Source of the DNA: Myxococcota bacterium
GTDB taxonomy: Bacteria > Myxococcota > B64-G9
Direction of reading: 5' to 3'
DNA length: 64,000 bases
Assembly: GCA_022710975.1 (NCBI GenBank)
Contig: JAKLGA010000008.1
Span: 62,001 to 126,000, forward strand
In this document: positions 1 through 64,000 of the stretch, piece by piece
Numbering within the stretch: the stretch's first letter is position 1
Layout: each line of letters opens with the position of its first letter
Made by a program: the position numbers and the translations under genes
The notes under the pieces: generated by a model
The model's database searches: none
What the model was told of the DNA's origin: nothing
What the model saw: the letters and a program-made list of their open reading frames with translations, nothing else

Positions 1-690
1 GCCGAGGCCCGCCGGCTGGGGCTCGAGGTGCTGGCCATCACCGACCACGACGAGGGGCCCGGGACCGCCACCCGGGTGCTGTCCTACCGTTTCCCGCGCG
101 AGTGGCAGGGGGTGCGCCTGCTGGTCGGCCTGGAGCTGTGCATCCGGGCCGGCGGCGCGCTCAAGCTGCCGAGCGCGGTGAAGCTCGCGGACCTCGATGT
201 GTGCCTGGCGGGCTTCCACCCCACCGGCCGCGCCCGCGGGGACGGGCCCGAGCGCCTGGCGGCGGATCTGGCCGCCGCGCTGGCCGGTCACCCCTACCTG
301 GACGTGATCACCCACCCGACCATCCGGCCGTTCCCCCTGCGGCCGGAGGACGCGGCCCGCCTGGCCGCGCAGGCCGGGGTGGCGCTGGAGGTCAACAACT
401 GCGCCCTGCGTTACGGCAAGGAGCGGCGGGAGGACGTGCTGGCGATGCTGCGCGCCTGCCAGCGCCACGGCACCCAGGTGGTGGTCTCCTCCGACACCCA
501 CGCGCTGCCCGAGCTGGGCCAGGACGAGCTGGCCCGGCCGCTGCTGGCCGAGGCCGGCCTGGATCCGGCCCTGTGGGTGAACTCGACCGCCGAGCGCGCG
601 CTCGCGTTCGTCGAGGCGCGGCGGGCGGCCAAGCGCGCCGCGGACCAGGCCGCGGAGCCCGCGGGAGCTCCCCTCACAGGCAGGCGATGA
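1..690 (+). CDS. PHP-domain metal-dependent hydrolase (5' end missing)
   Basis: The frame is open from the first base, so the N-terminus lies outside the window; 229 residues are visible. The PHP (polymerase and histidinol phosphatase) metal-binding motifs are present in order: TDHDEG near the start, HPTIRPF in the middle, an EVNN segment, and SSDTHALPELG near the C-terminus. These carry the His, Asp and Glu ligands of the trinuclear metal site of stand-alone PHP phosphoesterases such as the YcdX group. Nothing points to a specific substrate. The C-terminal 30 residues are an Ala/Arg-rich tail. The stop overlaps the convergent membrane-protein gene by 17 bp. The PHP fold is sure; the reaction is not. 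Confidence 0.8.
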   Translation, partial: AEARRLGLEVLAITDHDEGPGTATRVLSYRFPREWQGVRLLVGLELCIRAGGALKLPSAVKLADLDVCLAGFHPTGRARGDGPERLAADLAAALAGHPYLDVITHPTIRPFPLRPEDAARLAAQAGVALEVNNCALRYGKERREDVLAMLRACQRHGTQVVVSSDTHALPELGQDELARPLLAEAGLDPALWVNSTAERALAFVEARRAAKRAADQAAEPAGAPLTGRR

Positions 691-1468
691 GCAGCGCCGC
701 CGCCAGGGCGGCGCCCAGACCCGCCAGGCCGAGCACCCTGGCCGCGCGGCCGCGCCAGCAGCCCAGCGCCGTGGCCGCCGCGGGCAGCGCCAGGCCGCGC
801 AGCGCCAGCAGCGCCCCCAGCAGGCCGAAGGCCCCGAGCCCGGCCCGGGCCAGGCCAGCGCCCGGCGCGATCCCCAGCACCTCCGCCAGGCCGTGCAGCA
901 GCAGCAGCGCCGCGGCCAGGCCGAGCAGCAGCGCGTCCACGACCCGCCACAGGCCCGCGCCCGCCGGCTCGGGCCCGCCGACCGGGCGCTCGCCCTCCAC
1001 GGCCACCCGCGCGGCGAGCAGCGCCACCAGCTCCTCGGGCGTCAGGCGACCCTCCCCGGCCTCGTCCTGGCGGCGCATCCAGGCGGCCAGCGGGAAGCAG
1101 CGCGGCGCGCCCGCGCGCGGGCGGAGCTCCAGCCGGCTGCCCAGCCGCACCACCTCCACCGCGGCCAGCTCGTCCCAGGCCAGCCGGGTGACGCCCTCGG
1201 TCCCGCCCACGCTCAGGCCCAGGTCGTCGAGGTTCAGGTAGGCCGACTCGTAGCGCCGCTGCAGCCGGTGCACGTACACCAGGGTGGCGAGCACCAGCCC
1301 CTCGCCCGCCAGCGCGGCCAGCAGCGGCCAGACCGACTCCTCGAGCGAGCCCACCCCGCCCAGCAGCCCCAGCAGCCCGAGCGCCAGGAGGCCGGTCAGC
1401 GCCCGCCGCAGGTGCTTGTACAGGGCGGGCCGGCGAGGGTGATCGACGCGCAGGGTCACGGCCGCCAT
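674..1468 (-). CDS. Hypothetical membrane protein
   Basis: A 264-residue protein with no family I recognise. The N-terminal third has two hydrophobic helices, one around ALTGLLALGLLGLLGG and one around LAALAGEGLVLATLVYV. These are followed by a soluble segment of about 90 residues that reads like a small beta domain of PH-like length (RRYESAYLNLDDLGLSVGG onward). The C-terminal 100 residues are several Leu/Ala-rich helices. The pattern resembles YcxB- or DUF-type PH-domain membrane proteins, but that is only a guess. The ATG lies 55 bp from the divergent STN gene. The 3' end overlaps the PHP gene by 17 bp, so both ends are tightly packed. Confidence 0.6.
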   Translation of the reverse strand: MAAVTLRVDHPRRPALYKHLRRALTGLLALGLLGLLGGVGSLEESVWPLLAALAGEGLVLATLVYVHRLQRRYESAYLNLDDLGLSVGGTEGVTRLAWDELAAVEVVRLGSRLELRPRAGAPRCFPLAAWMRRQDEAGEGRLTPEELVALLAARVAVEGERPVGGPEPAGAGLWRVVDALLLGLAAALLLLHGLAEVLGIAPGAGLARAGLGAFGLLGALLALRGLALPAAATALGCWRGRAARVLGLAGLGAALAAALLIACL

Positions 1469-1523
1469 GCTAGCCGATTCGGCCGCCCGGGATCCAGCCG
1501 CGCCGGCGTGCTAGCCTGGGGGC

Positions 1524-2021
1524 ATGGGACCCCGGGCGCTCACCCGCCTCGCCTGGCCGCTCGTCTGGCTGCTGATGGGGGCGGCCTGCGCCGCTCCCCG
1601 GGCCGTCGACCGCTCGCCCGCGCCGGCGCACGCGGCGCGCGGGGGCCGCGCGGCGCCTGCCCCCGCGGTCTCCCCCTCGAGGGATCTCTTCCTGGAGGGC
1701 GACCCGCCCGGACCCCGGGCCGGCCCCGCGGGGCAGCGCCTGCTCGGCGAGTGGCCGGCGCAGGCCGCGCGCGTGCGGCTGTCGGGGCACAAGGAGCCCG
1801 TCCGCGCGGTGCTCGCGCGCCTGGCGGCCGCCTCGCGCCTGAACTTCGTGCTGGCCGACGAGGTCCAGGGCGAGCTCACCACCTCCCTCGAGGAGGTCCC
1901 CTGGACGGAGGCGCTGGGCGCGCTGCTGGCGGCCAAGGACCTGGTGGCCGTGCGCGAGGGCAACGTGGTGTGGGTGCTGCGGCGCGAGGACCACGCCCGC
2001 GAGGCCGGCCTGTCACCCTGA
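1524..2021 (+). CDS. Orphan STN/secretin N0-like domain lipoprotein
   Basis: A 165-residue exported protein. The N-terminus has a hydrophobic segment ending in LLMGAACAAP, a plausible but imperfect lipobox (Cys 22). A Pro/Ala-rich linker follows. The C-terminal 75 residues, starting at VRLSGHKEPVRAVLARLAAA, match the short secretin/TonB N-terminal (STN or N0) fold, with the typical LNFVLADEVQGELTTSLEEVPWTEAL pattern split across strands and helices. In PilQ, GspD and FecA this fold precedes a channel; here no channel follows. There is no ribosome-binding site. A TGnTAGCCT extended -10-like sequence ends 6 bases before the ATG, so a leaderless mRNA is possible. The gene runs convergently into the glycosyltransferase with a 9-bp overlap. 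Confidence 0.6.
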   Translation: MGPRALTRLAWPLVWLLMGAACAAPRAVDRSPAPAHAARGGRAAPAPAVSPSRDLFLEGDPPGPRAGPAGQRLLGEWPAQAARVRLSGHKEPVRAVLARLAAASRLNFVLADEVQGELTTSLEEVPWTEALGALLAAKDLVAVREGNVVWVLRREDHAREAGLSP

Positions 2022-3920
2022 CGGCCGCCGCTCGAGCAGGAAGAACCAGCCCTTGGCGGGATCGCGCACCTGGTGCGCCACGCGGAAGCCCGCGTCCAGC
2101 CAGCGGCGGAACTCGGGCAGGCTGGCGAACATGCCGTAGCGCACCCGCGCCTCGCCCCCCGGTCCGCGGGCGGGCGAACCCGAGACCACCACGAAACGCA
2201 GCTCCGGCCGATCGATGCGCCGGATGGTCTCGGCGGCCGAGGTGGTGCCGGAGGAGAAGCGCAGCGTGTTCGTGTCGGCGAAGTCGTCGGCCAGGCGCCG
2301 GCCCGCGAGCAGCGCCACCAGGCCGGCCGAGGACGAGTCGCCGAACAGGAGCTCGCCCGGCCGGCTGTGCGCGCGCGCGTAGTCGCCGAGCTCGGTGGCT
2401 GCCTGGAAGAAGCGGCTCTCGTGGTACAGCGCCTCCTGCAGGGTGCCATACTCCTGGCGCGCCCGGGCCACGTCGTCCCAGCAGCAGGCCCGGATGGCCG
2501 CGTTCACCAAGCCGGGCAGCGGGGCGTCCTGCCACTGCATGGGCACGTCGGCCCCGCGCACGTAGCGCGGGAGCAGCGCGCGCTGGACGGGCGAGCGCAC
2601 CGCGTAGGCGGCGCCCACGGCCACGAGGAGCGCGCCCAGGACGATCGCGGCGCTCCACCAAGCCCGGCCCCGGGTGCGCGCGGCGCGGACCAGGCCCCCC
2701 AGGTGCCGGGCCGCGCGGCCCGCGGCCCAGCCGCCCGCCAGCGCCATGCCCGGGAACAGGAGCAGGAAGTAGAAGGGGAACACCCGCGGCAGCCACAGGA
2801 TGAAGAGCAGGTAGCCGAGCGCCCACAGCCCGCCCACCCGGGCCGGGCCGCCCTCGGCCTCCCACAGCGCGCGCCGCAGCCAGGCCCAGGCCCGCGGCAG
2901 GAGCCAGCCGCCCGGCAGCGGACCCGGGGCGGCCGGCGGCGGGGCCCCGCTGCCCCGCCCCAGCCAGCGGTCCAGGGCGGCCAGCAGCGGCCCGAGCAGC
3001 GCGCCCAGCGTCAGGGCGAAGTTGTCGAGCAGCACCCGTGCGATCATGTCCCGCGACACGCCCTCCTTGCCCGGCTTGGCCAGGTGGTAGCCGTAGACCG
3101 CCTGGAAGTAGTCCGCCCCACCCGCGATCGCCATCGCGAGCTGGACGAGCAGCCACGGCACACCGAAGCCGAGCAGGAAGCGCAGGCCGGCTCGGCGCGA
3201 GTCGAGCAGCGCGAGCGCGCCCGCCATGAGGGCGCCGGGCAGCACGTAGTTGCCGGTGCACACCCCCAGGGCGAAGGCCAGGCCGGACAGGAGCCAGCGC
3301 TTGCGGAGGAGCGCCCACAGGCCGATCACCAGCCACATGACCGACAGGTTGATGCCCGTCCAGTGGCTGGAGGCGCGCAGCACGTCGAAGGCCAGCAGGA
3401 AGAGCCCCGCGGCCACCACCGCGCCCAGCCGGCCCGCCCGGCGCCTGGCCAGCAGGAACAGGAACATGGCCGAGACCAGGCTGGCGCCGACCGGCAGGAT
3501 GCGCGCGGTGAACGGGGTGATGTCCACGAACGAGTAGAGCAGGATGCCGGGCAACAGGTGCAGCGGCGGGTGGGCGAAGAAGTAGTCCCGGTAGGGGATG
3601 GCGCCGTGGTCCACCGTGGCCCAGGCCATGTACAGGTAGATGTTCTCGTCCCCGACCTCCCAGTGGAAGGAGAAGGACTTGACGATCAGGAAGGCGAGCA
3701 GCACCAGCCCGAGCCCGAGCCAGGCCAGGGCGTCGAGCGACCACCGCCTGTCCGCAGGAGGCAGCGCCGGGAGCGCGGGCAGGTCCTGGGACGCGTCCTT
3801 GAGGGACATGACCTGGACCGTCTCCACCCGGTCGGAGTCCGCCAGGCGGGCCTGGGCCAGGGCCTGCGCCCGCTTCTCCTCGGCCCGGCTGGTCCTCTTC
3901 TTCTTCCCCATCGCCCGCAT
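2013..3920 (-). CDS. GT-C family (GT39/ArnT-like) membrane glycosyltransferase
   Basis: A 635-residue polytopic membrane protein. After a charged cytoplasmic N-terminus of about 55 residues, the first membrane helix is followed by a large extracytoplasmic loop with GDENIYLYMAW and FFAHPPLH. This acidic DE plus HPP signature is typical of GT-C enzymes that use a polyprenyl-phosphate sugar donor (PMT/GT39, ArnT/GT83). About ten further hydrophobic helices follow, then a soluble C-terminal domain of about 170 residues. The acceptor cannot be told. MGKKKRTS, nine bases inside, is an equally likely start; neither start has a good ribosome-binding site, and a weak TTGACT -35 lies just upstream. The gene is followed by the convergent STN gene. 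Confidence 0.78.
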   Translation of the reverse strand: MRAMGKKKRTSRAEEKRAQALAQARLADSDRVETVQVMSLKDASQDLPALPALPPADRRWSLDALAWLGLGLVLLAFLIVKSFSFHWEVGDENIYLYMAWATVDHGAIPYRDYFFAHPPLHLLPGILLYSFVDITPFTARILPVGASLVSAMFLFLLARRRAGRLGAVVAAGLFLLAFDVLRASSHWTGINLSVMWLVIGLWALLRKRWLLSGLAFALGVCTGNYVLPGALMAGALALLDSRRAGLRFLLGFGVPWLLVQLAMAIAGGADYFQAVYGYHLAKPGKEGVSRDMIARVLLDNFALTLGALLGPLLAALDRWLGRGSGAPPPAAPGPLPGGWLLPRAWAWLRRALWEAEGGPARVGGLWALGYLLFILWLPRVFPFYFLLLFPGMALAGGWAAGRAARHLGGLVRAARTRGRAWWSAAIVLGALLVAVGAAYAVRSPVQRALLPRYVRGADVPMQWQDAPLPGLVNAAIRACCWDDVARARQEYGTLQEALYHESRFFQAATELGDYARAHSRPGELLFGDSSSAGLVALLAGRRLADDFADTNTLRFSSGTTSAAETIRRIDRPELRFVVVSGSPARGPGGEARVRYGMFASLPEFRRWLDAGFRVAHQVRDPAKGWFFLLERRPSG

Positions 3921-3954
3921 GTTGACCGCAGGGAACCCGGGCAGTCAAACCCCT

Positions 3955-4175
3955 TCGAGTGAAGCCCCCTTCAGGGGGCTTGCCCAGCGAAGCTGGGCAT
4001 CGTAGCCGCGGTCCCCAACCCCATGGGACGGCTTCGCCGGCTTCAACCCGCGGCCCGCACTCGCGGACCTCTCCTCAGCCGCGGCCTAAAGGCCGCGGCC
4101 ACGATGCCCCCATTCTGGGACTGCTTCGCGGCCCCTTTCAGGGTCCGCTCCGCTGCCTTCGGGCAAGCCCCTTCA
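3955..4175. repeat. Palindrome-rich intergenic block with nested inverted repeats
   Basis: The gap 3921-4345 has no convincing gene. It holds three perfect hairpins: 3962-3981 (9-bp arms), 3981-3999 (TGCCCAGC/GCTGGGCA, 3-base loop) and 4078-4099 (GCCGCGGCC/GGCCGCGGC, TAAA loop). Superimposed on these, 3995-4011 is complementary to 4093-4109 at 16 of 17 positions. GCGAAGC at 3987 also pairs with GCTTCGC at 4122, and AGCCCC-type tracts near 3964 with GGGCAAGCCCC near 4161. The whole block could therefore fold into one long branched arm. This looks like a mobile or repetitive extragenic palindromic element rather than a terminator, because no T-run follows any stem. Copy number elsewhere in the genome is unknown. 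Confidence 0.5.
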
Positions 4176-4287
4176 TGTGGCTCCGGACTCCGCGCCTCCC
4201 CTGCCCTTCCTGCCTCACCCCAAGAGAATGTTCTGAGCGCTCACACCCGCAGGGTCTGCCAACGCGGGAGAGGACACGGCCCGGATG

Positions 4288-4316
4288 TTGCCCGGGGCGG
4301 GCGGCTGGGTTAGGCT
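4288..4316 (+). promoter_or_regulatory. Sigma-70-type promoter for the TolC-family gene
   Basis: A -35 TTGCCC (4288-4293), 17-bp spacer and -10 TAGGCT (4311-4316). Start of transcription would be near 4323, 23 bases before the GTG codon, leaving room for the GAGGAGG ribosome-binding site. The same TAGGCT -10 occurs at 61450-61455. Confidence 0.45.
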
Positions 4317-4345
4317 CGGTCTCGTTCACCCGAGGAGGATCCGCC

Positions 4346-5860
4346 GTGCGCCCGCACGCCCCGTTCGCCTGGCTCGCCGCCCTCCTGCTGGCCCTGCCGG
4401 GCCTGGCCGGCGGGGAGGAGCCTCAGCCGGCTGCTCCGGCCGAGCCCGAGCCCGTCGGGGGGCCGCGCAGGGCGCCCGAGGTGGTGCCGCCCGCCCCCGA
4501 GCCCGGCGCTGACGAGGGCGAGGAGGGCGAGCAGGCCGCGCCCCAGGGGCTCGGGCTCGCGGAGATCCTGGCCCGGGCGCTGTCGGAGGACAAGCGCATC
4601 CAGGCCGCCCACGCCAAGCTCGACGCCTACCGCGCCCGCCACGACGAGATCGTGTGGACCATCTTCCCGGTCATCCAGCTCGAGCTCGGCATCGGCGGCC
4701 CGATCGGCGAGCGCAAGCTGGACTGCCCGGATGATCCGAATTGCGTGAGGCTCCGGGGTAACACCGACAACCTCGACTCGCTCAGCCTCGATCACCTGAC
4801 CTTCGCCGTGGGCGGCAAGATCTCCGGCGTGCTGCCGCTCTACTCCTTCGGCAAGTACACCGCGGCCAAGAAGGCGGCCGCGGCCGGGGTCGAGGCGGGC
4901 GAGCAGGACATCCAGCGCCAGCGCCAGGAGGTGGCGCTCGAGGTGCGCAAGGCCTGGTACGGCTGGCGCCTGGCCTCGGCGGCCGTGGAGATCCTGGAGG
5001 ACGGCGAGAAGAAGCTCGAGGAGGTCTCGGAGAAGCTCGACAAGATGCTCGACGACCTCGACGAGGGCGTCACCGAGACGGACCGCTTCAAGCTCCGCTA
5101 CCACACGGCCCAGGTGCGCGGGCTGCTCGTCCAGGCCCGCCAGGGGCGCGCCCTGGCGCTCGCGGCCCTGCGCTTCCTGACCGACCTGCCCGGGCTCGGG
5201 GAGACGGAGAAGCTGGCCGAGGTGGACCTGGTGCCGCCGGCCGTGCCGCCGCTCGACCGGGCGGAGCTCGTGGCCCGCGCCCAGCGCGAGCGGCCCGAGA
5301 TCCGCATGCTGCGCTCGGCCCGCCGGGCGGCCCAGTCGCTGGCCGATCTGCAGCGGAGCATGTTCTACCCGGACATCGGCATCGCGGGCTACTTCGAGGG
5401 CTCCTACTCCCCGGGCCAGGACTACATCGAGAACTCGCTGCTGAACAACGGCTACACCCGCTATGGCGGCGGCCTGGTGCTCGGGCTGCAGGTGACCCTC
5501 GACGTCCCGCAGAAGCTCTACCGGCTGGAGCGGGCCGAGGCGGAGCTCCGCCAGGTGGAGGCCCAGCTCGAGCTGGCGGAGCGCGCCGTGGCCCTGGACG
5601 TCGACCGGCGGCTCGGGGAGGTCGAGGCGGCCCGGACCGGCCTGGGGGTGGGCAAGGACGGGCAGCGCGCGGCCAAGGCCTGGATGCGCTCGAACATGAT
5701 GAGCTACGGGGTGGGGCTGACCAACACCAAGGATCTCCTGGACTCGGTGGCGGCCTACGCCAAGTCCTGCATGGACCAGGACAAGGCCACCCACGACCTG
5801 CTGCTCTCGCTGGACGCGCTCCGCCAGAGCCTGGGCGAGGATCTCGGGGAGCTGCCCTGA
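4346..5860 (+). CDS. TolC-family outer-membrane efflux protein
   Basis: A 504-residue exported protein. I chose the GTG at 4346 because a GAGGAGG ribosome-binding site lies just upstream and a clean signal peptide follows (FAWLAALLLALPGLAGG). The frame is open about 390 bases further upstream, but through the palindromic block. An acidic, Pro-rich linker of about 60 residues precedes two OEP-type repeats. Each repeat has the long amphipathic helices and strands of TolC: LAEILARALSEDKRIQAAHAKL starts the first, and a second copy begins near the RAQRERPEIRMLRSARRAAQS segment. The family forms trimeric tunnels for efflux pumps or type I secretion. No inner-membrane pump partner lies beside it; the next gene, 68 bp on, is MlaC-like. 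The second repeat lacks any odd feature and the gene appears intact. Confidence 0.82.
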   Translation: MRPHAPFAWLAALLLALPGLAGGEEPQPAAPAEPEPVGGPRRAPEVVPPAPEPGADEGEEGEQAAPQGLGLAEILARALSEDKRIQAAHAKLDAYRARHDEIVWTIFPVIQLELGIGGPIGERKLDCPDDPNCVRLRGNTDNLDSLSLDHLTFAVGGKISGVLPLYSFGKYTAAKKAAAAGVEAGEQDIQRQRQEVALEVRKAWYGWRLASAAVEILEDGEKKLEEVSEKLDKMLDDLDEGVTETDRFKLRYHTAQVRGLLVQARQGRALALAALRFLTDLPGLGETEKLAEVDLVPPAVPPLDRAELVARAQRERPEIRMLRSARRAAQSLADLQRSMFYPDIGIAGYFEGSYSPGQDYIENSLLNNGYTRYGGGLVLGLQVTLDVPQKLYRLERAEAELRQVEAQLELAERAVALDVDRRLGEVEAARTGLGVGKDGQRAAKAWMRSNMMSYGVGLTNTKDLLDSVAAYAKSCMDQDKATHDLLLSLDALRQSLGEDLGELP

Positions 5861-5928
5861 GGGCTGAATCCCGGCCGCCCCACCCGCGTCCATCCAGGCG
5901 AGGAACGCCGGAGACAGGAGGAGACACC

Positions 5929-6585
5929 GTGATGAAGCTCACACGCACCCTCGTCAGCCTGGGCCTGTCGCTCTGCCTGGCCGCGCCGGCGCTGGCCGGC
6001 GCCGGGCCGCAGCAGACCATCGCCGACGGCGCCGAGGCCGTCCGGGGCGTGCTCAAGGTCAAGACCGCCAAGGGCTCCAAGGCCGAGACCGAGCAGAAGG
6101 CGAAGCTCAAGAAGGTGGTGGACGGGTTCCTGGACTACAAGGAGCTGTCCGCCCGGGCGCTCGGCCCCCACTGGAAGGATCGCTCGGAGGCCGAGCGGGC
6201 CGAGTTCGTCGAGCTGCTGCGCGACCTCATCGAGGCCTCCTACACCGGGGCCATCCGCAGCAACGCGGACTTCACCCTGGCGTTCCAGACCGAGGAGGTG
6301 GAGGAGGACGGCGCCAAGGCGCACGTGGCCGCGGTGGCCTCGGCCAAGACCAAGAAGGGCAAGGCGCTCAGCGAGGACCTGCTGTTCCACCTCTTCCTGG
6401 TGCCGGCCTCCAGGGCCTGGATGATCTACGACGTGGAGTTCGGCGACATCAGCCTGGTGCGCCACTACCGCGGCGAGTTCAACCGCAAGATCAAGAAGGA
6501 AGGCTACCCGGCGCTGCTGGCCGCGATGAAGAAGAAGCTGGGCGAGATCGAGTCCGGCAAGGTCGAGAAGAAGATGACGCTCTAG
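5929..6585 (+). CDS. mlaC: MlaC-family periplasmic phospholipid-binding protein
   Basis: A 218-residue protein with a signal peptide (LVSLGLSLCLAAPALAGA). The pattern fits the MlaC/Ttg2D family: a helical N-terminal half with LKKVVDGFLDYKELSARALG and the W after PH, then a beta half with VVASAKTKK-like strands and WMIYDVEFGDISLVRHYRGEF, which matches the family's conserved WkiyDv...g.S....R.qF block. MlaC carries phospholipids between the outer membrane MlaA and the inner-membrane ABC transporter MlaFEDB. No other mla gene is in the window. GTG (5929) and ATG (5932) are adjacent, both served by AGGAGG at about 5915. It ends 2 bp from the convergent FHA-TPR gene. Confidence 0.8.
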   Translation: MMKLTRTLVSLGLSLCLAAPALAGAGPQQTIADGAEAVRGVLKVKTAKGSKAETEQKAKLKKVVDGFLDYKELSARALGPHWKDRSEAERAEFVELLRDLIEASYTGAIRSNADFTLAFQTEEVEEDGAKAHVAAVASAKTKKGKALSEDLLFHLFLVPASRAWMIYDVEFGDISLVRHYRGEFNRKIKKEGYPALLAAMKKKLGEIESGKVEKKMTL

Positions 6586-6587
6586 CC

Positions 6588-8531
6588 TTACTCCTGCTCG
6601 TACTCCCGCAGCCGCTTCTCCGCCCGCTTGTAGGCCAGGCTCTCGGGCCGGGTGATGGACTGGATGAACTTCAGCTGCGCCCCGGCGTCCTGCCAGCTCT
6701 CGGCCGCCTCCAGGCGGTCGACCTCGGCGAACGCCTCCTCGGCCTCCTGCTCGAGCTGCAGCAGGCCGTTCGCGCAGGAGGTCTCGCCCGGGGCGCGCTG
6801 CAGGCAGTCCGACCAGGACTTGAAGGCGTCCACGAAGCTCTTGCGGTTGTAGTACTCCAGGCCGTCCTTGTACATCTGCAGGCCCATCTGCTTGCCGATG
6901 TCCTCGCGGTAGAAGGAGGTCACGCCCTCGGGCATGATGCGGGCGTCGGTCAGCAGGGCCTGGTCGAACTGCGCCTTGGCCTCGGCCGCCTTCATGCGGT
7001 TGATCGACGACACGCCCTCGTTGTACTTGCCGTACACCACCCGCATGTAGCCCAGGAGCTCCCGGGCCTTCTCCGCCAGCCCCCGATCCCGGGACAGGGA
7101 CCCCAGCTTCTGCAGCTCCTGCATGGCGGGCTGCAGCCTGCCCTGGTGGTACTTCAGCACCGCGGAGGCCAGCGCGTTGGGGTACTTCTGCTTGATGGCG
7201 TCCTCGGGATCGACCCCCTCGGAGCCCGGCGCGAGCACCTGGCCGTCCTCGCAGGTCCAGGTGAAGGGGGCGATCTTGAGCCCGTACACCCCCTTGGCCT
7301 TGCGCTCCACCCCCTGCAGGCGCTTGTACACTTCCTTGTCGCAGGGGTTCAGCCGCATGAAGTCCACGTAGTGGTCATGGGCCTTGGAGAGTTGGCCGGC
7401 GGTCTCGTAGCTCTTGCCCTCGGTGCGGTGGTAATTCGAGAGCTGCTTCGCGCACTCGGCCACCTTGTACTTGGCCTTCTTGGCGAAGCGGCTCTTGTCG
7501 GGCAGCTTCCGGAAGCAGTCGTAGGCCACCTGCCAGCGGTTGAGGTCGAACTCGATCACGCACTGGTCGAAGATGCTCTTGGCCGCGGACTCGTCCTCGA
7601 TCTCCACCTTCAGCCTGCGGAACTCCTTGTCGATGGGATCGAGCGCCAGGCCCTCCTGGGCGTACTTCATGGCCGCCTTGAGGTCCATGGGCTCCTCGTC
7701 CAGGGCGGCCTTGGCGGCCCTCATCAGCCGCTCCTTCTCGTTCTCGATGTCCACCCCTCCGGTGTCCACGTCCTCGCCGCCCATGTCCTCGGGCGGCGGG
7801 GCCGAGCACTTCTTGGCCGCCACGCCCAGGAACAGCAGCAGGATCAGGCCGCCGCCCACGCCGAGCAGCATGAGCTTCTTCTTGCGGGCCTTGGCGCCCT
7901 TGGAGGTCTCCTTGCCGCAGACGAACTTGAACTCGAGGTTGCCGAAGCGCACCAGGTCGCCCGACACGACGTCGGCCTGCTCCACGCGCTTGCCGTTGAG
8001 GAAGGTGCCGTTCGAGGAGCGCATGTCCACGACGCGGAAGCTGTCCCCGCGCACGGTCAGGCGCGCGTGCTGGCGGGAGACGGAGGCGTCGTCGATCACC
8101 AGGTACAGGTGCGGATCGCGCCCGACGTCGTTGTCCCCCTCCTGCAGCTCGATCTCCAGCCCCTTGGTGGCGCCCCGGGTGCCGAAGAGCGTGGGCGTCG
8201 CCTTCGCCTCCCCGATCGGCGCGAGGTCCGAGGCCGTGCCGCGCCGGCCACCCGGGACGGTCACGGTGAACACGCCGACCTGCATCTCGGCGCCCGGCTC
8301 CAGCTCGAAGGTGCCGGTGATCTCGGCCCCGTCCACCTTGATGCCGACGCCGCCGGTGAGGTCCTCGACCATCACCTTGGCGCCGTCCAGCCAGCACTTC
8401 ATGTGGTGGCGCGACACGCTGCGCGAGCCCAGGACGACGTCGCTGTCCTCGCCCCGGCCGAACACCTGGGGCTTGGTGGTGAGCTCCACCACCCGCTCAC
8501 GTCCGCTGGAGTCGACCAGGGTCAGCTTCAT
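6588..8531 (-). CDS. Double-FHA, membrane-anchored TPR-like protein of the Tad locus
   Basis: A 647-residue protein. Two forkhead-associated domains come first. The first is at about residues 20-95, with GRGEDSDVVLGSRSVSRHH. The second is at about 115-205, with GRDPHLYLVIDDASVSRQHARL and SSNGTFLNGKRV; this copy keeps the Gly-Arg, Ser-x-x-His and Asn-Gly phosphothreonine-binding residues. A basic stop-transfer patch and one transmembrane helix (KKKLMLLGVGGGLILLLFLG, about 218-238) follow. The rest is a helical domain with TPR-like repeats. The FHA domains would be cytoplasmic and the repeats periplasmic. It is the last gene of the Tad cluster, 108 bp after the FHA-CpaF gene, so it is a likely structural or regulatory partner of that ATPase. 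Confidence 0.75.
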   Translation of the reverse strand: MKLTLVDSSGRERVVELTTKPQVFGRGEDSDVVLGSRSVSRHHMKCWLDGAKVMVEDLTGGVGIKVDGAEITGTFELEPGAEMQVGVFTVTVPGGRRGTASDLAPIGEAKATPTLFGTRGATKGLEIELQEGDNDVGRDPHLYLVIDDASVSRQHARLTVRGDSFRVVDMRSSNGTFLNGKRVEQADVVSGDLVRFGNLEFKFVCGKETSKGAKARKKKLMLLGVGGGLILLLFLGVAAKKCSAPPPEDMGGEDVDTGGVDIENEKERLMRAAKAALDEEPMDLKAAMKYAQEGLALDPIDKEFRRLKVEIEDESAAKSIFDQCVIEFDLNRWQVAYDCFRKLPDKSRFAKKAKYKVAECAKQLSNYHRTEGKSYETAGQLSKAHDHYVDFMRLNPCDKEVYKRLQGVERKAKGVYGLKIAPFTWTCEDGQVLAPGSEGVDPEDAIKQKYPNALASAVLKYHQGRLQPAMQELQKLGSLSRDRGLAEKARELLGYMRVVYGKYNEGVSSINRMKAAEAKAQFDQALLTDARIMPEGVTSFYREDIGKQMGLQMYKDGLEYYNRKSFVDAFKSWSDCLQRAPGETSCANGLLQLEQEAEEAFAEVDRLEAAESWQDAGAQLKFIQSITRPESLAYKRAEKRLREYEQE

Positions 8532-8639
8532 GTCGTGTCCTCGAGAGCCGCCGGAGCCCGCGCCCGGCTCCGGGGTTTGCGCGCGCCGGCCAGCCCGGGC
8601 GCCTCTGCCAGCCAGGACGGCTCACCCACCGGGCGCGGT

Positions 8640-10460
<1,821 letters not shown>

Positions 10461-10496
10461 GGAACAGGCTCCCGCCTCCTCCCGCGTTGTGCAGGC

Positions 10497-11957
10497 TCAG
10501 TCGAAGATTCCGAACCCGACCTCGCCCTTGGCGCGCTTGTAGCGGCTCTTGATGTCCGAGATCATCTTCAGGATCTTGGGGGTGTCCGGGTTGACGATGC
10601 GGGGGGTGACGAAGATGGTCAGCTCGGACTTCTTCTCCACGAACTCGCGCGACTTGAACAGCTCGCCGATGATGGGGATGTGGCCGAAGCCGGGCACCTT
10701 GGAGAGGTTCTTCTCCTCGGACGTCCAGAACAGGCCCGACAGCACGATGGTCTGGCCGTGGCGCACGGTCACGTTGGTCTGGGCCTTGCTCACGCGGAAG
10801 CCGGGGATGGTGATGTTGTCGATGTTGATGCCGATGGACGGGTCGATGTCGCTGACCTCGCTCATGACGCTCATCTGGATGTTGCCGTGGCGATCGGCGG
10901 TCGGGGTGATGGTCAGCAGCACGCCGAACTTCTTGAACTCGACCTCGATCGTGTTGGCGGTGATCAGCGGGATGGGCACCTCGCCGCCAGCGTGGAACTC
11001 GGCCTTCTCGCCGCTGGCGCACACCAGCTTGGGCTGGGCCAGGTAGCGGCCGTAGCCGTCGGTGAAGATGAAGCCCAGGCCGAAGTTGGTGCTGCCCGAG
11101 GTGTTCAGATCCTGCTGCGCGAGCGTGATGGCGTTCGACAGCATGTTGTGCTGGAACTGGATGGTGTGCACCGCGGTGCCGGTGAAGTCCAGCGGCCAGG
11201 TGATGCCCACGTTGTCGCGCCCGGTCTTCTTCACCTCGACGAAGTCCACCTCGACCAGCACCATGCGCTTGATGCCCACGGTGAGCAGGTTCTCGACCTG
11301 CTCGCCGATGGCCTTGGTGATCATCTCGGCCTTCTGCAGCTCTTCCTTGGACTCGACCGAGCCCTCCAGGAAGATCTTGGTGCCGACCACGCTGGCCTCG
11401 ACGTCCTTCAGCCCGGCCTGCTTGAAGGCCAGGTTGAGCTGGTTGGCCACCAGCTTCTTGGCGTTCGGGTTGACCTTCACGAAGCTCTTCACCTGCGGGT
11501 ACAGGTTGGTGATCTCCTGCACGCGGTTGAAGTCGTCGCTGGTGAAGGCCAGGCCGTCCAGGATGACCCGGTCGCCCACCGGCCGGATGGTGATGCCCTC
11601 GCGGTCGCCGAGCAGCTTCTTCACCTCGGCCATCAGGGACTTCACGTCCTCCTGGGTGACCACGATGGTGAAGGTCAGGTTGGGCTTGCCGCGCCGCATG
11701 ACCAGCAGCGTGGTCCGCCCGCCGCCGACGGCGTACAGCAGGAAGGAGTCCGCGCCCAGGGACTTGACGTCCGCGACGCTCGGGCTGCCGACCGAGACCT
11801 GGTAGGCGCCGCTGAAGGACATGGTCTTCTGCTCGCCGACGACCATGCGGATGACGCGCTCCTCCTGGGCCTGGGCGGTCCCGGCCAGGATCGGCACGGC
11901 GCCCACGGCGACCGCCAAAGCCACCGCCGCAAACGCGATCCGGATGCTCCTGTTCAT
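10497..11957 (-). CDS. cpaC: CpaC/RcpA-family Tad pilus secretin
   Basis: A 486-residue exported protein. A signal peptide (FAAVALAVAVGAVPILAGTAQA) precedes a pilus-formation protein N-terminal domain (VVGEQKTMSFSGAYQVSVGSPSVADVK), a BON-like segment (GDRVILDGLAFTSDDFNRVQEI) and the secretin channel. The channel carries the family's signature near the C-terminus (VPGFGHIPIIGELFKS) and the preceding VRHGQTIVLSGLF. It forms the outer-membrane pore for the Tad pilus. The domain order and size match CpaC. It lies between the prepilin peptidase and the ATPase, in the usual Tad order. A TTGACA at 12054-12059 (minus strand) sits upstream but has no good -10 at standard spacing. GGAAGGAG upstream of the ATG serves as ribosome-binding site. 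Confidence 0.92.
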   Translation of the reverse strand: MNRSIRIAFAAVALAVAVGAVPILAGTAQAQEERVIRMVVGEQKTMSFSGAYQVSVGSPSVADVKSLGADSFLLYAVGGGRTTLLVMRRGKPNLTFTIVVTQEDVKSLMAEVKKLLGDREGITIRPVGDRVILDGLAFTSDDFNRVQEITNLYPQVKSFVKVNPNAKKLVANQLNLAFKQAGLKDVEASVVGTKIFLEGSVESKEELQKAEMITKAIGEQVENLLTVGIKRMVLVEVDFVEVKKTGRDNVGITWPLDFTGTAVHTIQFQHNMLSNAITLAQQDLNTSGSTNFGLGFIFTDGYGRYLAQPKLVCASGEKAEFHAGGEVPIPLITANTIEVEFKKFGVLLTITPTADRHGNIQMSVMSEVSDIDPSIGINIDNITIPGFRVSKAQTNVTVRHGQTIVLSGLFWTSEEKNLSKVPGFGHIPIIGELFKSREFVEKKSELTIFVTPRIVNPDTPKILKMISDIKSRYKRAKGEVGFGIFD

Positions 11958-12084
11958 TGCGATCCGCTCCTTCCTCTCCGGGGCCGTACAGAGCGAGCCT
12001 CGCGGCCGCCCGCAGTCCGACTTTCCCTAGACAGTCTCCCACGATAGCCGGAGTGTCAAGCGAAAATTCCCTCTCCTCGGGACG

Positions 12085-12615
12085 TCAGAATCCAGCCAGG
12101 ATCCCGTACTTGATGAGCGTCGCCCACACCACCCCGAGGGCGATCGGCAGGCCGTACGGGAGGGTGATGCGATCCTCCCCTTCGCGGGGGGTGGTGAACA
12201 CCCGGCGCCAGAGGCCCTTGGCGGTGCTGAGCAGCTTGCGCTTCGCCAGGAGCAGCCCGAGGGCCAGCACGGCTCCGACCAGCGCGGTGCACATGACGCA
12301 GGTCAGGCCGTGCAGGAAGCCCGCCAGGGCGCCCACGGCGGTCATCAGCTTCACGTCGCCCCCGCCCATGCCCTTGCCCCAGATGGCGAACAGGCCGAAC
12401 ACCAGGAAGCCCACCACGCCGCCGAACAGGGCCGAGACCAGGCCGGCGTCGAAGACGCCGCCCAGCCCGAAGAACAGCCCGCGCAGCAGCAGCCCCAGGC
12501 CGATGGCAGGGAACGTCAACCAGTCGGGGATCACGTGGCGGCGGAGATCGGTGAACGCTCCCGCGGCGCAAACCAGCAGGAGCAGCCCGTCCAGCGCGAT
12601 CTCCGCGAACCCCAT
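12085..12615 (-). CDS. cpaA: CpaA/TadV-type prepilin peptidase
   Basis: A 176-residue polytopic membrane protein of the A24 aspartic prepilin peptidase family. Both catalytic aspartates are visible: the first in AFTDLRRHVIPDWLT after helix 1, the second in GMGGGDVKLM (the GxGD motif). It lacks the methylase domain of PilD, as CpaA/TadV proteins do. It would cut the Flp pilin leader, whose gene lies just upstream. No ribosome-binding site is visible; a TAGCAT -10-like hexamer (12625-12630) would place the transcript start about 3 bases before the ATG, so near-leaderless expression is possible. The pilin terminator separates it from flp. Confidence 0.9.
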   Translation of the reverse strand: MGFAEIALDGLLLLVCAAGAFTDLRRHVIPDWLTFPAIGLGLLLRGLFFGLGGVFDAGLVSALFGGVVGFLVFGLFAIWGKGMGGGDVKLMTAVGALAGFLHGLTCVMCTALVGAVLALGLLLAKRKLLSTAKGLWRRVFTTPREGEDRITLPYGLPIALGVVWATLIKYGILAGF

Positions 12616-12663
12616 GGGTCCGGGATGCTAGCCCGGAGGCAGGCCAAAGGCAAGCCGAAAGGC

Positions 12664-12692
12664 CAAAAAGAAAGCCGCCCGGAGGCGGCTTT
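12664..12692 (-). terminator. Rho-independent terminator after the Flp pilin gene
   Basis: A perfect 9-bp stem (AAAGCCGCC, loop CGGA, GGCGGCTTT) at 12671-12692. On the minus strand it is followed by TTTCTTTTT. It lies 24 bases after the pilin stop and before the prepilin peptidase gene. It would yield a short abundant flp mRNA, while downstream Tad genes are read by read-through or their own promoter. Confidence 0.8.
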
Positions 12693-12715
12693 CACGGACC
12701 GGAACGAGGACCTGA

Positions 12716-12955
12716 CTAGCGCTTGTTGTTCTCGGCGAAGTCCTTCATGCCGCGGTGCCCGTGCAGCTTCTTCACGGACTCCTTGGTGTTGGTCTTCGCG
12801 TTCTCGTTGCCGGCCAGCGCGTTCGCCGAGGTGGCGAACAGCAGGCGGATGTTGTCGCCGAACAGCGACACGACACCGATGGCGGCGATCGCGATGAGGG
12901 CGACGATGATGATGTACTCGGTCATACCCTGGCCACGACGTCCATGCAGCTTCAT
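12716..12955 (-). CDS. flp: Flp-family type IVb pilin
   Basis: A 79-residue prepilin. I chose the ATG at 12955 because GGGAGG lies 5-7 bases upstream and the short leader MKLHGRRGQG then precedes the cleavage site G|MTEYIIIVALIAIAAIGVV. The mature protein keeps Glu at position 5 in the variant TEY form and the long hydrophobic helix typical of Flp. The frame is open about 140 bases further upstream without a plausible leader. The charged C-terminal tail is short (GHRGMKDFAENNKR). It is the major subunit of the Tad pilus, processed by the downstream CpaA. The transcript ends at the strong terminator 24 bases past the stop. Confidence 0.88.
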   Translation of the reverse strand: MKLHGRRGQGMTEYIIIVALIAIAAIGVVSLFGDNIRLLFATSANALAGNENAKTNTKESVKKLHGHRGMKDFAENNKR

Positions 12956-12986
12956 GAGAGCCTCCCTTGGTTTGGTTTCCAGTTCC

Positions 12987-13002
12987 TGCAAGCCGGAACC
13001 CT
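12987..13002 (-). promoter_or_regulatory. Possible sigma-54 promoter for the Flp pilin
   Basis: On the minus strand GG (-24) and GC (-12) are exactly 10 bases apart and the -12 box is TTGCA, but the -24 box lacks the usual CAC. The transcript would begin near 12976, about 20 bases before the pilin ATG. Low confidence, offered because pilin genes in this group are often sigma-54 dependent. Confidence 0.25.
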
Positions 13003-13122
13003 GTTTCTCATCCATCGCAAGACCGTTTATACCTTCCGGGGCGTGGACCCGCAATCGGTCACCTGACGTATATTCCATCTCGTCGTAAAACATCATGAAT
13101 CATTGTGTTCCGCGCGTGGAGC

Positions 13123-13151
13123 TTGACACGGAGCAGCGCTCCGACTAGAAC
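13123..13151 (+). promoter_or_regulatory. Sigma-70-type promoter for the tetR-family gene
   Basis: A perfect TTGACA (13123-13128), 17-bp spacer and TAGAAC (13146-13151; 4 of 6). Transcription would start near 13158, just before the palindrome at 13162, and 60 bases before the ATG. The rest of the 12956-13217 gap holds only the pilin's upstream region. Confidence 0.6.
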
Positions 13152-13161
13152 CGTGGCTTGC

Positions 13162-13177
13162 TTGACTCGCAAGTCAA
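13162..13177. promoter_or_regulatory. Palindromic operator of the TetR regulator
   Basis: TTGACTCGCAAGTCAA has perfect 6-bp inverted arms (TTGACT/AGTCAA) around a 4-bp centre. It lies at about +5 to +20 of the predicted transcript and 40 bp before the TetR start codon. The position suits autorepression by the TetR-family protein. Confidence 0.5.
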
Positions 13178-13217
13178 CGCCCGTCCGCCCAGGGCGGGCC
13201 GCAGGAGGGGCCAGCGG

Positions 13218-13856
13218 ATGACCGAGAAACGGAGGAAGAACTCCGCAGCGCACGAGAAGAGGCGCCAGATCCTCAACGCCGCCATCCGGGTGTTCGCCCA
13301 GAAGGGTTTCCACCGCTGCCGCATCTCCGACATCGCCTCCGAGGCGAAGGTCGCCTACGGGCTGGTCTACCACTACTTCGAGAACAAGGAAGAGATCCTC
13401 AACTCCATCTTCGACGAGAACTGGGGCCTGCTGACCGAGGTCCTCGCGAGCGCGGATGAGCGCGGCGACGACCTGGAGGTCAAGCTGCGCGCGCTGGTGG
13501 ACTTCATCCTGGACGCCTACCGCATGGTGCCGGACGTGATCCAGGTGGTGGTCATGGAGATCGCCCGCTCCTCCAAGTTCCTCAAGCGGCCCAAGGTGGA
13601 CGCCTTCGAGAAGGCCTTCCAGAACCTGGCCACCATCCTGGCCCGCGCCCAGGCGACCGGCCACGTGCGCAAGGACCTGGAGCCGAAGATCATGGCCTAC
13701 ATGGTGTTCGGCTCGATCGAGCTGATCCTGACGGGGTACCTGCTGGGCACCATCGAGCCCAGCATCGGCGAGACCTACGAGGCCCACAAGCAGGCCATCA
13801 CGGACGTGTTCCTGCAGGGCCTGCGGGCCCCGCGCGCCGAGCCGGCCGGCGCCTGA
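13218..13856 (+). CDS. TetR/AcrR-family transcriptional regulator
   Basis: A 212-residue protein. The N-terminal 65 residues are a TetR DNA-binding domain: KRRQILNAAIRVFAQKGFH, then RISDIASEAKVAYGLVYHYFENKEEIL, with the helix-turn-helix SDIASEAKVAYGLVYHYF. The remaining helical part is a ligand-binding domain resembling FadR/AcrR-type regulators, with a C-terminal FGSIELILTGYL segment. I chose ATG 13218 for its GGAGGGG ribosome-binding site. A palindrome immediately upstream is the likely operator. The ligand and targets are unknown; neighbours on both sides are transcribed away or convergently (lptD ends 11 bp after the stop), so autoregulation is the only target the sequence supports. Confidence 0.88.
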   Translation: MTEKRRKNSAAHEKRRQILNAAIRVFAQKGFHRCRISDIASEAKVAYGLVYHYFENKEEILNSIFDENWGLLTEVLASADERGDDLEVKLRALVDFILDAYRMVPDVIQVVVMEIARSSKFLKRPKVDAFEKAFQNLATILARAQATGHVRKDLEPKIMAYMVFGSIELILTGYLLGTIEPSIGETYEAHKQAITDVFLQGLRAPRAEPAGA

Positions 13857-13867
13857 GCGCCCCCGCC

Positions 13868-16318
13868 TCAGAACATGGCCTTGGTGCCGCCGCCCCCGCT
13901 GCCCAGCAGCCCCAGGTCCAGGAAGAAGAACACGTCCGGAAGCTCCTGGCCGGCCAGCATGCGCACGCTGGCCGAGACGGCGAAGCACCGGCAGTCGGAG
14001 CGGTAGCCGAGCCCGCCCCCGTACCAGGTCGGCTCCACGTCCCGCAGGTTGAGGTGCAGGCTGCCCGAGGCCCACAGCCCCCAGGCGATCTCCAGCCGCG
14101 CGTCGAGCTGGAGCACGTGCAGGCTGTCGCCCAGACCGCGCCAGGGCTCGGGCGCCCCGCCGAACAGCAGGCCGATCTCGCGCTGGGTGCGCTCGGACAG
14201 CGGCAGCGGCAGCCCGGCCGCGTCCGGGCTCGAGGGCAGGTAGAGGTAGGTCGCCATCAGCACGTCTCCGCGCGGATCGCGCAAGCTGAGCCCGCCGTCC
14301 ACCTCGGCGAGCCGCGGCGCCTCCCAGTCGACTCCCAGGCCGAGGCGCAGGCGGGCCGGATCCAGGTCCAGCCCCAGGCTGGCCATGGCCTGGCCCAGCC
14401 CGGGCGAGCGCAGGTCGACGGCCTGCAGGATCTCGAGCCCCAGGAAGCGCTGGAAGCCGCCGCCGCGCCGGAGGAACAGGCCCGTCCCCAGCCCGGCCAG
14501 GAGCTGGGCCGCGTCGGCCACCAGCCGGTCCTCGTGGTCCAGCGACTGCCAGGGCCCGCCCGAGCTCAGGCCTCGCCAGGCGCCCGCCAGCTCCACGCGC
14601 GGCGACAGCAGGTGGCCGAGCCGCTCCTCGCCCTCGCCGTAACCGCGGGCCAGATCGGCCTGCAGCCGCAGGCCGCCGTAGGTCGTGCCGCGCGTGGACG
14701 GCGCGGGCGCGAGAGCCCCGTGCGGCAGGTACACCAGCTGCCGGTGGCTCAGGCGGGCCTCGAGCAGCAACCCGTCGAGCGGCCGCCAGGGCACCCGCAG
14801 CTCGGGCTCGAGCCACAGGCGCACCGCCCGCCGGAGCTCCCCGGGGCCCAGCGCGCCGTCTCCCTCGCCGCCCGGGCCGTCGTCCAGCCCGCGATCGCCC
14901 GGGGGCGCCCCGGCCCAGGCCAGCTCGCGCGGATCGGGCGTGCCGTCCGGCCCCCAGTCGCGCCAGGCCGCCTGGAGCGAGGACAGGTTGGCCAACTCGG
15001 CCGACAGGGCGACGAGCAGCGGCCAGTCCCCGGCCGGGCGCCAGGGCAGCAGGTCGAAGCGCAGCGCGCCCAGGCGCTGGATCTCGTCGCCCACGGGATC
15101 CATGCCCAGCCGCGCGCGCAGCGCCTCGTCGTCCGCCCCGAACAGGGGCACCGCGCCCGCGCGCAGATCCTGCCGGAAGCCGACGTCCAGGCCGAGCTGG
15201 GTGTGGTCGGTGCGCCAGGCCAGCGCCAGGGCGGAGGGCGCCTGATCCATGGCGCGGCCGAGCAGATCGCTGGCGAAGTCGCGCGGGATGTCCGAGTCGC
15301 CGTACAGCCTGAGCGCGGCCCGCACGTCCACGCGCCGCGGGAGGTCGGCCCAGGCCGCGAGCTCCCCCCACACCCGCTGCCGCCCGGCCCGCCGCCCGAG
15401 GGCGGCCTCGGCCTCGGCCTTGTCGTCGGCGATGTGCGCCACCCGGGCCTCCAGCCAGACCCGCCGCCAGGGCGCCGCGCGCAGCTCCAGGCGCTCGCGC
15501 AGGCCGCGCTCCTGGAACCAGTCCAGGCTGAGCGTGGTGTCGGCGTGCTCGCCCAGGGTGACGAACAGGCTCTCGCCCAGCACCACCCCATCGCGGCCCG
15601 AGTAGTTCAGCTCGGGCACCAGCAGGCCCGTGCGCCGCTCCCCGAGCGGCAGGTAGGCGAGCGGCAGGGCGAAGGCGGGCACGCCCTTCAGCGCCAGCAC
15701 CGGCCAGCGCAGCCAGGCGCGCTCGTCCGGCACCACGTCCGCCTCGCTGGCCCACAGCTCCCAGGTCGGCGCCTCGTCCGGGCCGCAGTCGCAGGCGGTC
15801 AGGCGCGCCTCCTCCAGGCGCCAGCGCCCCCCCTCGCGCCGCCAGCGCAGGGCCTGCAGGCGCAGCTGGTTGCGTCCGTCGGCCACGAGCACCGCGGCCG
15901 GCGGACAGCTCCCGGGCAGGTCGCGGGGCGGGACCTCCTTGACCAGGACCGTGGCCCGGAACAGCAGCGCCCGGGCGTGGCGGCGATCCAGCTCGAGGCG
16001 CTCGGCCACGAGCGCCGAGCCGCGCCGCCGGATCCGCACCCCGCCGGCCAGGGTGGCGCGCTCCTCCTCGGTCCAGACCTCCATCCACTCGGCCGCCAGC
16101 TCCAGGTCCTGCGCGTGGACCTGCACCCCGCCGCGCAGCAGCAGGTGGCGCCCGCCCTGATCGGACTCCAGCCGCCCGGCCTCGACCCGCACCGGACCCG
16201 CGAGATCGGCGGCGAGATCCAGCCCGTCCAGGACGGGCTGCGCCGCGGCCCCGCCGGCCAGCAGCAGCAGGGCGGCGGCCAGACCGCTGAGCGGGCGGGT
16301 GGCATGCGGGGAGGTCAT
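13868..16318 (-). CDS. lptD: LptD-like LPS-assembly outer-membrane protein
   Basis: An 816-residue exported protein. A signal peptide (GLAAALLLLAGGAAAQP) leads to an OstA-like jellyroll repeat region (RVEAGRLESDQGGRHLLLRGGVQVHAQDLEL is typical in rhythm). It continues into the LptD barrel core with PVLALKGVPAFALPLAYLPLGERRTGLLVPEL, the conserved ...P..yfP...R.sGfL.P block. Alternating hydrophobic strands fill the rest, and the last residue is Phe, a usual barrel end. LptD with LptE inserts LPS into the outer leaflet. Cysteines are few, so the E. coli disulphide pattern is not evident. It follows the AMIN gene by 142 bp on the same strand and may share its transcript. lpxB elsewhere in the window supports LPS. 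Confidence 0.85.
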   Translation of the reverse strand: MTSPHATRPLSGLAAALLLLAGGAAAQPVLDGLDLAADLAGPVRVEAGRLESDQGGRHLLLRGGVQVHAQDLELAAEWMEVWTEEERATLAGGVRIRRRGSALVAERLELDRRHARALLFRATVLVKEVPPRDLPGSCPPAAVLVADGRNQLRLQALRWRREGGRWRLEEARLTACDCGPDEAPTWELWASEADVVPDERAWLRWPVLALKGVPAFALPLAYLPLGERRTGLLVPELNYSGRDGVVLGESLFVTLGEHADTTLSLDWFQERGLRERLELRAAPWRRVWLEARVAHIADDKAEAEAALGRRAGRQRVWGELAAWADLPRRVDVRAALRLYGDSDIPRDFASDLLGRAMDQAPSALALAWRTDHTQLGLDVGFRQDLRAGAVPLFGADDEALRARLGMDPVGDEIQRLGALRFDLLPWRPAGDWPLLVALSAELANLSSLQAAWRDWGPDGTPDPRELAWAGAPPGDRGLDDGPGGEGDGALGPGELRRAVRLWLEPELRVPWRPLDGLLLEARLSHRQLVYLPHGALAPAPSTRGTTYGGLRLQADLARGYGEGEERLGHLLSPRVELAGAWRGLSSGGPWQSLDHEDRLVADAAQLLAGLGTGLFLRRGGGFQRFLGLEILQAVDLRSPGLGQAMASLGLDLDPARLRLGLGVDWEAPRLAEVDGGLSLRDPRGDVLMATYLYLPSSPDAAGLPLPLSERTQREIGLLFGGAPEPWRGLGDSLHVLQLDARLEIAWGLWASGSLHLNLRDVEPTWYGGGLGYRSDCRCFAVSASVRMLAGQELPDVFFFLDLGLLGSGGGGTKAMF

Positions 16319-16460
16319 CCAGCCGAACTCTCGTTCAAGTCGGGGGCGCGGCGCAAGCCGCCGGAGGTGGGGAGGCCTGGGAGGCGGGCTCGAATTGCTA
16401 GCCCCGTGTCGATGCGCGCCACGGGACAGGACTTTCTGCGCGCCTGCGGCGCTTGAAAGT

Positions 16461-17954
16461 CTAGTTGGCGCGCTGGAAGTTGATGAACACCAGGTTGTCT
16501 TCCTGGCCCGCGGTGAACGGCACGCGGTTGCGGAGCTGGATCTCGATGCGCACGTTCCTGCTGACGCCCTCGATCTCGCGCGGGGTGATCAAGGTGACGG
16601 CCGAGTCGAAGAAGTGGGTGTCGAGGAACCGGCGGTTGTTGCGCACCGGGATGTGGGCGTTCTCGAGCTCCAGGACCACCAGGTTGCCGTCCTCCTCCAC
16701 CACCCGGTACTTCACCGGGACGTTGGTCTTGACGAACACGCGCGAGGACTCGCGGGTCTGCTGGAAGCCGACCCAGGTCATGTCCTTCAGCGCGCCCGAG
16801 ATCTCCACCCGCTCCTCCACCTCGGAGCGCGGCTGCTCCTCGGCGGCGGGCGGAGGCGGCGGCACCTCCTCGGCGGGCGGAGGCGGGACCTCCTCGGCGG
16901 CCGGGGGCGGGACCTCCTCGGCGGCCGGGGGCGGGACCTCCTCGGCGGCCGGGGGCGGGACCTCCTCGGCGGCCGGGGGCGGCGCCTCCTCGGCGGCCGG
17001 GGGCGGCGCCTCCTCGGCGGCGGGAGGCGGCGGCGCCTCCTCGGCGGCCGGCGGAGGAGCGTCCTCGCCACCGCCCTCCTCGGCCGGGACCTCGGGCACC
17101 TCCTCGACCTCCTCGACCTCTTCGGCGCCGCCTTCCTCGCTCGAGCCCTCGTCGCTGCTCGAGTCGTCCGACTGCGCCAGGGCGCGGGGGGCGGGCGCCG
17201 CGGGGGGCGGCTCCGGGGCGGGCTCCGCGGGCCGGGCGGCGGGCTGCTCCTCCACGGGCTCTGCCATCGCGACCTTCACGGGCTCGGGCGCGGGCGCGGG
17301 GGCGGGCGCGGGCTCCGCGGCCGCGGGCTCCTCGGCGGGCTCCTCGACCGGCTCCTCGGCCGCCTCGGCGGACGGCCGCTCGGCGGCCTCCGTGGCCATG
17401 GCCACGCGCATGCCGGCGTCCTGGTCGCCCTGCGCGGCCTCCGCGTCGGCCTCGGGCGGTGGCGCCACGTCCATCGGCAGGTTCAGCTCCTCGCCCGCGC
17501 GCGCGGGTCGCTCGGGCGCGCTGGGGACGCCGGCGGACACCAGCAGCCCGCCCGCGCCCGGGGAGATCACCACGAACAGCGACCCGCCGCGGGTGGACAC
17601 CCGGTACTCCGCCTCGCGCGTCAGGCCGATGACCACCCGCGAGATGCCGTGCGGCTGCTCGCCGTACTGGGCGGTGGTGATGCGCTCGATCAGCCCGCCG
17701 TCGCCCTGCATGTCGGCGGGCACCTGCCCCAGCGCGCACTCCGCCACGTCGACGATCACCCGCCGCGGCGCGTCCTGCTTGAAGGTGGTGAAGTTGGGCG
17801 CGCGCTCCCCGGCGATCTCCACCACGGAGGAGTCCCCCTGGCGCGTGAGCGTCAGGCCGTGGATGCGATTGGGGTTGGTGGCGAAGGCTGACAGCGGGAA
17901 GGCCGCTCCGATGAGGGCCGCCACGACCAGAACTGCTCGTCCTCTGAGGGTCAT
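16461..17954 (-). CDS. Double AMIN-domain protein with Pro/Glu/Ala repeat linker
   Basis: A 497-residue exported protein. I chose ATG 17954 (GGAGG 8 bases upstream), giving the leader MTLRGRAVLVVAALIGAAFPLSAFA. Residues about 28-130 form an AMIN domain (IHGLTLTRQGDSSVVEIAGERAPNFTTFK, PRRVIVDVAEC). A long Ala/Pro/Glu-rich region follows, ending in repeats of VPPPAAEE. A second AMIN domain closes the protein (ISGALKDMTWVGFQQTRESSRVFV to NLVFINFQ). In PilQ and AmiC, AMIN domains bind peptidoglycan and precede a secretin or amidase; here neither follows. It could be a periplasmic peptidoglycan-bound scaffold, perhaps for the Tad machinery; that role is inference. Confidence 0.78.
   Translation of the reverse strand: MTLRGRAVLVVAALIGAAFPLSAFATNPNRIHGLTLTRQGDSSVVEIAGERAPNFTTFKQDAPRRVIVDVAECALGQVPADMQGDGGLIERITTAQYGEQPHGISRVVIGLTREAEYRVSTRGGSLFVVISPGAGGLLVSAGVPSAPERPARAGEELNLPMDVAPPPEADAEAAQGDQDAGMRVAMATEAAERPSAEAAEEPVEEPAEEPAAAEPAPAPAPAPEPVKVAMAEPVEEQPAARPAEPAPEPPPAAPAPRALAQSDDSSSDEGSSEEGGAEEVEEVEEVPEVPAEEGGGEDAPPPAAEEAPPPPAAEEAPPPAAEEAPPPAAEEVPPPAAEEVPPPAAEEVPPPAAEEVPPPPAEEVPPPPPAAEEQPRSEVEERVEISGALKDMTWVGFQQTRESSRVFVKTNVPVKYRVVEEDGNLVVLELENAHIPVRNNRRFLDTHFFDSAVTLITPREIEGVSRNVRIEIQLRNRVPFTAGQEDNLVFINFQRAN
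16836..17060. repeat. 24-bp tandem repeat encoding VPPPAAEE/APPPAAEE
   Basis: About eight imperfect 24-bp units (core GACCTCCTCGGCGGCCGG plus GGGCGG on the plus strand) lie in frame inside the AMIN gene. Central units 16890-16980 are identical or nearly so. They encode a rigid proline-rich periplasmic linker. Copy number probably varies between strains by slippage. Confidence 0.85.
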
Positions 17955-17988
17955 GTCCCGATCCTCCACGAGTTCCGAAACCGGGTGC

Positions 17989-18051
17989 AATGTAGCACGG
18001 CCGCCCGAAGGGGGACAAGTTTCCGGCTATATAGTTTTACTTAATTATCAT
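17989..18051 (-). promoter_or_regulatory. Promoter with AT-rich upstream element for the AMIN gene
   Basis: On the minus strand, TTGTCC (18013-18018), 18-bp spacer, TACATT (17989-17994). A strongly AT-rich stretch at 18027-18052, rare in this genome, sits where an UP element for RNA polymerase alpha would be. The start would be near 17982, 28 bases before the ATG. Confidence 0.4.
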
Positions 18052-18063
18052 TCCCCGGAGGGT

Positions 18064-19467
18064 CTAGCCGCCTGATTCGCCATCGATTCCGCCCCAGGGG
18101 GCAGGCCGGGCACCCCTGGCCAGCAGCCAGCGGCGGGCCTCGCCCACGACGGTCAGCGATCCGGTAGCCAGGACGGGCGGGCCGGGCTCGCCGGCCAGGA
18201 CCTCGAGCGCGCGGGTCACCGAGCCGAGCAGCCGCGGGGGCGCCTCGAGCAGGGAGGCGAAGCTGCGGGGGTCGCGCCCGCGGGCGTCCTCGGGCTGGAT
18301 CAGCACGACCTCCGAGGCGCCGGCCGCGAGCGGCGGCAGCATGCCATCCACGGCCTTGTCCCCCAGCACCCCGAACACCAGGCGGAAGGGGCCGCCGGCC
18401 AGCACGTCGGGCAGCACGGCGCGCAGCGTCTCGATCCCATCGGGGTTGTGCGCCCCGTCCAGGATCCACGTGCGCCCCGAGCCGGGCTCGCGGAAGCGCT
18501 CCACCCTCCCCGCCCACTCGACCGCCCCGAGCGCCTGGCCCACCGCCGCCGCGGGCAGCGGCCAGCAGGGCGGGCCGAGGGCGGGCAGGCAGCCCAGCGC
18601 CACCGCCGCGTTGTCCACCTGGTGGGCCCCGGCCAGGCCGAGCGCGAAGGGACCCAGCTCCTGTCCGGCCACGCGGAAGCGGGCGGCGCGCCACGTGCCC
18701 GCGCCCTCGAGCTCGTGGCCCAGCCGCGCGAGCGGCGCGCCCTGCTCGGCCGCGACGCGCTCGAACACGGCCTCGGCCTCCGCGGCCTGGCGCGAGACCA
18801 CCACCGGCACGCCGGGCTTGATGATGCCCGCCTTCTCCCCGGCGATCGCGGCCAGCGTGCTCCCCAGCCAGGCGGTGTGCTCCAGGTGGATCGGGAGGAT
18901 GGCGCACACGCTCGGGTCGAACACGTTGGTGGCGTCCAGCCGGCCGCCCATGCCTACCTCCATGATGGCCACGTCCACCCCGGCCCGCTCGAACAGCATG
19001 GCGGCCAGGATGGTGGTGCACTCGAAGAAGGTCAGGCGGGTGAACTGGCTGGCGTCTCCCCGCTCGCGGTACCAGGAAGCGGCGGCCATGCGCCGCTCGA
19101 CGTCCGAGCTCTCGAGCCAGCCGAGCACCTCCTGGACCGGGACCTCGAGGCCCTCGACCAGCAGCCGGTCCATGAGCTCCCCGAGCTCGTCGTCCCCGGC
19201 CTCCCGCCCGTCTACCCGGAAGCGCTCGCGGAAGTGGATCAGGTGGGGCGAGGTGAACAGGCCGACCCGCAGGCCGGCCCGGCGCAGCAGGGCCTCGAGG
19301 AAGGCGCAGGTGGAGCCCTTGCCGTTCGAGCCGGCCACGTGCACCACGCGGAAGCGCCGCTGGGGGCGCCCCAGCTTCTCCAGGACCAGGCGGGTGTTCT
19401 CCAGCCCGAAGCGGATGCCCCGCGGCTTGAGGGCGTACAGGAAGGCGGTGGTGGCCTCGATGCGCAC
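18064..19467 (-). CDS. folC: Dihydrofolate/folylpolyglutamate synthase FolC
   Basis: A 467-residue cytosolic ligase of the Mur-ligase superfamily. It has the FolC P-loop VAGSNGKGST near residue 45, the LFTSPHL motif, the central ATPase motif (TTILAAMLFERAGVDVAIMEVGMGGRLDATN: AIMEVG and GGRLDATN), and the C-terminal domain with ILDGAHNPDG. It adds glutamate to dihydropteroate or folates using ATP. It starts with GTG 13 bases past the phosphodiesterase stop, so it is the last gene of the cAMP-signalling operon, although its function is housekeeping. Family and fold are certain; whether it has one or both activities is not visible. Confidence 0.93.
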   Translation of the reverse strand: MRIEATTAFLYALKPRGIRFGLENTRLVLEKLGRPQRRFRVVHVAGSNGKGSTCAFLEALLRRAGLRVGLFTSPHLIHFRERFRVDGREAGDDELGELMDRLLVEGLEVPVQEVLGWLESSDVERRMAAASWYRERGDASQFTRLTFFECTTILAAMLFERAGVDVAIMEVGMGGRLDATNVFDPSVCAILPIHLEHTAWLGSTLAAIAGEKAGIIKPGVPVVVSRQAAEAEAVFERVAAEQGAPLARLGHELEGAGTWRAARFRVAGQELGPFALGLAGAHQVDNAAVALGCLPALGPPCWPLPAAAVGQALGAVEWAGRVERFREPGSGRTWILDGAHNPDGIETLRAVLPDVLAGGPFRLVFGVLGDKAVDGMLPPLAAGASEVVLIQPEDARGRDPRSFASLLEAPPRLLGSVTRALEVLAGEPGPPVLATGSLTVVGEARRWLLARGARPAPWGGIDGESGG

Positions 19468-19479
19468 GGCGGGGCGGAC

Positions 19480-20244
19480 CTACAGGCGGAACCGATCGCC
19501 GATCTCGAGGAAGCGCACCCGGGGCCGGCCCAGCGCGCGCACCTCGCGCCGGACCTCCGCGAACCGGTCGGGCTTGACGTGGTAGAGCGCCACGGGCAGG
19601 TCCTGCGCCCGCAGCTTGCCCAGCTCGCGCTCCAGGGTGCGCGGCGTCAGGTGCCCGGCCGCGTCCGCCACCATCTGCAGGTCGTTGGGGAACTTGGTCT
19701 CGACCAGGGCCAGCCGCAGGTCGCGCACGCGGTTGGCCGCCAGCCACAGCGCCTGCGTGGGCCCGGTGTCGCCGCTGTAGAGGAAGGAGCCCCGCCCGCC
19801 GCGCACCAGGAACCCCACGGCCTCCCCGGGGTGGTTGACCGGGATGGCCCGCACCCGCAGCCCGCCGACGCCGAAGGCGCTGTGCGGCCCGAACACCCTG
19901 CCCACCAGGATGGGCGCCTCGGGGCTGGGCAGGGAGAAGAAGTCGGGCCACAGGCGGTTGTTGAACAGGTCCCGGCGCAGGATGTCCATGGCGCCCTGGC
20001 TGGCGTGCACGACCACCGGACGGCGGCGGTGGCCGATGATGAGATCGGCGAAGGCCGGCAGATCCCGCAGGTGGTCGTGGTGGGCGTGGCTCACCAGGAT
20101 GTGGTCGACGGCCACCTGGCGGCGGAAGGCGAGCGCGCAGGCGAAGGAGCCCGCCTCCAGCAGCACGTGCCCGTCCAGCAGCAGCGAGGGGGTGAAGAAG
20201 CCGGAGCGCTCCTCACCATGACAGCCGAGCACCTCGATGTCCAT
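19480..20244 (-). CDS. Metallo-beta-lactamase-fold class II cyclic-nucleotide phosphodiesterase
   Basis: A 254-residue protein. The MBL-fold zinc site is clear: ILVSHAHHDHLRDLPAFADLI has the HxHxDH motif, NHPGEAVGF supplies a further His, and YSGDTGPTQALW the bridging Asp. The line of motifs, SHAHxDH followed by lpafaDlI and later FLYSGDTGPT, is that of class II 3',5'-cyclic-nucleotide phosphodiesterases (CpdP/PDE1 type) more than of RNase Z. It would hydrolyse cAMP. Supporting context: the next upstream gene (16 bp) encodes a cyclic-nucleotide-binding regulator, and an adenylate cyclase lies two genes further upstream. Substrate remains an inference. Confidence 0.75.
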   Translation of the reverse strand: MDIEVLGCHGEERSGFFTPSLLLDGHVLLEAGSFACALAFRRQVAVDHILVSHAHHDHLRDLPAFADLIIGHRRRPVVVHASQGAMDILRRDLFNNRLWPDFFSLPSPEAPILVGRVFGPHSAFGVGGLRVRAIPVNHPGEAVGFLVRGGRGSFLYSGDTGPTQALWLAANRVRDLRLALVETKFPNDLQMVADAAGHLTPRTLERELGKLRAQDLPVALYHVKPDRFAEVRREVRALGRPRVRFLEIGDRFRL

Positions 20245-20260
20245 GGGTCGCGCCCGCCTG

Positions 20261-20923
20261 TCAGATGTCGCCGAACTTCTCTTTCATCTCGAGGAACTCG
20301 AGGAACTCGCGCAGCCGGTTCACCTCGTGGATGATCAGCGCACCGCCCCCGCCGCCCTCGTCCACGCGGATCAGCCGGGCCCGCAGCAGCTTGTCCAGGA
20401 CCTCTTTCACCTCGTGGACCTTGAGCCCGACCTTCACGGCCAGGTCTTCCTGCGTGACCTGCACCAGGATACCGCCGGCCACCGCCTTGCCCCGCGAGGC
20501 CATGTGGGTGAGGTAGTGCACCACCCGGCTGTTGTGATCCTTGATCAGCAGATTCTCGATCTGCTCGTCGGCCTCCTGCAGTCGCTGGGCGAGGATCTTG
20601 ATCATGCGCACGGCGATCTCGGAGTTGCCGCGGATCATGGCCTCGAACGTCTTGGGGCCGATGACCAGCAGGCGCGCGTCCTCCAGGACCACCGCCGAGG
20701 CCGAGCGGGGCTTCTGGTTGATGATGGCCATCTCGCCGAAGAAGGCCCCCAGGCCCAGGGTCACCAGGACCGTCTCCACGTCGCGGGACTTCTTGGTGAT
20801 GTTCACCTTGCCCGCCTGGATGACGTACATCTCGTTGCCCACGTCCCCCTCGCGGAACACGACCGTCCCCGCGGGGAACTCCCGGCCGAACCGCTCGAAG
20901 AGGCGCTCGTTGTCGGAGGACAT
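20261..20923 (-). CDS. Crp/Fnr-family cyclic-nucleotide-binding regulator
   Basis: A 220-residue protein starting at ATG 20923 (GGGAG upstream); the longer frame adds 16 implausible residues. Residues about 10-120 are a cNMP-binding beta-roll: GTVVFREGDVGNEMYVIQAGKVNI, then LGAFFGEMAIINQKPRSASAVV, in which the phosphate-binding-cassette GEMAIINQKPRSA keeps the Gly-Glu and Arg-Ser/Thr-Ala ligands of true cAMP receptors. The C-terminal helix-turn-helix is at VTQEDLAVKVGLKVHEVKEVLDKLL, somewhat divergent. With the cyclase and phosphodiesterase alongside, it is probably the cAMP effector, regulating transcription. It has its own likely promoter at 20977-21006. Confidence 0.87.
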   Translation of the reverse strand: MSSDNERLFERFGREFPAGTVVFREGDVGNEMYVIQAGKVNITKKSRDVETVLVTLGLGAFFGEMAIINQKPRSASAVVLEDARLLVIGPKTFEAMIRGNSEIAVRMIKILAQRLQEADEQIENLLIKDHNSRVVHYLTHMASRGKAVAGGILVQVTQEDLAVKVGLKVHEVKEVLDKLLRARLIRVDEGGGGGALIIHEVNRLREFLEFLEMKEKFGDI

Positions 20924-20976
20924 GGGCTGCGGCTCCCTCGGCCCGTGGGCCGACCGATCCTGACAGGTCAACCGCC

Positions 20977-21006
20977 TGCCTACCAGAGAAGACCCGCGCC
21001 TGTCAA
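20977..21006 (-). promoter_or_regulatory. Promoter for the Crp/Fnr gene
   Basis: On the minus strand a perfect TTGACA (21001-21006) overlaps the HD-GYP stop codon; an 18-bp spacer and TAGGCA (20977-20982) follow. Transcription would start near 20970, 47 bases before the ATG. The -10 is weak, so this may be an internal promoter within a longer operon. Confidence 0.4.
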
Positions 21007-22673
21007 CGCGCCCCGGCCCGCCGCGGCCGGGGCACCGGGCCGAACTCGCCCCGGCGGATGGCCGCCAGGCAGGCCCGCGCGACCAACGGATCGAACTGGC
21101 TGCCCGCGCAGCGCCGGATCTCGGCCATGGCCGTCGCCCAGGGCAGCCCCCGCCGGTAGGGCCGATCGGAGGTCATGGCGTCGAAGGTGTCGGCCACGGC
21201 GATGATGCGGGCCACCCGCGGGATGTCCTGGCCCCCGAGCTCGTCCGGGTAGCCGCGCCCGTCGTAGCGCTCGTGGTGCGAGCGGATGCCGGGCAGGGCC
21301 CCGGCCAGATCCCGCACGTGGTTGAGGATCTCGACCCCGAGCTGCGGGTGGCGGCGCATCTGGCCCACCTCCTCGCCCTCCAGCGCGCCGGGTTTCCGCA
21401 GCACCCGATCGTCCACCCCGATCTTGCCGATGTCGTGCAGGATGGCGGCCAGCCGGAGCTGCTCGAGCTCGTCCTCCGGCAGGCCCAGGCGCCGGCCGAT
21501 GGCCAGGGAGTACTCCACCACCCTGCGCGTGTGGCCGCCGGTGTAGGCGTCGCGCACCTCGATGGACTCGGCCAGGGCCGCGCTGGTCTCGAGCAGCGTG
21601 CGCTGCACCCCCGCGAACAGGCGCGCGTTGTCGAGCGCCACCGCCACGCGGTCGGACAGCGTCTGCATCAGGCCGAGATCCTCCCGGTCGAAGCGGCCGG
21701 CGCGCTTGTTGATGGCCTGCAGCGTCCCCAGCGTCTCGCCCCGGGAGAGCACCGGGACGCAGATCATGTCCCGGGTGCGGAAGCTCGACTGGCGGTCCAC
21801 GCGCGAGCTCCAGCGCTTGTCGCGCCGGCAGTCGTGGACCACCAGCGGCTTGCCGTGCGCCACCACCCAGCCGGCGATGCCCTCGCCGGGCCGGAGGCGC
21901 GCCCGGCGCAGCGGGGAGGCGCGCCCGCCCACCGACACCTCGAAGAACAGCTCGCCCGTGGCCGCGTCGCGCAGCAGCAGCGAGGCGGCCTCGCAGTCCA
22001 CCAGGCGCAGCGCCGCCTGCAGCGTGCGGCGGTGCACCTGGCGCGGCTCCAGGCTGGCGGCCACCAGGTGGCTCAGCTCCCCCAGCAGCCGCTGCCGCAG
22101 GTTCTGCCGGCCGGCCTCGGCCCACAGCAGCGCGTTCTCGAGCAGCGTCCCCAGGGCGCCGGCCAGGCGGGACACGCGCGCCAGGTGCTCCTCGCCGAAG
22201 CCCGCGTCCTGCCGGTGGTTGAGGAGCTCCAGCACGCCCACCAGGGCGCCGGAGCGCGCGCGTAGCGGCACGGCCAGGATGTCGCGGGTCGGGTAGCGCA
22301 CCAGCTCGGCCACCACGGGCCACCAGCGCCTGTCCCGCCGCACGTCGCGCACCAGCAGCGGCCGGCCATGGCTGGCGACCCACCCGGCGATGCCCTGGCG
22401 CCGCCCGATGCGCAGGCCGCGCAGGCGCCGGCGCGCCCGCCCGGTCACCACCCGGAACACCAGCTCGTCGCTCTCGGTGTCGAGGGAGAAGATCGTGCCC
22501 GCCCGCGCCCGCAGCAGGCGCAGCGCCTGGCGGAGGAAGCGCTCGAGCAGGCGGTCCACCGGGGTGCCGGCGGCGTCGAACTCCCCCAGCGCCCGCCACA
22601 GGCTGACCTCGTCGCGCAGCGTCTGCAACTCCAGCGCGTCCGCGCTCGCCCCAGGGGGTCGTCCGCTTGCCAT
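21003..22673 (-). CDS. GAF-GAF-HD-GYP phosphodiesterase
   Basis: A 556-residue soluble sensor enzyme. Two GAF domains come first (about 30-185 and 195-350); each contains the GIAGWV..HG.PL.V.D pattern. The C-terminal part is an HD-GYP domain: GGHTRRVVEYSLAIGRRLG, then LAAILHDIGKIGV (HD pair), IRSHHERYDGRGYPDELGG (the HHERYDGRGYP form of the GYP motif) and ADTFDAMTSDRPYR. All metal-binding residues of active c-di-GMP hydrolases appear present, so it probably degrades c-di-GMP (some HD-GYPs cut cGAMP). The GAF domains may bind cyclic nucleotides, linking it to the cyclase 21 bp upstream. GGAGGGG serves as ribosome-binding site. Confidence 0.9.
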   Translation of the reverse strand: MASGRPPGASADALELQTLRDEVSLWRALGEFDAAGTPVDRLLERFLRQALRLLRARAGTIFSLDTESDELVFRVVTGRARRRLRGLRIGRRQGIAGWVASHGRPLLVRDVRRDRRWWPVVAELVRYPTRDILAVPLRARSGALVGVLELLNHRQDAGFGEEHLARVSRLAGALGTLLENALLWAEAGRQNLRQRLLGELSHLVAASLEPRQVHRRTLQAALRLVDCEAASLLLRDAATGELFFEVSVGGRASPLRRARLRPGEGIAGWVVAHGKPLVVHDCRRDKRWSSRVDRQSSFRTRDMICVPVLSRGETLGTLQAINKRAGRFDREDLGLMQTLSDRVAVALDNARLFAGVQRTLLETSAALAESIEVRDAYTGGHTRRVVEYSLAIGRRLGLPEDELEQLRLAAILHDIGKIGVDDRVLRKPGALEGEEVGQMRRHPQLGVEILNHVRDLAGALPGIRSHHERYDGRGYPDELGGQDIPRVARIIAVADTFDAMTSDRPYRRGLPWATAMAEIRRCAGSQFDPLVARACLAAIRRGEFGPVPRPRRAGAR

Positions 22674-22694
22674 GTGCCCTGCCCCTCCAGCCGC

Positions 22695-25190
22695 TTACTT
22701 GGTCTTCAGCCTGAGCACGCCGTCCCAGCCCTCGCCGGGGGGCTCCGCCTTCATCTCCTCGCACCTGCCGAGGTAGATCTTGGAGGTCGGATCCCCGCGC
22801 TCGGCGACCAGGCGCTGGAATCCGGCCATGGCCTCGTCCCAGCGCTGGGCGCGGTACTGGCCCAGGGCGGCCTCGAAGTCCTTCACCCAGGCGTCGGCCG
22901 GGACCGGCGGGCCGGCGTGCAGCAGCTCGAAGATGCGCACCGGCTCCTTCTTGCCCTTGACCGCGACCAGGTCGAGCTCGCGGTAGGAGAACCGGTCGCC
23001 CACGATCTCCCGGGTGAACTGGCTGATGATGATGTGGGAGCCGTAGTTCTTGTTCAGCCCCTCCAGGCGCGAGCCGAGGTTCACGTTGTCGCCCAGCACG
23101 GTGTAGTCGAAGCGCCGGGCCGAGCCCATGTTGCCCACCGACATGGGGCCGGTGTTGACCCCCACCCCGATGTCGATGATGGGCAGGCCCTTCGCCCGCC
23201 AGCCCTCTTGCAGCCGGTGCAGCTCCTCCATCATCTCCAGCGCCGCGCGGCAGGCCGCCGCCGGGTGGTCCTCGAAGTGCACGGGCGCGCCGAAGATGGC
23301 CATGATGGCGTCGCCCATGTACTTGTCGAGCGTGCCGCGGTGCTTGAAGACCAGCTCGGTCATGGGGGTCAGGTACCCGTTGAGCAGCTCCGCCAGCGCC
23401 TCGGGCGCCAACCCCTCCGAGATGGTGGTGAAGCCGCGGATGTCCGAGAACAGCACGCTCAGCACCCGGCGCTCCCCGCCCAGCTTGAGCTTGGAGGTGT
23501 CCTGCAGCATCTCGTTGACCACGTCCTCGGACAGGTAGAACTGGAAGGCCTGGCGGATCTTGCTCTTCTCGCGCTCCTCGGTGGCGTAGCGGAACACGGC
23601 GATGCCCACGAACAGGGTCACGGTCTGCACGTGCAGCAGCACGTTGTGGGAGTAGATGCCGTTCTGGAACAGCAGCAGGTAGTCGCCCAGGATCTCGGCC
23701 AGGGTGAACAGCAGGGTGACCACCAGGCCGAGCGTCAGCCGGAAGCGGTTGAGGAACCAGCTCAGCAGCAGGCCCACCAGCGCCATGGCCAGCAGCTCGA
23801 GGTCGGGCAGGTCCAGCGGCCGCAGCAGCGTGTCGCCCGACAGCACGTTCTCGATGGCGGTCGCGTGCAGCTCGACCCCGGGGAACAGCTGGTCGAAGGG
23901 CGTGGGCCGCAGATCGCCGACCCCGATCGTGGTCACGCCGAAGACCGCCAGCTTGCCCTTGACCGCGGCGCAGGCCTGCGGATCGCCGCGCAGCAGGTCG
24001 CCCGCCGACACGTGGCGGATGGTCCGGCCCGGGCCGTAGAAGTTCAGCCGGAAGTAGCCCCCCCGCTCGAGCATGACGGCGAAGTGCTCCTCCGTCGGCG
24101 GACCGGGCGGGCCGAAGCTGACCGAGACGAAACCCGGCCAGAAGTCCTCGCCGTCCGGCGTGTCCAGGTACAGGTTGGCCGGCTGGCCAAAGTGCTGGGA
24201 CAGCAGCTGCGGCGCCAGGGCCGGGAAGAGCTGCGGCATCACGTCCTCGGCGCCCTCGGTCTTGCGCCGGCCGATGTCCAGCCCCTCGCGGGCCATGGCC
24301 AGGCTGGCGTTCCACACTTCCGCGGGATCGCTGGCCCTGGCCAGCGGCAGCCGGCTGGCCGTGCGTCGGTAGGCGAAGATCCACGGCAGCCGGCGGTACA
24401 GGCCGTCGGGATCGGGGGTCTGGTTGTAGTACCCGTAGCGCTCCACCGCGTCAGTGAATTCCGGCAGGTTGGCGCGCGCGCCCAGGGCGGCGGGGAGGGT
24501 GAGCTCCGGCCGGCTCCGCTTGTGGCGCTGCACGAAGGCGTAGGTGCCGAACCCGATGCTCTCCATGGCCTGATCGATCACCTCGGCCCGGTCGAGATCC
24601 CGGATCTCCGCGGGCGAGGTGAAGAAGAAGTAACCGAGCACCACCTTGCTGGTGGCTGCCAGCACCTCGGCCATCTTCGCGTCTCCCTGCACCGCCGCGA
24701 GCTGCTCGGCCAGGAAGGCCTCGAAGGCGGGATCCCGGACCGGCTCGGCCAGGTACCGGTCGCGGATGGCGGAGATCCGCGGCGCGGCGCGCATGGAGTC
24801 GGGCTCGGAGAAGACCGCGTCGAAGCCCACCGCCTCCACCCCGCAGCGGTCCAGGCTCTCGATCAGCTGGGCGATCTTCATGCGCGGCCAGGGCCACAGG
24901 CCCAGCTCGGGATCCCGCGTGCTCTTCTCGTCCGCGGCCACCACGACCACGTGGGCGCGTTCCTGGAAGGCGGCGCGCTCGGCGGCGGTCTCGGGGCCGC
25001 CGCGCACCCTGAACTTCAGGTCGACGATGCTGGTCTCGAGGGTCTCCAGGAAGCCGAAGAAGGTGCCCTCGCCGCCGGTGCCCTCGCGCAGGCTGACCTC
25101 GTTCTTGGCCAGGCAGAACAACAGGGTGAGCAGCAGCCCGAGCTTGAAGCCGGAGGGGCGGACCAGCCGTTTCCACACCTTGTTCCACAT
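22695..25190 (-). CDS. CHASE2-domain class III adenylate cyclase
   Basis: An 831-residue membrane enzyme starting at ATG 25190 (GGAG 8 bases upstream). A first transmembrane helix (GFKLGLLLTLLFCLA) precedes a large periplasmic CHASE2 sensor (about 60-390, with VVVVAADEKSTRDPELGLWPWPR). Three closely spaced transmembrane helices follow, then a class III cyclase domain. The catalytic residues are seen: metal Asp in LFSDIRGFTT and in DKYMGDAIMAIFG, the adenine-selecting Lys in that same LDKYMGD, and the Asn/Arg pair in DNVNLGSRLEG. It should make cAMP. It heads the cluster with HD-GYP, Crp and class II PDE. The C-terminal 100 residues include a short helical tail after the cyclase domain. Confidence 0.92.
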   Translation of the reverse strand: MWNKVWKRLVRPSGFKLGLLLTLLFCLAKNEVSLREGTGGEGTFFGFLETLETSIVDLKFRVRGGPETAAERAAFQERAHVVVVAADEKSTRDPELGLWPWPRMKIAQLIESLDRCGVEAVGFDAVFSEPDSMRAAPRISAIRDRYLAEPVRDPAFEAFLAEQLAAVQGDAKMAEVLAATSKVVLGYFFFTSPAEIRDLDRAEVIDQAMESIGFGTYAFVQRHKRSRPELTLPAALGARANLPEFTDAVERYGYYNQTPDPDGLYRRLPWIFAYRRTASRLPLARASDPAEVWNASLAMAREGLDIGRRKTEGAEDVMPQLFPALAPQLLSQHFGQPANLYLDTPDGEDFWPGFVSVSFGPPGPPTEEHFAVMLERGGYFRLNFYGPGRTIRHVSAGDLLRGDPQACAAVKGKLAVFGVTTIGVGDLRPTPFDQLFPGVELHATAIENVLSGDTLLRPLDLPDLELLAMALVGLLLSWFLNRFRLTLGLVVTLLFTLAEILGDYLLLFQNGIYSHNVLLHVQTVTLFVGIAVFRYATEEREKSKIRQAFQFYLSEDVVNEMLQDTSKLKLGGERRVLSVLFSDIRGFTTISEGLAPEALAELLNGYLTPMTELVFKHRGTLDKYMGDAIMAIFGAPVHFEDHPAAACRAALEMMEELHRLQEGWRAKGLPIIDIGVGVNTGPMSVGNMGSARRFDYTVLGDNVNLGSRLEGLNKNYGSHIIISQFTREIVGDRFSYRELDLVAVKGKKEPVRIFELLHAGPPVPADAWVKDFEAALGQYRAQRWDEAMAGFQRLVAERGDPTSKIYLGRCEEMKAEPPGEGWDGVLRLKTK

Positions 25191-25242
25191 GCGGAGAGCT
25201 CCGGCGCAGCGATCCCTGGACGTGGACGACGACCCCGCGAAG

Positions 25243-25270
25243 GCTATGTGAGACCGTGGGCGGGAGTCAA
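25243..25270 (-). promoter_or_regulatory. Promoter for the adenylate cyclase operon
   Basis: On the minus strand TTGACT (25265-25270), 16-bp spacer, CATAGC (25243-25248; 3 of 6). The start would be near 25236, 46 bases before the ATG. It is back-to-back with the better promoter at 25294-25322. Confidence 0.35.
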
Positions 25271-25293
25271 CCTCCCGGCCGCGGCCTAAGTGC

Positions 25294-25322
25294 TTGACAG
25301 CGGTCGAGGCCTGGGATATGCA
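25294..25322 (+). promoter_or_regulatory. Promoter for the TPR-protein gene
   Basis: A perfect TTGACA (25294-25299), 17-bp spacer and TATGCA (25317-25322; 3 of 6). Transcription would begin near 25329, 50 bases before the ATG. Confidence 0.5.
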
Positions 25323-25378
25323 AAACGCGACACTTGTAACAGCTGGCACGTCCTAGCCTTTTACTGCCGGAGGACACG

Positions 25379-27541
25379 ATGGCCGAGGCGAAGACGAGGA
25401 CCGCGATCGACATCGACAAGCTCGAGGCGGAGTTCGAGGCGGATCCGGGCAGCTTCGTGCCGTTGGCCCGTGCCTACCTGGAGCGCAACCTGCCGTTGCA
25501 GGCCGTTGCGGTGTGCAAGCGGGGCCTGGCCCGCAAGCCGGACGCCGAGGACGGCTTCCTGGCCCTGGCCCAGAGCTACTACCACGCCTTCGACGACACC
25601 CGCGCCGAGGTGGCGCTGAAGCGGGTGCTGCGTTCGAAGCCCGACCACCCCGTGGCGCTGCGCACCCTGGGCGAGATCTTCCTCGACCGCAAGCAGGAGC
25701 AGAAGGCCCTCGAGGTGCTGCGCCGGTCGCTCGAGGCCCAGCCGCGCGACTCCCAGACCCGGGCGCTGCTCACCTCGCTCGAGGAGAAGCTGCCCCCGCT
25801 CAAGGGCGAGAACGGCCAGCTCAAGCTGGAGTGGCCCAGCCGCCAGCGGTTCCCCACCAAGGTCCCGCCCCGGCCCGCCTGGCACTCCGTGGCGCAGGTG
25901 GTCGGCGTGGCGGTGGTGATGGTCGGGCTGTTCTTCTGGTACCAGCACGTGGTCCACATCGAGAGCCTGATCCGCGAGGCCAACAAGAAGGCCACCGCGC
26001 TCATGCCGCGCGACAACTTCGACGACCTGCAGCAGTCCGAGAAGGGCTTCTACGAGGCCCTGGCGCTCGACCTGGACGACGAGAAGGCGCGCACCCGGCA
26101 GTCCTTCGTGCAGTCCCTGCTGTTCAGCCGCCACGGCCAGGCCGATCGCCTGGCCAAGCTGAAGGACCACCTGGCCTGGATGCAGGCCGAGGAGCTCCAG
26201 GTCTCCGAGCGCTACGCCATCGAGGGCATGCTCCTGCTCCAGGAGGGCAAGGCCGAGGAGGCGGAGAAACTGCTGTCCGGCATCATCCAGCGCGCCATCG
26301 AGCAGAAGGACATCTTCCTCAACGCCATGGTGTTCGGCGTGCGCGGGGACGCCTACCTGGCCCAGGGCAAGACCAACGAGGCGCGCGAGGACTTCAGCCG
26401 CGCGGCCAAGTTCAGCGGCGACAGCCCTCACTTCATGGCCGAGTTCGCCGAGGTCTACCTGCGCGAGGGCAACCTGTCGCGCGCGGTGCGCTACTTCCGC
26501 GACGCCCTGCGCGTCAACCCCGACCACATCCAGTCGAACCTGCGGCTGGCCACGGCCTACCTGCAGGACGGCCGGGCGCTGATCGGCGCCAAACCCATCC
26601 TCGGCCTGCTGACCAACCCGGAGAAGCACCAGGAGGCGGAGTTCTCCCCGCCCCAGCTCGGGCAGCTCTACACGCTGCGGGCCGAGGTGGCCCTGGCCGA
26701 TCCCGAGCAGGGACCGGAGCAGGCCAAGCCGCTCCTGGCCAAGGCGCTGGAGGCCTGGGAGCGGAACGCCGAGGCCTACAACCTGCAGGGCCGCCTGGCG
26801 GCCCTGGACAAGGACGCGGCCGCCTCGGCCAAGGCCTTCGCCCGGGCCATGGAGATCGATCCGCGCCTGCCGCGCATCTACTTCGACCGCGCGGAGTCGA
26901 TGTTCTTCCTGGAGCAGAAGCAGGAGGCCGTGGACAAGCTGGCGGAGTTCGAGAAGTTCATCCAGCCGACGGTGCCCTACCGGGTCAAGCGCGGCCAGCT
27001 GCTCATGCGCATGGACAACCTGGACGGCGCCCTGGAGGAGTTCAAGAAGGCCGTGGCGATCGACGAGCTCAGCCCCGAGGCCCGCTTCCACGTGGCCCTC
27101 ACCTACCAGACCCAGGGCGCGAAGCTGGGTGACGACAAGACCAAGGCCGACCAGAAGATCGCCATCTACAACCAGGCCCGCGAGGAGTACGAGAACACCA
27201 TCATGCTGCCGGGCGGCGAGCGCCCCGAGGTCTACCGGCAGATGGGCCTGATGTACCTCGACATGGACGACTTCACCACCGCCATGGACAAGCTCGCGCA
27301 GGCGGTCGTCATGATGACCAAGGCCAACCAGCCCGGCGCCCGGATCGCCGAGGTCTACGAGGACATCGGCAAGGTGTTCGGCGAGATGGGCGGCAGCGAA
27401 GGCGAGAAGCAGCAGAAGGCCTACCAGGCCAAGGCCCAGGCCCTGCGCGAGGGCAAGTCGGTGGACGAGGTCGAGAAGGCCTGGGCCGAGAAAGAGAAGC
27501 AGGAAGCCGCCAAGCCGCGCCGCCGCAAGCGGGCTGGCTAG
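25379..27541 (+). CDS. Membrane-anchored TPR-repeat protein
   Basis: A 720-residue protein with GGAGG 6 bases before the ATG. Residues about 15-140 contain three TPR-like repeats (PLARAYLERNLPLQAVAVCKRG, FLALAQSYYHAFDDTRAEVAL, ALRTLGEIFLDRKQEQKALEVL). A single transmembrane helix follows at about 172-190 (VAQVVGVAVVMVGLFFWY). The remaining 500 residues are further TPR units (AEFAEVYLREGNLSRAVRYFRDAL and MGLMYLDMDDFTTAMDKLAQAV are clear examples) and a Lys/Arg-rich end. TPRs on both sides of the membrane suggest an assembly platform linking cytoplasmic and periplasmic partners. Partners are not evident from neighbours: the cyclase operon is divergent, and the giant repeat gene converges 6 bp after the stop. 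Confidence 0.75.
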   Translation: MAEAKTRTAIDIDKLEAEFEADPGSFVPLARAYLERNLPLQAVAVCKRGLARKPDAEDGFLALAQSYYHAFDDTRAEVALKRVLRSKPDHPVALRTLGEIFLDRKQEQKALEVLRRSLEAQPRDSQTRALLTSLEEKLPPLKGENGQLKLEWPSRQRFPTKVPPRPAWHSVAQVVGVAVVMVGLFFWYQHVVHIESLIREANKKATALMPRDNFDDLQQSEKGFYEALALDLDDEKARTRQSFVQSLLFSRHGQADRLAKLKDHLAWMQAEELQVSERYAIEGMLLLQEGKAEEAEKLLSGIIQRAIEQKDIFLNAMVFGVRGDAYLAQGKTNEAREDFSRAAKFSGDSPHFMAEFAEVYLREGNLSRAVRYFRDALRVNPDHIQSNLRLATAYLQDGRALIGAKPILGLLTNPEKHQEAEFSPPQLGQLYTLRAEVALADPEQGPEQAKPLLAKALEAWERNAEAYNLQGRLAALDKDAAASAKAFARAMEIDPRLPRIYFDRAESMFFLEQKQEAVDKLAEFEKFIQPTVPYRVKRGQLLMRMDNLDGALEEFKKAVAIDELSPEARFHVALTYQTQGAKLGDDKTKADQKIAIYNQAREEYENTIMLPGGERPEVYRQMGLMYLDMDDFTTAMDKLAQAVVMMTKANQPGARIAEVYEDIGKVFGEMGGSEGEKQQKAYQAKAQALREGKSVDEVEKAWAEKEKQEAAKPRRRKRAG

Positions 27542-27547
27542 CCTGCC

Positions 27548-30500
27548 TCAGTCCTCCCCCTCCGCGTCGCCGTTCGCCTCACCTCCGGCCAGGGATGCCA
27601 GCAAGGCCAGGGCGTCCTCGACGCTCACCCGGTCGGGCACCAGCGCGCTCACCACGGCCGCGAGCAGGTAGGGCCACGGGTCGGGCGCGCGGCCGGCCTG
27701 GAGCGCGCCCTGCGCGGCTTTCCACAGCGGGTGCGCGGGATCCAGCCCACCGCCGCCCGCCTCGATCAGCCGCGCGCCGTCCCCTCGCTCGAGACGCAGC
27801 GCGGTCAGGTACTTCTCGAGCTGCCGGGCGCGCAGGGCCGGCAGGACACGGCGCCCGACCCGGCCGAGGCGCGCGCGGAGCTGCCCGAGCAGGCCGGGAT
27901 CCTCGAAGCGGGCGCGCGCGCGCCAGGCCTTGTCCGCCAGCACCAGGCGCCGGCCGAGCAGGCGCCGCAGGACGGCCAGCTCGGCCTCCCCCGCCCTGAT
28001 CACCCGCGCCCAGGGCCCGAGCGGCGCGCCGCCCTGGAGCGGCGCCTGCCCCCGCACCGCGGCGGACAGCACGGCCAGGCGCCCGGCCGCGGCCTCGGCC
28101 ACGGCCTCCTGGGCCGACAGAGGCCAGCCCTCGAGGGCCGGGAAGACGGGGGCCGCGAGCAGGGCCTGGCCGACGGCGCCGGCCTGGATGGGCTCGAGCT
28201 CCGCCGTCAGGCCGGCCAGGTGCGCCTCGAGGGCCGCGATCAGGTTCCCGCGCTCCTCGGGCGTGGCCTCGCCGCGGGCGGTGGTCTCCTCCGCCAGGCG
28301 GCCCACGACGCTCCACAGCGCCGCGTGGAGCAGGGACTCCAGCGCGGCGAGCTGGGCGGGCTCGGCCGGCCGCTCCCAGCCCGCGTCCACCGCCAGGCCC
28401 CCCAGCGCGAGCTCGGCCAGGCCCGTCAGGGGGTGCGGGAAGGTGTGCGTGCACAGCAGCCGCCCCTCCACGATCAGGCGGGCCTCGATGCCGCCCCGGC
28501 TGGCGGGCCCCTCCGCGGACAGCCCGACCTGGCCGCGGACGCGCAGCGCGCCGTCCTGCTCGAGCGCGGTCCGGCGCAGCCAGCGCAGGGCCGGCAGGCT
28601 CTCGGCCGTGGGCGCCTCCAGGCGCCTCTGCTGGGCCAGCTCGTCGAGGCGGAGCTGCTCCGCGCCGTCCCGCAGGGCGCCCGGGCCGAACAGGGCCTCG
28701 AGGGTCGCGCGCAGGCGCGGCTGCGCCCCGCTCAACATGATCCGGCCGCGCGCGGGCCTGCCGGACAGCGCGTCCACCACCCACAGGGAGCCGTCCCGCG
28801 AGACCGCCTGCGCCAGCTCGCGCGCGCTCCAGACCTCGCCGCTCAGCCCCTCGAACACCCGCGCCCCGGCCAGCGCGCTCTCCCAGGGCGCGAGCCCCGC
28901 CCCCGCGAGCTCCCCGGCCTTGCCCGTGAACCGCCCGCGCAGGCCGTCGCGGAGCACCAGGCGCACGGCCTGGGTGGCGCCCGGGCCGCAAGCGCCGCCG
29001 TGCAGCGCCTCCACCGCGGCCAGCACGAGCTGCTCGGCGGCCCGGCGCAGGACGGCCTCGGCCGCGGCCCAGGCGCCGTCCGCGAGCACGTCCTGGAAGT
29101 CCGCGCGCGGCTGGAAGGCCTCGCTCGAGACCACCCCGCACAGCGGCAGCTGCAGGAGGTCCACCTGGCGCTCCCCGACCAGGCGCCCCCCCAGCAGCAG
29201 GGTGACGAGCGAGGCCGGGCCCGCCGCGGGCTCCAGGGGCAAGCCCAGCTCGCCGGTCAGCCCCTCGCCCGCCAGGGGCACGCACAGGGCGGTGGCCACC
29301 TCCAGGCGCGCCGGCCGTGGGGCCTGATCCAGGAAGGCCAGCGCCACCAGCTCGCCCTCGAGCGCCTGGGAGTGATCGCGGGCCTCGCCCCCCAGAAGCC
29401 GGGCCACCAGGTTGGCGAGCCTGGAGGGCACCCGCAGGATCGGCAGGGGATCGCGCTGGCGGCTGGCCTCGCGCGAGGTGAACCGCACGAGCGGGCGCCC
29501 CTGGCCGGCGCCGACGAGCGCGGCCAGCCCGTCCAGGTCCAGCAGGCCGTGGCCCACGCTGGGCAGCAGCCGGGCCTGGCGCAGCGCCGGCGGCACCTCG
29601 GCCAGCTCCTTCGCCCGGGCGAGGCGCACGCGGAAGACCTTCTGGCGGAGCTCGAGCGGCACGTCCTCGCGCACGGCCAGCGCCTCGAGCAGCGCGGGCA
29701 GGCGCTCCCGCACCGCGCCCAGCAGGCGCTCGACCCCGGGGCCCTGGACGGCGTCGAACAGGTCGTTCGCCGAGACGTCCCCCATCCCGCCCAGCTCCGC
29801 CACCGCGCGCACCGGCACCGGGGCCGGGAACTCCAGGGTGCACACCGGCAGCCCGAACAGCAGACAGGTCAGGCGGCCCTCGGCCTTGCCCGAGATCGCC
29901 GCCCCCACCTGGCCCGGCGCCACCTGCGCCGGCAGGTCGAGCGCCACCGTCACCTCGCCCGGCGGCAAGCGCGGGGCCTGGGCGCGACGCTCGGCCGCGG
30001 CCACGTTCTCCTCGCGCTTGCGCCTGCGCTCTGCCTCCAGGGCGCGGGCCGCGCGCGAGGCCGCCAGCGCCGCCTGGCCGTCGGCCAGCCGCCCGGGACC
30101 CAGCCAGGACCGCAGCAGGCGCCGCTCCAGCCCGCTCAGGTTGAGGATGTGCGCGTCCTCGTCGGTGTCGCTCCAGGGCTGCGCCTCGACGCAGGCCCAG
30201 GCCGGACGCGGGTCCGCCCGCAGGTCGGCCAGGCAGAACGCCCGGCCGCCCAGCGCGTGGAACAGGGGCCAGCCCGCCAGCCAGTCGGGCACGGCCTCCG
30301 GCGCGGGTGTCCAGCGCTCCAGCAGCCGGTCGACGTGCGCGCGGACCAGGGACGCCTCCGGACCGAGGCCGAAGCGGAGCCGCGCCGCCAGGGGATCGCG
30401 CGGCGCCCGGGGACCCTGCGCGGTCCAGCGGGGCAGGCGGGCCGTGGGCTCGGGGGGGGGCAGCACCGGGAAATGCCCGGCCAGGGCCGCGAGCAGCTCG

Positions 30501-32227
30501 GGCGCGGCGGCCTCCAGGCGGGCGAGGGCGGCCTGGTAGGCCGCGTCCTGGAGCAGGCCGTCCCAGGCCGGCGTGGGCGTGAAGGCCGGCGACTCCAGCT
30601 CGGCGTAGGCGACCGCGCCGGGCTGCGGCAGCTCTTGCGCCAGGGGGATCCCCTCGCGCCGGAAACTCACGCAGCAAGCGTGCGCCTCCAGGGGCACGGC
30701 CAGCAGGCCGGCCTCGCCCGAGAGCGGCAGCGCCTCGTCCTCCAGGGGCACGCGCACCAGCCAGTCGCCCTTCGGCAGCCGGGCGGGTCCGCGCCCGGCC
30801 TCGCGCGACCGCCGGTTGGAGGCGATCCGCTCGCGCTCCTGGAGCTCCTCGTCCACGTGCGAAAGCGGGCCGAGGCACGCCTCCAGCGCCTCGCGCTGCC
30901 AGGCGCCCTCCCCTTCGAGGCACACCACCAGCCAGCCCTCGGGCAGCTCCCCGGGCGCGAGCTCGTACGCGCGCCGGGCCACCCGGCAGCAACCCGCCCG
31001 TCGCCGGTGGCTCCACACCTCGCCGAGCGTGAGGCGCCGCCCACCCACGGCCGCCGGCAGCAGCTCGGGTACCTCGAGCAGCGCCGTCAAGCCCGCGTCG
31101 CCCTCCGGCGCCGAGTCCGGCCGCAGCAGCAGGCGCGCTGCGAGCTGCACCCTGCGCCGCCAGCCGCTCCGCTCCGCGGGCCCCGCGCCCGGGCCCAGGC
31201 GGGAGAGCTCCTCGGTCAGCCAGGTGCGCATGAGCTGGGGCAAGGCGTTGCGCGCCGCGCGCAGGCAGGTCTGGTAGGTGCCGTCCTTGATCACGTCGCT
31301 GTGCGAGGCGTTGCGCCTGAGGGCCGGGTGCTCGACGAAGCCCACCGCGCCGGCCTGGGCCAGGAGATCCTCGTGGAGCTCGGCCTCGGAGACCACCACG
31401 CCCGCCAGGCATAGCCACAGGTGGCAGCCCAGCCCGGCCTCGGCGGGCAGGGCCAGCGCGCCGCGCACCTGGCCGGTCTGGAAGGCGCAGCGGGCGACGG
31501 CGTCGGGCGTCAGCGCAGCGCGCAGATCGCGCCCGTTCAGGGTGACCGGCACGGACGCGAAGCGGCAACCGGCCTCCAGCAGGGGCTCCTCGGGGTTGCG
31601 CACGAACAGCGCCTCGCGCACCACCTTCCAGCTCATGCGTTCGCGCAGGTGGACGCGCGTGCCCTGGGGCGCCTGGCCCGGGCCGAGCTCCTCGAGCGTG
31701 AGCGCGCCCAGCCCCTCGACGCGCAGGCGCAGGCCCTGGGCGCCGTCGCCCGACTCGACCGTCAGCCACCTGGGCTTCAGGGCCAGCGCGGTGTCGAGCC
31801 CCAGGGCCAGGTGGCGCAGCCGCGCCAGGTGGGCGTCGGCGGCGAACAGGTGATCGAACAGGTGCTCGAGCTCCTCGCGGCCGAAGGGCGTGCCGGCGCA
31901 GGTGAGCACCAGATCGTCGGAGTCCATGCGGATGTCCACCTGCGGCGCGCCCGTGGCCACGCCGGCCCGCACGAGCTCGAGCGCGTACATGTGGGGGTCG
32001 GCGAGCTGGAAGCTCTTGATCTTCTCCTGGGCGCGCGCCAGGTCGAGGCGGAAGCGGCCCTCCTCGACCACCTCCCCGGCGCCGCGGGCCTCGGCCAGCA
32101 GCCGCTCCAGCTCCGCGCTGGGCGGCGGCGTGGGCGTCGGCATGGGCTGCGGGCGGATGTCCGCCGGGCTGGCCGGCGCGGCCTTCGCCCCAGGGCGGCG
32201 CCTGCCCGATCGCGGCTTACGCCCCAT
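27548..32227 (-). CDS. Giant HSP90-related repeat protein with degenerate GHKL domain
   Basis: A 1,559-residue protein of no family I can name. Start ATG 32227 overlaps the stop of the HSP90-like gene by 11 bp. Residues 1-45 are basic then Pro-rich. Residues about 60-230 align in order with an HSP90/GHKL ATPase domain, but key residues are lost: the N-box E-x-x-x-N-x-x-D reads ELVRAGVATG (Asn and Asp replaced by Ala) and the DxGxG box reads CAGTPFG. The rest is five copies of an A-B module of about 240 residues. A-parts begin near 251, 503, 772, 991 and 1231 (GQVGL/GELGLPLE type). B-parts lie near 386, 650, 885, 1119 and 1357 (PVFPALEGWPLS, PLFHALGGRAFCL, RVFEGLSGEVWS). The neighbour's A and B parts resemble them. 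No signal peptide or membrane helix is evident. Probable cytosolic partner or scaffold of the HSP90-like ATPase; function unknown. Confidence 0.75.
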   Translation of the reverse strand: MGRKPRSGRRRPGAKAAPASPADIRPQPMPTPTPPPSAELERLLAEARGAGEVVEEGRFRLDLARAQEKIKSFQLADPHMYALELVRAGVATGAPQVDIRMDSDDLVLTCAGTPFGREELEHLFDHLFAADAHLARLRHLALGLDTALALKPRWLTVESGDGAQGLRLRVEGLGALTLEELGPGQAPQGTRVHLRERMSWKVVREALFVRNPEEPLLEAGCRFASVPVTLNGRDLRAALTPDAVARCAFQTGQVRGALALPAEAGLGCHLWLCLAGVVVSEAELHEDLLAQAGAVGFVEHPALRRNASHSDVIKDGTYQTCLRAARNALPQLMRTWLTEELSRLGPGAGPAERSGWRRRVQLAARLLLRPDSAPEGDAGLTALLEVPELLPAAVGGRRLTLGEVWSHRRRAGCCRVARRAYELAPGELPEGWLVVCLEGEGAWQREALEACLGPLSHVDEELQERERIASNRRSREAGRGPARLPKGDWLVRVPLEDEALPLSGEAGLLAVPLEAHACCVSFRREGIPLAQELPQPGAVAYAELESPAFTPTPAWDGLLQDAAYQAALARLEAAAPELLAALAGHFPVLPPPEPTARLPRWTAQGPRAPRDPLAARLRFGLGPEASLVRAHVDRLLERWTPAPEAVPDWLAGWPLFHALGGRAFCLADLRADPRPAWACVEAQPWSDTDEDAHILNLSGLERRLLRSWLGPGRLADGQAALAASRAARALEAERRRKREENVAAAERRAQAPRLPPGEVTVALDLPAQVAPGQVGAAISGKAEGRLTCLLFGLPVCTLEFPAPVPVRAVAELGGMGDVSANDLFDAVQGPGVERLLGAVRERLPALLEALAVREDVPLELRQKVFRVRLARAKELAEVPPALRQARLLPSVGHGLLDLDGLAALVGAGQGRPLVRFTSREASRQRDPLPILRVPSRLANLVARLLGGEARDHSQALEGELVALAFLDQAPRPARLEVATALCVPLAGEGLTGELGLPLEPAAGPASLVTLLLGGRLVGERQVDLLQLPLCGVVSSEAFQPRADFQDVLADGAWAAAEAVLRRAAEQLVLAAVEALHGGACGPGATQAVRLVLRDGLRGRFTGKAGELAGAGLAPWESALAGARVFEGLSGEVWSARELAQAVSRDGSLWVVDALSGRPARGRIMLSGAQPRLRATLEALFGPGALRDGAEQLRLDELAQQRRLEAPTAESLPALRWLRRTALEQDGALRVRGQVGLSAEGPASRGGIEARLIVEGRLLCTHTFPHPLTGLAELALGGLAVDAGWERPAEPAQLAALESLLHAALWSVVGRLAEETTARGEATPEERGNLIAALEAHLAGLTAELEPIQAGAVGQALLAAPVFPALEGWPLSAQEAVAEAAAGRLAVLSAAVRGQAPLQGGAPLGPWARVIRAGEAELAVLRRLLGRRLVLADKAWRARARFEDPGLLGQLRARLGRVGRRVLPALRARQLEKYLTALRLERGDGARLIEAGGGGLDPAHPLWKAAQGALQAGRAPDPWPYLLAAVVSALVPDRVSVEDALALLASLAGGEANGDAEGED

Positions 32228-33893
32228 CGGCGGCCCCCCGCGCCTGCAGGCAGCGCTCCGCGAGCGACGCCACGCGCCCGCCGTCCCCGCCCTCGGCCAG
32301 CAGGATCGCCGCGCCCAGGAGCAGCGCGGCCAGCTCCGGCGCGCCTGGCGCGAGCGCCAGGCAGCTCGCGACCAGCGGCGCATCGCGTAGCAGGACCACC
32401 TGGCGGGCCCCGCCCAGCAGGCTCGGGCGATCGTCGTGCCCGGGCCGGGTCAGGCCGTGAGCCTCGCGCTGGCGCACGTGCACCCGCCCCGCCCACGGGC
32501 TCCCGTCGCCCTCCAGGCGTCCCAGGGCGACGGCCTCCACCTTCAGGCCCGCCTCGCGCAGCAGCTCCCCGACCCGCGTGGCCAAGGCCTGGCCGGCCGG
32601 ATCGAGCTCCACCGGCGCGGGGGCGCAGAACACCTGCTCCGCCCGCCACACCGGGCGCTGGCTCAGCTGCGCCAGGAAGGGCCCGAACCCGTCGAGATCG
32701 CGCAGCACGCGCACCCCCTGCGCGTGCAACAGCTGCGTGACCCGGCTGTCCGCGGCCGCGAGCAGCAGGGCGCCGTCCGGGCCCTCCAGCCGGCCCAGCG
32801 CGCGAGGAGACAGCGGCGCTCCCTGGAGCACGGGCAGCACGGGCTCGTCCCGCAGGAACCTCGCGAGCTGCATGCAGGGCAGCCGCGCGTACCGGTAGGC
32901 GGCCTCCGGCGTGAGCCCGGACGCGCCCGGTCCGCCGCCCTCGCGGGCCAGGCGCTCCAGGGTGTCCACCAGGCGCGGCCTGAGCTGGTCGGCCACCACC
33001 CGCCGCACCAGGGCGAGCAGCCGGTCGTAGCCCTCGTCCTGGCGCACGTTGTCCCGCGTCAGGGTGTGCTCCAGGTCGCGGCTCTTGATCCGCAGACTGA
33101 GCCCGGCCAGGTCCGCGGCGGCGCCGGGCAGGCGGGTGTCCTCGAGCAGGGTGAGGCCGCGGTTGTAGAGGCCGACTTGCGGGGCCAGGTCCCCGTCGTC
33201 CGGGCCGCCCGGCAGGTGCTCGGCGAACCCCACCCAGAGCTCCGTGCCCTCCTCCTGGTGGTGCACCGCCAGCGGCGCGTCCAGGGTGAACTCCTGCCGG
33301 ATCGGCTGACCGTCGGCGAGGATGTCGCACTCGGCGAACTTGCACCAGAAGCGCGCGGCCTCCACCCCCTGGCGGCGCAGCTCCTCGAAGGCCGGCCGCG
33401 AGAAGCACTTGAGCAGGCGCACCGTGGTGCCCTCGACCGGCTCCGGGAGGCGGGCCTTCTCGAAGCGGCCATCCGGCTCGAACCGCACGCGCCAGGCCTC
33501 CCCGCCCCGGCCTGTCTCGACCACCACCAGCTCGGGCTCCAGGGCGAAGAGGCTGACGAAGCCGATGCCGAACTTGCCGATCTTGGTCCGGTCGCCCTCC
33601 TTGGTCGAGCTGAACAGGGTCAGCAGGTAGTCGTCGATGATGCGCTCGTCCATTCCCTCGCCGTTGTCCTGCACCTCGATGGTGCCGAGGCCCGCGGACG
33701 GATCCGCGCCCGTGCCCCGGTACAGGAAGCGGACCTCGATGCGCGTGGAGGCCGCGTCGAGGCTGTTCTGGATGAGCTCGCGCAGGAAGGCGAACGGGTC
33801 CGTGAACTGGTGGACGAGCTCCTGGAAGGCCTCGGAGGCGCCCACCACCGAGCCCCGGACCGCCCGCCGGGGCGATGCCTTGGACGATTTCAT
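32217..33893 (-). CDS. HSP90-type GHKL ATPase
   Basis: A 558-residue cytosolic protein. The N-terminal ATPase domain is complete: N-box RELIQNSLDAA (Glu39, Asn43, Asp46), DNGEGMD at 76-82, a lid start GKFGIGF at 106-112 and a Thr-rich segment EGTTVRL. Residues about 215-315 resemble the HSP90 middle domain (VGLYNRGLTLLEDTRLPG, then RDLEHTLTRDNVRQDEGYD, matching the SRE..Q-type segment of HtpG). A B-type module (PVLPVLQGAPLSPRALGRLEG, about 350-410) and a divergent C-terminal part follow; the usual HtpG dimerisation domain is not recognisable, and it is shorter than HtpG (about 620-640). It is coupled to the giant repeat protein by an 11-bp overlap. Probably a chaperone-like ATPase specialised for that partner. 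Confidence 0.82.
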   Translation of the reverse strand: MKSSKASPRRAVRGSVVGASEAFQELVHQFTDPFAFLRELIQNSLDAASTRIEVRFLYRGTGADPSAGLGTIEVQDNGEGMDERIIDDYLLTLFSSTKEGDRTKIGKFGIGFVSLFALEPELVVVETGRGGEAWRVRFEPDGRFEKARLPEPVEGTTVRLLKCFSRPAFEELRRQGVEAARFWCKFAECDILADGQPIRQEFTLDAPLAVHHQEEGTELWVGFAEHLPGGPDDGDLAPQVGLYNRGLTLLEDTRLPGAAADLAGLSLRIKSRDLEHTLTRDNVRQDEGYDRLLALVRRVVADQLRPRLVDTLERLAREGGGPGASGLTPEAAYRYARLPCMQLARFLRDEPVLPVLQGAPLSPRALGRLEGPDGALLLAAADSRVTQLLHAQGVRVLRDLDGFGPFLAQLSQRPVWRAEQVFCAPAPVELDPAGQALATRVGELLREAGLKVEAVALGRLEGDGSPWAGRVHVRQREAHGLTRPGHDDRPSLLGGARQVVLLRDAPLVASCLALAPGAPELAALLLGAAILLAEGGDGGRVASLAERCLQARGAADGA

Positions 33894-33900
33894 CTTCTCT

Positions 33901-33921
33901 CCAGCGCTGGAAAATCTAGCA
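33901..33921 (-). promoter_or_regulatory. Extended -10 promoter and palindrome for the HSP90-like operon
   Basis: On the minus strand TGC-TAGATT (33913-33921) is an extended -10 with 4 of 6 matches and no good -35. The start would be near 33906, inside the perfect palindrome CCAGCGCTGG (33901-33910), which is placed like a repressor site. The ATG follows 13 bases later behind GGAGAGAAG. Confidence 0.4.
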
Positions 33922-33947
33922 GATGGGAGGCGCGGTGGGCAGAAAAT

Positions 33948-33975
33948 TTGACAGACATCCTACATGTGGTATCAT
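33948..33975 (+). promoter_or_regulatory. Near-consensus sigma-70 promoter
   Basis: TTGACA (33948-33953), 16-bp spacer, TATCAT (33970-33975; 5 of 6). It is one of the two best promoters in the window. Transcription would start near 33982 and meets a strong terminator at 34110, before the subtilase gene. Confidence 0.7.
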
Positions 33976-33979
33976 GTAG
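33960..33979. promoter_or_regulatory. Operator overlapping the -10 box
   Basis: A perfect inverted repeat CTACATG-N6-CATGTAG. Its right half covers the -10 hexamer, so a bound dimeric regulator would block RNA polymerase. No regulator gene lies nearby; the identity of the repressor is unknown. Confidence 0.55.
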
Positions 33980-33981
33980 TC

Positions 33982-34110
33982 AGATGAGGCATTGAGTGGC
34001 ACATCCACCCTCCAGTGGAAGGTGCCCGAGGTTGACCGGATGGGTCCCTCCCCCGTCCGGTCGGCCCACCGCCGGAAGGGCACGCGCGCACGTGCCCTTC
34101 CTTTTTTTTT
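33982..34110 (+). ncRNA. Structured leader or small RNA (about 128 nt)
   Basis: Between the promoter and the terminator there are three stem-loops. The first is 33998-34026, nested, with GGCAC/GTGCC outside and CCAC/GTGG inside. The second is 34034-34062, with 7-bp arms GACCGGA/TCCGGTC. The third is the terminator stem 34074-34101. There is no credible ORF; only a 3-codon ATG-AGG-CAT at 33984. Either this is a free-standing small RNA, or an attenuator-type leader of the subtilase gene whose ATG lies 44 bases past the terminator. I cannot tell which, and recognise no known RNA family. Confidence 0.5.
34074..34110 (+). terminator. Strong Rho-independent terminator
   Basis: A perfect 11-bp stem GGAAGGGCACG / CGTGCCCTTCC with a 6-base loop, followed by nine consecutive T. 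It is the strongest terminator in the window and sits upstream, not downstream, of the next ORF. Confidence 0.9.
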
Positions 34111-34153
34111 ACCCTGTGCCAGAGTCTCCCCAGCGTCTACCCGGGAGGGTCCC

Positions 34154-36283
34154 ATGCACTCGGCGCCTGCCCTGCTCGCGGTTTCGCTGGCCGCCCTGCT
34201 CGCCCCGGGCCTCGCCCCGGCGGCCGAGCCCAACCCCTACTTCCGCCTGCTCGAGCGCTCCACCCGCTTGCAGGCCGGTTTCCGGGCGCTGCCCCTGGGC
34301 CTGGAGTTGCTGCCGCACCCCTTCGCCTCGGGCACGCCGCTCTTCCCGGCGCTGCTCGACTCGGCCGATCCGGCCGCCACGGCGGCCGCCGTGGAGCAGC
34401 TCGGCGGACGGGCCGCCAGGCCCATCGGCAGCGTCCTGCCGGTGCGCGCCAGCCTGGAGGCGCTCTCGGCCCTGGCCTGCAGGCCGGAGGTCAGGCGGCT
34501 GGAGGCCCGGCCACCGCTGCGGCCCCGGCTCGACCTCAGCCGCCCCGACGTCAGGGCGGATCAGGTCGAGGCGGGCGTCGGCCTGCCCCTGCCCGTGGAC
34601 GGCAGCGGCGTGCTGGTCGCCCTGGTGGACACCGGGGTCGACTTCCGCCACCCGGACCTCCTCAGCCCGAGCGGCCGGACCCGGGTCCAGCTCCTCTGGG
34701 ATCAGGCCTTCGGCTCGGGCGCGCCGCCCCCGGGCCAGACCGTGGGCAGCCTGTGCGACCGGGACAGCCTGGTGCGCGGGACCTGCACCTCCATCGACCT
34801 GGTGGGCCACGGCACGCACGTCACCGCGACCATGGCCAGCTCGGGCGAGGCCTTTCGCGGCATGGCGCCGGGCGCGGACATCATGGCGGTGGCCTCGCTC
34901 GACTTCGCCCTGCTGGTGGAGTCGGTGGACTGGCTGTTCCAGCAGGCGGCCGAGCGCGGCCAGCCCATGGTGGTCAACCTGAGCCTGGGCGGGCACTACG
35001 GCCCCCACGACGGCACCGCCCTCGAGGACAGCGCGCTGTCCGCGCTGACCGGGCCCGGGCGCATCATCGTGGCCGCGGCCGGCAACGAGGGGAACGACCG
35101 CATCCACCTCGGCTACGATCCGCAAGGCGGCACGGGCAAGACCCTGCTCGCCATCTACGGGGGCATGGACGTGAGCGCGGCGCTGCTGGACACCTGGGTC
35201 GCGCCGGGCGCCCAGCTCGAGTTCGCCGTGGGCGTGCAGCGGGACGGCCAGGAGGTGGCCGAGACGCCCTTCACCGCCGCGGCGGGCCCGGGCGGCGCCT
35301 ACCCGCTCGAGGACGCGGACGGCACGCCTCTCGGGCGGGTGGACTTCCAGCCCGCGGCCGGTCCGGACGCGCAGAACGGCAAGCAGCAGCTCGACCTGGT
35401 GATCGAGCCGACGGAGAACGCCTACGCCGGGAACGCCCGCGGCTACGCCTGGTACGTGAAGGCGCGGGGGAGCGGGGCGTTCGACTGCTGGAGCGCCGCG
35501 GCGGGGTTCTTCACCTCGCCGGCGCTCTTCTCGGATCGCAGCGACGGGGGGCTGGTGCCGGGCGACACCCGGCTGACGGTCGGCGCGCCGGCGGTGGCCC
35601 GGGACGTGCTGGCCATCGGCTCCTACGCCACGCGCGCCGCCTGGACCGACGCGCACGGCGCGGCGCAGGACCACCCTGAGACCACCGAGGGCGACCTGTC
35701 CTTCTTCTCCAGCCGCGGCCCCTCGGCCGATCCCGAGCGCACCGGCCAGAAGCCCCTCCTGGCCGCGCCGGGGGAGTTCATCGCCGCGGCCATGTCGCAG
35801 AGCACGGGCGAGATGACCGACGGGACACAGCTCGACGAGGGTCACCTGGTCATGCGCGGCACCAGCATGGCCTGCCCCCACGCCGCCGGCGTGGTGGCGC
35901 TCATGCTGCAGGCCGATCCCCTGCTGGAGCCCGCCCGGGTGGCCGAGATCCTGGCCGCCACGGCCCGGCGCGACGGGCACACCGGCCAGGACCTCCCGGA
36001 CGACGCCTGGGGCTTCGGCAAGATCGACGCGCTGGAGGCCGTGGCCATGAGCCTCGGCACCGGGCTGTGCCGGTCCCCGGCGGACTGCGCGGAGGGCCAC
36101 CGCTGCGGCGACGAGGGGCGCTGCCTGGCGGAGGAGAGCGGTTGCGCCACGGGCGGCGCGGCGGGTCCGGGGCTGCCGTTCGGCGCGCTGCTGATCGCGG
36201 TCCTGCTGCTCGGCCGGCGGCCTAGCGCCAGTCGAAGGGGATGGTCACGTTCTGCACCTGGCCCTGGAACTCGCGGAACTTGA
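34154..36283 (+). CDS. S8 subtilisin-like protease with MYXO-CTERM-like tail
   Basis: A 709-residue exported protease. ATG 34154 has GGGAGGG upstream and a signal peptide (LLAVSLAALLAPGLAPAAE). A propeptide of about 110 residues comes next. The catalytic triad is Asp159 (LVDTGVD), His219 (GHGTHV) and Ser571 (GTSMACPHAAG); an extra beta-rich segment of about 220 residues lies between the His/Asn region (AAAGNEG) and Ser. The end holds a Cys-rich stretch, then SGCATGG, a hydrophobic helix (GALLIAVLLLG) and RR, resembling the MYXO-CTERM sorting signal used for T2SS-exported surface proteins. Unusually the frame runs about 20 residues past the Arg pair, overlapping the convergent AgmX gene by 62 bp. 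It lies downstream of a structured leader. Confidence 0.9.
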   Translation: MHSAPALLAVSLAALLAPGLAPAAEPNPYFRLLERSTRLQAGFRALPLGLELLPHPFASGTPLFPALLDSADPAATAAAVEQLGGRAARPIGSVLPVRASLEALSALACRPEVRRLEARPPLRPRLDLSRPDVRADQVEAGVGLPLPVDGSGVLVALVDTGVDFRHPDLLSPSGRTRVQLLWDQAFGSGAPPPGQTVGSLCDRDSLVRGTCTSIDLVGHGTHVTATMASSGEAFRGMAPGADIMAVASLDFALLVESVDWLFQQAAERGQPMVVNLSLGGHYGPHDGTALEDSALSALTGPGRIIVAAAGNEGNDRIHLGYDPQGGTGKTLLAIYGGMDVSAALLDTWVAPGAQLEFAVGVQRDGQEVAETPFTAAAGPGGAYPLEDADGTPLGRVDFQPAAGPDAQNGKQQLDLVIEPTENAYAGNARGYAWYVKARGSGAFDCWSAAAGFFTSPALFSDRSDGGLVPGDTRLTVGAPAVARDVLAIGSYATRAAWTDAHGAAQDHPETTEGDLSFFSSRGPSADPERTGQKPLLAAPGEFIAAAMSQSTGEMTDGTQLDEGHLVMRGTSMACPHAAGVVALMLQADPLLEPARVAEILAATARRDGHTGQDLPDDAWGFGKIDALEAVAMSLGTGLCRSPADCAEGHRCGDEGRCLAEESGCATGGAAGPGLPFGALLIAVLLLGRRPSASRRGWSRSAPGPGTRGT

Positions 36284-37229
36284 GCAGGTCGAGCTGCCGC
36301 CGGAAACACTGGTGGAGGTTGCCCTCCTCCAGCCGTACGTCGCCCATCTGGACGTTGTGGACCCGGCCATCGTTCTTGATCGAGAAGCTCACCACCACCC
36401 GGTCTGGGAGCTGGGAGTTGCGGCGGATCTCCTCCACCAGGCAGCCCTTGAGGCGTTTCATGTTGGTGGAGGAGTAGACCTTGGACTCGATCTGCTCCCG
36501 GCCGAGCTGGCCGACGTTGGCGACCTCGGCGGTGTCGGGGCGCCCAGACGTGCCCGCGTCGGGACGCGCCTCGGGCGGCCGGTCGGGCCGGGGTCGGCGC
36601 CGGCCGCCGGCCGAGTCGGGCTTCAGCGCCACCAGCTCGGGCGCGTCCTCGATCAGGATCTTCTCGATGTTGATGGCGCGCAGCTCCGGCGACTCCACCT
36701 CGGAGGGTCCGAGGCCGGCGCGGCTCCCCCCGGCCATGGCGGCCGGCAGCCCGATGAGCGGCACGTGCCGCTCGGCCCAGGCCTTCAGGTTCTGCTCGTT
36801 GCGGTAGGGGTTCTGCACGATCAGCAGGTAGACCACGGCGAAGGAGGTGACCACCAGCGCCCCGGCGCCGATGCCGATGTTGATGAGGTGGCGCAGCTTG
36901 CGCCGCCTGGCGGCGAGCTCCGCCTCGGCCCGGGCCCGCTCCGCGCGCAGCTTGGCCTTGGCCTGGTAGAGGAAGGGGTGCCAGGCCGGCAGCTGCTGGA
37001 CGCTGACCCAGGCACCCTCCTCGAGGCTCACCTGGGTGGACTCGTCGATCTCGCCGACGAACATGCGCTCGACGATCTCGCGGGAGGACACTGGCCCGAG
37101 CACCTCGCCCTGGAGCTTGAAGAGCCAATCGCCCCGGGGCAGCTCGGGCTGCCTCTCGCCCTGGGATGCTTGGATGCCTGCGCCGCTCACCCGTCTCGCC
37201 CGTGACCGGCGCGAACGCGTCCGCGCCAT
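36222..37229 (-). CDS. GYF-domain, single-TM protein with AgmX/PglI-type C-terminal domain
   Basis: About 335 residues. The N-terminal part has a GYF_2-type domain (DWLFKLQGEVLGPVSSREIVERMFVGEI, then GAWVSVQQLPAW). A basic coiled stretch rich in Ala, Arg and Glu follows. One transmembrane helix (LINIGIGAGALVVTSFAVVYLLIV) precedes a Pro/Arg linker, and a C-terminal domain of about 110 residues has the AgmX/PglI (TonB-like) pattern: KRLKGCLVEEIRRNSQLPDRVVVSFSIKNDGRVHNVQM, then CFRRQLDLLKFREF. In Myxococcus, AgmX belongs to gliding motility machinery. Start is uncertain: ATG 37229 and GTG 37259 both lack a good ribosome-binding site. It overlaps the subtilase 3' end by 62 bp. Confidence 0.72.
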   Translation of the reverse strand: MARTRSRRSRARRVSGAGIQASQGERQPELPRGDWLFKLQGEVLGPVSSREIVERMFVGEIDESTQVSLEEGAWVSVQQLPAWHPFLYQAKAKLRAERARAEAELAARRRKLRHLINIGIGAGALVVTSFAVVYLLIVQNPYRNEQNLKAWAERHVPLIGLPAAMAGGSRAGLGPSEVESPELRAINIEKILIEDAPELVALKPDSAGGRRRPRPDRPPEARPDAGTSGRPDTAEVANVGQLGREQIESKVYSSTNMKRLKGCLVEEIRRNSQLPDRVVVSFSIKNDGRVHNVQMGDVRLEEGNLHQCFRRQLDLLKFREFQGQVQNVTIPFDWR

Positions 37230-37314
37230 GCGGCGGTCGCGCCATGTCCAGGGGAGCACGGTACCACAAAGAAAGGCCGGGAGGAAAGACCCGCTTCGCG
37301 GACCCGCACGCGGA

Positions 37315-37500
37315 CTACCAGCTCCAGCCGTCGTCGCGCCCCTGGGTCAGCGCCAGCAGGGCGGCCTGCAGCTCACCCTCGAGCGCATCGGTGAACTCCT
37401 GCTCGACCAGCTCGTCGCAGTGCACGTAGAACGAGCGCAGCACCTCGCTGGACGGCCGGGGGGGACGGGACGGTCCGAAGGATGGGTTGCGTGGACTCAT
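37315..37500 (-). CDS. Small hypothetical protein
   Basis: A 61-residue protein with a good GAGGAGG ribosome-binding site 5 bases before the ATG at 37500. The sequence is a Pro/Arg-rich start, then an amphipathic helix (EVLRSFYVHCDELVEQEFTDALEGELQAALLAL). It is not a family I recognise. It lies 14 bp after the PilZ stop and 85 bp before the AgmX-like gene, so it likely belongs to the same transcript. One Cys, no membrane segment. Its position suggests an accessory role to one of these neighbours. Confidence 0.6.
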   Translation of the reverse strand: MSPRNPSFGPSRPPRPSSEVLRSFYVHCDELVEQEFTDALEGELQAALLALTQGRDDGWSW

Positions 37501-37514
37501 GGCTCCTCCTCGCT

Positions 37515-37928
37515 TCAGGCCACCCGCGCCTCGTGGAGTCGCGGGAAGGCGTCCAGGCCGCCGGCGCCCAGGAGCAGCGCGGCGAGCCTCTTCAGTTGCC
37601 AGGGCAGCAGCCCGACGAAACGCACGCCCATGCCGAGCGTCCCCCGGAGGGGCTCGTCGTTGGACCACAGCACCTCGACCTGCATGCGCAGCATGGCCGG
37701 GCTGCCCGGGAGCTGAAGCCGCAGGGTGGCCAGCGGGCCGGGGCCCTCCGGCGCGGGTGTGGCGAGGAACGCACCCCGCAGGTTGAGGTCCGTCACCCGC
37801 ACGAGCAGCATGCGCTCGGAGCCCTCGAAGAAGCCCTCCAGCGGGCAGCGCAGCCTCGGGTACCGGCGGCGCTGGGGCGCCCGCCTCCGGTCGCCGCGAT
37901 GTCTCCGATCCTGGATGCGCGCGTGCAT
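37515..37928 (-). CDS. PilZ-domain protein
   Basis: A 137-residue protein starting at ATG 37928 (GGGAGG 5 bases upstream). It is a single PilZ domain: RRRYPRLRCPL near the N-terminus matches the RxxxR c-di-GMP-binding motif, and DLNLRGAFLAT corresponds to the (D/N)xSxxG motif with Asn-Leu-Arg in place of Ser, and LGMGVRFVG to the conserved strand before the C-terminal helix. The substitution may weaken binding. An alternative start with a much longer frame (from 38312) has no support. The domain links to the HD-GYP enzyme in the window through c-di-GMP. A promoter lies at 37961-37989. Confidence 0.75.
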   Translation of the reverse strand: MHARIQDRRHRGDRRRAPQRRRYPRLRCPLEGFFEGSERMLLVRVTDLNLRGAFLATPAPEGPGPLATLRLQLPGSPAMLRMQVEVLWSNDEPLRGTLGMGVRFVGLLPWQLKRLAALLLGAGGLDAFPRLHEARVA

Positions 37929-37960
37929 GGGAGCCTCCCGGTGGCCAGCATCTGTGAGCA

Positions 37961-37989
37961 AAGGTACTACATCAGACCACCCATGGCAA
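37961..37989 (-). promoter_or_regulatory. Promoter for the PilZ operon
   Basis: On the minus strand TTGCCA (37984-37989; 5 of 6), 17-bp spacer, TACCTT (37961-37966; 3 of 6). The start would be near 37954, 26 bases before the ATG. Confidence 0.4.
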
Positions 37990-38073
37990 GAAACCTGCCC
38001 GCCGCTTCCCCCTTGAACCCCGCCCCGAGTTGGGCAACCATAGCTGCCAGCAACAGCCAGGAGGCATGCGAAC

Positions 38074-38658
38074 ATGAGCGATCCCTCCAGCCCGGCGGGC
38101 CGGGGACAACCCAAGAGCGCGGCACCTGCCGCGGCGCCCAAGGGCCCCTCCTCGTTCGGCGAGCTCGACCTGGGCGTCGAGGAGACTCCGAGCGGCCTGG
38201 ATCTCGACACGGGCGGCGGCTCCGCGGCCAAGCAGGAGTACGAGGCGGACGAGCTGGTGGACCTGCCCACGGCCAAGAAGCCCCCGCCCGCGAGCCGCCG
38301 GGTGCCGATCAACTACGGGACCGCAGCCAAGGCCCAGCCCGAGGGGGAGGAGCGGCCCGCCGCCCGGTCGAAGCCCGCCGCCCCGGCCGAGCCAGCCGCG
38401 CCGGCCCGTGCCCAGGCTCGCCCGCGGCCGCCGCGGCCGGAGGAGCCGCCCGAGCCCAAGCGCTCCTACGCCCGGGAGATCAAGATCGCGATCCTGGTGA
38501 TCGTCTGCCTGGGGCTGATCGGCGGAGGGGTGTACGGCTTCCTCGAGTGGCGCGAGGGCGTGCGCCTGGCTGAGGAGGCCCAGATGAACGCCCTGAACAA
38601 GGGCAGCCTCGACAGCCTCAAGAACGACAGCCTGAACAAGGGCAAGCTCGGCACCTGA
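38074..38658 (+). CDS. Hypothetical single-TM protein with low-complexity cytoplasmic part
   Basis: A 194-residue protein. AGGAGG lies about 9 bases before the ATG. Residues 1-130 are low-complexity, rich in Pro, Ala, Glu and Arg. A transmembrane helix (EIKIAILVIVCLGLIGGGVYGFL, about 136-158) has a positive-inside N side (KRSYAREIK). A short periplasmic tail contains a near-repeat, LNKGSLDSLKNDSLNKGKL. I recognise no family. A similar plan (disordered cytoplasmic part, one helix, short tail) is seen in myxobacterial signalling anchors, but nothing firm can be said. It is divergent from the PilZ gene and convergent with the NifU-like gene, 9 bp away. Confidence 0.6.
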   Translation: MSDPSSPAGRGQPKSAAPAAAPKGPSSFGELDLGVEETPSGLDLDTGGGSAAKQEYEADELVDLPTAKKPPPASRRVPINYGTAAKAQPEGEERPAARSKPAAPAEPAAPARAQARPRPPRPEEPPEPKRSYAREIKIAILVIVCLGLIGGGVYGFLEWREGVRLAEEAQMNALNKGSLDSLKNDSLNKGKLGT

Positions 38659-38667
38659 CGGCGCCGC

Positions 38668-38895
38668 TCAGACGGCCACCACGCTCTTGACCTGGGGCAG
38701 CTCCTCCTTGAGGGCCGCCTCCACGCCCATCGACAGGGTCATGCGGGCGCCGGGACAGCCGGCGCAGGCGCCCTTCAACCGCACGCGCACCTCCCCGGTC
38801 GCCTCGTCGAAGCTGACGAACTCGATCCCCCCGCCGTCGGCCTCGAGGTAAGGGCGGATCTTCTCCTCGATGATCGCCTGGATCTTCTCCTGCAT
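38668..38895 (-). CDS. NifU-like C-terminal-domain Fe-S scaffold protein
   Basis: A 75-residue protein consisting only of the Nfu (NifU C-terminal) domain. It has IRPYLEADGGGIEFVSFDEATGEVRVRLKGAC, then CAGCPGA, the CxxC motif that binds a labile 4Fe-4S cluster between two subunits. The family stores and delivers clusters to apoproteins. The length matches stand-alone Nfu proteins. GGGAGG precedes the ATG, and a TTGACA promoter lies at 38935-38963, overlapping the stop codon of the upstream membrane protein. No other Fe-S assembly genes are near. Confidence 0.9.
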   Translation of the reverse strand: MQEKIQAIIEEKIRPYLEADGGGIEFVSFDEATGEVRVRLKGACAGCPGARMTLSMGVEAALKEELPQVKSVVAV

Positions 38896-38934
38896 GCTCG
38901 CCTCCCTTGCGCCGCCCTGCCCGGCGACCGCCGA

Positions 38935-38963
38935 TCACTACACCCCGCCTGCGGGGCTGTCAA
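38935..38963 (-). promoter_or_regulatory. Promoter for the NifU-like gene
   Basis: On the minus strand a perfect TTGACA (38958-38963), 17-bp spacer, weak TAGTGA (38935-38940). The start would be near 38928, 33 bases before the ATG. The spacer contains the hairpin CCCCGC-CTG-CGGGG region, whose left arm may also end the upstream transcript. Confidence 0.4.
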
Positions 38964-39361
38964 CGCGGCCCGGCCTCGGTCGCAGGCGCGGCCGGCGGAG
39001 GGCTCCAGGGCACGCCCAGCGGGCCGAACGCGAGGGCCAGCCCGGCGGCCAGGCACAGGCTGAACAGCATGGCCGGCAGGAACACCTGCCCGCGGAACCA
39101 GCGCTGGAAGGCCAGGCTGCCCACCAGCAGGCCCAGGATGGCGAGCAGCGGGCCGGCCACCTGCCAGGACACCTGGACCCACACGCTGCCCGGGGCCAGG
39201 GCGTGCACACCGGCCGCGGCGGCCAGCCCCAGGCTGACGCCCACGCACAGGCCGGCTCCGCCCCCGCAGATGGCAGCCCAGGACGTCCGGACCTCGGACG
39301 GATCGGGCTCACCGGGCTCGTCGGGCTCGTCGGACTCGTCGGGCTCGTCAGGTTCCGTCAT
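38960..39361 (-). CDS. Small membrane protein with acidic DEP repeat head
   Basis: A 133-residue protein. The first 22 residues are repeats of EPDEPDES type, encoded by a near-perfect 12-bp DNA repeat at 39308-39357. Three or four transmembrane helices follow (ICGGGAGLCVGVSLGLAAAAGV, VAGPLLAILGLLVGSLAF, FLPAMLFSLCLAAGLALAF). No family is recognised. The start overlaps the stop of the ArnT-like gene by 14 bp, so translation is coupled and the protein is probably an accessory to that membrane enzyme. An alternative is a small flippase-like (EmrE or DUF) protein, not supported by motifs. Confidence 0.6.
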   Translation of the reverse strand: MTEPDEPDESDEPDEPGEPDPSEVRTSWAAICGGGAGLCVGVSLGLAAAAGVHALAPGSVWVQVSWQVAGPLLAILGLLVGSLAFQRWFRGQVFLPAMLFSLCLAAGLALAFGPLGVPWSPPPAAPATEAGPR

Positions 39362-40856
39362 GCTCGACCTCCCCCGCCCCGGCGGGCGGGAACCCCTCGC
39401 AGACCCAGAAGCGGAACTGGCCCAGCTTGCGCTCCTCGACCCCGCGCGGATCGCGCTGCAGGCGCCAGCGCGAGCGGGTCTGGGCGCACAGGCCCGGCGG
39501 GCCCCGCGAGGTCAGCGGCTGCAGCACGAGCAGGGGATCGGCGGGCGCGACGGGCGGCCACAGGTCGTACTGGGAGCGCCGCGCCGAGCTCGGCTCGTAG
39601 GACACCTCCCGCCCGGAGTAGTAGCGCAGCAGGCTGACGGGCCCGTAGCCCTCCGCGGCCAGGCCCGCCCCCAGGGCGTCGGCGTCGGCCACCGCCTGCG
39701 CGGCCAGCACCTGCCAGCCGCGCAGCCGCTCGGTGGGATCGCGCTCCGGCCCGAGCGGCATCCACGGCGCGACCGCCTGGAGCTGCACCGCGGCGCTCGA
39801 GGCGAAGGCCAGCCCGAGCGCCAGGGCCAGCCACAGGCGCTGCCGGCGCAGGAACCACAGCCCCCCGCCAGCGGCCCAGGCCAGGCCCGGGAGGGCCGCC
39901 AGGTAGGCGGGCGCCGGCCAGTTGGCCTCCACCGGGCGCAGCCCGGAGAGGAGCGTGAGCCCGAGCAACCAGGGCCCCGCCAGGCACCACAGCAGGTAGG
40001 CCGGCGGGCGCCGGTTGCGGATCTCGCGCCGCCAGCCCAGCGCGGCGAAGGCCACCAGCCCCGCCCACAGGAGCGGGCTCACCACGCCGGCCTGGCCCGC
40101 CAGGAACTCCAGCGCCCCCAGGGGACGCAGGCCCAGGCCCCCCGCCGCGTGGCGGGCCTGGAAGACGAGCGCGCCTCCGGCGTGCCCGAGGTCCCACCAC
40201 AGGCCCGGGGCCAGCACCACCAGGGCGGTCAGCACCGCGATGGCCGGTCCCGGCCGGCGTAGGTGGGCCCGGCCCGCGGCGCAGGTGGTCAGGTACAGGC
40301 CCAGGCCGGGCAGCAGCACCAGCCCGCTCGCCTTGGCCAGCCCGGCCAGCCCGACGGCCAGCCCCAGCAAGGCCCAGTCGCCCGGCCGATCGCGCTCCAG
40401 GGCGCCGAGCGCAGCCCAGACCGCCAGGCTCCAGGAGAACGCCAGGGCCGCGTCCGGGGTGTGGATGACCGCCCCGACCGTCAGCAACGGGCAGAGCGAC
40501 GCCAGCAGCGCGATCCAGGCCGCGGGCCCGGCGCCGCCCGGCCCCAGCAGGCGCCGCCCGGACAGGAAGACCATCCACGCGGTCCCCAGCCCCAGCAGCA
40601 CAGCGGGCAGGCGCACGGCCAGCTCGCCCCGTCCGAACAGGGCCGTGGAGGCCCGGATGAGCCAGGCCACCGCGGGCGGGTGGTCGAAGTAGCCGGGTTG
40701 CAGGTGCTGGGACCAGACCCAGTAGTACGCCTCGTCGGGGCTCAGCTCGAGGCTGGCCGCCAGCCACAGGCGCAAGCCGGTGAGCGCCAGCAAGGCCGCG
40801 CCCAGGGCCCAGACCGGGCGGTTGTCCGCGCGCGGCTGCGAGGGTCCCGGATTCAT
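39348..40856 (-). CDS. ArnT-like GT-C glycosyltransferase
   Basis: A 502-residue polytopic membrane protein starting at ATG 40856, whose ATGA overlaps the stop of the GT2 gene. The first large loop has ELSPDEAYYWVWSQHLQPGYFDHPP, the acidic-pair and DHPP signature of GT39/GT83 enzymes that transfer a sugar from a polyprenyl phosphate on the periplasmic face. About eleven hydrophobic helices follow and a soluble C-terminal domain of roughly 110 residues. The immediately preceding gene makes a polyprenyl-phosphate sugar and the one before that is lpxB, so a lipid A or LPS core target (as for ArnT or Francisella FlmK) is a reasonable inference. Confidence 0.8.
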   Translation of the reverse strand: MNPGPSQPRADNRPVWALGAALLALTGLRLWLAASLELSPDEAYYWVWSQHLQPGYFDHPPAVAWLIRASTALFGRGELAVRLPAVLLGLGTAWMVFLSGRRLLGPGGAGPAAWIALLASLCPLLTVGAVIHTPDAALAFSWSLAVWAALGALERDRPGDWALLGLAVGLAGLAKASGLVLLPGLGLYLTTCAAGRAHLRRPGPAIAVLTALVVLAPGLWWDLGHAGGALVFQARHAAGGLGLRPLGALEFLAGQAGVVSPLLWAGLVAFAALGWRREIRNRRPPAYLLWCLAGPWLLGLTLLSGLRPVEANWPAPAYLAALPGLAWAAGGGLWFLRRQRLWLALALGLAFASSAAVQLQAVAPWMPLGPERDPTERLRGWQVLAAQAVADADALGAGLAAEGYGPVSLLRYYSGREVSYEPSSARRSQYDLWPPVAPADPLLVLQPLTSRGPPGLCAQTRSRWRLQRDPRGVEERKLGQFRFWVCEGFPPAGAGEVEHDGT

Positions 40857-41575
40857 CCGCCCGCCTTCCCGCGGATGCGCCAGACCGCCGCCAGCCCCTC
40901 GAGGAAGATGCGGGTCGACATCTTGGACACCCCGCGCTGCCGGTCGACGAAGCGGATGGGCACCTCGCGCACCCTGAGCCCGGCCCGCACCGCCCGGTGG
41001 TTCATCTCGATCTGGAACGCGAAGCCGCGGGCCTCCACCGAGTCCAGCCCCAGCCGCGCGAGCGCCTCCGCGCGCCAGCACTTGAACCCGCCGGTCACGT
41101 CGCGTAGCGGCAGCCCGAGCACCAGGCGCGCGTACAGCGACCCGCCCCGGCTGATCAGGCGCCGCCCGAGGCTCCAGCCGGGCGTCGAGCCGCCGGGCAC
41201 GTAGCGCGAGCCGATGGCCAGGTCGGCCTCCTGGCAGGCTCGCCGGAGCTCGACGAGCGCGGCCGGGTCGTGGGAGAAGTCCGCGTCCATCTGGGCCACG
41301 AAGCCGTACCCGCGCTCGAGCGCCCAGCGGAAGCCGTCCAGGTAGGCGCGTCCCAGGCCGCGCGGCGCGCCCACGCGGTGCAGCACGTGCAGCCGGGGCT
41401 CGCGGGCGGCCAGCCCGTCGGCCAGCAGCCCGGTGCCGTCCGGGCTGTCGTCGTCCACCACCAGGAGCTCGCAGGCCAGCGCGGCCAGCACCTCCCCGGC
41501 CAGGGCGGACAGGTTCTCCTTCTCGCAGTAGGTCGGCACGATGACCAGCGTGTCCTGCCCGCGCGCCGCGTCCAT
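40853..41575 (-). CDS. Polyprenyl-phosphate sugar synthase (GT2, DPM1/FlmF-like)
   Basis: A 240-residue soluble glycosyltransferase of family GT2. It opens with LVIVPTYCEKENLSALA, contains VVDDDSPDGTGLLAD, then AQMDADFSHDP (the DAD/DxD-like nucleotide-sugar site), GSRYVPGG and TGGFKCWRAEAL, and ends with IRFVDRQRGVSKMS. This is the full set of dolichol-phosphate mannose synthase motifs, without a membrane domain, as in DPM1 and bacterial Ppm1/FlmF. It would charge polyprenyl phosphate with a sugar, used by the downstream GT-C enzyme (4-bp ATGA overlap). The sugar is not determinable. It follows lpxB by 10 bp. Confidence 0.88.
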   Translation of the reverse strand: MDAARGQDTLVIVPTYCEKENLSALAGEVLAALACELLVVDDDSPDGTGLLADGLAAREPRLHVLHRVGAPRGLGRAYLDGFRWALERGYGFVAQMDADFSHDPAALVELRRACQEADLAIGSRYVPGGSTPGWSLGRRLISRGGSLYARLVLGLPLRDVTGGFKCWRAEALARLGLDSVEARGFAFQIEMNHRAVRAGLRVREVPIRFVDRQRGVSKMSTRIFLEGLAAVWRIRGKAGG

Positions 41576-41585
41576 GTCCGCCTCC

Positions 41586-42710
41586 TCACTCCTCGAGCAG
41601 CTCGGCCACCGCCGCGGCCACCCGCGCCGACGGCTGCTGCTGTCCCAGGCCGCGCGCCACCTCGGCCAGGCCCGCCAGCGCGGCGCTGCGCTCCGGGCCC
41701 TCCGCCCACAGCGCCCGGGCCTCCGCGGCGATGCGGGCGGGCCGCACCTCGCCCTGCAGCAGCTCGGGCACCACCCGGCGGCCGGCCAGCAGGTTGACGA
41801 TGGCGAAGGTGGGCACCCGCACGAGCCAGCGCGCCAGCAAGCGCGAGAGCCAGGAGACCCGGTAGACCACCACCATCGGCACCCCGCAGAGCGCGCCCTC
41901 GAGTACCGCGGTGCCCGAGGCCACCAGCCCGAGCCGCGCGCCGGCCAGGGCCCGCGAGGCGTCGGCGTGCAGCAGCTCGGCCTCGAGCCCGGCCTCGGCG
42001 AGCAGCGCCCGCACGTGCCCCGCGTCGATCCGCGGCGCCAGCGGGAGCACCACCCGCAGCCCGGGCTGCTCCGCCTGCAGCAGCCGCGCGGCCCTGGCGA
42101 GCGCGGGCAGGAGGCGCGCCACCTCGAGCGGCCGGCTCCCGGGCACCAGCGCCAGCACGGGCCGCGCGCCCGCCCCGGCGGGCGCGACCGGCGGCGCCTG
42201 CGCGAACCGCTCGAGCAGGGGGTGCCCGACGAACTCGGCCGCCAGCCCCCGCCGGGCGAAGTAGTCAGCCTCGAAGGGGAAGATCACGCACAGCCGATCG
42301 ACCCGCGCGCGGAGCTTGGCCACCCGGCCTTCGCGCCAGGCCCAGGCCTGCGGGGCCACGTACTGCACCACGCGCACGCCGCGACGGCGCAGGTGAGCGG
42401 CCAGGTTCAGGTTGAAACCGGGCAGATCCACCAGCAGGGCGACCCGGGGTCGCCGCCGCTCGACCTCCGCGAGCAGCCGCCGGCGCAGCCGCCACACCCG
42501 GCCGAGGCGGCCCAGGATCTCGCTCAGGCCCACCACGTTGAGCACCTCGGCCTCGGCCAGCGGTTCGAGCCCTTCCCGGCGCAGGGCGGCCCCGCCCAGG
42601 CCGAAGCACTCGAGCCCGGGCCACCGGGCGCGCAGCCGGGCGAGGACCGGCGCGGCGTGGGCGTCGCCGGAGGACTCCCCGGCCACCAGCAGCAGCCGCG
42701 GCGGGCTCAC
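41586..42710 (-). CDS. lpxB: Lipid-A-disaccharide synthase LpxB
   Basis: A 374-residue GT19 enzyme starting at GTG 42710, in a GTGA overlap with the oxidoreductase stop. The motifs are typical: LLVAGESSGDAHA at the start, VVGLSEILGRL, LLVDLPGFNLNLA, YVAPQAWAWREGR, and PGSRPLEVARLLP. LpxB joins 2,3-diacylglucosamine-1-P and its UDP form into the lipid A disaccharide at the inner membrane. Length is normal. Its usual partners lpxA, lpxD and fabZ are not in the window; they may lie elsewhere because the upstream neighbour here is a Gfo/Idh-type oxidoreductase. Confidence 0.93.
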   Translation of the reverse strand: MSPPRLLLVAGESSGDAHAAPVLARLRARWPGLECFGLGGAALRREGLEPLAEAEVLNVVGLSEILGRLGRVWRLRRRLLAEVERRRPRVALLVDLPGFNLNLAAHLRRRGVRVVQYVAPQAWAWREGRVAKLRARVDRLCVIFPFEADYFARRGLAAEFVGHPLLERFAQAPPVAPAGAGARPVLALVPGSRPLEVARLLPALARAARLLQAEQPGLRVVLPLAPRIDAGHVRALLAEAGLEAELLHADASRALAGARLGLVASGTAVLEGALCGVPMVVVYRVSWLSRLLARWLVRVPTFAIVNLLAGRRVVPELLQGEVRPARIAAEARALWAEGPERSAALAGLAEVARGLGQQQPSARVAAAVAELLEE

Positions 42711-43669
42711 CGCGCTCCCTCCCCCGCCCCGAGGCTCGCGAGGATGCGCTCGGCCAGGGCCACCGCCCGCAGGCCGTCCCGGCCGCTGGCACCGGCGGCC
42801 GCCCCGGGCAGGCCGAGCGCCGCGCGCGCGAAGGCGCGGTCCTGCTCGAGCAGCGGGTCGAGCTCCGGGGCCAGGGCGGCCGCGGGCGCCTGGCCGACGC
42901 ACCCGTCCGCCCGCGCCAGGCTGCGGGCGGCCAGGTCGGCCTCGAGCCAGCCCAGGCTGTCCAGGGCCTCCAGGCGCCGCGAGGCGCGCGCGTGCGCCCG
43001 CGAGGCGCACAGCTCCACCTCGAGGCCACTCGCCCAGCGCAGGCTGGCGCAGGCCACGTCCACCCGCCCGGAGAAGATGGCCGTGCCCCAGGCCCGGACC
43101 TCGTCGGGCGCCTCGAGCCCGAGCGCGCCCAGCAGATCCAGGTCGTGGGTCATCACCTCGCGCACGACGTCCGTGTCCAGCCCCCTGCCGGGGTTGGGCC
43201 CGAGGCGCTCCAGGCGCAGCCAGCGAGGTGCGCGCAGGCTGCGGGCGGCCTCGAGGAAGGCCGGGTTGAAGCGCTCCAGGTGGCCCACCCGCAGCACCCG
43301 CCCGCGCGCCTCGGCCAGCGCGCACAGCCCCTCGGCCTCCGTGCGGGTCTCGGCCAGCGGTTTCTCGACCAGCACGTGCAGGTCGGCCTCGAGCAGCGCT
43401 CCGGCCAGCCGGGCGTGGGTCGTGGCGGGCGTCGCCAGCACCACCGCGTCCACCCGGCCGCGGAGGGCCTCGAGCCCGGGCAACACCGCGGCTCCGCAGG
43501 TCCTCGCCAGGCGCTCGGCGCGCTCCGGGTCGGCGTCCACGAGGGCCGCCAACTCCACCTCTGGCAGGCCGCCGAGCTTGGAGGCGTGCCGGGCGCCGAA
43601 GTACCCCGCGCCGATCAGGCCGACGCGCAGGCGGCGTTCGCCCGTGGATTTGGCAACTGCCCAGGACAT
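42707..43669 (-). CDS. Gfo/Idh/MocA-family oxidoreductase
   Basis: About 320 residues. The N-terminal Rossmann fold has LRVGLIGAGYFGARHASKL (GxGxxG-type GAGYFG) and VLVEKPLAET, the EKP active-site motif of the family; GHLERFNPAF follows. It uses NAD(P) to oxidise or reduce a sugar. The 4-bp overlap with lpxB suggests a sugar-nucleotide step in lipid A synthesis; GnnA, which helps make UDP-GlcNAc3N for amide-linked lipid A, belongs to this superfamily, but its partner aminotransferase GnnB is not here. Start is uncertain: ATG 43669 gives the usual short leader; ATG 43693 and 43705 also lie in frame, none with a good ribosome-binding site. Confidence 0.8.
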   Translation of the reverse strand: MSWAVAKSTGERRLRVGLIGAGYFGARHASKLGGLPEVELAALVDADPERAERLARTCGAAVLPGLEALRGRVDAVVLATPATTHARLAGALLEADLHVLVEKPLAETRTEAEGLCALAEARGRVLRVGHLERFNPAFLEAARSLRAPRWLRLERLGPNPGRGLDTDVVREVMTHDLDLLGALGLEAPDEVRAWGTAIFSGRVDVACASLRWASGLEVELCASRAHARASRRLEALDSLGWLEADLAARSLARADGCVGQAPAAALAPELDPLLEQDRAFARAALGLPGAAAGASGRDGLRAVALAERILASLGAGEGAR

Positions 43670-43763
43670 CGCAGTTTTCTTAGCACGTGCCATCCGTGCC
43701 TGCAAGGCGTCCCGGGGTGCCTGCCGGCGGGGACGGAGGACGCCGAACCGGGGACGGGACGCC

Positions 43764-43816
43764 TGACAAATTGTCAGCCCACCTCAGGCCCGGGATGGCT
43801 CCCTGCCAATTTGTCT
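43764..43816. promoter_or_regulatory. Two upstream activator-like palindromes of the T2SS promoter
   Basis: TGACAAATTGTCA (43764-43776), a perfect palindrome, and TGCCAATTTGTCT (43804-43816), an imperfect copy, have centres 40 bp apart, about four helical turns. They lie about 110-160 bp upstream of the -24 box, where enhancer-binding proteins of sigma-54 promoters bind. The TGNC-N-GNCA-type form suits an NtrC-family response regulator. Confidence 0.55.
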
Positions 43817-43920
43817 GGCCGGTCCGGGACCCCCTCCCCGAGGCCCGCGCACGACACCACCAACCATCTGATTCTGAATGGTTTCTGACGCTATCGGGAT
43901 CGGACCCGGCCGCCTGGAGT

Positions 43921-43936
43921 TGGCACACTCGTTGCC
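43921..43936 (+). promoter_or_regulatory. Sigma-54 promoter of the T2SS operon
   Basis: TGGCAC (43921-43926), 5 bases, TTGC (43932-43935), with GG and GC exactly 10 bases apart. Only the last -12 base departs from consensus. The start would be near 43947, 31 bases before the gspC ATG. The gap 43670-43977 (308 bp) otherwise holds only the two activator-like sites. Confidence 0.75.
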
Positions 43937-43977
43937 TATGCATGCGCGGGGCTCTCGGGTTCGGGCCTGGAGGCTGC

Positions 43978-44916
43978 ATGGAAACGGTGAAGAAACACTT
44001 CTGGGCGGTGAACCTGCTCTTCCTGGCAGGTTGGGCCTGGATGCTGGCCGGCTCCATCAACGGGGTCATCGCCCACAAGTTGCGCGAGTTGCCAGCCCTG
44101 ACCGGCGCCAGCCCGGCCAAGGCGCGCGCAGGCCGGGAGGATGTCCTCACCGCCAGCAACCAGATCATCATCGAGCGGAACTACTTCGGCTCGGCCATGG
44201 CCAAGCCGCTGGACACGATCGAGACAGGCGCGGAGCTCGACGAGGACCGAGCCCAGAAGCTGCTCGATGACGAGGGCCTCGGGGTCGAGTCCAGCCTGCG
44301 CGCCGCCCTGGTCGGCACCATCGTGGCCGAACCGGTGGACTGGTCCATGGCCATGATCACCGACCTGGCCGCCTCCGAGACCGGCGTGTACAGGATCCAC
44401 GACCCGCTGCTCGAGGACGCCATCGTGGTGGCCATCCTGAGCGACCGCGTGGTGGTCCAGCGCAACGGCAACCGCGAGTACCTCATGCTCCAGGACAAGG
44501 CCGGGAAGAAGGACGGCAAGCCGTCCGCCGTGGCCATGGCCGGACCGCGGCCGGGCGAGGACGCGTCGCTCGGCGAGGGCATCAAGAAGATCGACGACAC
44601 GAACTACACCATCGACCGCGCCGAGATCGACAAGACGCTGAGCAACCTCAACAGCATCGCCATGCAGGCGCGCATCGTGCCCTCGTTCAAGAACGGCGAG
44701 TCGAACGGGTTCAAGCTGTTCGCCATCCGGCCGGGCTCCCTGTACAGCAAGATCGGCATCCAGAACGGGGACATCGTCCACAGCATCAACGGGTTCCCCA
44801 TGAACAGCCCGGACAAGGCCCTCGAGGTCTACCAGAAGCTCAAGAACGCGCGGTCCGTCGACGTGGAGCTCACCCGTCGAGGCCAGACCGTGAAGATGAC
44901 GTACAACATCCAGTGA
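43978..44916 (+). CDS. gspC: Type II secretion protein GspC
   Basis: A 312-residue inner-membrane protein. ATG 43978 follows GGAGG; the frame is open upstream but across the sigma-54 promoter. One signal-anchor helix (FWAVNLLFLAGWAWMLAGSI) leads to a periplasmic homology region (about 115-175: LVGTIVAEPVDWSMAMI, EDAIVVAILSDRVVVQRNG), which binds the secretin GspD, and a C-terminal PDZ domain (FKLFAIRPGSLYSKIGIQNGD, HSINGFPMNS). It links the inner-membrane platform with the secretin. It heads the operon. Spacing to gspD is 29 bp. Confidence 0.93.
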   Translation: METVKKHFWAVNLLFLAGWAWMLAGSINGVIAHKLRELPALTGASPAKARAGREDVLTASNQIIIERNYFGSAMAKPLDTIETGAELDEDRAQKLLDDEGLGVESSLRAALVGTIVAEPVDWSMAMITDLAASETGVYRIHDPLLEDAIVVAILSDRVVVQRNGNREYLMLQDKAGKKDGKPSAVAMAGPRPGEDASLGEGIKKIDDTNYTIDRAEIDKTLSNLNSIAMQARIVPSFKNGESNGFKLFAIRPGSLYSKIGIQNGDIVHSINGFPMNSPDKALEVYQKLKNARSVDVELTRRGQTVKMTYNIQ

Positions 44917-44945
44917 TCCGAAACCCACTGCGGGAGTCAGCGACC

Positions 44946-47861
44946 ATGTTCCGAGCCACCTTCATCAGCCTGCTTGCCCTTGGCGTCGCGCTCAGCCCGC
45001 CGGTCCGCGCCCAGGATTCCGCGGCGGAGGACCCCGAGGGCGATCCCGTCTTGGTCGCCCAGGACGACGGGAAGAAGTCGAAGAGCGAGAAGCCCGACTC
45101 GCCCGCCGGCGCCAACGTGAAGAAGATCCAGCGCCCGGGCGGCCTGTCTCCGGTGGGCACCCGCCCGCTCCCGGCCAAGCCGAGCGCGAGCCCCGGTGGG
45201 CCGCCCGTCCGCCCCGGCCTGACGGGCGGCGGCCCGCGCGCCATCGATCGCAGCAGCCTGAAGTCCGACGATGGCGCGGCGCCGAAGCCCGGGCTGGCGC
45301 CGCGCGGCCCGTCGTCGGCCGGGCCGGGCGTGGCCCCGGCCCTGGCGCCCGGCGGCGCCGCTGGCCCCGGGCACAAGCTCAGGAGCCCGGAGGCCGAGCC
45401 CACCAAGAGCGAGGCCGTGGACGCCGCGGCGGCCGCGGCGGCCGGCGAGGGCGCGGGGCTGAAGGACAAGGAGAAGCAGTGCAAGCCCCTGCCCCGCCAC
45501 GTCAAGGTGCGCATGAACTTCAACGAGGCCGAGGTGCTCGAGATCGTCCAGTGGATCAGCGAGCAGACCTGCAAGAACTTCATCATCGGGGACGGGATCC
45601 GCGGGGGCAAGATCACCATCCTATCGCGCACTCCGGTCACCGCCGAGGAGGCCTACCGCGCCTTCCTGGCCGCGCTCAACGTGAACAACATGACCGTGGT
45701 CAAGGTGGGCGAGTTCTACAAGATCCAGATGAAGCGCGACTCGGTGAAGGACACCGTGCCCCTGTACATCGGCAAGGCGGAGGACATCCCCGAGCTCGAC
45801 CTCATGGTCACGCATCTCGTGCAGCTGAAGTACATCGACGCCAACACGGTCACCGGCACCCTGAAGCAGCTCACCACCAAGGACGGCGACGCCTTCCCCT
45901 ATGCCCCCACCAACACGGTGATCATCTCCGACACGGCCTCGAACATGCACCGCCTCATGCGGATCCTCGACCAGCTCGACACCCAGCTCGGGCAGGAGGA
46001 GATCCGCATCATCCCCGTCCGGTTCGCCGTGGCGACCGAGCTGGTGCAGACCCTGGACGAGATCTTCGGCCAGAAGTCCAAGGCGGGCGGCGCGAACGCG
46101 GCGCAGGGCAACCGCCTGCGGCCGACCGGCACCCAGCCGCCGGGCGCCAAGGGCGCGCCGGCGGCCGCCGCTCCGGAGAGCGCGGCCCCCGAAGGCGAGG
46201 AGGCCGTCAACGTCTCCAAGATCATCGCCGACGAGCGCACCAACCAACTCATCGTGGTCGCCACGGAGCGCTCCTTCGCGCGCCTGCAGGATCTGATCGA
46301 CAAGCTGGACGTCCCCATCCCCGGCGAGGGGCAGATCCAGGTGGTCTACCTCGAGCACGCCTCCGCCGAGGATCTGGCCTCGACCCTCACCTCGCTGGCC
46401 CAGGGCACCGCCAACCGCCCGGGCCCCGGCGGCGGCACCGGCGGGGGGAAGAAGCCGGCCGCGGCCCCCGGCACGCCGCAGAAGGCGGCGGAGCTGTTCC
46501 AGGGCGAGGTCAAGGTGACGGCCGACAAGCCCACCAACTCCCTGGTGATCGTCGGCAGCCAGAGCGACTACCGCTCGATGCTCAAGGTCATCAAGCAGCT
46601 CGACATCCCCCGCCGGCAGGTGTTCGTCGAGGCCGTCATCATGGAGATCAACATCGACACCATGAAGGACGTAGGCTTCGCCTTCCACGGCGGCGCGGCG
46701 GCCGACATCGGCGGCGAGACGGTGCCGCTCATGTTCGGCACGCAGTACAAGGTCCAGGGCTCGAACTTCAACTCGCTGGTGCCCAACATCAGCCTGCTGG
46801 GCTTCATGACCGGCCTGCAGGGGCCGGAGCTCGAGTCCTCCTCCAGCATGCTCAGCGGCATCTCCATCCCGGCCTTCGGGGTGATGCTGCAGGCCCTGCA
46901 GACCGACTCCAACGTGAACGTGCTGTCCACGCCCCACATCCTCACCTCCGACAACGAGGAGGCCGAGATCAAGGTCGGCGAGAACATCCCCATCCCGGCT
47001 GGCTACGGCGGTGGGCTCGGCTCGCTGTCCTCCATGGCCGGGCTGGCCAGCTCGGCCCTGGGCAGGACCGGCACCTCCTCCACCGGCCTGGGCGGCATGG
47101 GCGGCCTGGGCGGCTACTCCAGCCTGCTGGGCGGGCTGGGCATGGGCGCCATCAACCGCCAGGAGGTCGGCCTGACCCTCAAGATCAAGCCGCAGATCAA
47201 CGCCGGCAACTCCATCCGCATGGAGCTCGAGGAGGAGCTGAGCGAGGTCAAGGACACCTCCAACCCGCTCGGCCCCACCACCACCAAGCGCTCGGCCAAG
47301 ACCGTGGTGGTGGCCCAGGACCAGCAGACCGTGGTGGTGGGCGGGCTGATCCGCGAGAAGCTCGATCAGGGCGAGACCAAGGTGCCCATCCTGGGCGACA
47401 TCCCCATCCTGGGCTGGCTGTTCCGCGCCAAGAAATCGCAGAAGACCAAGACCAACCTGCTGCTGTTCCTGACGCCCTACGTGATCGAGACCCAGGACGA
47501 CTTCCGGGTGATCTTCGAGCGCAAGATGCGCGAGCGGAAGGAGTTCCTCGAGCGCTTCACCGACGCCGGCCCGGATTACGAGGCCTTCATCGACTTCCGC
47601 CGCAAGCACGGCCCGCTGGCCGACATCCACCTGACCATCCGCGCCGAGCTCCTCAAGCTCGAGAACGGCGGCGCCGGCACGGAGAACGAGGTGCTGGTCA
47701 CCCCCACCGCCGGCGGCGCGGCCCCCGAGCCGGCGCCGGCCCCCGCGGCCGACGCGCCGGCCGGAGATCCGGCGGACGCTCCGGCGGACGCCCCGGCCGA
47801 CGCACCGGCCGACACACCGACGGAAGGCGAAGGCGGCGACGAGCGCCTGGACGTGGACTGA
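44946..47861 (+). CDS. gspD: Type II secretion secretin GspD
   Basis: A 971-residue outer-membrane secretin, well above the usual 650-750. ATG 44946 has GGGAG upstream. A signal peptide (FISLLALGVALSPPVRAQ) is followed by an unusual Pro/Gly/Lys-rich linker of about 150 residues before the N0 domain (VRMNFNEAEVLEIVQWISEQ). N1 to N3 domains follow, with a further Ala/Pro-rich insert near 385-415. The secretin core ends in VPILGDIPILGWLFRAKK. An extra C-terminal stretch of about 100 residues ends in Ala-Asp-Pro repeats and may act as the S-domain or pilotin-binding part. It forms the pore through which folded substrates leave. Confidence 0.95.
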   Translation: MFRATFISLLALGVALSPPVRAQDSAAEDPEGDPVLVAQDDGKKSKSEKPDSPAGANVKKIQRPGGLSPVGTRPLPAKPSASPGGPPVRPGLTGGGPRAIDRSSLKSDDGAAPKPGLAPRGPSSAGPGVAPALAPGGAAGPGHKLRSPEAEPTKSEAVDAAAAAAAGEGAGLKDKEKQCKPLPRHVKVRMNFNEAEVLEIVQWISEQTCKNFIIGDGIRGGKITILSRTPVTAEEAYRAFLAALNVNNMTVVKVGEFYKIQMKRDSVKDTVPLYIGKAEDIPELDLMVTHLVQLKYIDANTVTGTLKQLTTKDGDAFPYAPTNTVIISDTASNMHRLMRILDQLDTQLGQEEIRIIPVRFAVATELVQTLDEIFGQKSKAGGANAAQGNRLRPTGTQPPGAKGAPAAAAPESAAPEGEEAVNVSKIIADERTNQLIVVATERSFARLQDLIDKLDVPIPGEGQIQVVYLEHASAEDLASTLTSLAQGTANRPGPGGGTGGGKKPAAAPGTPQKAAELFQGEVKVTADKPTNSLVIVGSQSDYRSMLKVIKQLDIPRRQVFVEAVIMEINIDTMKDVGFAFHGGAAADIGGETVPLMFGTQYKVQGSNFNSLVPNISLLGFMTGLQGPELESSSSMLSGISIPAFGVMLQALQTDSNVNVLSTPHILTSDNEEAEIKVGENIPIPAGYGGGLGSLSSMAGLASSALGRTGTSSTGLGGMGGLGGYSSLLGGLGMGAINRQEVGLTLKIKPQINAGNSIRMELEEELSEVKDTSNPLGPTTTKRSAKTVVVAQDQQTVVVGGLIREKLDQGETKVPILGDIPILGWLFRAKKSQKTKTNLLLFLTPYVIETQDDFRVIFERKMRERKEFLERFTDAGPDYEAFIDFRRKHGPLADIHLTIRAELLKLENGGAGTENEVLVTPTAGGAAPEPAPAPAADAPAGDPADAPADAPADAPADTPTEGEGGDERLDVD

Positions 47862-47877
47862 GAGGCGAGGCGCGGTC

Positions 47878-49587
47878 ATGGGTGACACCCGCAGGTTGGG
47901 CGAGATCCTCAAGTCCCAGGTGGGCTTCGAGGCTGACAGGATCGAGGAGGCCCTCCGGCACCAGGCGGAGCGGGGCGGCCGCATCGGCGAGATCCTGGTG
48001 AGCATGAAGGCCGTCCAGCCCGCGGACGTGGCCCACGCCCTGGGGGCCCAGCTCGACCTCCCGGTGGTGGACGAGCTCGACGTCGGCAGCGCCGATCCCG
48101 AGCTGGCCCGGCGCATCCCCATCAACTTCGCCAGGCAGCAGCAGGTGCTGCCCATGACCCAGCGCGACGGCGAGGTGGTGCTGGCGGTCGCGGATCCGCT
48201 CAACACCTTCGCGCTCGACGACGTGCGCGTGCTGCTCGGCTGCACCATCCGCCCGGTGATCGCCACCGGGCAGCAGATCATCGACGGCATCAACAAGCTC
48301 TACGACCGCGCCGCCGGAGAGACCGAGGCGCTGATCGACGATCTCGAGGGGGCGGACCTCGACTCGGTGGCCCACGAGCTGCAGGAGCCCGAGGACCTGC
48401 TCGACTCCGACGACGAGGCGCCCATCATCCGCCTGGTCAACTCGCTGCTCTACCAGGCGGTCAAGGAGCGCTGCTCCGACGTCCACATCGAGCCCATGGA
48501 GCGCGACATCGTCGTGCGCTTCCGCCGCGACGGCGTGCTGTATGCGATCCTGCGCACGCAGAAGCGTTTCCAGGCCAGCATCACCTCGCGCGTGAAGATC
48601 ATGGGCGGCCTGAACATCGCGGAGAAGCGCCTGCCCCAGGACGGCCGCATCCGCATCAAGATCGCCGGCAAGGACATCGACATCCGCCTGAGCACGGTGC
48701 CCACGGTGCACGGCGAGCGGGTGGTCATGCGGCTGCTCGACCGTTCGGCGGTGCTGCTCGATCTCGACGAGATCGGCATGAGCGAGGCGCACCTGCAGGT
48801 CATGAACCAGCTCATCAACAAGAGCCACGGCATGATCCTGGTGACCGGCCCCACCGGCAGCGGCAAGACCACCACGCTCTACGCCAGCCTGAACAAGATC
48901 AACTCGCCGGAGATCAACATCCTGACCGTCGAGGACCCGGTCGAGTACCAGCTCGCCGGCGTCGGCCAGATCCACGTCAACGAGAAGATCGACCTCACCT
49001 TCGCCCACGTGCTGCGCTCGTTCCTGCGCCAGGATCCGGACGTGATCATGGTGGGCGAGATCCGCGACCTGGAGACGGCCGAGATCGCCATCCAGGCCTC
49101 GCTGACCGGCCACCTGGTGTTCTCCACGGTGCACACCAACGACGCCCCCGGGGCCGTCACCCGCCTGGTCGACATGGGGGTGGAGCCCTTCCTGGTGGCC
49201 TCCTCGCTGATCGCCATCCTGGCCCAGCGCCTGGTGCGCACGCTGTGCACCCAGTGCCAGGAGGCGGTGAAGCCCACCCCCGAGGAGTGGAGCAAGCTGA
49301 TGCTCCGCGACGGGCTGGAGCGCCTGCCGCCGCGGGTCATGCGGGCCGTCGGTTGCCCGCGCTGCTTCAAGACCGGCTACTACGGCCGGCTGGGCATCTA
49401 CGAGCTGCTGGTCATGGAGGACGACATCCGCCAGCAGGTGCTGAAGAACGTGGACGCCAACACCATCAAGCGCGCCGCGGTCGGCAAGGGCATGCAGACG
49501 CTCCGCGACGACGGGGCGGAGAAGATCATCCGCGGCAAGACCACCCTCGAGGAGGTCCTGCGCGTGACCCAGGAGGACTCCCTCTGA
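47878..49587 (+). CDS. gspE: Type II secretion ATPase GspE
   Basis: A 569-residue cytosolic ATPase. N-terminal N1E-type domain (RLGEILKSQVGFEADRIEEALRHQ, then PVVDELDV), CTE core with Walker A VTGPTGSGKTTTLYA, Asp box and Walker B (RQDPDVIMVGEIRDLETAEIA), and the four-cysteine zinc motif CTQC ... CPRC near the end, typical of GspE and PilB. It powers pseudopilus assembly. It starts 17 bp after gspD and ends 17 bp before gspF. Arg finger-type and His box residues are present (TGHLVFSTVHTNDA). Confidence 0.95.
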   Translation: MGDTRRLGEILKSQVGFEADRIEEALRHQAERGGRIGEILVSMKAVQPADVAHALGAQLDLPVVDELDVGSADPELARRIPINFARQQQVLPMTQRDGEVVLAVADPLNTFALDDVRVLLGCTIRPVIATGQQIIDGINKLYDRAAGETEALIDDLEGADLDSVAHELQEPEDLLDSDDEAPIIRLVNSLLYQAVKERCSDVHIEPMERDIVVRFRRDGVLYAILRTQKRFQASITSRVKIMGGLNIAEKRLPQDGRIRIKIAGKDIDIRLSTVPTVHGERVVMRLLDRSAVLLDLDEIGMSEAHLQVMNQLINKSHGMILVTGPTGSGKTTTLYASLNKINSPEINILTVEDPVEYQLAGVGQIHVNEKIDLTFAHVLRSFLRQDPDVIMVGEIRDLETAEIAIQASLTGHLVFSTVHTNDAPGAVTRLVDMGVEPFLVASSLIAILAQRLVRTLCTQCQEAVKPTPEEWSKLMLRDGLERLPPRVMRAVGCPRCFKTGYYGRLGIYELLVMEDDIRQQVLKNVDANTIKRAAVGKGMQTLRDDGAEKIIRGKTTLEEVLRVTQEDSL

Positions 49588-49604
49588 GGAGGGTGTAGGT
49601 AGCC

Positions 49605-50837
49605 ATGCCGGTCTACCGCTACAAGGGCATGAACTCGGCCGGGAAGGCGACGGCGGGCATCCGCGACGCGGACAGCCCCCGCACCCTGCGCGCCCTGCTG
49701 CGCAAGGAGGGCATCTTCCTGACCGAGGTGGCGCTGCAGGGCGGCGCCACCGCCTCCTCCCTGGCGGGCGAGAAGGTGGCCACCGGCCGGCGCCGCGGCC
49801 AGAAGGTCAGCGCCCAGGAGCTGGCGATCACCACCCGGCAGCTGGCCACCCTGCTGAAGGCCGGGGTGACGCTGGTCGAGAGCCTGGCCGCGATGGTGGA
49901 CCAGTCCGAGAACGACTACCTGAAGCTCGTCCTGTCCCAGGTCAAGCAGCGGGTCAACGAGGGCTCGTCGCTGGCCGACGCCATGGCCCAGCACCCGAAG
50001 GTGTTCCCGGACCTGTTCTGCAACATGATCCGGGCCGGCGAGAGCTCGGGCGCCCTGGACGTGGTCCTGCTGCGCCTGGCGGAGTTCACCGAGGGCCAGG
50101 CGCGCATGCGTACCAAGATCATCGGCACCATGATCTACCCGGCCATCATGGTGCTGGTGGGCGTGGTCATCCTGGCCATCCTGTTCGTGGTGGTCATCCC
50201 CAAGATCACCCAGATCTTCGAGGACATGAAGGCCACCCTGCCCCTGCCCACCCAGATGATGCTGGGCCTGAGCAAGTTCATCGCGGGCTACTGGTGGGCG
50301 GTGATCATCACGCTGGTCGGCAGCGTGATCGCCCTCGTCCGCTACAAGCGCACCCCGAACGGGCGCGCGCGCTGGGATCGCTTCAAGCTGCGCATGCCCG
50401 TGTTCGGCTCCATCGTGCGCATGCTGGCCATCTCGCGCTTCGCCCGCACGCTGGCCACGCTGCTGAAGAGCGGCGTGCCGCTCATCGGGGCGCTGGGCAT
50501 CGTGCGCAGCATCGTCAACAACCAGACCATGGCCCTGGCCATCGACTCCGCCCGCGAGAGCATCACCGAGGGCGAGACCATCGCCCAGCCGCTCAAGCGC
50601 AGCGGCCAGTTCCCGCCCCTGGTGATCCACATGATCGCGGTCGGCGAGCGCTCGGGCCAGCTTGAGAACATGCTGGAGAACGTGGCCTCGAACTACGAGT
50701 ACCAGGCCGAGACCCGCATCAACGCGCTCATGTCGCTGCTCGAGCCGCTGATGATCGTGGTGATGGCCGGGGGCGTGGGCTTCATGGTGTTCTCCATCCT
50801 GCTGCCCATCATGCAGCTGAACGAGTTCGCCCACTAG
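49605..50837 (+). CDS. gspF: Type II secretion inner-membrane platform protein GspF
   Basis: A 410-residue polytopic protein with two GspF/PilC repeats: ITTRQLATLLKAGVTLVESL with PDLFCNMIRAGESSGALD in the first, and ISRFARTLATLLKSGVPLI with MIAVGERSGQLENML in the second. Hydrophobic helices occur around 170-195 (MVLVGVVILAILFVVVIPKI), 225-245 and the C-terminus (MIVVMAGGVGFMVFSILLPI). It connects GspE to the pseudopilus in the inner membrane. Length and domain order are standard. The next gene is lspA, not gspG. Confidence 0.95.
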   Translation: MPVYRYKGMNSAGKATAGIRDADSPRTLRALLRKEGIFLTEVALQGGATASSLAGEKVATGRRRGQKVSAQELAITTRQLATLLKAGVTLVESLAAMVDQSENDYLKLVLSQVKQRVNEGSSLADAMAQHPKVFPDLFCNMIRAGESSGALDVVLLRLAEFTEGQARMRTKIIGTMIYPAIMVLVGVVILAILFVVVIPKITQIFEDMKATLPLPTQMMLGLSKFIAGYWWAVIITLVGSVIALVRYKRTPNGRARWDRFKLRMPVFGSIVRMLAISRFARTLATLLKSGVPLIGALGIVRSIVNNQTMALAIDSARESITEGETIAQPLKRSGQFPPLVIHMIAVGERSGQLENMLENVASNYEYQAETRINALMSLLEPLMIVVMAGGVGFMVFSILLPIMQLNEFAH

Positions 50838-50861
50838 CGGGTGGGTGCGAGGAGCGCGGGC

Positions 50862-51485
50862 TTGACGGAGCACGAGGCACAGGCGGACGGCGCGGCGCAG
50901 GGCGCGGTCATCGCCGCCGAGGACGGCGCGGCGCGCGCGCAGCGCGGCCGGTGGCTGGTGCACGGCGCGGCGCTCCTGGCGCTATCCTCGACCTGCGTGG
51001 TCCTCGACCAGCTCACCAAGTGGATCGCGCTCTCGGCGCTCAGCCCCGGCCGGCCGGCCGTGCTGGTGCCCGGGTTCCTGAGCCTGGAGCTGCACCTGAA
51101 CCCGCACGGCGCCTTCGGCCTGTTCTCCGGCCTGCCCCAGGGCCTGCGGCTGCTGGTGCTGGTGGCGCTCAGCCTGGTGGCCATCACCGCCGTGTGCGTG
51201 CTGGTGATCCGCTCGCTCGGCCTCAGGCCGGCCAGCTCCGTCGCGCTCGGGCTGGTGCTGGGCGGGGGGCTGGCCAACCTCGGCGACCGGGTCTTCCGCG
51301 GGGGCCAGGTGGTCGACTTCATCCTGCTCCAGGTGGACGGCCTGTTCCGCTGGCCGACCTTCAACCTGGCCGACGCAGCCATCACCGCCGGCGTGGCGCT
51401 GCTGGCCGGCCTGTCGATTCACGGCTGGTACACCAAGACCCGGGCAGACAACCCGGAAACGTCCCAGAGGAGGGAAGTCCCATGA
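50862..51485 (+). CDS. lspA: Lipoprotein signal peptidase II (LspA)
   Basis: About 207 residues. I prefer the TTG at 50862 because GAGGAG lies 7 bases upstream; GTG 50841 has none. Four transmembrane helices carry the A8 family motifs: STCVVLDQLTKWIA, LNPHGAFGLFSG (N-x-G-x-x-F), GGGLANLGDRV (NxxDR) and VVDFI ... WPTFNLADAAI with the two catalytic Asp (DR and AD). It removes lipoprotein signal peptides at the conserved Cys. It sits inside the T2SS operon between gspF and gspG, its stop overlapping the gspG ATG (ATGA). The N-terminal 30 residues before the first helix are acidic and unusual. Confidence 0.9.
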   Translation: MTEHEAQADGAAQGAVIAAEDGAARAQRGRWLVHGAALLALSSTCVVLDQLTKWIALSALSPGRPAVLVPGFLSLELHLNPHGAFGLFSGLPQGLRLLVLVALSLVAITAVCVLVIRSLGLRPASSVALGLVLGGGLANLGDRVFRGGQVVDFILLQVDGLFRWPTFNLADAAITAGVALLAGLSIHGWYTKTRADNPETSQRREVP

Positions 51486-51886
51486 ACGTGAGGCAGAGGA
51501 CCCGCCGGCTGCTGCGCGGGCAGCGCGGCATGACGCTCATCGAGATCATGGTGGTCGTGGCCATCCTGGGCATGATGGCGACCGTCATCACGGTCTTCGC
51601 CGTGCGCCAGCTCGACCAGGCCAAGGTCGACAACTGCAAGGTGCAGATGCACGAGATCGCCAAGGCGCTCGATCTCTACAAGGTCAAGAAGGGCCAGTAC
51701 CCCACCACCGAGCAGGGGCTCCAGGAACTGGTCACCGCCGGCGAGCTCAAGGCGCTGCCCAAGGACTCCTGGCAGCGCGACTTCGAGTACATCCGCTCGA
51801 CCGCGTCGACCTACACCATCAAGTCCTACGGCGCCGACGGCGCGGCCGGCGGCGAGGGCTTCGACGCCGATCTCACGGTGGAGTAG
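51482..51886 (+). CDS. gspG: Major pseudopilin GspG
   Basis: A 134-residue prepilin. The leader MNVRQRTRRLLRGQRG precedes the cleavage site G|MTLIEIMVVVAILGMM; the mature form keeps Glu5. The rest matches GspG: CKVQMHEIAKALDLYKVKKGQYPTTEQGL, then PLD-like KDSWQRDFEYI, and a C-terminal SYGADGAAGGEGFDADL, the calcium-binding end (GsDg..GG.g..aDi). It is the major subunit of the T2SS pseudopilus. AGGAGGG precedes the ATG, which overlaps the lspA stop. A prepilin peptidase is not in this operon (CpaA is in the Tad locus). Confidence 0.95.
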   Translation: MNVRQRTRRLLRGQRGMTLIEIMVVVAILGMMATVITVFAVRQLDQAKVDNCKVQMHEIAKALDLYKVKKGQYPTTEQGLQELVTAGELKALPKDSWQRDFEYIRSTASTYTIKSYGADGAAGGEGFDADLTVE

Positions 51887-51910
51887 CGCCAGGGAGGCTC
51901 GCGACGCGCG

Positions 51911-52627
51911 ATGGCGAACCCGGTCCCCACCCCCCGCGCCCTGCCCGCCCGCCGGCCCGGCCGGCGCGCCACGGGGCTGCGCTGCCGCCTGCGCGGGCAG
52001 AGCGGGATGACGCTGATCGAGATCGCCATGGTGGTCGGGATCATGGTGCTCATCACCGGCCTGGTGGTGCCGCGCCTGACCAACCTGACCTGGCTGGAGC
52101 TGCGCACCGGGGCGCGCAAGCTCTCCGGCGCCATCCGCTACACCTACGAGATGGCCGCGCGCAAGAGCACGCCGCTTCGGCTGGTGCTCGATCTAGACGA
52201 GCGCGCCTGGTGGGTGGAGGGCTCCACCGACAAGGTGCTCCTCGACCGGGAGAAGGTCCAGGTCAAGGACGGCGCCCTGTCCAGCGAGCCGAGCGCGCGC
52301 GAGCAGCGCTTCGTCACCCGCAGCTACATCGAGAGCGGGGAGATGTGGAAGCCCAAGGACGAGCCGGGCTTCGCCGCCTACGGCGACATGCTCTCGCCCA
52401 AGGTGGTGCTGCCCGACGGGGTGGGCATCCAGGGCGTGTGGACCGCCCACCAGGACGAGCTGGTGAGCGTCGGCCAGGCCTACCTGTACTTCTTCCCCAG
52501 CGGGCAGACCGAGCGGGCCGTGATCCACCTGGTGGACGAGGACGAGAACATCTACAGCCTGCAGGTGGAGGGGCTGACCGGGCGGGTGCGCATCTCACCG
52601 TCGTACGTCGAGGTGCCCAATGAGTAG
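51911..52627 (+). CDS. gspH: Minor pseudopilin GspH
   Basis: A 238-residue prepilin with an unusually long basic leader (about 31 residues) before G|MTLIEIAMVVGIMVLITGLV. The Glu5 is kept. The mature part is a beta-rich GspH domain: LSGAIRYTYEMAARKSTPLRLVLDLDERAWWVE and later IYSLQVEGLTGRVRI. It is larger than typical GspH (about 170). It overlaps gspI by 8 bp. The assignment to H rests on its order after G and the fold; sequence identity in this family is always low. Confidence 0.88.
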   Translation: MANPVPTPRALPARRPGRRATGLRCRLRGQSGMTLIEIAMVVGIMVLITGLVVPRLTNLTWLELRTGARKLSGAIRYTYEMAARKSTPLRLVLDLDERAWWVEGSTDKVLLDREKVQVKDGALSSEPSAREQRFVTRSYIESGEMWKPKDEPGFAAYGDMLSPKVVLPDGVGIQGVWTAHQDELVSVGQAYLYFFPSGQTERAVIHLVDEDENIYSLQVEGLTGRVRISPSYVEVPNE

Positions 52628-53522
52628 CCCCGCAAACTGCGCGGGACGAGAGACTCTTCGCGCGGGGAGGCTCGCTCGAGTTTCCAGCCTGCGCGACGCG
52701 CGGGGCTTCACCCTCCTGGAGATGATGGTGGCGATCGGCATCCTGGCCATCTCCTACGTCACCCTGATGCAGGCCGAGGCCGGCGCCATCCGCATGAGCA
52801 CCTACGGCAAGCAGCTCACCATCGCCACCTTCCTGGCCCAGTCCAAGATCGAGGAGGTGGAGGAGAAGCTGACCCGCGAGGGCTTCCCGGACATGGACGA
52901 CACGGACGACGGCACCTTCGAGGAGCAGGGCTTCCCCTCGTTCCGCTGGAAGCTCGAGGTGAACAAGGTCGAGCTGCCCATCGGCGAGGTGCTCAACCAG
53001 CTGCTGTCCAACATGGGCGGGGACGGCGACGACGAGGACGGCGCGGGCGGCGGCCTGGCCGGGGCGCTGGGCGGGCTGGGCGGGCTCGGCCAGGGGCTGG
53101 ACCAGGCCACGTCCGGCAAGCTGGAGGAGCTCGCGGGCGGCCTGGGCGGCGGCCTGGGCGGCGCGCTGGGCGGGGCCGGCGGCGGCATGGCCGGCATGCT
53201 CAACCCCGAGATGCTGTCGGGCAGCGTGGAGATGCTGTCCAGCATGCTCGAGCAGAGCCTGCGCGAGGTGCGGGTCACGGTCCTGTTCGGCGAGACCGAC
53301 GACCAGGTGACGCTGACCACGCACCTGGTCCAGGTGCCCCAGGCCCCGGGCGGCGGGGCGGCCGTGCCGGGCGCGCCGGGCGCGCCGGGCGGGCTCGATC
53401 CGAACGCGCTCAACAACACGAGCCTGCGCGGCGGCACCGGCGGTCCGGGCGGGTCGCTGGGCCCGGCCGGCACGAACCGGGGCGGCGGCTCGAGCGCCTT
53501 CAAGCCCACCGTCAACAAGTGA
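52620..53522 (+). CDS. gspI: Minor pseudopilin GspI with glycine-rich extension
   Basis: A 300-residue prepilin. The leader ends in RDARG|FTLLEMMVAIGILAISYVTL. Usual GspI is about 120-130 residues. Here the GspI fold is interrupted by an acidic, then Gly/Leu-rich low-complexity stretch (about 125-190, LGGLGGLGQGLDQ type) and followed by a second Gly/Pro-rich tail (about 235-300). The core strands (FRWKLEVNKVELPIGEV, LREVRVTVLFGETDDQVTL) still match. The start overlaps gspH by 8 bp and the stop forms a GTGA with gspJ. What the extensions do is unknown. Confidence 0.85.
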   Translation: MSSPANCAGRETLRAGRLARVSSLRDARGFTLLEMMVAIGILAISYVTLMQAEAGAIRMSTYGKQLTIATFLAQSKIEEVEEKLTREGFPDMDDTDDGTFEEQGFPSFRWKLEVNKVELPIGEVLNQLLSNMGGDGDDEDGAGGGLAGALGGLGGLGQGLDQATSGKLEELAGGLGGGLGGALGGAGGGMAGMLNPEMLSGSVEMLSSMLEQSLREVRVTVLFGETDDQVTLTTHLVQVPQAPGGGAAVPGAPGAPGGLDPNALNNTSLRGGTGGPGGSLGPAGTNRGGGSSAFKPTVNK

Positions 53523-54268
53523 GGGACCCGAGGGTGGAGCACACGCACGCCAGCACCCGCGCCCGAGCCCGCCGCGCGCCGCGGCCCGGGGCCGGCTTCA
53601 CCCTGATCGAGGTGCTGCTGGCGGTCACCCTGCTGGCCATGGTCTCCAGCCTGGTGTACGGCAGCTTCGCCCGCACGTTCGACGCGATCGACTACGTCGA
53701 GGGCGCGCAGGCGCGCTACCACGACCTGCGCCTGGCGCTCGAGCGCCTGGCGCGCGAGCTGTCGATGGCCTTCATCTACGACTGCCGCGAGGTGGACTCC
53801 CCCACCGGGGAGGAGACCTTCCGCACGCTGTTCAAGTCCGAGCGCCAGAGCGACGTGGACAAGCTGGTGTTCACCTCCTTCGCCCACATGCGCATGGTGC
53901 GGGACTCCAACGAGTCGGACCAGAGCGTGCTGACCTACTACGGCGACGACGACCCCGACGATCGTGATCTGACCGATCTGATGCGCAAGGAGAAGGTCCG
54001 CATCGACGGCGAGCCCGAGGAGGGCGGCCAGGCGGAGATCCTGTGCCGCGGCATCGAGTCGCTGCACTTCGAGTTCTGGGACGAGACCAAGACGGAGTGG
54101 GTGGAGGAGTGGGACTGCAGCCAGATCGAGCGCCTGAACCAGCTGCCCAAGCTGGTGCGCATCACGCTCACGGTCCTGGACGAAGCCGGCAAGGAGCTGC
54201 CGCTGAGCACCATCACCCGCATCTTCACCACCAAACCGCTGTCGATCTGGATGAAGCCATCGTCATGA
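53519..54268 (+). CDS. gspJ: Minor pseudopilin GspJ
   Basis: A 249-residue prepilin starting at GTG 53519, in GTGA overlap with gspI. The long basic leader ends at PGAG|FTLIEVLLAVTLLAMVSSLVYG. The mature protein has the J pattern: ALERLARELSMAFIYD near the N-terminus, later ILCRGIESLHFEFWDETKTEWVEEWDC and LPKLVRITLTVLDEAG. GspJ, K and I form the tip of the pseudopilus. An alternative GTG lies 15 bases inside. It ends in an ATGA overlap with gspK. Confidence 0.88.
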   Translation: MRDPRVEHTHASTRARARRAPRPGAGFTLIEVLLAVTLLAMVSSLVYGSFARTFDAIDYVEGAQARYHDLRLALERLARELSMAFIYDCREVDSPTGEETFRTLFKSERQSDVDKLVFTSFAHMRMVRDSNESDQSVLTYYGDDDPDDRDLTDLMRKEKVRIDGEPEEGGQAEILCRGIESLHFEFWDETKTEWVEEWDCSQIERLNQLPKLVRITLTVLDEAGKELPLSTITRIFTTKPLSIWMKPSS

Positions 54269-55461
54269 GCACCCGGCGCACACACCCGCGCCACGGCGAG
54301 CGCGGCATGGCCCTGCTGATGGTCCTGGTGACCATCGCCATGTTGACCGTGGCGGTGGTGGAGTTCCTGCACCAGAGCCGGGTCGAGCTGCAGACGGCGG
54401 CCAACGTGCGCGACCGGGCCAAGGCCTACTACCTGGCCCGCTCGGCGGCCAACTTCTCGCGCCTGATCCTCTACTTCCAGGGGCAGGCCGACCGCATGAG
54501 CGGCGGCACCCTGAAGCTCTACCAGCTCATCCCCATCGAGAGCGATCTCACCAAGGCCTTCACCTCGGGCGAGCTGGGCGACGCCTTCGGCCTGAAGGCG
54601 GAGGGCCTGGAGAAGAAGCGCGGCTTCGGCCAGTTCGACGGGAGCTTCTCGGCCACCATCGAGGACGAGTACGCCAAGATCAACCTCAACTCCCTCGACA
54701 GCATCGCCTCGATCGCCTCGCCGGCGGTGGCCCAGCTCGTGTCGCTCATCGCCGCCCCGCGCTACAAGCCCATGTGGGAGGCCGAGGACGCCGAGGGCCA
54801 GACCCACACCCCGGCGGACGTGGTCATGGCCATCCACGACTGGATCGACGTCGACAACACCGCCGACGCCTTCAACCCCGAGGCCGTGGTGGCCGACCCC
54901 TTCTCCCAGTCCGGGGTGTTCGTGCCGGGCACCGGGGACGAGGACTCGCGCTACGACATGCTGCGCTCGCCCTACAAGAACAAGAACAACCCGCTGCTGA
55001 CGGTGGACGAGCTGCACAACGTGCGCGGCGTGGGCGACGACTTCATGGACGAGTTCGGCAGCCACTTCACCGTCTACTCGGATCCCAACCTGCTGCTGAA
55101 CCTCAGCTCGGTGAACGATCCGATGATGATGCTGGCGGTGCTGTGCATGCAGCCGGAGAACATGGCGCTGTGCACCGAGCAGGGCCTGCCGCAGCTGCTG
55201 GAGGTGCTGGCCCTGTTCTTCGAGTTCCGTAACCTGATGCAGATGAGCACCTTCAGCGTGCCCAACGCCCAGGCCATCGCCGGCTTCTTCAGCGGCCAGG
55301 GCGCGACGCTCAGCCCCTACTTCCTCAAGAACCTGGCGCCCTTCAGCGACACGTTCTCCATCCAGGCCGAGGGCTCGGTGGGCGAGGTGCGGGTGGTGCT
55401 CAGGGCGGTGGTCAAGAACACCAACTCGGGCCAGGAGATCATGTACTGGCGGGTGATGTAG
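54265..55461 (+). CDS. gspK: Minor pseudopilin GspK
   Basis: A 398-residue protein. The leader MSTRRTHPRHGERG precedes MALLMVLVTIAMLTVAVV; the mature protein has no Glu5, as usual for GspK. The large helical domain follows, with the two SAM-like segments (DVVMAIHDWIDVD and NPLLTVDELHNVRGV) and the acidic calcium region. GspK caps the pseudopilus tip. The ATG overlaps the gspJ stop. Length agrees with the family (about 320-400). A Met-rich patch near 280-300 (NDPMMMLAVLCMQPENMALC) is unusual but not disruptive. Confidence 0.9.
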   Translation: MSTRRTHPRHGERGMALLMVLVTIAMLTVAVVEFLHQSRVELQTAANVRDRAKAYYLARSAANFSRLILYFQGQADRMSGGTLKLYQLIPIESDLTKAFTSGELGDAFGLKAEGLEKKRGFGQFDGSFSATIEDEYAKINLNSLDSIASIASPAVAQLVSLIAAPRYKPMWEAEDAEGQTHTPADVVMAIHDWIDVDNTADAFNPEAVVADPFSQSGVFVPGTGDEDSRYDMLRSPYKNKNNPLLTVDELHNVRGVGDDFMDEFGSHFTVYSDPNLLLNLSSVNDPMMMLAVLCMQPENMALCTEQGLPQLLEVLALFFEFRNLMQMSTFSVPNAQAIAGFFSGQGATLSPYFLKNLAPFSDTFSIQAEGSVGEVRVVLRAVVKNTNSGQEIMYWRVM

Positions 55462-55474
55462 GCGAGGGAGAGCC

Positions 55475-57073
55475 ATGGCGCAAGTGTCAGTCGGATTGGA
55501 TCTCGGCCAGGACACCGTGAAGCGGGTGCGGCTGCGCTCCACCTTCCGCCAGGTGGAGGTGCTGGATGCCACCAGCGTGCCCCTGCCGCGGGACGCGCGG
55601 CCCTACCCGGAGCGGCTGGCCGAGGCGCTGGGCGCGCTGGTCGGCCCGGGCGCCGACGCGCAGCTCGTGGCCACCGGCCTGCCGGGCGACGCGGTCAGCC
55701 TGCGGCTCCTGCAGCTGCCGTTCGCCGACACGCGCCGCATCCAGCAGACCATCGGCTACGAGCTGGAGGGCCAGATCCCCTTCGGCCTGGACGAGGTGGT
55801 GTTCGACTACCGGGTGGTGGATCGCCCGGCGGATGGCGGGGCGCGCTTGCTGGTGGCCATCTGCCAGCAGGCCCGCCTGGGGCAGTGGATGGAGCTGCTG
55901 CAGGCGGCGCGCGTCGACCCACGCCTGCTGGGCGCGGACAGCCTGGCCTACGGCAGCCTGATGGACCTGCTCCCGGCCGCCGGGGCCGGGGGTGCGCCGG
56001 CCGCCGAGGGTGGCAGCAGCCTGATCGTGGACATCGGCCTGCGCATGACCAACCTGTGCTTCCTCGGGCCGGAGGGCGTGGAGTTCGCCCGCTCCCTGAG
56101 CGGAGGCGGTCAGGAGGCCACCGCGCGCCTGGCCGAGGCCTTCAAGCTGGATGAGTCGCGGGCCGAGGACGGCAAGCGCCGGGCCGGCTACCTGGAGGTG
56201 GGCGGCGAGACGGCCGGCTCCCCCGAGCAGGTCATGGTCTCGGACGCCCTGCGCAAGGCCGTCGACGGCCTGGTGCGCGAGATACGCCAGACGCTCGGCA
56301 GCCACCGCAACCTGACGGGCCGGGAGACCGCCCGGGTCTTCCTGTGCGGCGGCGGCGCGCGTCTGCAGAACCTGGACCGCTACCTGGCCGGGGAGCTCGG
56401 CCTGCCCGTCTCGCGCCTGGAGGCCAGCCAGCTCGAGCTGCCGGGGGCCGGGCGGCTGGCCGAGGGCGAGGCCGTCGGCACCGACTGGACCAAGGCCCTG
56501 GCCCTGGCGCTCCAGGCCCACCAGGGCGGGCGCCACGGCTGGCTCAACCTGCGCAAGGGCGCCTTCGCCTTCAAGGGCGACTTCGCCCAGATGCGGGGCG
56601 TGGCGCTCACCAGCGTGGTGGCGGTGCTCATCCTGGTGCTGCTCGGCCTGGGCAACGCGGTCGTGCAGTGGCTCGGCCTGCGCTCGACGGACCAGGCGCT
56701 CGACGGCCGTATCCGCGAGGTGACCCAGGCCATCCTGGGGAAGCCCTACGACAACATCGACGTGGCCCTCTCGATCATCAAGGAGAAGACCTCGCCCGAG
56801 GCGGATCTGCTGCCCCGGGTGACCGCGCTGGCCAACCTGCGCCAGATCCACGAGCGCCTGCCGGCGGAGGTGAAGGTGCGGCTGAAGGACGTCAACATCA
56901 GCCCGAAGAAGATCCGCCTGGAGGGTTACACCGACTCCTTCGAGTCGGTCGAGCGCATGAAGGCCGAGCTGGAGAAGGAGAAGTGCTTCACCAAGGTGGA
57001 GCCCGGCCGGACCCGCAGGACCAAGGACGAGTCGGAGGTCGAGTTCGAGTTGACCATCGTGGGCGGGTGCTGA
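55475..57073 (+). CDS. gspL: Type II secretion protein GspL
   Basis: A 532-residue inner-membrane protein. The cytoplasmic part is an actin-like PilM/GspL fold: VSVGLDLGQDTVKRVRL at the N-terminus, SSLIVDIGLRMTNLCFL and VFLCGGGARLQNLDRYL. One transmembrane helix (VALTSVVAVLILVLLGLGNAVV, about 370-392) leads to a periplasmic ferredoxin-like domain (VKVRLKDVNISPKKIRLEGYTDSFESVERM). It binds GspE on the cytoplasmic side and GspM on the periplasmic side. It looks nearer to PilM/PilN fused than to Enterobacterial GspL, which is common outside Gammaproteobacteria. Spacing to gspM 22 bp. Confidence 0.88.
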   Translation: MAQVSVGLDLGQDTVKRVRLRSTFRQVEVLDATSVPLPRDARPYPERLAEALGALVGPGADAQLVATGLPGDAVSLRLLQLPFADTRRIQQTIGYELEGQIPFGLDEVVFDYRVVDRPADGGARLLVAICQQARLGQWMELLQAARVDPRLLGADSLAYGSLMDLLPAAGAGGAPAAEGGSSLIVDIGLRMTNLCFLGPEGVEFARSLSGGGQEATARLAEAFKLDESRAEDGKRRAGYLEVGGETAGSPEQVMVSDALRKAVDGLVREIRQTLGSHRNLTGRETARVFLCGGGARLQNLDRYLAGELGLPVSRLEASQLELPGAGRLAEGEAVGTDWTKALALALQAHQGGRHGWLNLRKGAFAFKGDFAQMRGVALTSVVAVLILVLLGLGNAVVQWLGLRSTDQALDGRIREVTQAILGKPYDNIDVALSIIKEKTSPEADLLPRVTALANLRQIHERLPAEVKVRLKDVNISPKKIRLEGYTDSFESVERMKAELEKEKCFTKVEPGRTRRTKDESEVEFELTIVGGC

Positions 57074-57095
57074 CGGCCCGCGGCGGAGAACCGAC

Positions 57096-57719
57096 ATGTC
57101 GCCCAAGCTGAACCGCATCGAGAACCTGACCGCCGCCCTGGGGCGCCTGTCCCCGCGCGAGCGGGTGATGGTCATCGGCCTGGTGGTGGCCGTGCTCATG
57201 TTCGTGGGCACCCTGCTGGCGCTGTGGATCTCCTCGTCGCTCTCCAGCCTCGAGCGCCGCATCGCCGACAAGACGTCCAAGCTCGAGACCATGCTCGGCG
57301 TCCGCCAGACGTTCGAGGAGGCCAAGACCGTCCAGAAGCGCTCCCAGGACGTCATGCGCCGCGGCCGCGAGATCCAGCTCATGGGCATGCTGGAGACGCT
57401 GGCCAAGCAGCAGGGCGTCAACATCGGAGACATGAAGCAGGCCACCCCGAGCGTGGACACCGCCACCAAGGTCCGGGAGAACAAGGTCGAGGTGAACATC
57501 AAGCAGATCACCATCGACCGGCTGGTGGAGTTCCTGGAGGAGCTCGAGCGGCGCGCCAAGACCGTCGCCATCCGCAAGCTGCACGTGCGGCAGAACTTCC
57601 AGCAGCCGGACCAGCTCGAGGTGAGCTTCACGGTGTCGAACTTCGAGCTGCTCGTCGAGGAGGAGGCCCCGGCCCCGGCCGCCCCCTCCTCCTCGCCGGC
57701 CGAGGCCAAGGCGAAATGA
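57096..57719 (+). CDS. gspM: Type II secretion protein GspM
   Basis: A 207-residue protein. A short cytoplasmic N-terminus containing LSPRERVMVIGLVVAVLMFVG precedes one transmembrane helix; the periplasmic part is a coiled stretch (SLERRIADKTSKLETM) and a ferredoxin-like domain (VEFLEELERRAKTVAIRKLHVRQNF). The Ser-Pro-Arg-Glu-Arg before the helix is the family's hallmark (s.REr.ll). It pairs with GspL. GGAG precedes the ATG. The stop forms an ATGA with gspN. The C-terminus ends in a short Ala/Pro tail. Confidence 0.88.
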   Translation: MSPKLNRIENLTAALGRLSPRERVMVIGLVVAVLMFVGTLLALWISSSLSSLERRIADKTSKLETMLGVRQTFEEAKTVQKRSQDVMRRGREIQLMGMLETLAKQQGVNIGDMKQATPSVDTATKVRENKVEVNIKQITIDRLVEFLEELERRAKTVAIRKLHVRQNFQQPDQLEVSFTVSNFELLVEEEAPAPAAPSSSPAEAKAK

Positions 57720-58903
57720 AGACAAAAATCCTCAAGGGCGTGCTGTACACCCTGTTCTTCCTGGTGTGCCTGGCCTTCTTCGTGGTCCGGGGCTTCCCGA
57801 TCCAGCTGGTGGCCGACAAGCTCACCAGCGACGTCGAGCAGCGCTACGGCCTGCGCCTGGTCACCGGCAGCCTGGAGACCCTCTTCCCCGCCGGCGTGCA
57901 GGCCAGCGAGCTGCGCCTGACCAAGCAGTCCGGCGACGACAGCCCCGGCCTGGTGGTGCCCGTGGAGCGGGTCAAGGCCCGCATCTCGCTGCTCGGCCTG
58001 CTGGCGGGGCACCAGGACGTGAGCTTCCAGGTCGAGCTGTTCGCCGGCCGCGTGGACGGCGAGACGCGCCTGGACGGGGACCAGCGCAAGCTGAAGGCCT
58101 CCCTCGTCTCGCTCGACCTGGCCAAGCTGCCCATCTGGAAGGACCTGCTCGGCCTGGAGCTGGCCGGCAAGCTGTCGGGCGAGATCGATCTGGAGGTGAG
58201 CCCCAAGGATCTCAAGGCCACCACCGGCACGCTGGCGCTGACGCTCGAGCAGGGCACGCTCGGCGAGGGCAGCATCAAGGGCCTCAGCATCCCCAAGATC
58301 GCGCTCGGCAAGACCCAGCTCGAGCTGGCGCTGGCCAAGGGCAAGGCCGAGGTGAAGACCTTCAAGGTGCAGTCGGACGACCTCGAGGCCAACCTGACCG
58401 AGAGCTACCTGCTGCTGCAGAAGGAGCTCATCCAGACCAACGCCCGCGGCAAGGTGCGCTTCCGGCTGACCGAGGACTTCCTGGCCAAGAACCCCAAGTT
58501 CAAGGACCTCATCCAGCTCACCGGCATGAACCAGGCGCGCTCGGACGACGGCTTCTTCACCTACCAGCTCTTCGGGCGCATCGATCACCTGCAGTTCCGG
58601 CCCCAGCGCGGGCCGAGCGGGGCGGGTGGCGCCGGCGGGCGCAACGCGACCATCGCCCCGCTGGCCTCCCCGGGCTCCCGGCCGGGCATGACCGCCAAGC
58701 CTGACACGCGGCCCGACCTGGGCAAGCCCGGGTTCCGGCCGAGCAGCAAGCCCGGCACCAGCGCGCCGGCCACGACCAGGCCGGAGCCCGAGCCCAGGAC
58801 CGAGCCGGAGCCGGAGCCTGAGCCCACGCCCGAGCCCGCGCCGCCGCCCGAGCCGGAGCCCGAGCCCACGCCCGAGCCCGCGCCCGAGACCGAGACCGAG
58901 TAA
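57716..58903 (+). CDS. gspN: Type II secretion protein GspN with Pro-Glu tail
   Basis: A 395-residue protein. One N-terminal helix (GVLYTLFFLVCLAFFVVRGFP) anchors it in the inner membrane. Residues 25-290 match the GspN domain of the larger deltaproteobacterial form, with AsmA-like rhythm (LRLVTGSLETLFPAGVQASELRL, VSFQVELFAGRVDGETRL). The last 100 residues are low complexity, ending in about eight Pro-Glu pairs, probably a periplasmic spacer. GspN is the last gene; no terminator is visible in the 158-bp gap to the convergent lipoprotein gene. Confidence 0.82.
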   Translation: MKTKILKGVLYTLFFLVCLAFFVVRGFPIQLVADKLTSDVEQRYGLRLVTGSLETLFPAGVQASELRLTKQSGDDSPGLVVPVERVKARISLLGLLAGHQDVSFQVELFAGRVDGETRLDGDQRKLKASLVSLDLAKLPIWKDLLGLELAGKLSGEIDLEVSPKDLKATTGTLALTLEQGTLGEGSIKGLSIPKIALGKTQLELALAKGKAEVKTFKVQSDDLEANLTESYLLLQKELIQTNARGKVRFRLTEDFLAKNPKFKDLIQLTGMNQARSDDGFFTYQLFGRIDHLQFRPQRGPSGAGGAGGRNATIAPLASPGSRPGMTAKPDTRPDLGKPGFRPSSKPGTSAPATTRPEPEPRTEPEPEPEPTPEPAPPPEPEPEPTPEPAPETETE

Positions 58904-59061
58904 CTCCCCTCCGTCCCTTTCCTCCAGCCGCGCGACGGGCCACCCCCAGACCTGCGAGGCGGAGTCGTCACGGGTCGGGCTGGCACCTGGGCTGGCTCCC
59001 GAGCCCGAGAAGCGCCCCGGGGAATGGCTGGGGAGAGGGTGTCGAGGACGGTCGCGCGCGG

Positions 59062-61410
59062 TCAACCGGCAGATGGGCGCGCGGACCCCCCACGACGCGA
59101 GCGAAGCCACGCCAGGATCGCGACGGCCCCGCAGAGCAGCCAGCGCTCGCCGCCGGCCGCGCCCGCCCCGCAGCCGCAGTCCGGCCTCGAGCCCTCCGAC
59201 CAGGCCAGGGTGAAGCCGTCCAGGCCGAGCAGGAGCTCCCCCAGGGAGGCGCCCTGGCCGGCGAGCAGCTCCTGGTAGGTCCGCCCGCCAGCGAGCTCCA
59301 GCCCGGCCAGCACCACCCCGTCCATGCCCTCCAGCCCGGGCGGCGCCGCGGGCAGCGCGAGCGCGCCCTCCAGCGGGGGAGACAGGAGCTGCCACAGGCT
59401 CTCCTCGGGCGCGTGGACCAGGAGCGCCAGCGCGTCCGTCTCGGCCGGCAGGCCTGACACCTGGAGGGCGCCGCCGAGCGGGTCGAGGCTCACCGCGGGC
59501 GGCAGCGAGAAGGGCCGGAGGGCGATCTCCCCCTCGAAGGCGGCCACGCGGAAGATCTGCCCGCTGATCCGCCAGGGCTGGTCTGCGCCCTGCAGCGATC
59601 CGGGCCCGCCGCCCAGGGCGATAGCGACCACCCAACGCCGCACCCCCGCGTAGGGCAGCCGCCCGGCCAGGTCCGCGGTCTCGAACGCGATCTCCTCGAT
59701 CAGCCCGACGCAGCTCCCGGCGATCTCGGGATCGCACTCCAGGGCGCTCCCGCCCGCGCCCACCGGCACCAGCCCGAGGCCGGGCACGCCGAGCAGGGCC
59801 GCCAGGACGACCCCGTCGAACGCCAGGGTCCCGTCGGGCAGGAGCACGGGCTCCGGCAGCCTCACCGTGAGGCTGTCCCCGGCCCCCACCGGCAGGCGGA
59901 GGGAGGCGCCCGGCAGGGCCTGCAGCCCGTCGTAGCCGGGCACGAGGTCGTCGACGCGGCCGTCCCCGTCGCGGTCCAGCGCGTCCGCGGCCCAGGTGAG
60001 GGGCGGAAACGCCCGGCCCGGGCCGAGGCCACTGTGCGCGCCCCCCAGGAACAGCTCGATGAACCTGGCGATCTCCCGTCCGGGCCTGGGATGCTCATCC
60101 TCGGTGATGAACGTGCCGAAGGTCTCGATCACCGTGGACAGGTTGAGCCGCTGCCCCAGGGCCCACGCCAGGCGCTGGCCCGCTGGGCCGGTGGACTCGG
60201 CCTGCTCATGGAACCAGGTCGCGTTCAGCCCGAGCACGGTCCCGCCCGGCAGGCGGACGTCCGCCGTGGTCCCGCCCAGCACGAGGTGCATCTCCAGCCG
60301 CTCGCCGAAGACCTCATCGAGCGGACGGGCGAAGGGATTCCAGGGGATGGACAGACCCGCCAGCCCCACCTTCGCCTCGCAGGGCTGGCCCGCGGCGCAG
60401 TGGAGCTCCTCGAACGACAACGGCGCCCGGAAACCGCCCGTACCCTCCAGCACCGAGGGCTCGAGGGTCAGCGCGAGGTCGTTCCCGCCCGCGCTCAGGA
60501 GGTCCAGCGGGGTCAGGCCCGCGGCGGTCACCCGCACCCTGGCCGGCGAGCCCGCGAGGTCGAGCCCGGGGAACAGGGCCACGCCATCCAAGTCGGTCTC
60601 GCCCGCTCCGAGGCCCTCCACCTCGACCGAGGCGCTGGCCAGCGGCCCGCCGTCCCGGCCGTCCCGGACCGCGACCCTCAGCGCGTCGACCGGGGCCGGC
60701 CCCAGGTTCACCACCTCGGCCCGGCCGACGAGCGAGCAGTCCGGCACCGAGGCCGTGAGCTGCGCGCGGCCCGCCTCGGCGCCCGCGCTCACCTCCCCCT
60801 CGGCGACGGTCGCCACCGCCTCCGCGTCCGAGGACCAGATCAAGGCGAGCCCTGGCACCAGCGCCCCCGAGGGCAGGGTGGCCTGGGCGAGCACCCGCGC
60901 GGTCTCCCCGGGCCGCAGCGCGAGCACGGCCGGGAGCAGCTCGAGGCTGGCCTCCAGCGCGCACGGCTCGAACACGACGCACCTGTCCTCGAAGCAGACC
61001 GTCCCCGGGCGGCAGTCCCCGTCCGCCTGGCAGGGCTGGAAGCCGCACTGGCCGTCCGCGGAGCACACCCGGCTGTCCCCGTGGGGCAGCGCCACGGCGA
61101 CGCAGTCCGCGTCCTGGGTGCAGGGACGGGTACAGATCATCAGATCGGGATCGCAGTAGAGCGGCTCGAAGCAGGCCTCGCGGTCAGACTCGCAGTCCTG
61201 CCCTTCGTCGAGGCCGACGCAGTGCCCGTCGAAGCAGTACTCCTCCGGGCCGCACTCGGAGGGGAAGCAGCACTCGTGGCACAGCCCGTCGTTGCAGCGG
61301 ACGAGCGGCGGCTGGCAGGCGGGCTCCCCGGTCCCCGATCCGCAGGCCGCGAGCCAAGCAGCGGCGGCGAGCGCGAGCCAGCCCGCCAGGAGAATCCCGA
61401 ATCCCCGCAT
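59062..61410 (-). CDS. Cys-rich lipoprotein with Ig-like domain and MYXO-CTERM-like tail
   Basis: A 782-residue surface protein. The signal peptide ends in a good lipobox (AAAWLAAC, Cys 22). Residues about 30-150 hold a dozen or more Cys in short repeats of the type CQADGDCRPGTVCFEDRC, as in myxobacterial EGF/dickkopf-like repeats. A bacterial Ig-like domain follows (GALVPGLALIWSSDAEAVATV), then a carboxypeptidase-regulatory-like fold (VRDGRDGGPLASASVEVEG). The remainder is unassigned. The end is DCGCGAGAAGG, a hydrophobic helix (LLCGAVAILAWL) and RSRR, resembling MYXO-CTERM. Lipobox plus MYXO-CTERM in one protein is notable. GGAGG precedes the ATG. Confidence 0.78.
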   Translation of the reverse strand: MRGFGILLAGWLALAAAAWLAACGSGTGEPACQPPLVRCNDGLCHECCFPSECGPEEYCFDGHCVGLDEGQDCESDREACFEPLYCDPDLMICTRPCTQDADCVAVALPHGDSRVCSADGQCGFQPCQADGDCRPGTVCFEDRCVVFEPCALEASLELLPAVLALRPGETARVLAQATLPSGALVPGLALIWSSDAEAVATVAEGEVSAGAEAGRAQLTASVPDCSLVGRAEVVNLGPAPVDALRVAVRDGRDGGPLASASVEVEGLGAGETDLDGVALFPGLDLAGSPARVRVTAAGLTPLDLLSAGGNDLALTLEPSVLEGTGGFRAPLSFEELHCAAGQPCEAKVGLAGLSIPWNPFARPLDEVFGERLEMHLVLGGTTADVRLPGGTVLGLNATWFHEQAESTGPAGQRLAWALGQRLNLSTVIETFGTFITEDEHPRPGREIARFIELFLGGAHSGLGPGRAFPPLTWAADALDRDGDGRVDDLVPGYDGLQALPGASLRLPVGAGDSLTVRLPEPVLLPDGTLAFDGVVLAALLGVPGLGLVPVGAGGSALECDPEIAGSCVGLIEEIAFETADLAGRLPYAGVRRWVVAIALGGGPGSLQGADQPWRISGQIFRVAAFEGEIALRPFSLPPAVSLDPLGGALQVSGLPAETDALALLVHAPEESLWQLLSPPLEGALALPAAPPGLEGMDGVVLAGLELAGGRTYQELLAGQGASLGELLLGLDGFTLAWSEGSRPDCGCGAGAAGGERWLLCGAVAILAWLRSRRGGSARPSAG

Positions 61411-61449
61411 GTCCCCGACCTCCGAGCTGCGTGGCCGCCTGCACCTCCG

Positions 61450-61478
61450 AGCCTACCAGCGCCGCCCGCGGCCGACAA
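61450..61478 (-). promoter_or_regulatory. Promoter for the Cys-rich lipoprotein
   Basis: On the minus strand TTGTCG (61473-61478), 17-bp spacer, TAGGCT (61450-61455). The start would be near 61443, 33 bases before the ATG. The -10 is the same as that of the TolC-family gene. Confidence 0.4.
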
Positions 61479-61589
61479 GGCCTGTCCCAATGTGCGGAGG
61501 GTGCGGGCGTTTGCAGATCGCCCGTGTGCCCCCTCTGGGCTAGGCTTCCTGCGCGCGCCTGGCGCGCTTGGAAACCTTGGCGTCCGTGC

Positions 61590-62135
61590 TCACACGCCCC
61601 GCGAGGCTGGCACCAGGTAGACCTCCGCGTCCCGGACGACGGTCGGATGCTCGGCCTCGAGTGTGCCCTCGATCGCCACCTCCTCGCCGGGCGGGCCAGG
61701 GTCGAGGCGGGCCAGCTCGAGGACGACCGAGTCCCGGTAGCCGTCCTTCCATGGACGCGTGTCCAGGTAGTACCTCCGGGTCCACTCGCGGGTGACGCCC
61801 TGCATGGGGAGCCGGTCGCCCCACGCGCCCAGCACCTCCTCGGCCACCACGCGCCCCGCGGCGAGCGCCCGCAGGGTCGAGCGCACGCGAAAGGCGCCCT
61901 CGATGCCCGGATATTCGAGATCCACGCGCAGGTAGGCACGGAGGGCTTCGCTCGTGGACCGGGCGAAGGTGAGCCGGAACGCCTCCCCGGCCCGGACCGG
62001 CTGCCTGGCGAGGACGGCCGCGAGGTGCTGCCGCCGGGCGCGGTCAGCGCGGCGGAACAGGAAGATCAGTACGCCAGCGCCCGCGAGGGCGCCCGCGCAG
62101 ACGAGCAACGCGTGGGCGAGGGAGAGATCCTGCAT
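61590..62135 (-). CDS. Hypothetical membrane-anchored protein
   Basis: About 181 residues. I chose ATG 62135, with GGGAGG 10 bases upstream. One N-terminal transmembrane helix (LLVCAGALAGAGVLIFLF) is followed by a basic region and a soluble domain of about 140 residues, rich in beta strands by the pattern (AYLRVDLEYPGIEG, RDSVVLELARL, VAIEGTLEAEHP). I do not recognise a family. An E3 ubiquitin-ligase-like GIDE domain or similar fold is conceivable but not shown. The region 61411-61589 between it and the lipoprotein gene holds only the latter's promoter; 62136-62329 shows nothing clear. Confidence 0.55.
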   Translation of the reverse strand: MQDLSLAHALLVCAGALAGAGVLIFLFRRADRARRQHLAAVLARQPVRAGEAFRLTFARSTSEALRAYLRVDLEYPGIEGAFRVRSTLRALAAGRVVAEEVLGAWGDRLPMQGVTREWTRRYYLDTRPWKDGYRDSVVLELARLDPGPPGEEVAIEGTLEAEHPTVVRDAEVYLVPASRGV

Positions 62136-62329
62136 CGACGACCAACCTCCCATTCCCATTCTCTATCAGGGCAGCCAAGAGGGTGAAAACGATCCACTCC
62201 AGAGGGCCCACGCTCGTCCGGGCAGGCCCGAAAGACACCCTGCCTGCCCTTCTCAGCCCACCCTCCCGGGTTCGAGGTGGATCTGGCGAAACACTTCGTG
62301 GATTGAGGAAAAAGGGCCGGACGGCAGGC

Positions 62330-63046
62330 TCACCTGATCACGAACTTGAACTTCTCGTCGCAGATGAAGATCTCGTCGCTGTCGCGGATCTTCATCTTCT
62401 CGATGCGCTCGCCCTTGTACCAGGTGCCGTTGGCCGAGCCGAGATCCTCGATGAAGAACTCGCCCCGCTCGCGGGTGATGATGGCGTGCTCGCGGGAGAC
62501 CTTGACCGAGTTGATCACCAGGTCGCACTTCGACGAGCGCCCGATGATGAAGATGTCCTTGTCGATCTTCTCGCTGTCGCCGTCCTCGTTGACGATGAAC
62601 AGGCCGGCCGCCTCCTCCGCCGGGCGGGCGGCGGGCCGGGCCGAGGCCGGCGCGGGCCGGGCCGCGGGCCGGGCCGCGGGAGGCGGGGGCGCGGCCTTGG
62701 GCGGGGGCGGCGCCTCGGTCTTGCGCGCCCCGGGCGCCTCGCGCGTGCGGCCCGGCGCGAACTTGGGGGGCGGTGGCGCGCTGGCCGCGGCCGGCTTGGC
62801 CGCGGGCCGCGCGGCCGGACGCGCCTCGGCCCCGCCGTCCTCGATCTCGAACTTGTCCGCGCCGGCAGGCGGCGCCGCGTCCACGGCCGAGGGGGTGACG
62901 TAGCCCAGGCGGACCGCCATCTCGAACATGGCCTGGCTGACCAGGGTCTCGATCCGCTGGCCGGACTCGTCCGCCATGGTCTTGAAGACGGAATACAGCA
63001 CGTCGGAAACGTTGACCGGTTTGGAACCACCCGAGGGGATCGCCAT
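62330..63046 (-). CDS. FHA-domain protein with Pro/Ala-rich linker
   Basis: A 238-residue cytosolic protein. Residues 1-55 form a small helical N-terminus (VNVSDVLYSVFKTMADESGQ). Residues about 65-150 are a Pro/Ala/Arg linker. The C-terminal FHA domain (about 155-238) has FIIGRSSKCDLVINSVKVSREHAII and SANGTWYKGERI; the Gly-Arg, Ser, His and Asn-Gly residues for phosphothreonine binding are present. It starts behind a GGAGAGG ribosome-binding site and one of the best promoters in the window. It may be a partner of Ser/Thr kinases, none of which are in the window. Confidence 0.82.
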   Translation of the reverse strand: MAIPSGGSKPVNVSDVLYSVFKTMADESGQRIETLVSQAMFEMAVRLGYVTPSAVDAAPPAGADKFEIEDGGAEARPAARPAAKPAAASAPPPPKFAPGRTREAPGARKTEAPPPPKAAPPPPAARPAARPAPASARPAARPAEEAAGLFIVNEDGDSEKIDKDIFIIGRSSKCDLVINSVKVSREHAIITRERGEFFIEDLGSANGTWYKGERIEKMKIRDSDEIFICDEKFKFVIR

Positions 63047-63111
63047 CTCGCCTCTCCTGCCCTCTGTGCCGAAAAACCCAATCTTTTCGACGGGTTTCAG
63101 CCCGCGGCCTG

Positions 63112-63140
63112 ACTATACCAGCCCGCTCCAGGGCTGTCAA
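63112..63140 (-). promoter_or_regulatory. Near-consensus sigma-70 promoter of the FHA gene
   Basis: On the minus strand a perfect TTGACA (63135-63140), 17-bp spacer, TATAGT (63112-63117; 5 of 6). The start would be near 63105, 59 bases before the ATG. Confidence 0.75.
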
Positions 63141-63172
63141 CTTTCCATTCCCTCGCTGGGACGGGCACATGC

Positions 63173-63190
63173 GCCGGCCTCGCGGCCGGC
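63173..63190 (-). terminator. Possible stem-loop after glgC
   Basis: A perfect 7-bp stem GCCGGCC/GGCCGGC with a 4-base loop, 3 bases after the glgC stop. No T-run follows, so it may stabilise the mRNA end rather than terminate by itself. Confidence 0.35.
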
Positions 63191-63193
63191 CCC

Positions 63194-64000
63194 TCAGGGA
63201 TGCGCCCGCCGCACCAGGGTGGCCCCGTCCGGCAGGTCGCCAGGGAAATCGGCCTCCTGCAGCCCGGCCTCCAGCACCGTGTTGGAGCCCACCCGGCAGC
63301 CCTCCGGGATGCGGCTGCCCTTGCCCACCACCACCATCCCGTCCATCTGGCACTTGGCGTATTCCTTGTTGGTCACCTCGTCACGGCCCCCGTCGAGCAC
63401 CGCGCCGGCGCCCACCACCACGCCCTTGTCCAGGATGGCCCGCCGCACCCGGGCGCCGGGCCGGATCACGGCGCCGTCCATCAGGACCGCCTCCTCGACC
63501 ACGGCCCCGGGGCCCACCTGGACGCCCGGCGAGAGCACCGAGCCCTGCACCCGCCCCTCGATCCAGCAGCCCGCCGACAGGCGCGCCTTGCCCACCTCGG
63601 CGCGCGCGCCGAAGCGCACCGGAGGCATGTCGCCGTCGCGCAGCGTCTCCTGCCTGCTGCACACCTCCCAGCCCTCGAGATCCAGCCCGCTCGAGGCGTC
63701 CAGGCAGTCCATGCTGGCGTGGAAGTAGGAGGACACGGTGCCCACGTCCCGCCAGTAGCCGTCGAAGCGGTGGGCGTACACGTTCCCGCCGGCGAGCAGG
63801 GCCGGCATGATGTGCGCGCCGAAGTCGTTGCCCTGCTTGGTGGCCACGATGTCCTGCAGCGCCTTGACCAGGGCCGGGTACTCGAACACGTAGATGCCCA
63901 TCGAGGCCAGGCGCGTGTCGGCGGCCTTGGGCTTCTCCTCGAAGCGCGTGATGCGGCCCCGCGCGTCGGTCCACAGCATGCCGAAGCGCGAGGTGTCCTC
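63194..64000 (-). CDS. glgC: Glucose-1-phosphate adenylyltransferase GlgC (5' part missing)
   Basis: The gene runs off the right edge; the C-terminal 268 residues are visible. They include the end of the nucleotidyltransferase domain (RITRFEEKPK, ASMGIYVFEYPALVKAL, FGAHIMPALL, RFDGYWRDVGTVSSY) and the left-handed beta-helix domain of hexapeptide repeats (RLSAGCWIEGRVQGSVLSPG, GAVIRPGARVRRAILDKGV), ending in the Y-C-rich EYAKCQMDGMVVVGKG segment. GlgC makes ADP-glucose from glucose-1-P and ATP for glycogen synthesis. The missing N-terminus contains the catalytic loop, so activity cannot be judged. Confidence 0.92.
   Translation of the reverse strand, partial: EDTSRFGMLWTDARGRITRFEEKPKAADTRLASMGIYVFEYPALVKALQDIVATKQGNDFGAHIMPALLAGGNVYAHRFDGYWRDVGTVSSYFHASMDCLDASSGLDLEGWEVCSRQETLRDGDMPPVRFGARAEVGKARLSAGCWIEGRVQGSVLSPGVQVGPGAVVEEAVLMDGAVIRPGARVRRAILDKGVVVGAGAVLDGGRDEVTNKEYAKCQMDGMVVVGKGSRIPEGCRVGSNTVLEAGLQEADFPGDLPDGATLVRRAHP

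Follow-up and report, generated by a model that had tools for sequence, protein, structure and literature searches.

An HSP90-type ATPase encoded beside a giant, predicted ATP-dead partner with multiplied HSP90-like middle domains

The stretch of DNA that we analysed, 64,000 nucleotides from a Myxococcota genome (the window), carries two overlapping genes on its reverse strand. The product of the upstream gene, 558 aa long, is identified by its sequence motifs as an HSP90-type ATPase with an N domain, one middle domain and a C region; its ATPase activity is inferred. The second product, a giant of 1,559 aa, is judged by sequence to be an ATP-dead, diverged sister of the first, with a dead N domain, tandem middle domains and a C region. 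Compared with HSP90, the new features are that multiplication is confined to the middle domain and that the catalytic and the repeated parts lie on separate genes. We favour the interpretation that the pair is a heteromeric HSP90-like chaperone machine, in which an ATPase subunit works with an ATP-dead client-binding array. We give this reading a probability of about one half; complex formation and chaperone activity are both inferred.

The two genes are placed as follows.

27548–32227, reverse strand: giant partner gene (P0001), an open reading frame of 1,559 aa with an 11-bp overlap at the ATPase stop
32217–33893, reverse strand: HSP90-like ATPase gene (P0002), an open reading frame of 558 aa, with HATPase_c_3 as its best Pfam match (E 4.8e-12) and its family profile A1 compared with the PDB

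The stop codon of the ATPase gene (32217–32219) falls within the first codons of the giant, and the coordinates agree with the 11-bp overlap that a sequence-only reading of this DNA had reported. The start codon of the giant is uncertain, as there is a further in-frame ATG at 32143. The pair is flanked by a convergent TPR gene (25379–27541, forward strand) and a divergent subtilase gene (34154–36283, forward strand), as had been described; the RNA that was said to accompany the protease is not supported, as an Rfam search of the window found no known RNA family. The window has a GC content of about 72% and belongs to a genome of 7.1 Mb in 29 contigs, in the whole of which there is no match to the HSP90 family PF00183. 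Both genes are taken to be real because homologues elsewhere keep the same frame and order.

The ATPase was divided into three regions.

33339–33836, reverse strand: N domain (GHKL/Bergerat), residues ~20–185, with Glu39, Asn43, DNGEGM at 76–81, GKFGIG at 106–111 and Thr156; motifs in 18/18 homologues
32958–33338, reverse strand: HSP90-middle-like domain, residues ~186–312, with the catalytic-loop Arg280 (LEHTLTRDNV); from a profile match and the motif table
32220–32876, reverse strand: small middle subdomain and C-terminal region, residues ~340–558; from a half-unit match in relatives and a profile match to the giant C-terminus (E 2.1e-6)

The motif table showed that the catalytic Glu, the Asn and the DxGxG, GK[FY]GxG and Thr motifs are retained in all 18 ATPases, and that the [TS]R[DE] motif of the middle domain is present in all 18 as well. 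The changes flanking the motif residues among homologues were one F-to-Y and one E-to-S. In the window protein, DNGEGMD occupies residues 76–82 and GKFGIGF is also found. The family profile A1, built from eight relatives, matched HSP90 N domains in the PDB, and against an HSP90 profile of the PRK14083 type the family aligned from the N domain into the beginning of the middle domain (E 1e-16). Together with the middle-domain arginine, these results bear out the earlier description of an intact GHKL domain joined to an HSP90-middle-like part. In the profile comparison the alignment to true HSP90 did not extend beyond the middle domain, which leaves dimerisation through the C-terminus in the HSP90 manner without evidence, and the protein did not meet the curated HSP90 cut-offs (53.4 bits against 455 for NF010683 and 27.5 against 371 for the HtpG model NF003555). 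It nevertheless resembles HtpG/HSP90 (PF00183; PRK14083, NF010683) in combining a GHKL N domain that has all the ATP motifs with a catalytic-loop arginine in the middle domain. MutL, MORC and topoisomerase VI B likewise combine a GHKL ATPase with a following S5-like middle domain, but they matched more weakly and over the N domain alone; HSP90 gave the closest matches, by profile and by fold. The [TS]R[DE] position is that of the catalytic arginine of HSP90 (Arg380 in yeast; Arg474 in sacsin, PMC9880540).

Searches with the giant alone gave no hit in Pfam, NCBIfam, PADLOC or PDB sequences. Profiles of 19 giant relatives related its two ends to the ATPase family.

31709–32110, reverse strand: degenerate GHKL domain, residues ~40–173; related to the ATPase family by profile (E 7e-14, jointly with the middle domain)
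31166–31708, reverse strand: first middle-domain copy, residues 174–354, catalytic Arg lost (RNASHSDV in the motif table); unit HMM E 6e-18
27551–27862, reverse strand: C-terminal region common with the ATPase C-terminus, residues 1456–1559; profile match E 2.1e-6

The N-terminal 350 residues matched the ATPase family over both the N and the middle domain (E 7e-14), and the C-terminal regions of the two proteins matched each other (E 2.1e-6). The Asn, DxGxG and GxxGxG motifs and the catalytic Arg are absent in 19/19 giants, whereas the Glu position is retained in nearly all of them; the full HSP90 N-domain set (E, N, DxGxG, GxxGxG) is thus found in 18/18 ATPases and 0/19 giants. It is because of these profile matches at both ends and the loss of motifs in every giant that we read the protein as a putative ATP-dead sister of the ATPase, and the proposal that it is an inactive relative of HSP90 is upheld. 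A structural model of residues 37–610, made from an alignment of two rows, reached a pLDDT of only 39 and gave no Foldseek match below E 1e-3; several of its weak matches were GHKL ATPases, and we did not count it as evidence.

Between its first middle-domain copy and its C-terminal region the giant consists of repeats.

30425–31105, reverse strand: repeat unit 1, residues 375–601; unit HMM E 4e-35
29663–30304, reverse strand: repeat unit 2, residues 642–855; unit HMM E 4e-31
28952–29614, reverse strand: repeat unit 3, residues 872–1092; unit HMM E 1e-31
28226–28897, reverse strand: repeat unit 4, residues 1111–1334; unit HMM E 5e-33; second half (residues 1165–1325) modelled
27863–28186, reverse strand: half unit (small middle subdomain), residues 1348–1455; unit HMM E 9e-9

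In a self-comparison, segments of the giant matched one another, the best at E 2e-16, and every control with reversed or shuffled segments stayed above E 0.05. In the window protein the unit HMM recognised one middle domain, then four complete units and half a unit at the end; it recognised six full units in the giants of family f8 and about two in short giants. In ATPases it found only the middle domain and the half unit. Read in register, one repeat unit corresponds to one HSP90-like middle domain with a large and a small part, the small part being inferred from its position. Counted in this register, the ATPase has one copy, the window giant five and the longest homologues seven, and the number of repeats differs among lineages and is constant inside a lineage.

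The second half of unit 4 was modelled from window sequences only, without templates, and the middle domain of the ATPase itself supplied one of the six rows of the alignment. The model had a pLDDT of 62 and a pTM of 0.47. The best 50 PDB matches listed by Foldseek were all HSP90 structures containing the middle domain, many of them isolated middle domains; the best E was 2.2e-3, so that none passed E 1e-3, with probabilities up to 1.00. Because direct profile matches between HSP90 and the repeats are weak unless the ATPase or the first middle domain of the giant serves as a go-between, the identity of the repeats is inferred from transitive matches between profiles and from the comparison of folds. 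What persuades us of it is the consistency of the 50 listed matches, which is evidence from a predicted structure. The sequence-only reading had held that the giant arose by domain multiplication, and the self-matches with their controls, the unit HMM and Foldseek support this claim and identify the multiplied piece as the HSP90 middle domain. A lack of structural similarity between the giant and HSP90 would have spoken against that reading; the predicted structure of one repeat returned only HSP90 among its best 50 PDB matches.

A single-sequence search reached only HtpG- and MutL-type N domains, and the true relatives came from a search of 195 genomes of the same phylum. There were 18 strong ATPase copies in 16 of these genomes, and the giant lies directly downstream of every one, including two copies split by contig ends that show an adjoining fragment. 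The genes overlap by 4 bp in 10/18 pairs. One short giant is an orphan without an adjacent ATPase (genome G003, locus L142). The trees of the ATPase and of the giant agree in their four groups. Two genomes have two pairs, and in both trees the two pairs of such a genome fall into different groups, each with its own, which indicates inheritance of each pair as a unit. Evolution is faster in the giant than in the ATPase. The genes are thus not mostly apart, an outcome that would have counted against the giant being a fixed partner, and fixed partnership holds at the level of the genes; a physical complex remains inferred. Across genomes the neighbours of the pair are ordinary, varying genes (tsaD, lpxB, TPR and signalling genes). 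A mobile origin of the pair was considered and is not supported: the ATPase had only weak matches on viral contigs and plasmid records, confined to its N domain, and no close relative was found for it on either; the giant had no match on plasmids.

A third gene belongs to this picture. Beside or near many pairs lies a gene for a protein of 285–345 aa without a Pfam match, which overlaps the start of the ATPase gene in G000:C1 and G007:C320. In the phylum search it occurred in 15/16 genomes with a pair and in 1/179 others (Fisher p 3e-20), and its matches were weak in G054 and in G040, the latter being the one genome without a pair in which it occurred. The window pair has no third gene of its own; the only copy in this genome stands beside a second pair on contig 1. 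The pair described earlier as a two-gene system is real, but with this gene the term is too narrow, and the third protein is a conserved, previously unlisted family.

Related arrangements also occur. In what we call type C, a related membrane version, the HSP90-like ATPase carries a transglutaminase-like domain (Transglut_core, E 5e-6) between two hydrophobic segments, and downstream of it, with a 4-bp overlap, is the gene for a degenerate protein of ~505 aa that matches the N-plus-middle part of the giant (E 8e-16). Type B has two adjacent ATPases, the second of which is intact and ends in an HExxH motif. An HSP90-like ATPase accompanied by a second GHKL protein is a recurring plan in the phylum, and the second protein is predicted from its sequence to be degenerate in types A and C. 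We found no description of the pair in the open-licence literature, from which most subscription journals are absent.

In known HSP90s one chain dimerises with itself, as in the bacterial homodimer HtpG, which has no dedicated partner of this kind, whereas the ATPase is co-encoded with a predicted ATP-dead giant of several middle domains. The middle domain of HSP90 is the part that contacts clients and co-chaperones. In the heteromeric chaperone that we propose, the ATPase and the giant would associate by way of the N and/or C regions that they have in common, and the small subunit would bind and hydrolyse ATP, which the giant could not do. The row of middle domains, about three to seven copies depending on lineage, would form a long multivalent binding arm. 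ATP would drive the catalytic subunit to close on the N domain of the giant, and large or extended clients would thereby be gripped, remodelled or released. The third protein of ~300 aa may be an adaptor or co-chaperone. We favour this interpretation on the strength of the motifs, profile matches, repeats, adjacency, agreeing trees and third protein described above, and because the pair proteins have no predicted membrane anchor in common family-wide, a neighbourhood survey found no defence island around the pairs, the parts are of the chaperone type, and the distribution of PRK14083 in family f8 and the lack of a PF00183 match in the window's genome fit it. In family f8, a PRK14083-type HSP90 is present in 0/11 genomes with a pair and in 64/85 others (p 1e-6). 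At the genus level p is 0.06, and the exclusion may be explained by shared ancestry, as one split in the tree. HtpG is absent from 12/16 pair genomes and present in 4/16, an anti-correlation that is not significant (p = 0.19). The faster evolution of the giant, the place of the third gene away from the window pair, the narrow alignment behind the repeat model and the end of the HSP90 match after the middle domain also count against the interpretation. A fuller version of the proposal is only tentative: an obligate heteromer of a catalytic HSP90 and an ATP-dead subunit, whose three to seven middle domains serve as client arm or ruler, with a dedicated third adaptor, which belongs to a wider group of HSP90s with degenerate partners that includes the membrane transglutaminase-like version and which replaces ordinary HSP90 in some lineages. 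All of this is inferred.

The word ruler points to another possibility, namely that the pair is an ATP-driven regulatory switch or a dedicated assembly factor for one large machine, such as one of motility or the envelope, with the giant as a ruler-like scaffold. The pattern of repeat numbers, fixed within a lineage and varying between lineages, is as expected for a ruler, and the co-occurring third protein and the predicted solubility of the giant fit as well. Yet besides the third protein no conserved machine is encoded nearby, and the pair occurs in genomes of different families among ordinary and varying neighbours, so that we consider this explanation unlikely.

A conflict or anti-phage system, with the GHKL ATPase as a switch and the giant as a sensor or effector scaffold comparable with Tiamat (TmtA), appears rather improbable. 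The distribution is patchy (16/195 genomes), and the transglutaminase-like domain of the membrane version has a fold known also from conflict effectors. The PADLOC TmtA models do match the N domain of the ATPase (best E 5e-13), but only over residues 28–124, a generic GHKL part; these models describe single long proteins of 1,063–1,782 positions, and the giant is unmatched. The giant has no recognised effector domain, the PADLOC matches among the otherwise ordinary neighbours look like generic homologues, and the plasmid and viral searches described above also argue against this explanation. Separate action of two merely co-transcribed proteins, a homodimeric HSP90 after the precedent of HtpG and an independent scaffold, is suggested by the orphan short giant but is very doubtful given the adjacency in 18/18 cases, the co-inheritance of paralogous pairs and the repetition of the plan, with its 4-bp overlaps, in type C.

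If the heteromeric chaperone reading is true, ATPase and client-binding work would be divided between two proteins with the client-contacting domain multiplied, the separate contributions of the middle domain and of the second ATP site would become measurable, and the pair would serve as a small bacterial counterpart to compare with sacsin, which is hard to study biochemically because of its size and repeats. In sacsin (SACS), an HSP90-like N domain precedes an HSP90-middle-like region that has a catalytic Arg, and this giant protein has grown by internal repetition (PMC9880540, PMC3629688). The ATPase narrowly missed the sacsin cut-offs (49.2 bits against 50 for NF047352 and 30 against 32.8 for PF25794), and the UBL, J and HEPN domains of sacsin were not found in the giant, which has no Pfam family. 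The resemblance to sacsin that the sequence-only reading had pointed out holds for the HSP90-like parts and the huge repeats; it does not hold for a repeated ATP-binding domain. Sacsin repeats its entire N-plus-middle module three times, predicted to be ATP-competent, whereas the giant repeats the middle domain only, its single N domain is predicted to be dead, and the ATPase is supplied by a separate gene.

The third protein, which belongs to an unnamed family of about 300 residues, accompanies the ATPase-giant pair in 15 of the 16 genomes that carry the latter, and searches of this family (alignment A11) against Pfam and the PDB returned no match. Within family f8, the PRK14083-type HSP90 was found in 64 genomes and the ATPase-giant pair in 11; no genome contained both, and 21 genomes had neither. 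In genome G194, the third gene is separated from the pair by an AAA ATPase gene (L140:3125-4792).

L048:10191-11192, L050:7689-8717 and 13 other genomes: third protein, about 300 aa (A11)
L049:6146-11124 (genome G000, contig C12): type C pair
L052, L062-L066, L068, L069, L143: type C pair, further loci
L057:8242-12259, also L058, L059, L060: type B pair

The type C pair, a membrane version, looks like an ATP-driven device with a domain outside the inner membrane. Its first gene encodes an HSP90-like ATPase with a transglutaminase-like domain (triad GDCD...HAW...D) between two hydrophobic segments, and its second, which overlaps the upstream ATPase gene by 4 bp, encodes a degenerate GHKL partner of about 505 aa. 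Type B consists of two adjacent genes for HSP90-like ATPases, the second of which retains the ATP motifs and ends C-terminally in a metalloprotease-like motif, HELAHxCHE (weak WLM match).

Genome G003, in which HtpG is present, encodes an orphan short giant of 673 aa (L142:1115-3136) with no adjoining ATPase gene. A lone 1,548-aa protein of genome G155 (L144:7714-12360), flanked by unrelated genes, weakly matches the N domain of the giant (E 9e-9) and is possibly another HSP90-like giant.

Follow-up and report, generated by a model that had tools for sequence, protein, structure and literature searches.

Is the structured region that precedes a protease gene of a Myxococcota bacterium a gene in its own right, or is it the leader of the protease mRNA? 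This question is raised by a locus within a 64,000-nucleotide stretch of DNA (the window), for which a first-pass annotation had proposed a small RNA gene or an attenuator/riboswitch leader. Judged from its sequence, this region very probably holds a gene for a small RNA: we show that it has its own promoter, hairpins with C-rich loops and a terminator, that its structure is conserved with covariation and that it occurs independently of the subtilase. We also propose that its product is likely an anti-Shine-Dalgarno regulator.

At the window locus, a sigma-70 type promoter with an extended -10 (33948-33975, + strand) combines a -35 box TTGACA (33948-33953), a 16-nt spacer and a TATCAT -10 box (33970-33975), with 11/12 matches to the consensus. 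It is the sole promoter-like match between 32000 and 37000 on both strands (mean of 0.1 in shuffles). The 5′ end of the RNA (~128 nt, 33982-34110, + strand) was deduced from the position of the -10 box and its 3′ end from the terminator. These 129 nt are predicted to fold at -70.2 kcal/mol (z -6.2; none of 200 shuffles is equally stable) into three hairpins. Hairpin 1 (33996-34027, + strand) exposes the apical loop CCUCCA (34009-34014), and hairpin 2 (34030-34066, + strand), identified by fold and covariance and the one matched by the family model, exposes UCCCUCC (34045-34051), so that two of the three loops contain CCUCC. The third is an intrinsic terminator (34074-34110, + strand) with a stem of 11 pairs (34074-34101), a loop of six, CGCGCA (34085-34090), and nine T. 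Thus, the near-consensus promoter, the three stem-loops within about 128 nt before the protease ATG (34154) and the 11-bp terminator stem with its nine T, as described in the first-pass annotation, were all recovered. The downstream neighbour, which is not a required part of the element, encodes a secreted-type subtilase (Peptidase_S8 domain match; ORF 34154-36283, + strand) that starts 43 nt after the terminator; on the upstream side, a HATPase/Hsp90-like gene begins at 33893 and runs divergently.

The annotation had recognised no known RNA family, and this holds: neither the window nor the member loci that were scanned gave an Rfam match at gathering score. When the region 33880-34160 was searched at E up to 10, seven matches were obtained, none of them credible and none to alpha-r14; BjrC68 had the best E (18.1 bits; threshold 39) and sX14 the best score (20.2 bits; threshold 80).

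Relatives of the RNA were searched at several levels. In a direct DNA search of 97 relatives, significant same-family matches covered the promoter region and left the RNA body unmatched. Upstream of the subtilase orthologs of four genomes (G001, G005, G007 and G008) we found the same promoter, a hairpin with a C-rich loop and a near-identical terminator. A covariance model built from these four loci (R1) and run on 195 Myxococcota genomes retrieved eight carriers in the window's own family and six others (G018, G024, G030, G034, G037 and G042), and a second model built from the 14 members (R2) added G040. Altogether, the same RNA is present in 15/195 genomes belonging to six families, with one accepted copy per genome. 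Within the window's family, 8/9 genomes carry it, G004 being devoid of it; the seven remaining carriers are distributed over five families. Its predicted length is ~128 nt at the window locus versus ~90 nt in the same-family relatives. Members scored 39.8-83.2 bits with R2, and the best score in 21 control genomes, selected for containing a chance match to the pattern, was 26.2 bits.

Not all matches were retained. R1 matches at E up to 0.01 came from 28 genomes, of which 14 were accepted; those of the other 14 were dropped with scores of at most 33.5 bits. Matches from six of the dropped genomes (L121 and L124-L128), for which the sequences were inspected, lacked either the CCUCC loop or the GCGCGCAC loop. 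Opposite-strand R1 matches at true members, due to the terminator hairpin, were also discarded. With R2 at E up to 0.001, 15 of 18 genomes were accepted, the matches in G054, G157 and G161 being rejected after sequence inspection. At the loci of G161 (L193:1501-1592, - strand) and G157 (L195:1501-1592, + strand), both of family f8, a CCCCUCCCC-loop hairpin and a very strong second hairpin were noted after an apparent stop codon; this element looks like a different C-rich-loop RNA or a 3′ element. Beyond this genome set, a scan of a genome collection yielded 33 stretches. Of these, 11 are members, and the MAGs they come from all carry the label Myxococcota, Myxococcales or Deltaproteobacteria; the remaining 22 gave no R1 match above 21.8 bits. 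Since the scan demands an exact pattern, which even the RNA of the window fails to match, it is a weak test of absence elsewhere. Plasmid records gave just short matches to the hairpins.

The structure of the RNA is conserved among its members. In an alignment of 14 sequences fitted to the model, which by construction leans toward the structure, 95.1% of base-pair cells are paired, as compared with at most 50.8% in slid controls, and changes on both sides were seen in 15/19 pairs, including 10/10 pairs of the loop helix. Because of this leaning, unfitted alignments were folded as well. With MAFFT and RNAalifold, all 15 members together gave the terminator helix only, the first helix being unaligned, and subgroups of seven were therefore used. 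Both helices, with compensatory changes, were then obtained for the seven same-family members other than the window's genome (G000) and, separately, for the seven members from other families. G-U cells (20) outnumber A-C cells (3), as expected of the sense strand. The first-pass annotation had put forward stem conservation among relatives as a test of its reading; this was examined, and the covarying stems are kept. A coding role was rejected: the frame that enters the subtilase at the window has stops in G005, and the stems covary.

Two loops stand out in this conserved structure. CCUCC lies within an apical loop in 14/15 minimum-energy folds; the exception is G040, with a predicted loop CCCCUC, where the motif is unpaired with a mean probability of 0.84, compared with 0.96-1.00 in the other members. 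The terminator loop CGCGCA, closed by a G-C pair, is invariant (15/15 members). More variable are the second CCUCC hairpin (hairpin 1 at the window), found in G000 only among the eight same-family members, the further 5′ hairpin that folds in most members outside this family, and the T-tails, which are weak in G002, G007 and most members outside the family.

The genes around the RNA bear on whether it is free-standing. The subtilase lies directly behind it in five genomes (G000, G001, G005, G007 and G008), and this is what would be expected if the region were mainly a transcription attenuator or leader, with one promoter for the RNA and the subtilase and a regulated termination at 34074-34110 that sets the amount of protease. 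The 43 nt between terminator and ATG at the window, the lack of any other detected promoter for the subtilase (32000-37000, both strands), the terminator of G007 without a T run, and the own promoter (TTGACA-16-TACTGT, by eye) of the G003 subtilase, which is located on another contig, point in the same direction. However, the RNA is not always upstream of a gene that it could control as a leader. In G002 and G003 it is kept with the flanks of the protease loci, a TPR-type gene on one side and a convergent gene on the other, but no subtilase lies behind it; in G006 a 1005-codon ORF separates the two; and in 6/7 members outside the family (G018, G024, G030, G034, G040 and G042) it adjoins a divergent M16 peptidase-domain gene, G037 having other neighbours and none of the seven a listed subtilase beside the RNA. 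Moreover, the predicted fold of the window RNA contains no competing antiterminator pairing, and no riboswitch or leader family matched at the Rfam gathering score. A leader as the main function is thus unlikely. Since the RNA is kept without the subtilase and has an M16 neighbour elsewhere, we consider it a free-standing gene and not an obligate leader: of the two options in the first-pass annotation, the small RNA gene stands, with covarying stems conserved in 15 genomes, and the leader does not hold as the primary role. Partial read-through past the terminator is nonetheless possible in the five genomes where the subtilase follows directly, and at the window the short distance to the ATG and the lack of another detected promoter suggest that it may supply the subtilase.

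That the hairpins are an inert cluster, or a plain terminator between two genes, is scarcely credible. Expression of the RNA is, admittedly, deduced from sequence, but compensatory changes in 15 genomes, a promoter kept in 8/8 same-family members and R2 scores well above those of the control genomes all argue against it. It is also rather improbable that the RNA is primarily a protein-binding RNA, whose CGCGCA terminator loop and C-rich loop would titrate or recruit an RNA-binding protein, pairing with mRNAs being secondary. Indeed, the closure of CGCGCA by G-C in 15/15 members goes beyond the needs of termination, but a protein partner is not known, and base pairing directly explains the C-rich loop.

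We consider it probable that the locus is a free-standing gene of an undescribed Myxococcota small-RNA family, whose product would act as an Hfq-independent repressor in trans by means of anti-Shine-Dalgarno loops. In this mechanism, the CUCCCUCC-type loops would copy the anti-Shine-Dalgarno of the ribosome and pair with G-rich, AGGAGGGAG-like ribosome-binding sites; several mRNAs would thereby be masked at these sites and blocked in translation. The invariant CGCGCA terminator loop is a probable second functional site, for protein docking or as a second seed; where the subtilase follows, transcripts that pass the terminator may supply it as well. The RNA shows the features of the functional class of anti-SD loop trans-acting small RNAs, namely an unpaired CCUCC in a stable hairpin with an own promoter and terminator, the promoter being present in 8/8 same-family members and convincing in only some of the seven others. 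Regarding Hfq, PF17209 was found in 0/94 Myxococcota genomes searched, with the control detected in 5/14 named genomes, and a published passage on myxobacteria agrees with its absence (PMC5568312).

Possible targets were then considered. The Shine-Dalgarno sequence of the subtilase, GGGAGGG (34143-34149, + strand), is complementary to the CCCUCC loops and is a possible target: in a crude pairing scan of 17 gene starts in the window, the subtilase start ranked first for pairing with the loops. In other genomes, the subtilase starts look less complementary to the loops when inspected by eye. No recurrent target emerged from a search by extended complementarity: of 72 AGGAGGGAG-before-ATG sites in the nine family genomes, the 30 with listed loci were examined, and no two of them encode related proteins. 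G004, which is devoid of the RNA, still has seven AGGAGGGAG-before-ATG sites, and complementarity to an anti-Shine-Dalgarno is generic. With weaker subtilase starts elsewhere and no recurring target, pairing in trans is therefore a proposed mechanism.

Several known small RNAs resemble this one. NfeR1 of Sinorhizobium is described as silencing ntrB through anti-SD loops with CCUCCUCCC motifs (PMC10746234). The NfeR1/alpha-r14 and 'cuckoo'/CcsR RNAs of Alphaproteobacteria share with the Myxococcota RNA an organisation in several hairpins, an unpaired anti-Shine-Dalgarno containing CCUCC and stems that vary, as documented for NfeR1 (PMC10746234). However, the Myxococcota motif is CUCCCUCCU or CCCCCUCC, in contrast to the ultraconserved CCUCCUCCC of NfeR1/alpha-r14; there are three such loops in NfeR1/alpha-r14, compared with one in most members and two at the window; and the invariant CGCGCA terminator loop and the phylum also set them apart. 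Identity with alpha-r14/cuckoo was rejected, with no match to an Rfam covariance model at the gathering score or at E up to 10, and CCUCCUCCC absent from the unpaired regions of the window RNA, whose loops are CCUCCA and UCCCUCC.

Pxr of Myxococcus, from the same phylum, likewise has three stem-loops, a C-rich first loop, a conserved terminator stem and no Hfq, but its loops are runs of C whereas those of the present RNA carry CCUCC. Pxr is described with a sigma-54 promoter and pxrR as a neighbour (PMC5684412, PMC5568312), and the window RNA has a sigma-70 type promoter and an HATPase/Hsp90-like neighbour, not nla19/pxrR. The complement of the Pxr probe was found in 0/9 genomes of the window's family (at most 3 mismatches) and in 59/195 genomes overall, all of family f8 and none among the 15 carriers. 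In addition, R2 gave a best E of 0.13 over three Pxr loci, which is not significant. These results do not support identity with Pxr. Finally, LhrC is reported to bind via UCCC motifs with no need for Hfq, and in LhrC, RsaE and FsrA C-rich unpaired motifs are described as binding at Shine-Dalgarno sequences (PMC4132741); these RNAs differ by their low-GC Gram-positive hosts and, for LhrC, by five near-identical copies per genome, and the likeness is that of a short motif. Altogether, the Myxococcota RNA most likely works like NfeR1 and yet is neither NfeR1 nor Pxr.

By these computational lines of evidence, the small-RNA gene is real and conserved, and its family is undescribed; a limited search of the open-licence literature found no such Myxococcota small-RNA family named, Pxr excepted. 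As Pxr is confined here to one family, the new family would be a second small-RNA lineage in Myxococcota, and would allow one to ask how trans-acting RNAs work in a phylum without Hfq. Regulators with anti-Shine-Dalgarno loops would, moreover, seem to have arisen here independently, in association with a defined promoter palindrome and with a few genes that lend themselves to joint testing.

This palindrome, CCTACATGTAG, overlaps the -10 box of the RNA promoter. At the window, the spacer and -10 box form an inverted repeat CTACATG-N6-CATGTAG (33960-33979) within a palindromic operator (33957-33979, no strand); neither this repeat nor the CCUCC of two loops had been pointed out in the first-pass annotation. 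TTGAC and a -10 box stand at the expected place before the RNA in 8/8 same-family members; outside the family, the promoters of G030, G034 and G040 have 10-11/12 matches and those of the other four are unconvincing. Among the matches listed for 97 genomes, 12 sites match TCCTACATGTNGNANNATGTAG with no more than one mismatch; every one belongs to the window's family and precedes a gene or the small RNA itself: five are RNA promoters, three precede a gene for a ~55-residue secreted-looking peptide, two a PilZ gene (confirmed in G004, by resemblance in G005) and two a gene for a ~100-residue secreted-looking protein. In G000, weaker sites (2 mismatches) precede the gene of the ~55-residue peptide and occupy the region between PilZ and MshEN genes; at the RNA itself, G001, G006 and G007 have a degenerate operator. 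In the window's family, a putative regulator acting at the CTACATGTAG palindrome over the -10 box would control the RNA and, along with it, the genes that encode short secreted peptides, PilZ proteins and MshEN proteins. A broader and rather doubtful proposal makes the RNA a Pxr counterpart for other Myxococcota. It would act without Hfq through two invariant loops, of which one is an anti-Shine-Dalgarno seed and the other, CGCGCA at the terminator, docks an RNA-binding protein, and a palindrome-binding regulator would switch it together with the secreted peptide, PilZ, MshEN and the read-through protease as one signalling circuit.

Around individual palindrome sites, the ~55-residue peptide gene was seen in several genomes of the family, with 1 mismatch at L004, L006 and L018 and 2-3 mismatches at L172 (G000, C26) and L182. 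At L174 (G000, C28) and L176 (G001), divergent PilZ and MshEN genes, both confirmed with Pfam, share one promoter region with the palindrome. The ~100-residue secreted-looking protein is encoded behind the palindrome at L031 and L175, and at L031 a lipoprotein-like gene, which matches Peptidase_M49, diverges from it. Separately, a frame with a PilZ domain (5.5e-10) is located two genes downstream of the subtilase in the window (37515-38309, - strand), and similar PilZ-like frames also occur near the small RNA in G003 and G008.
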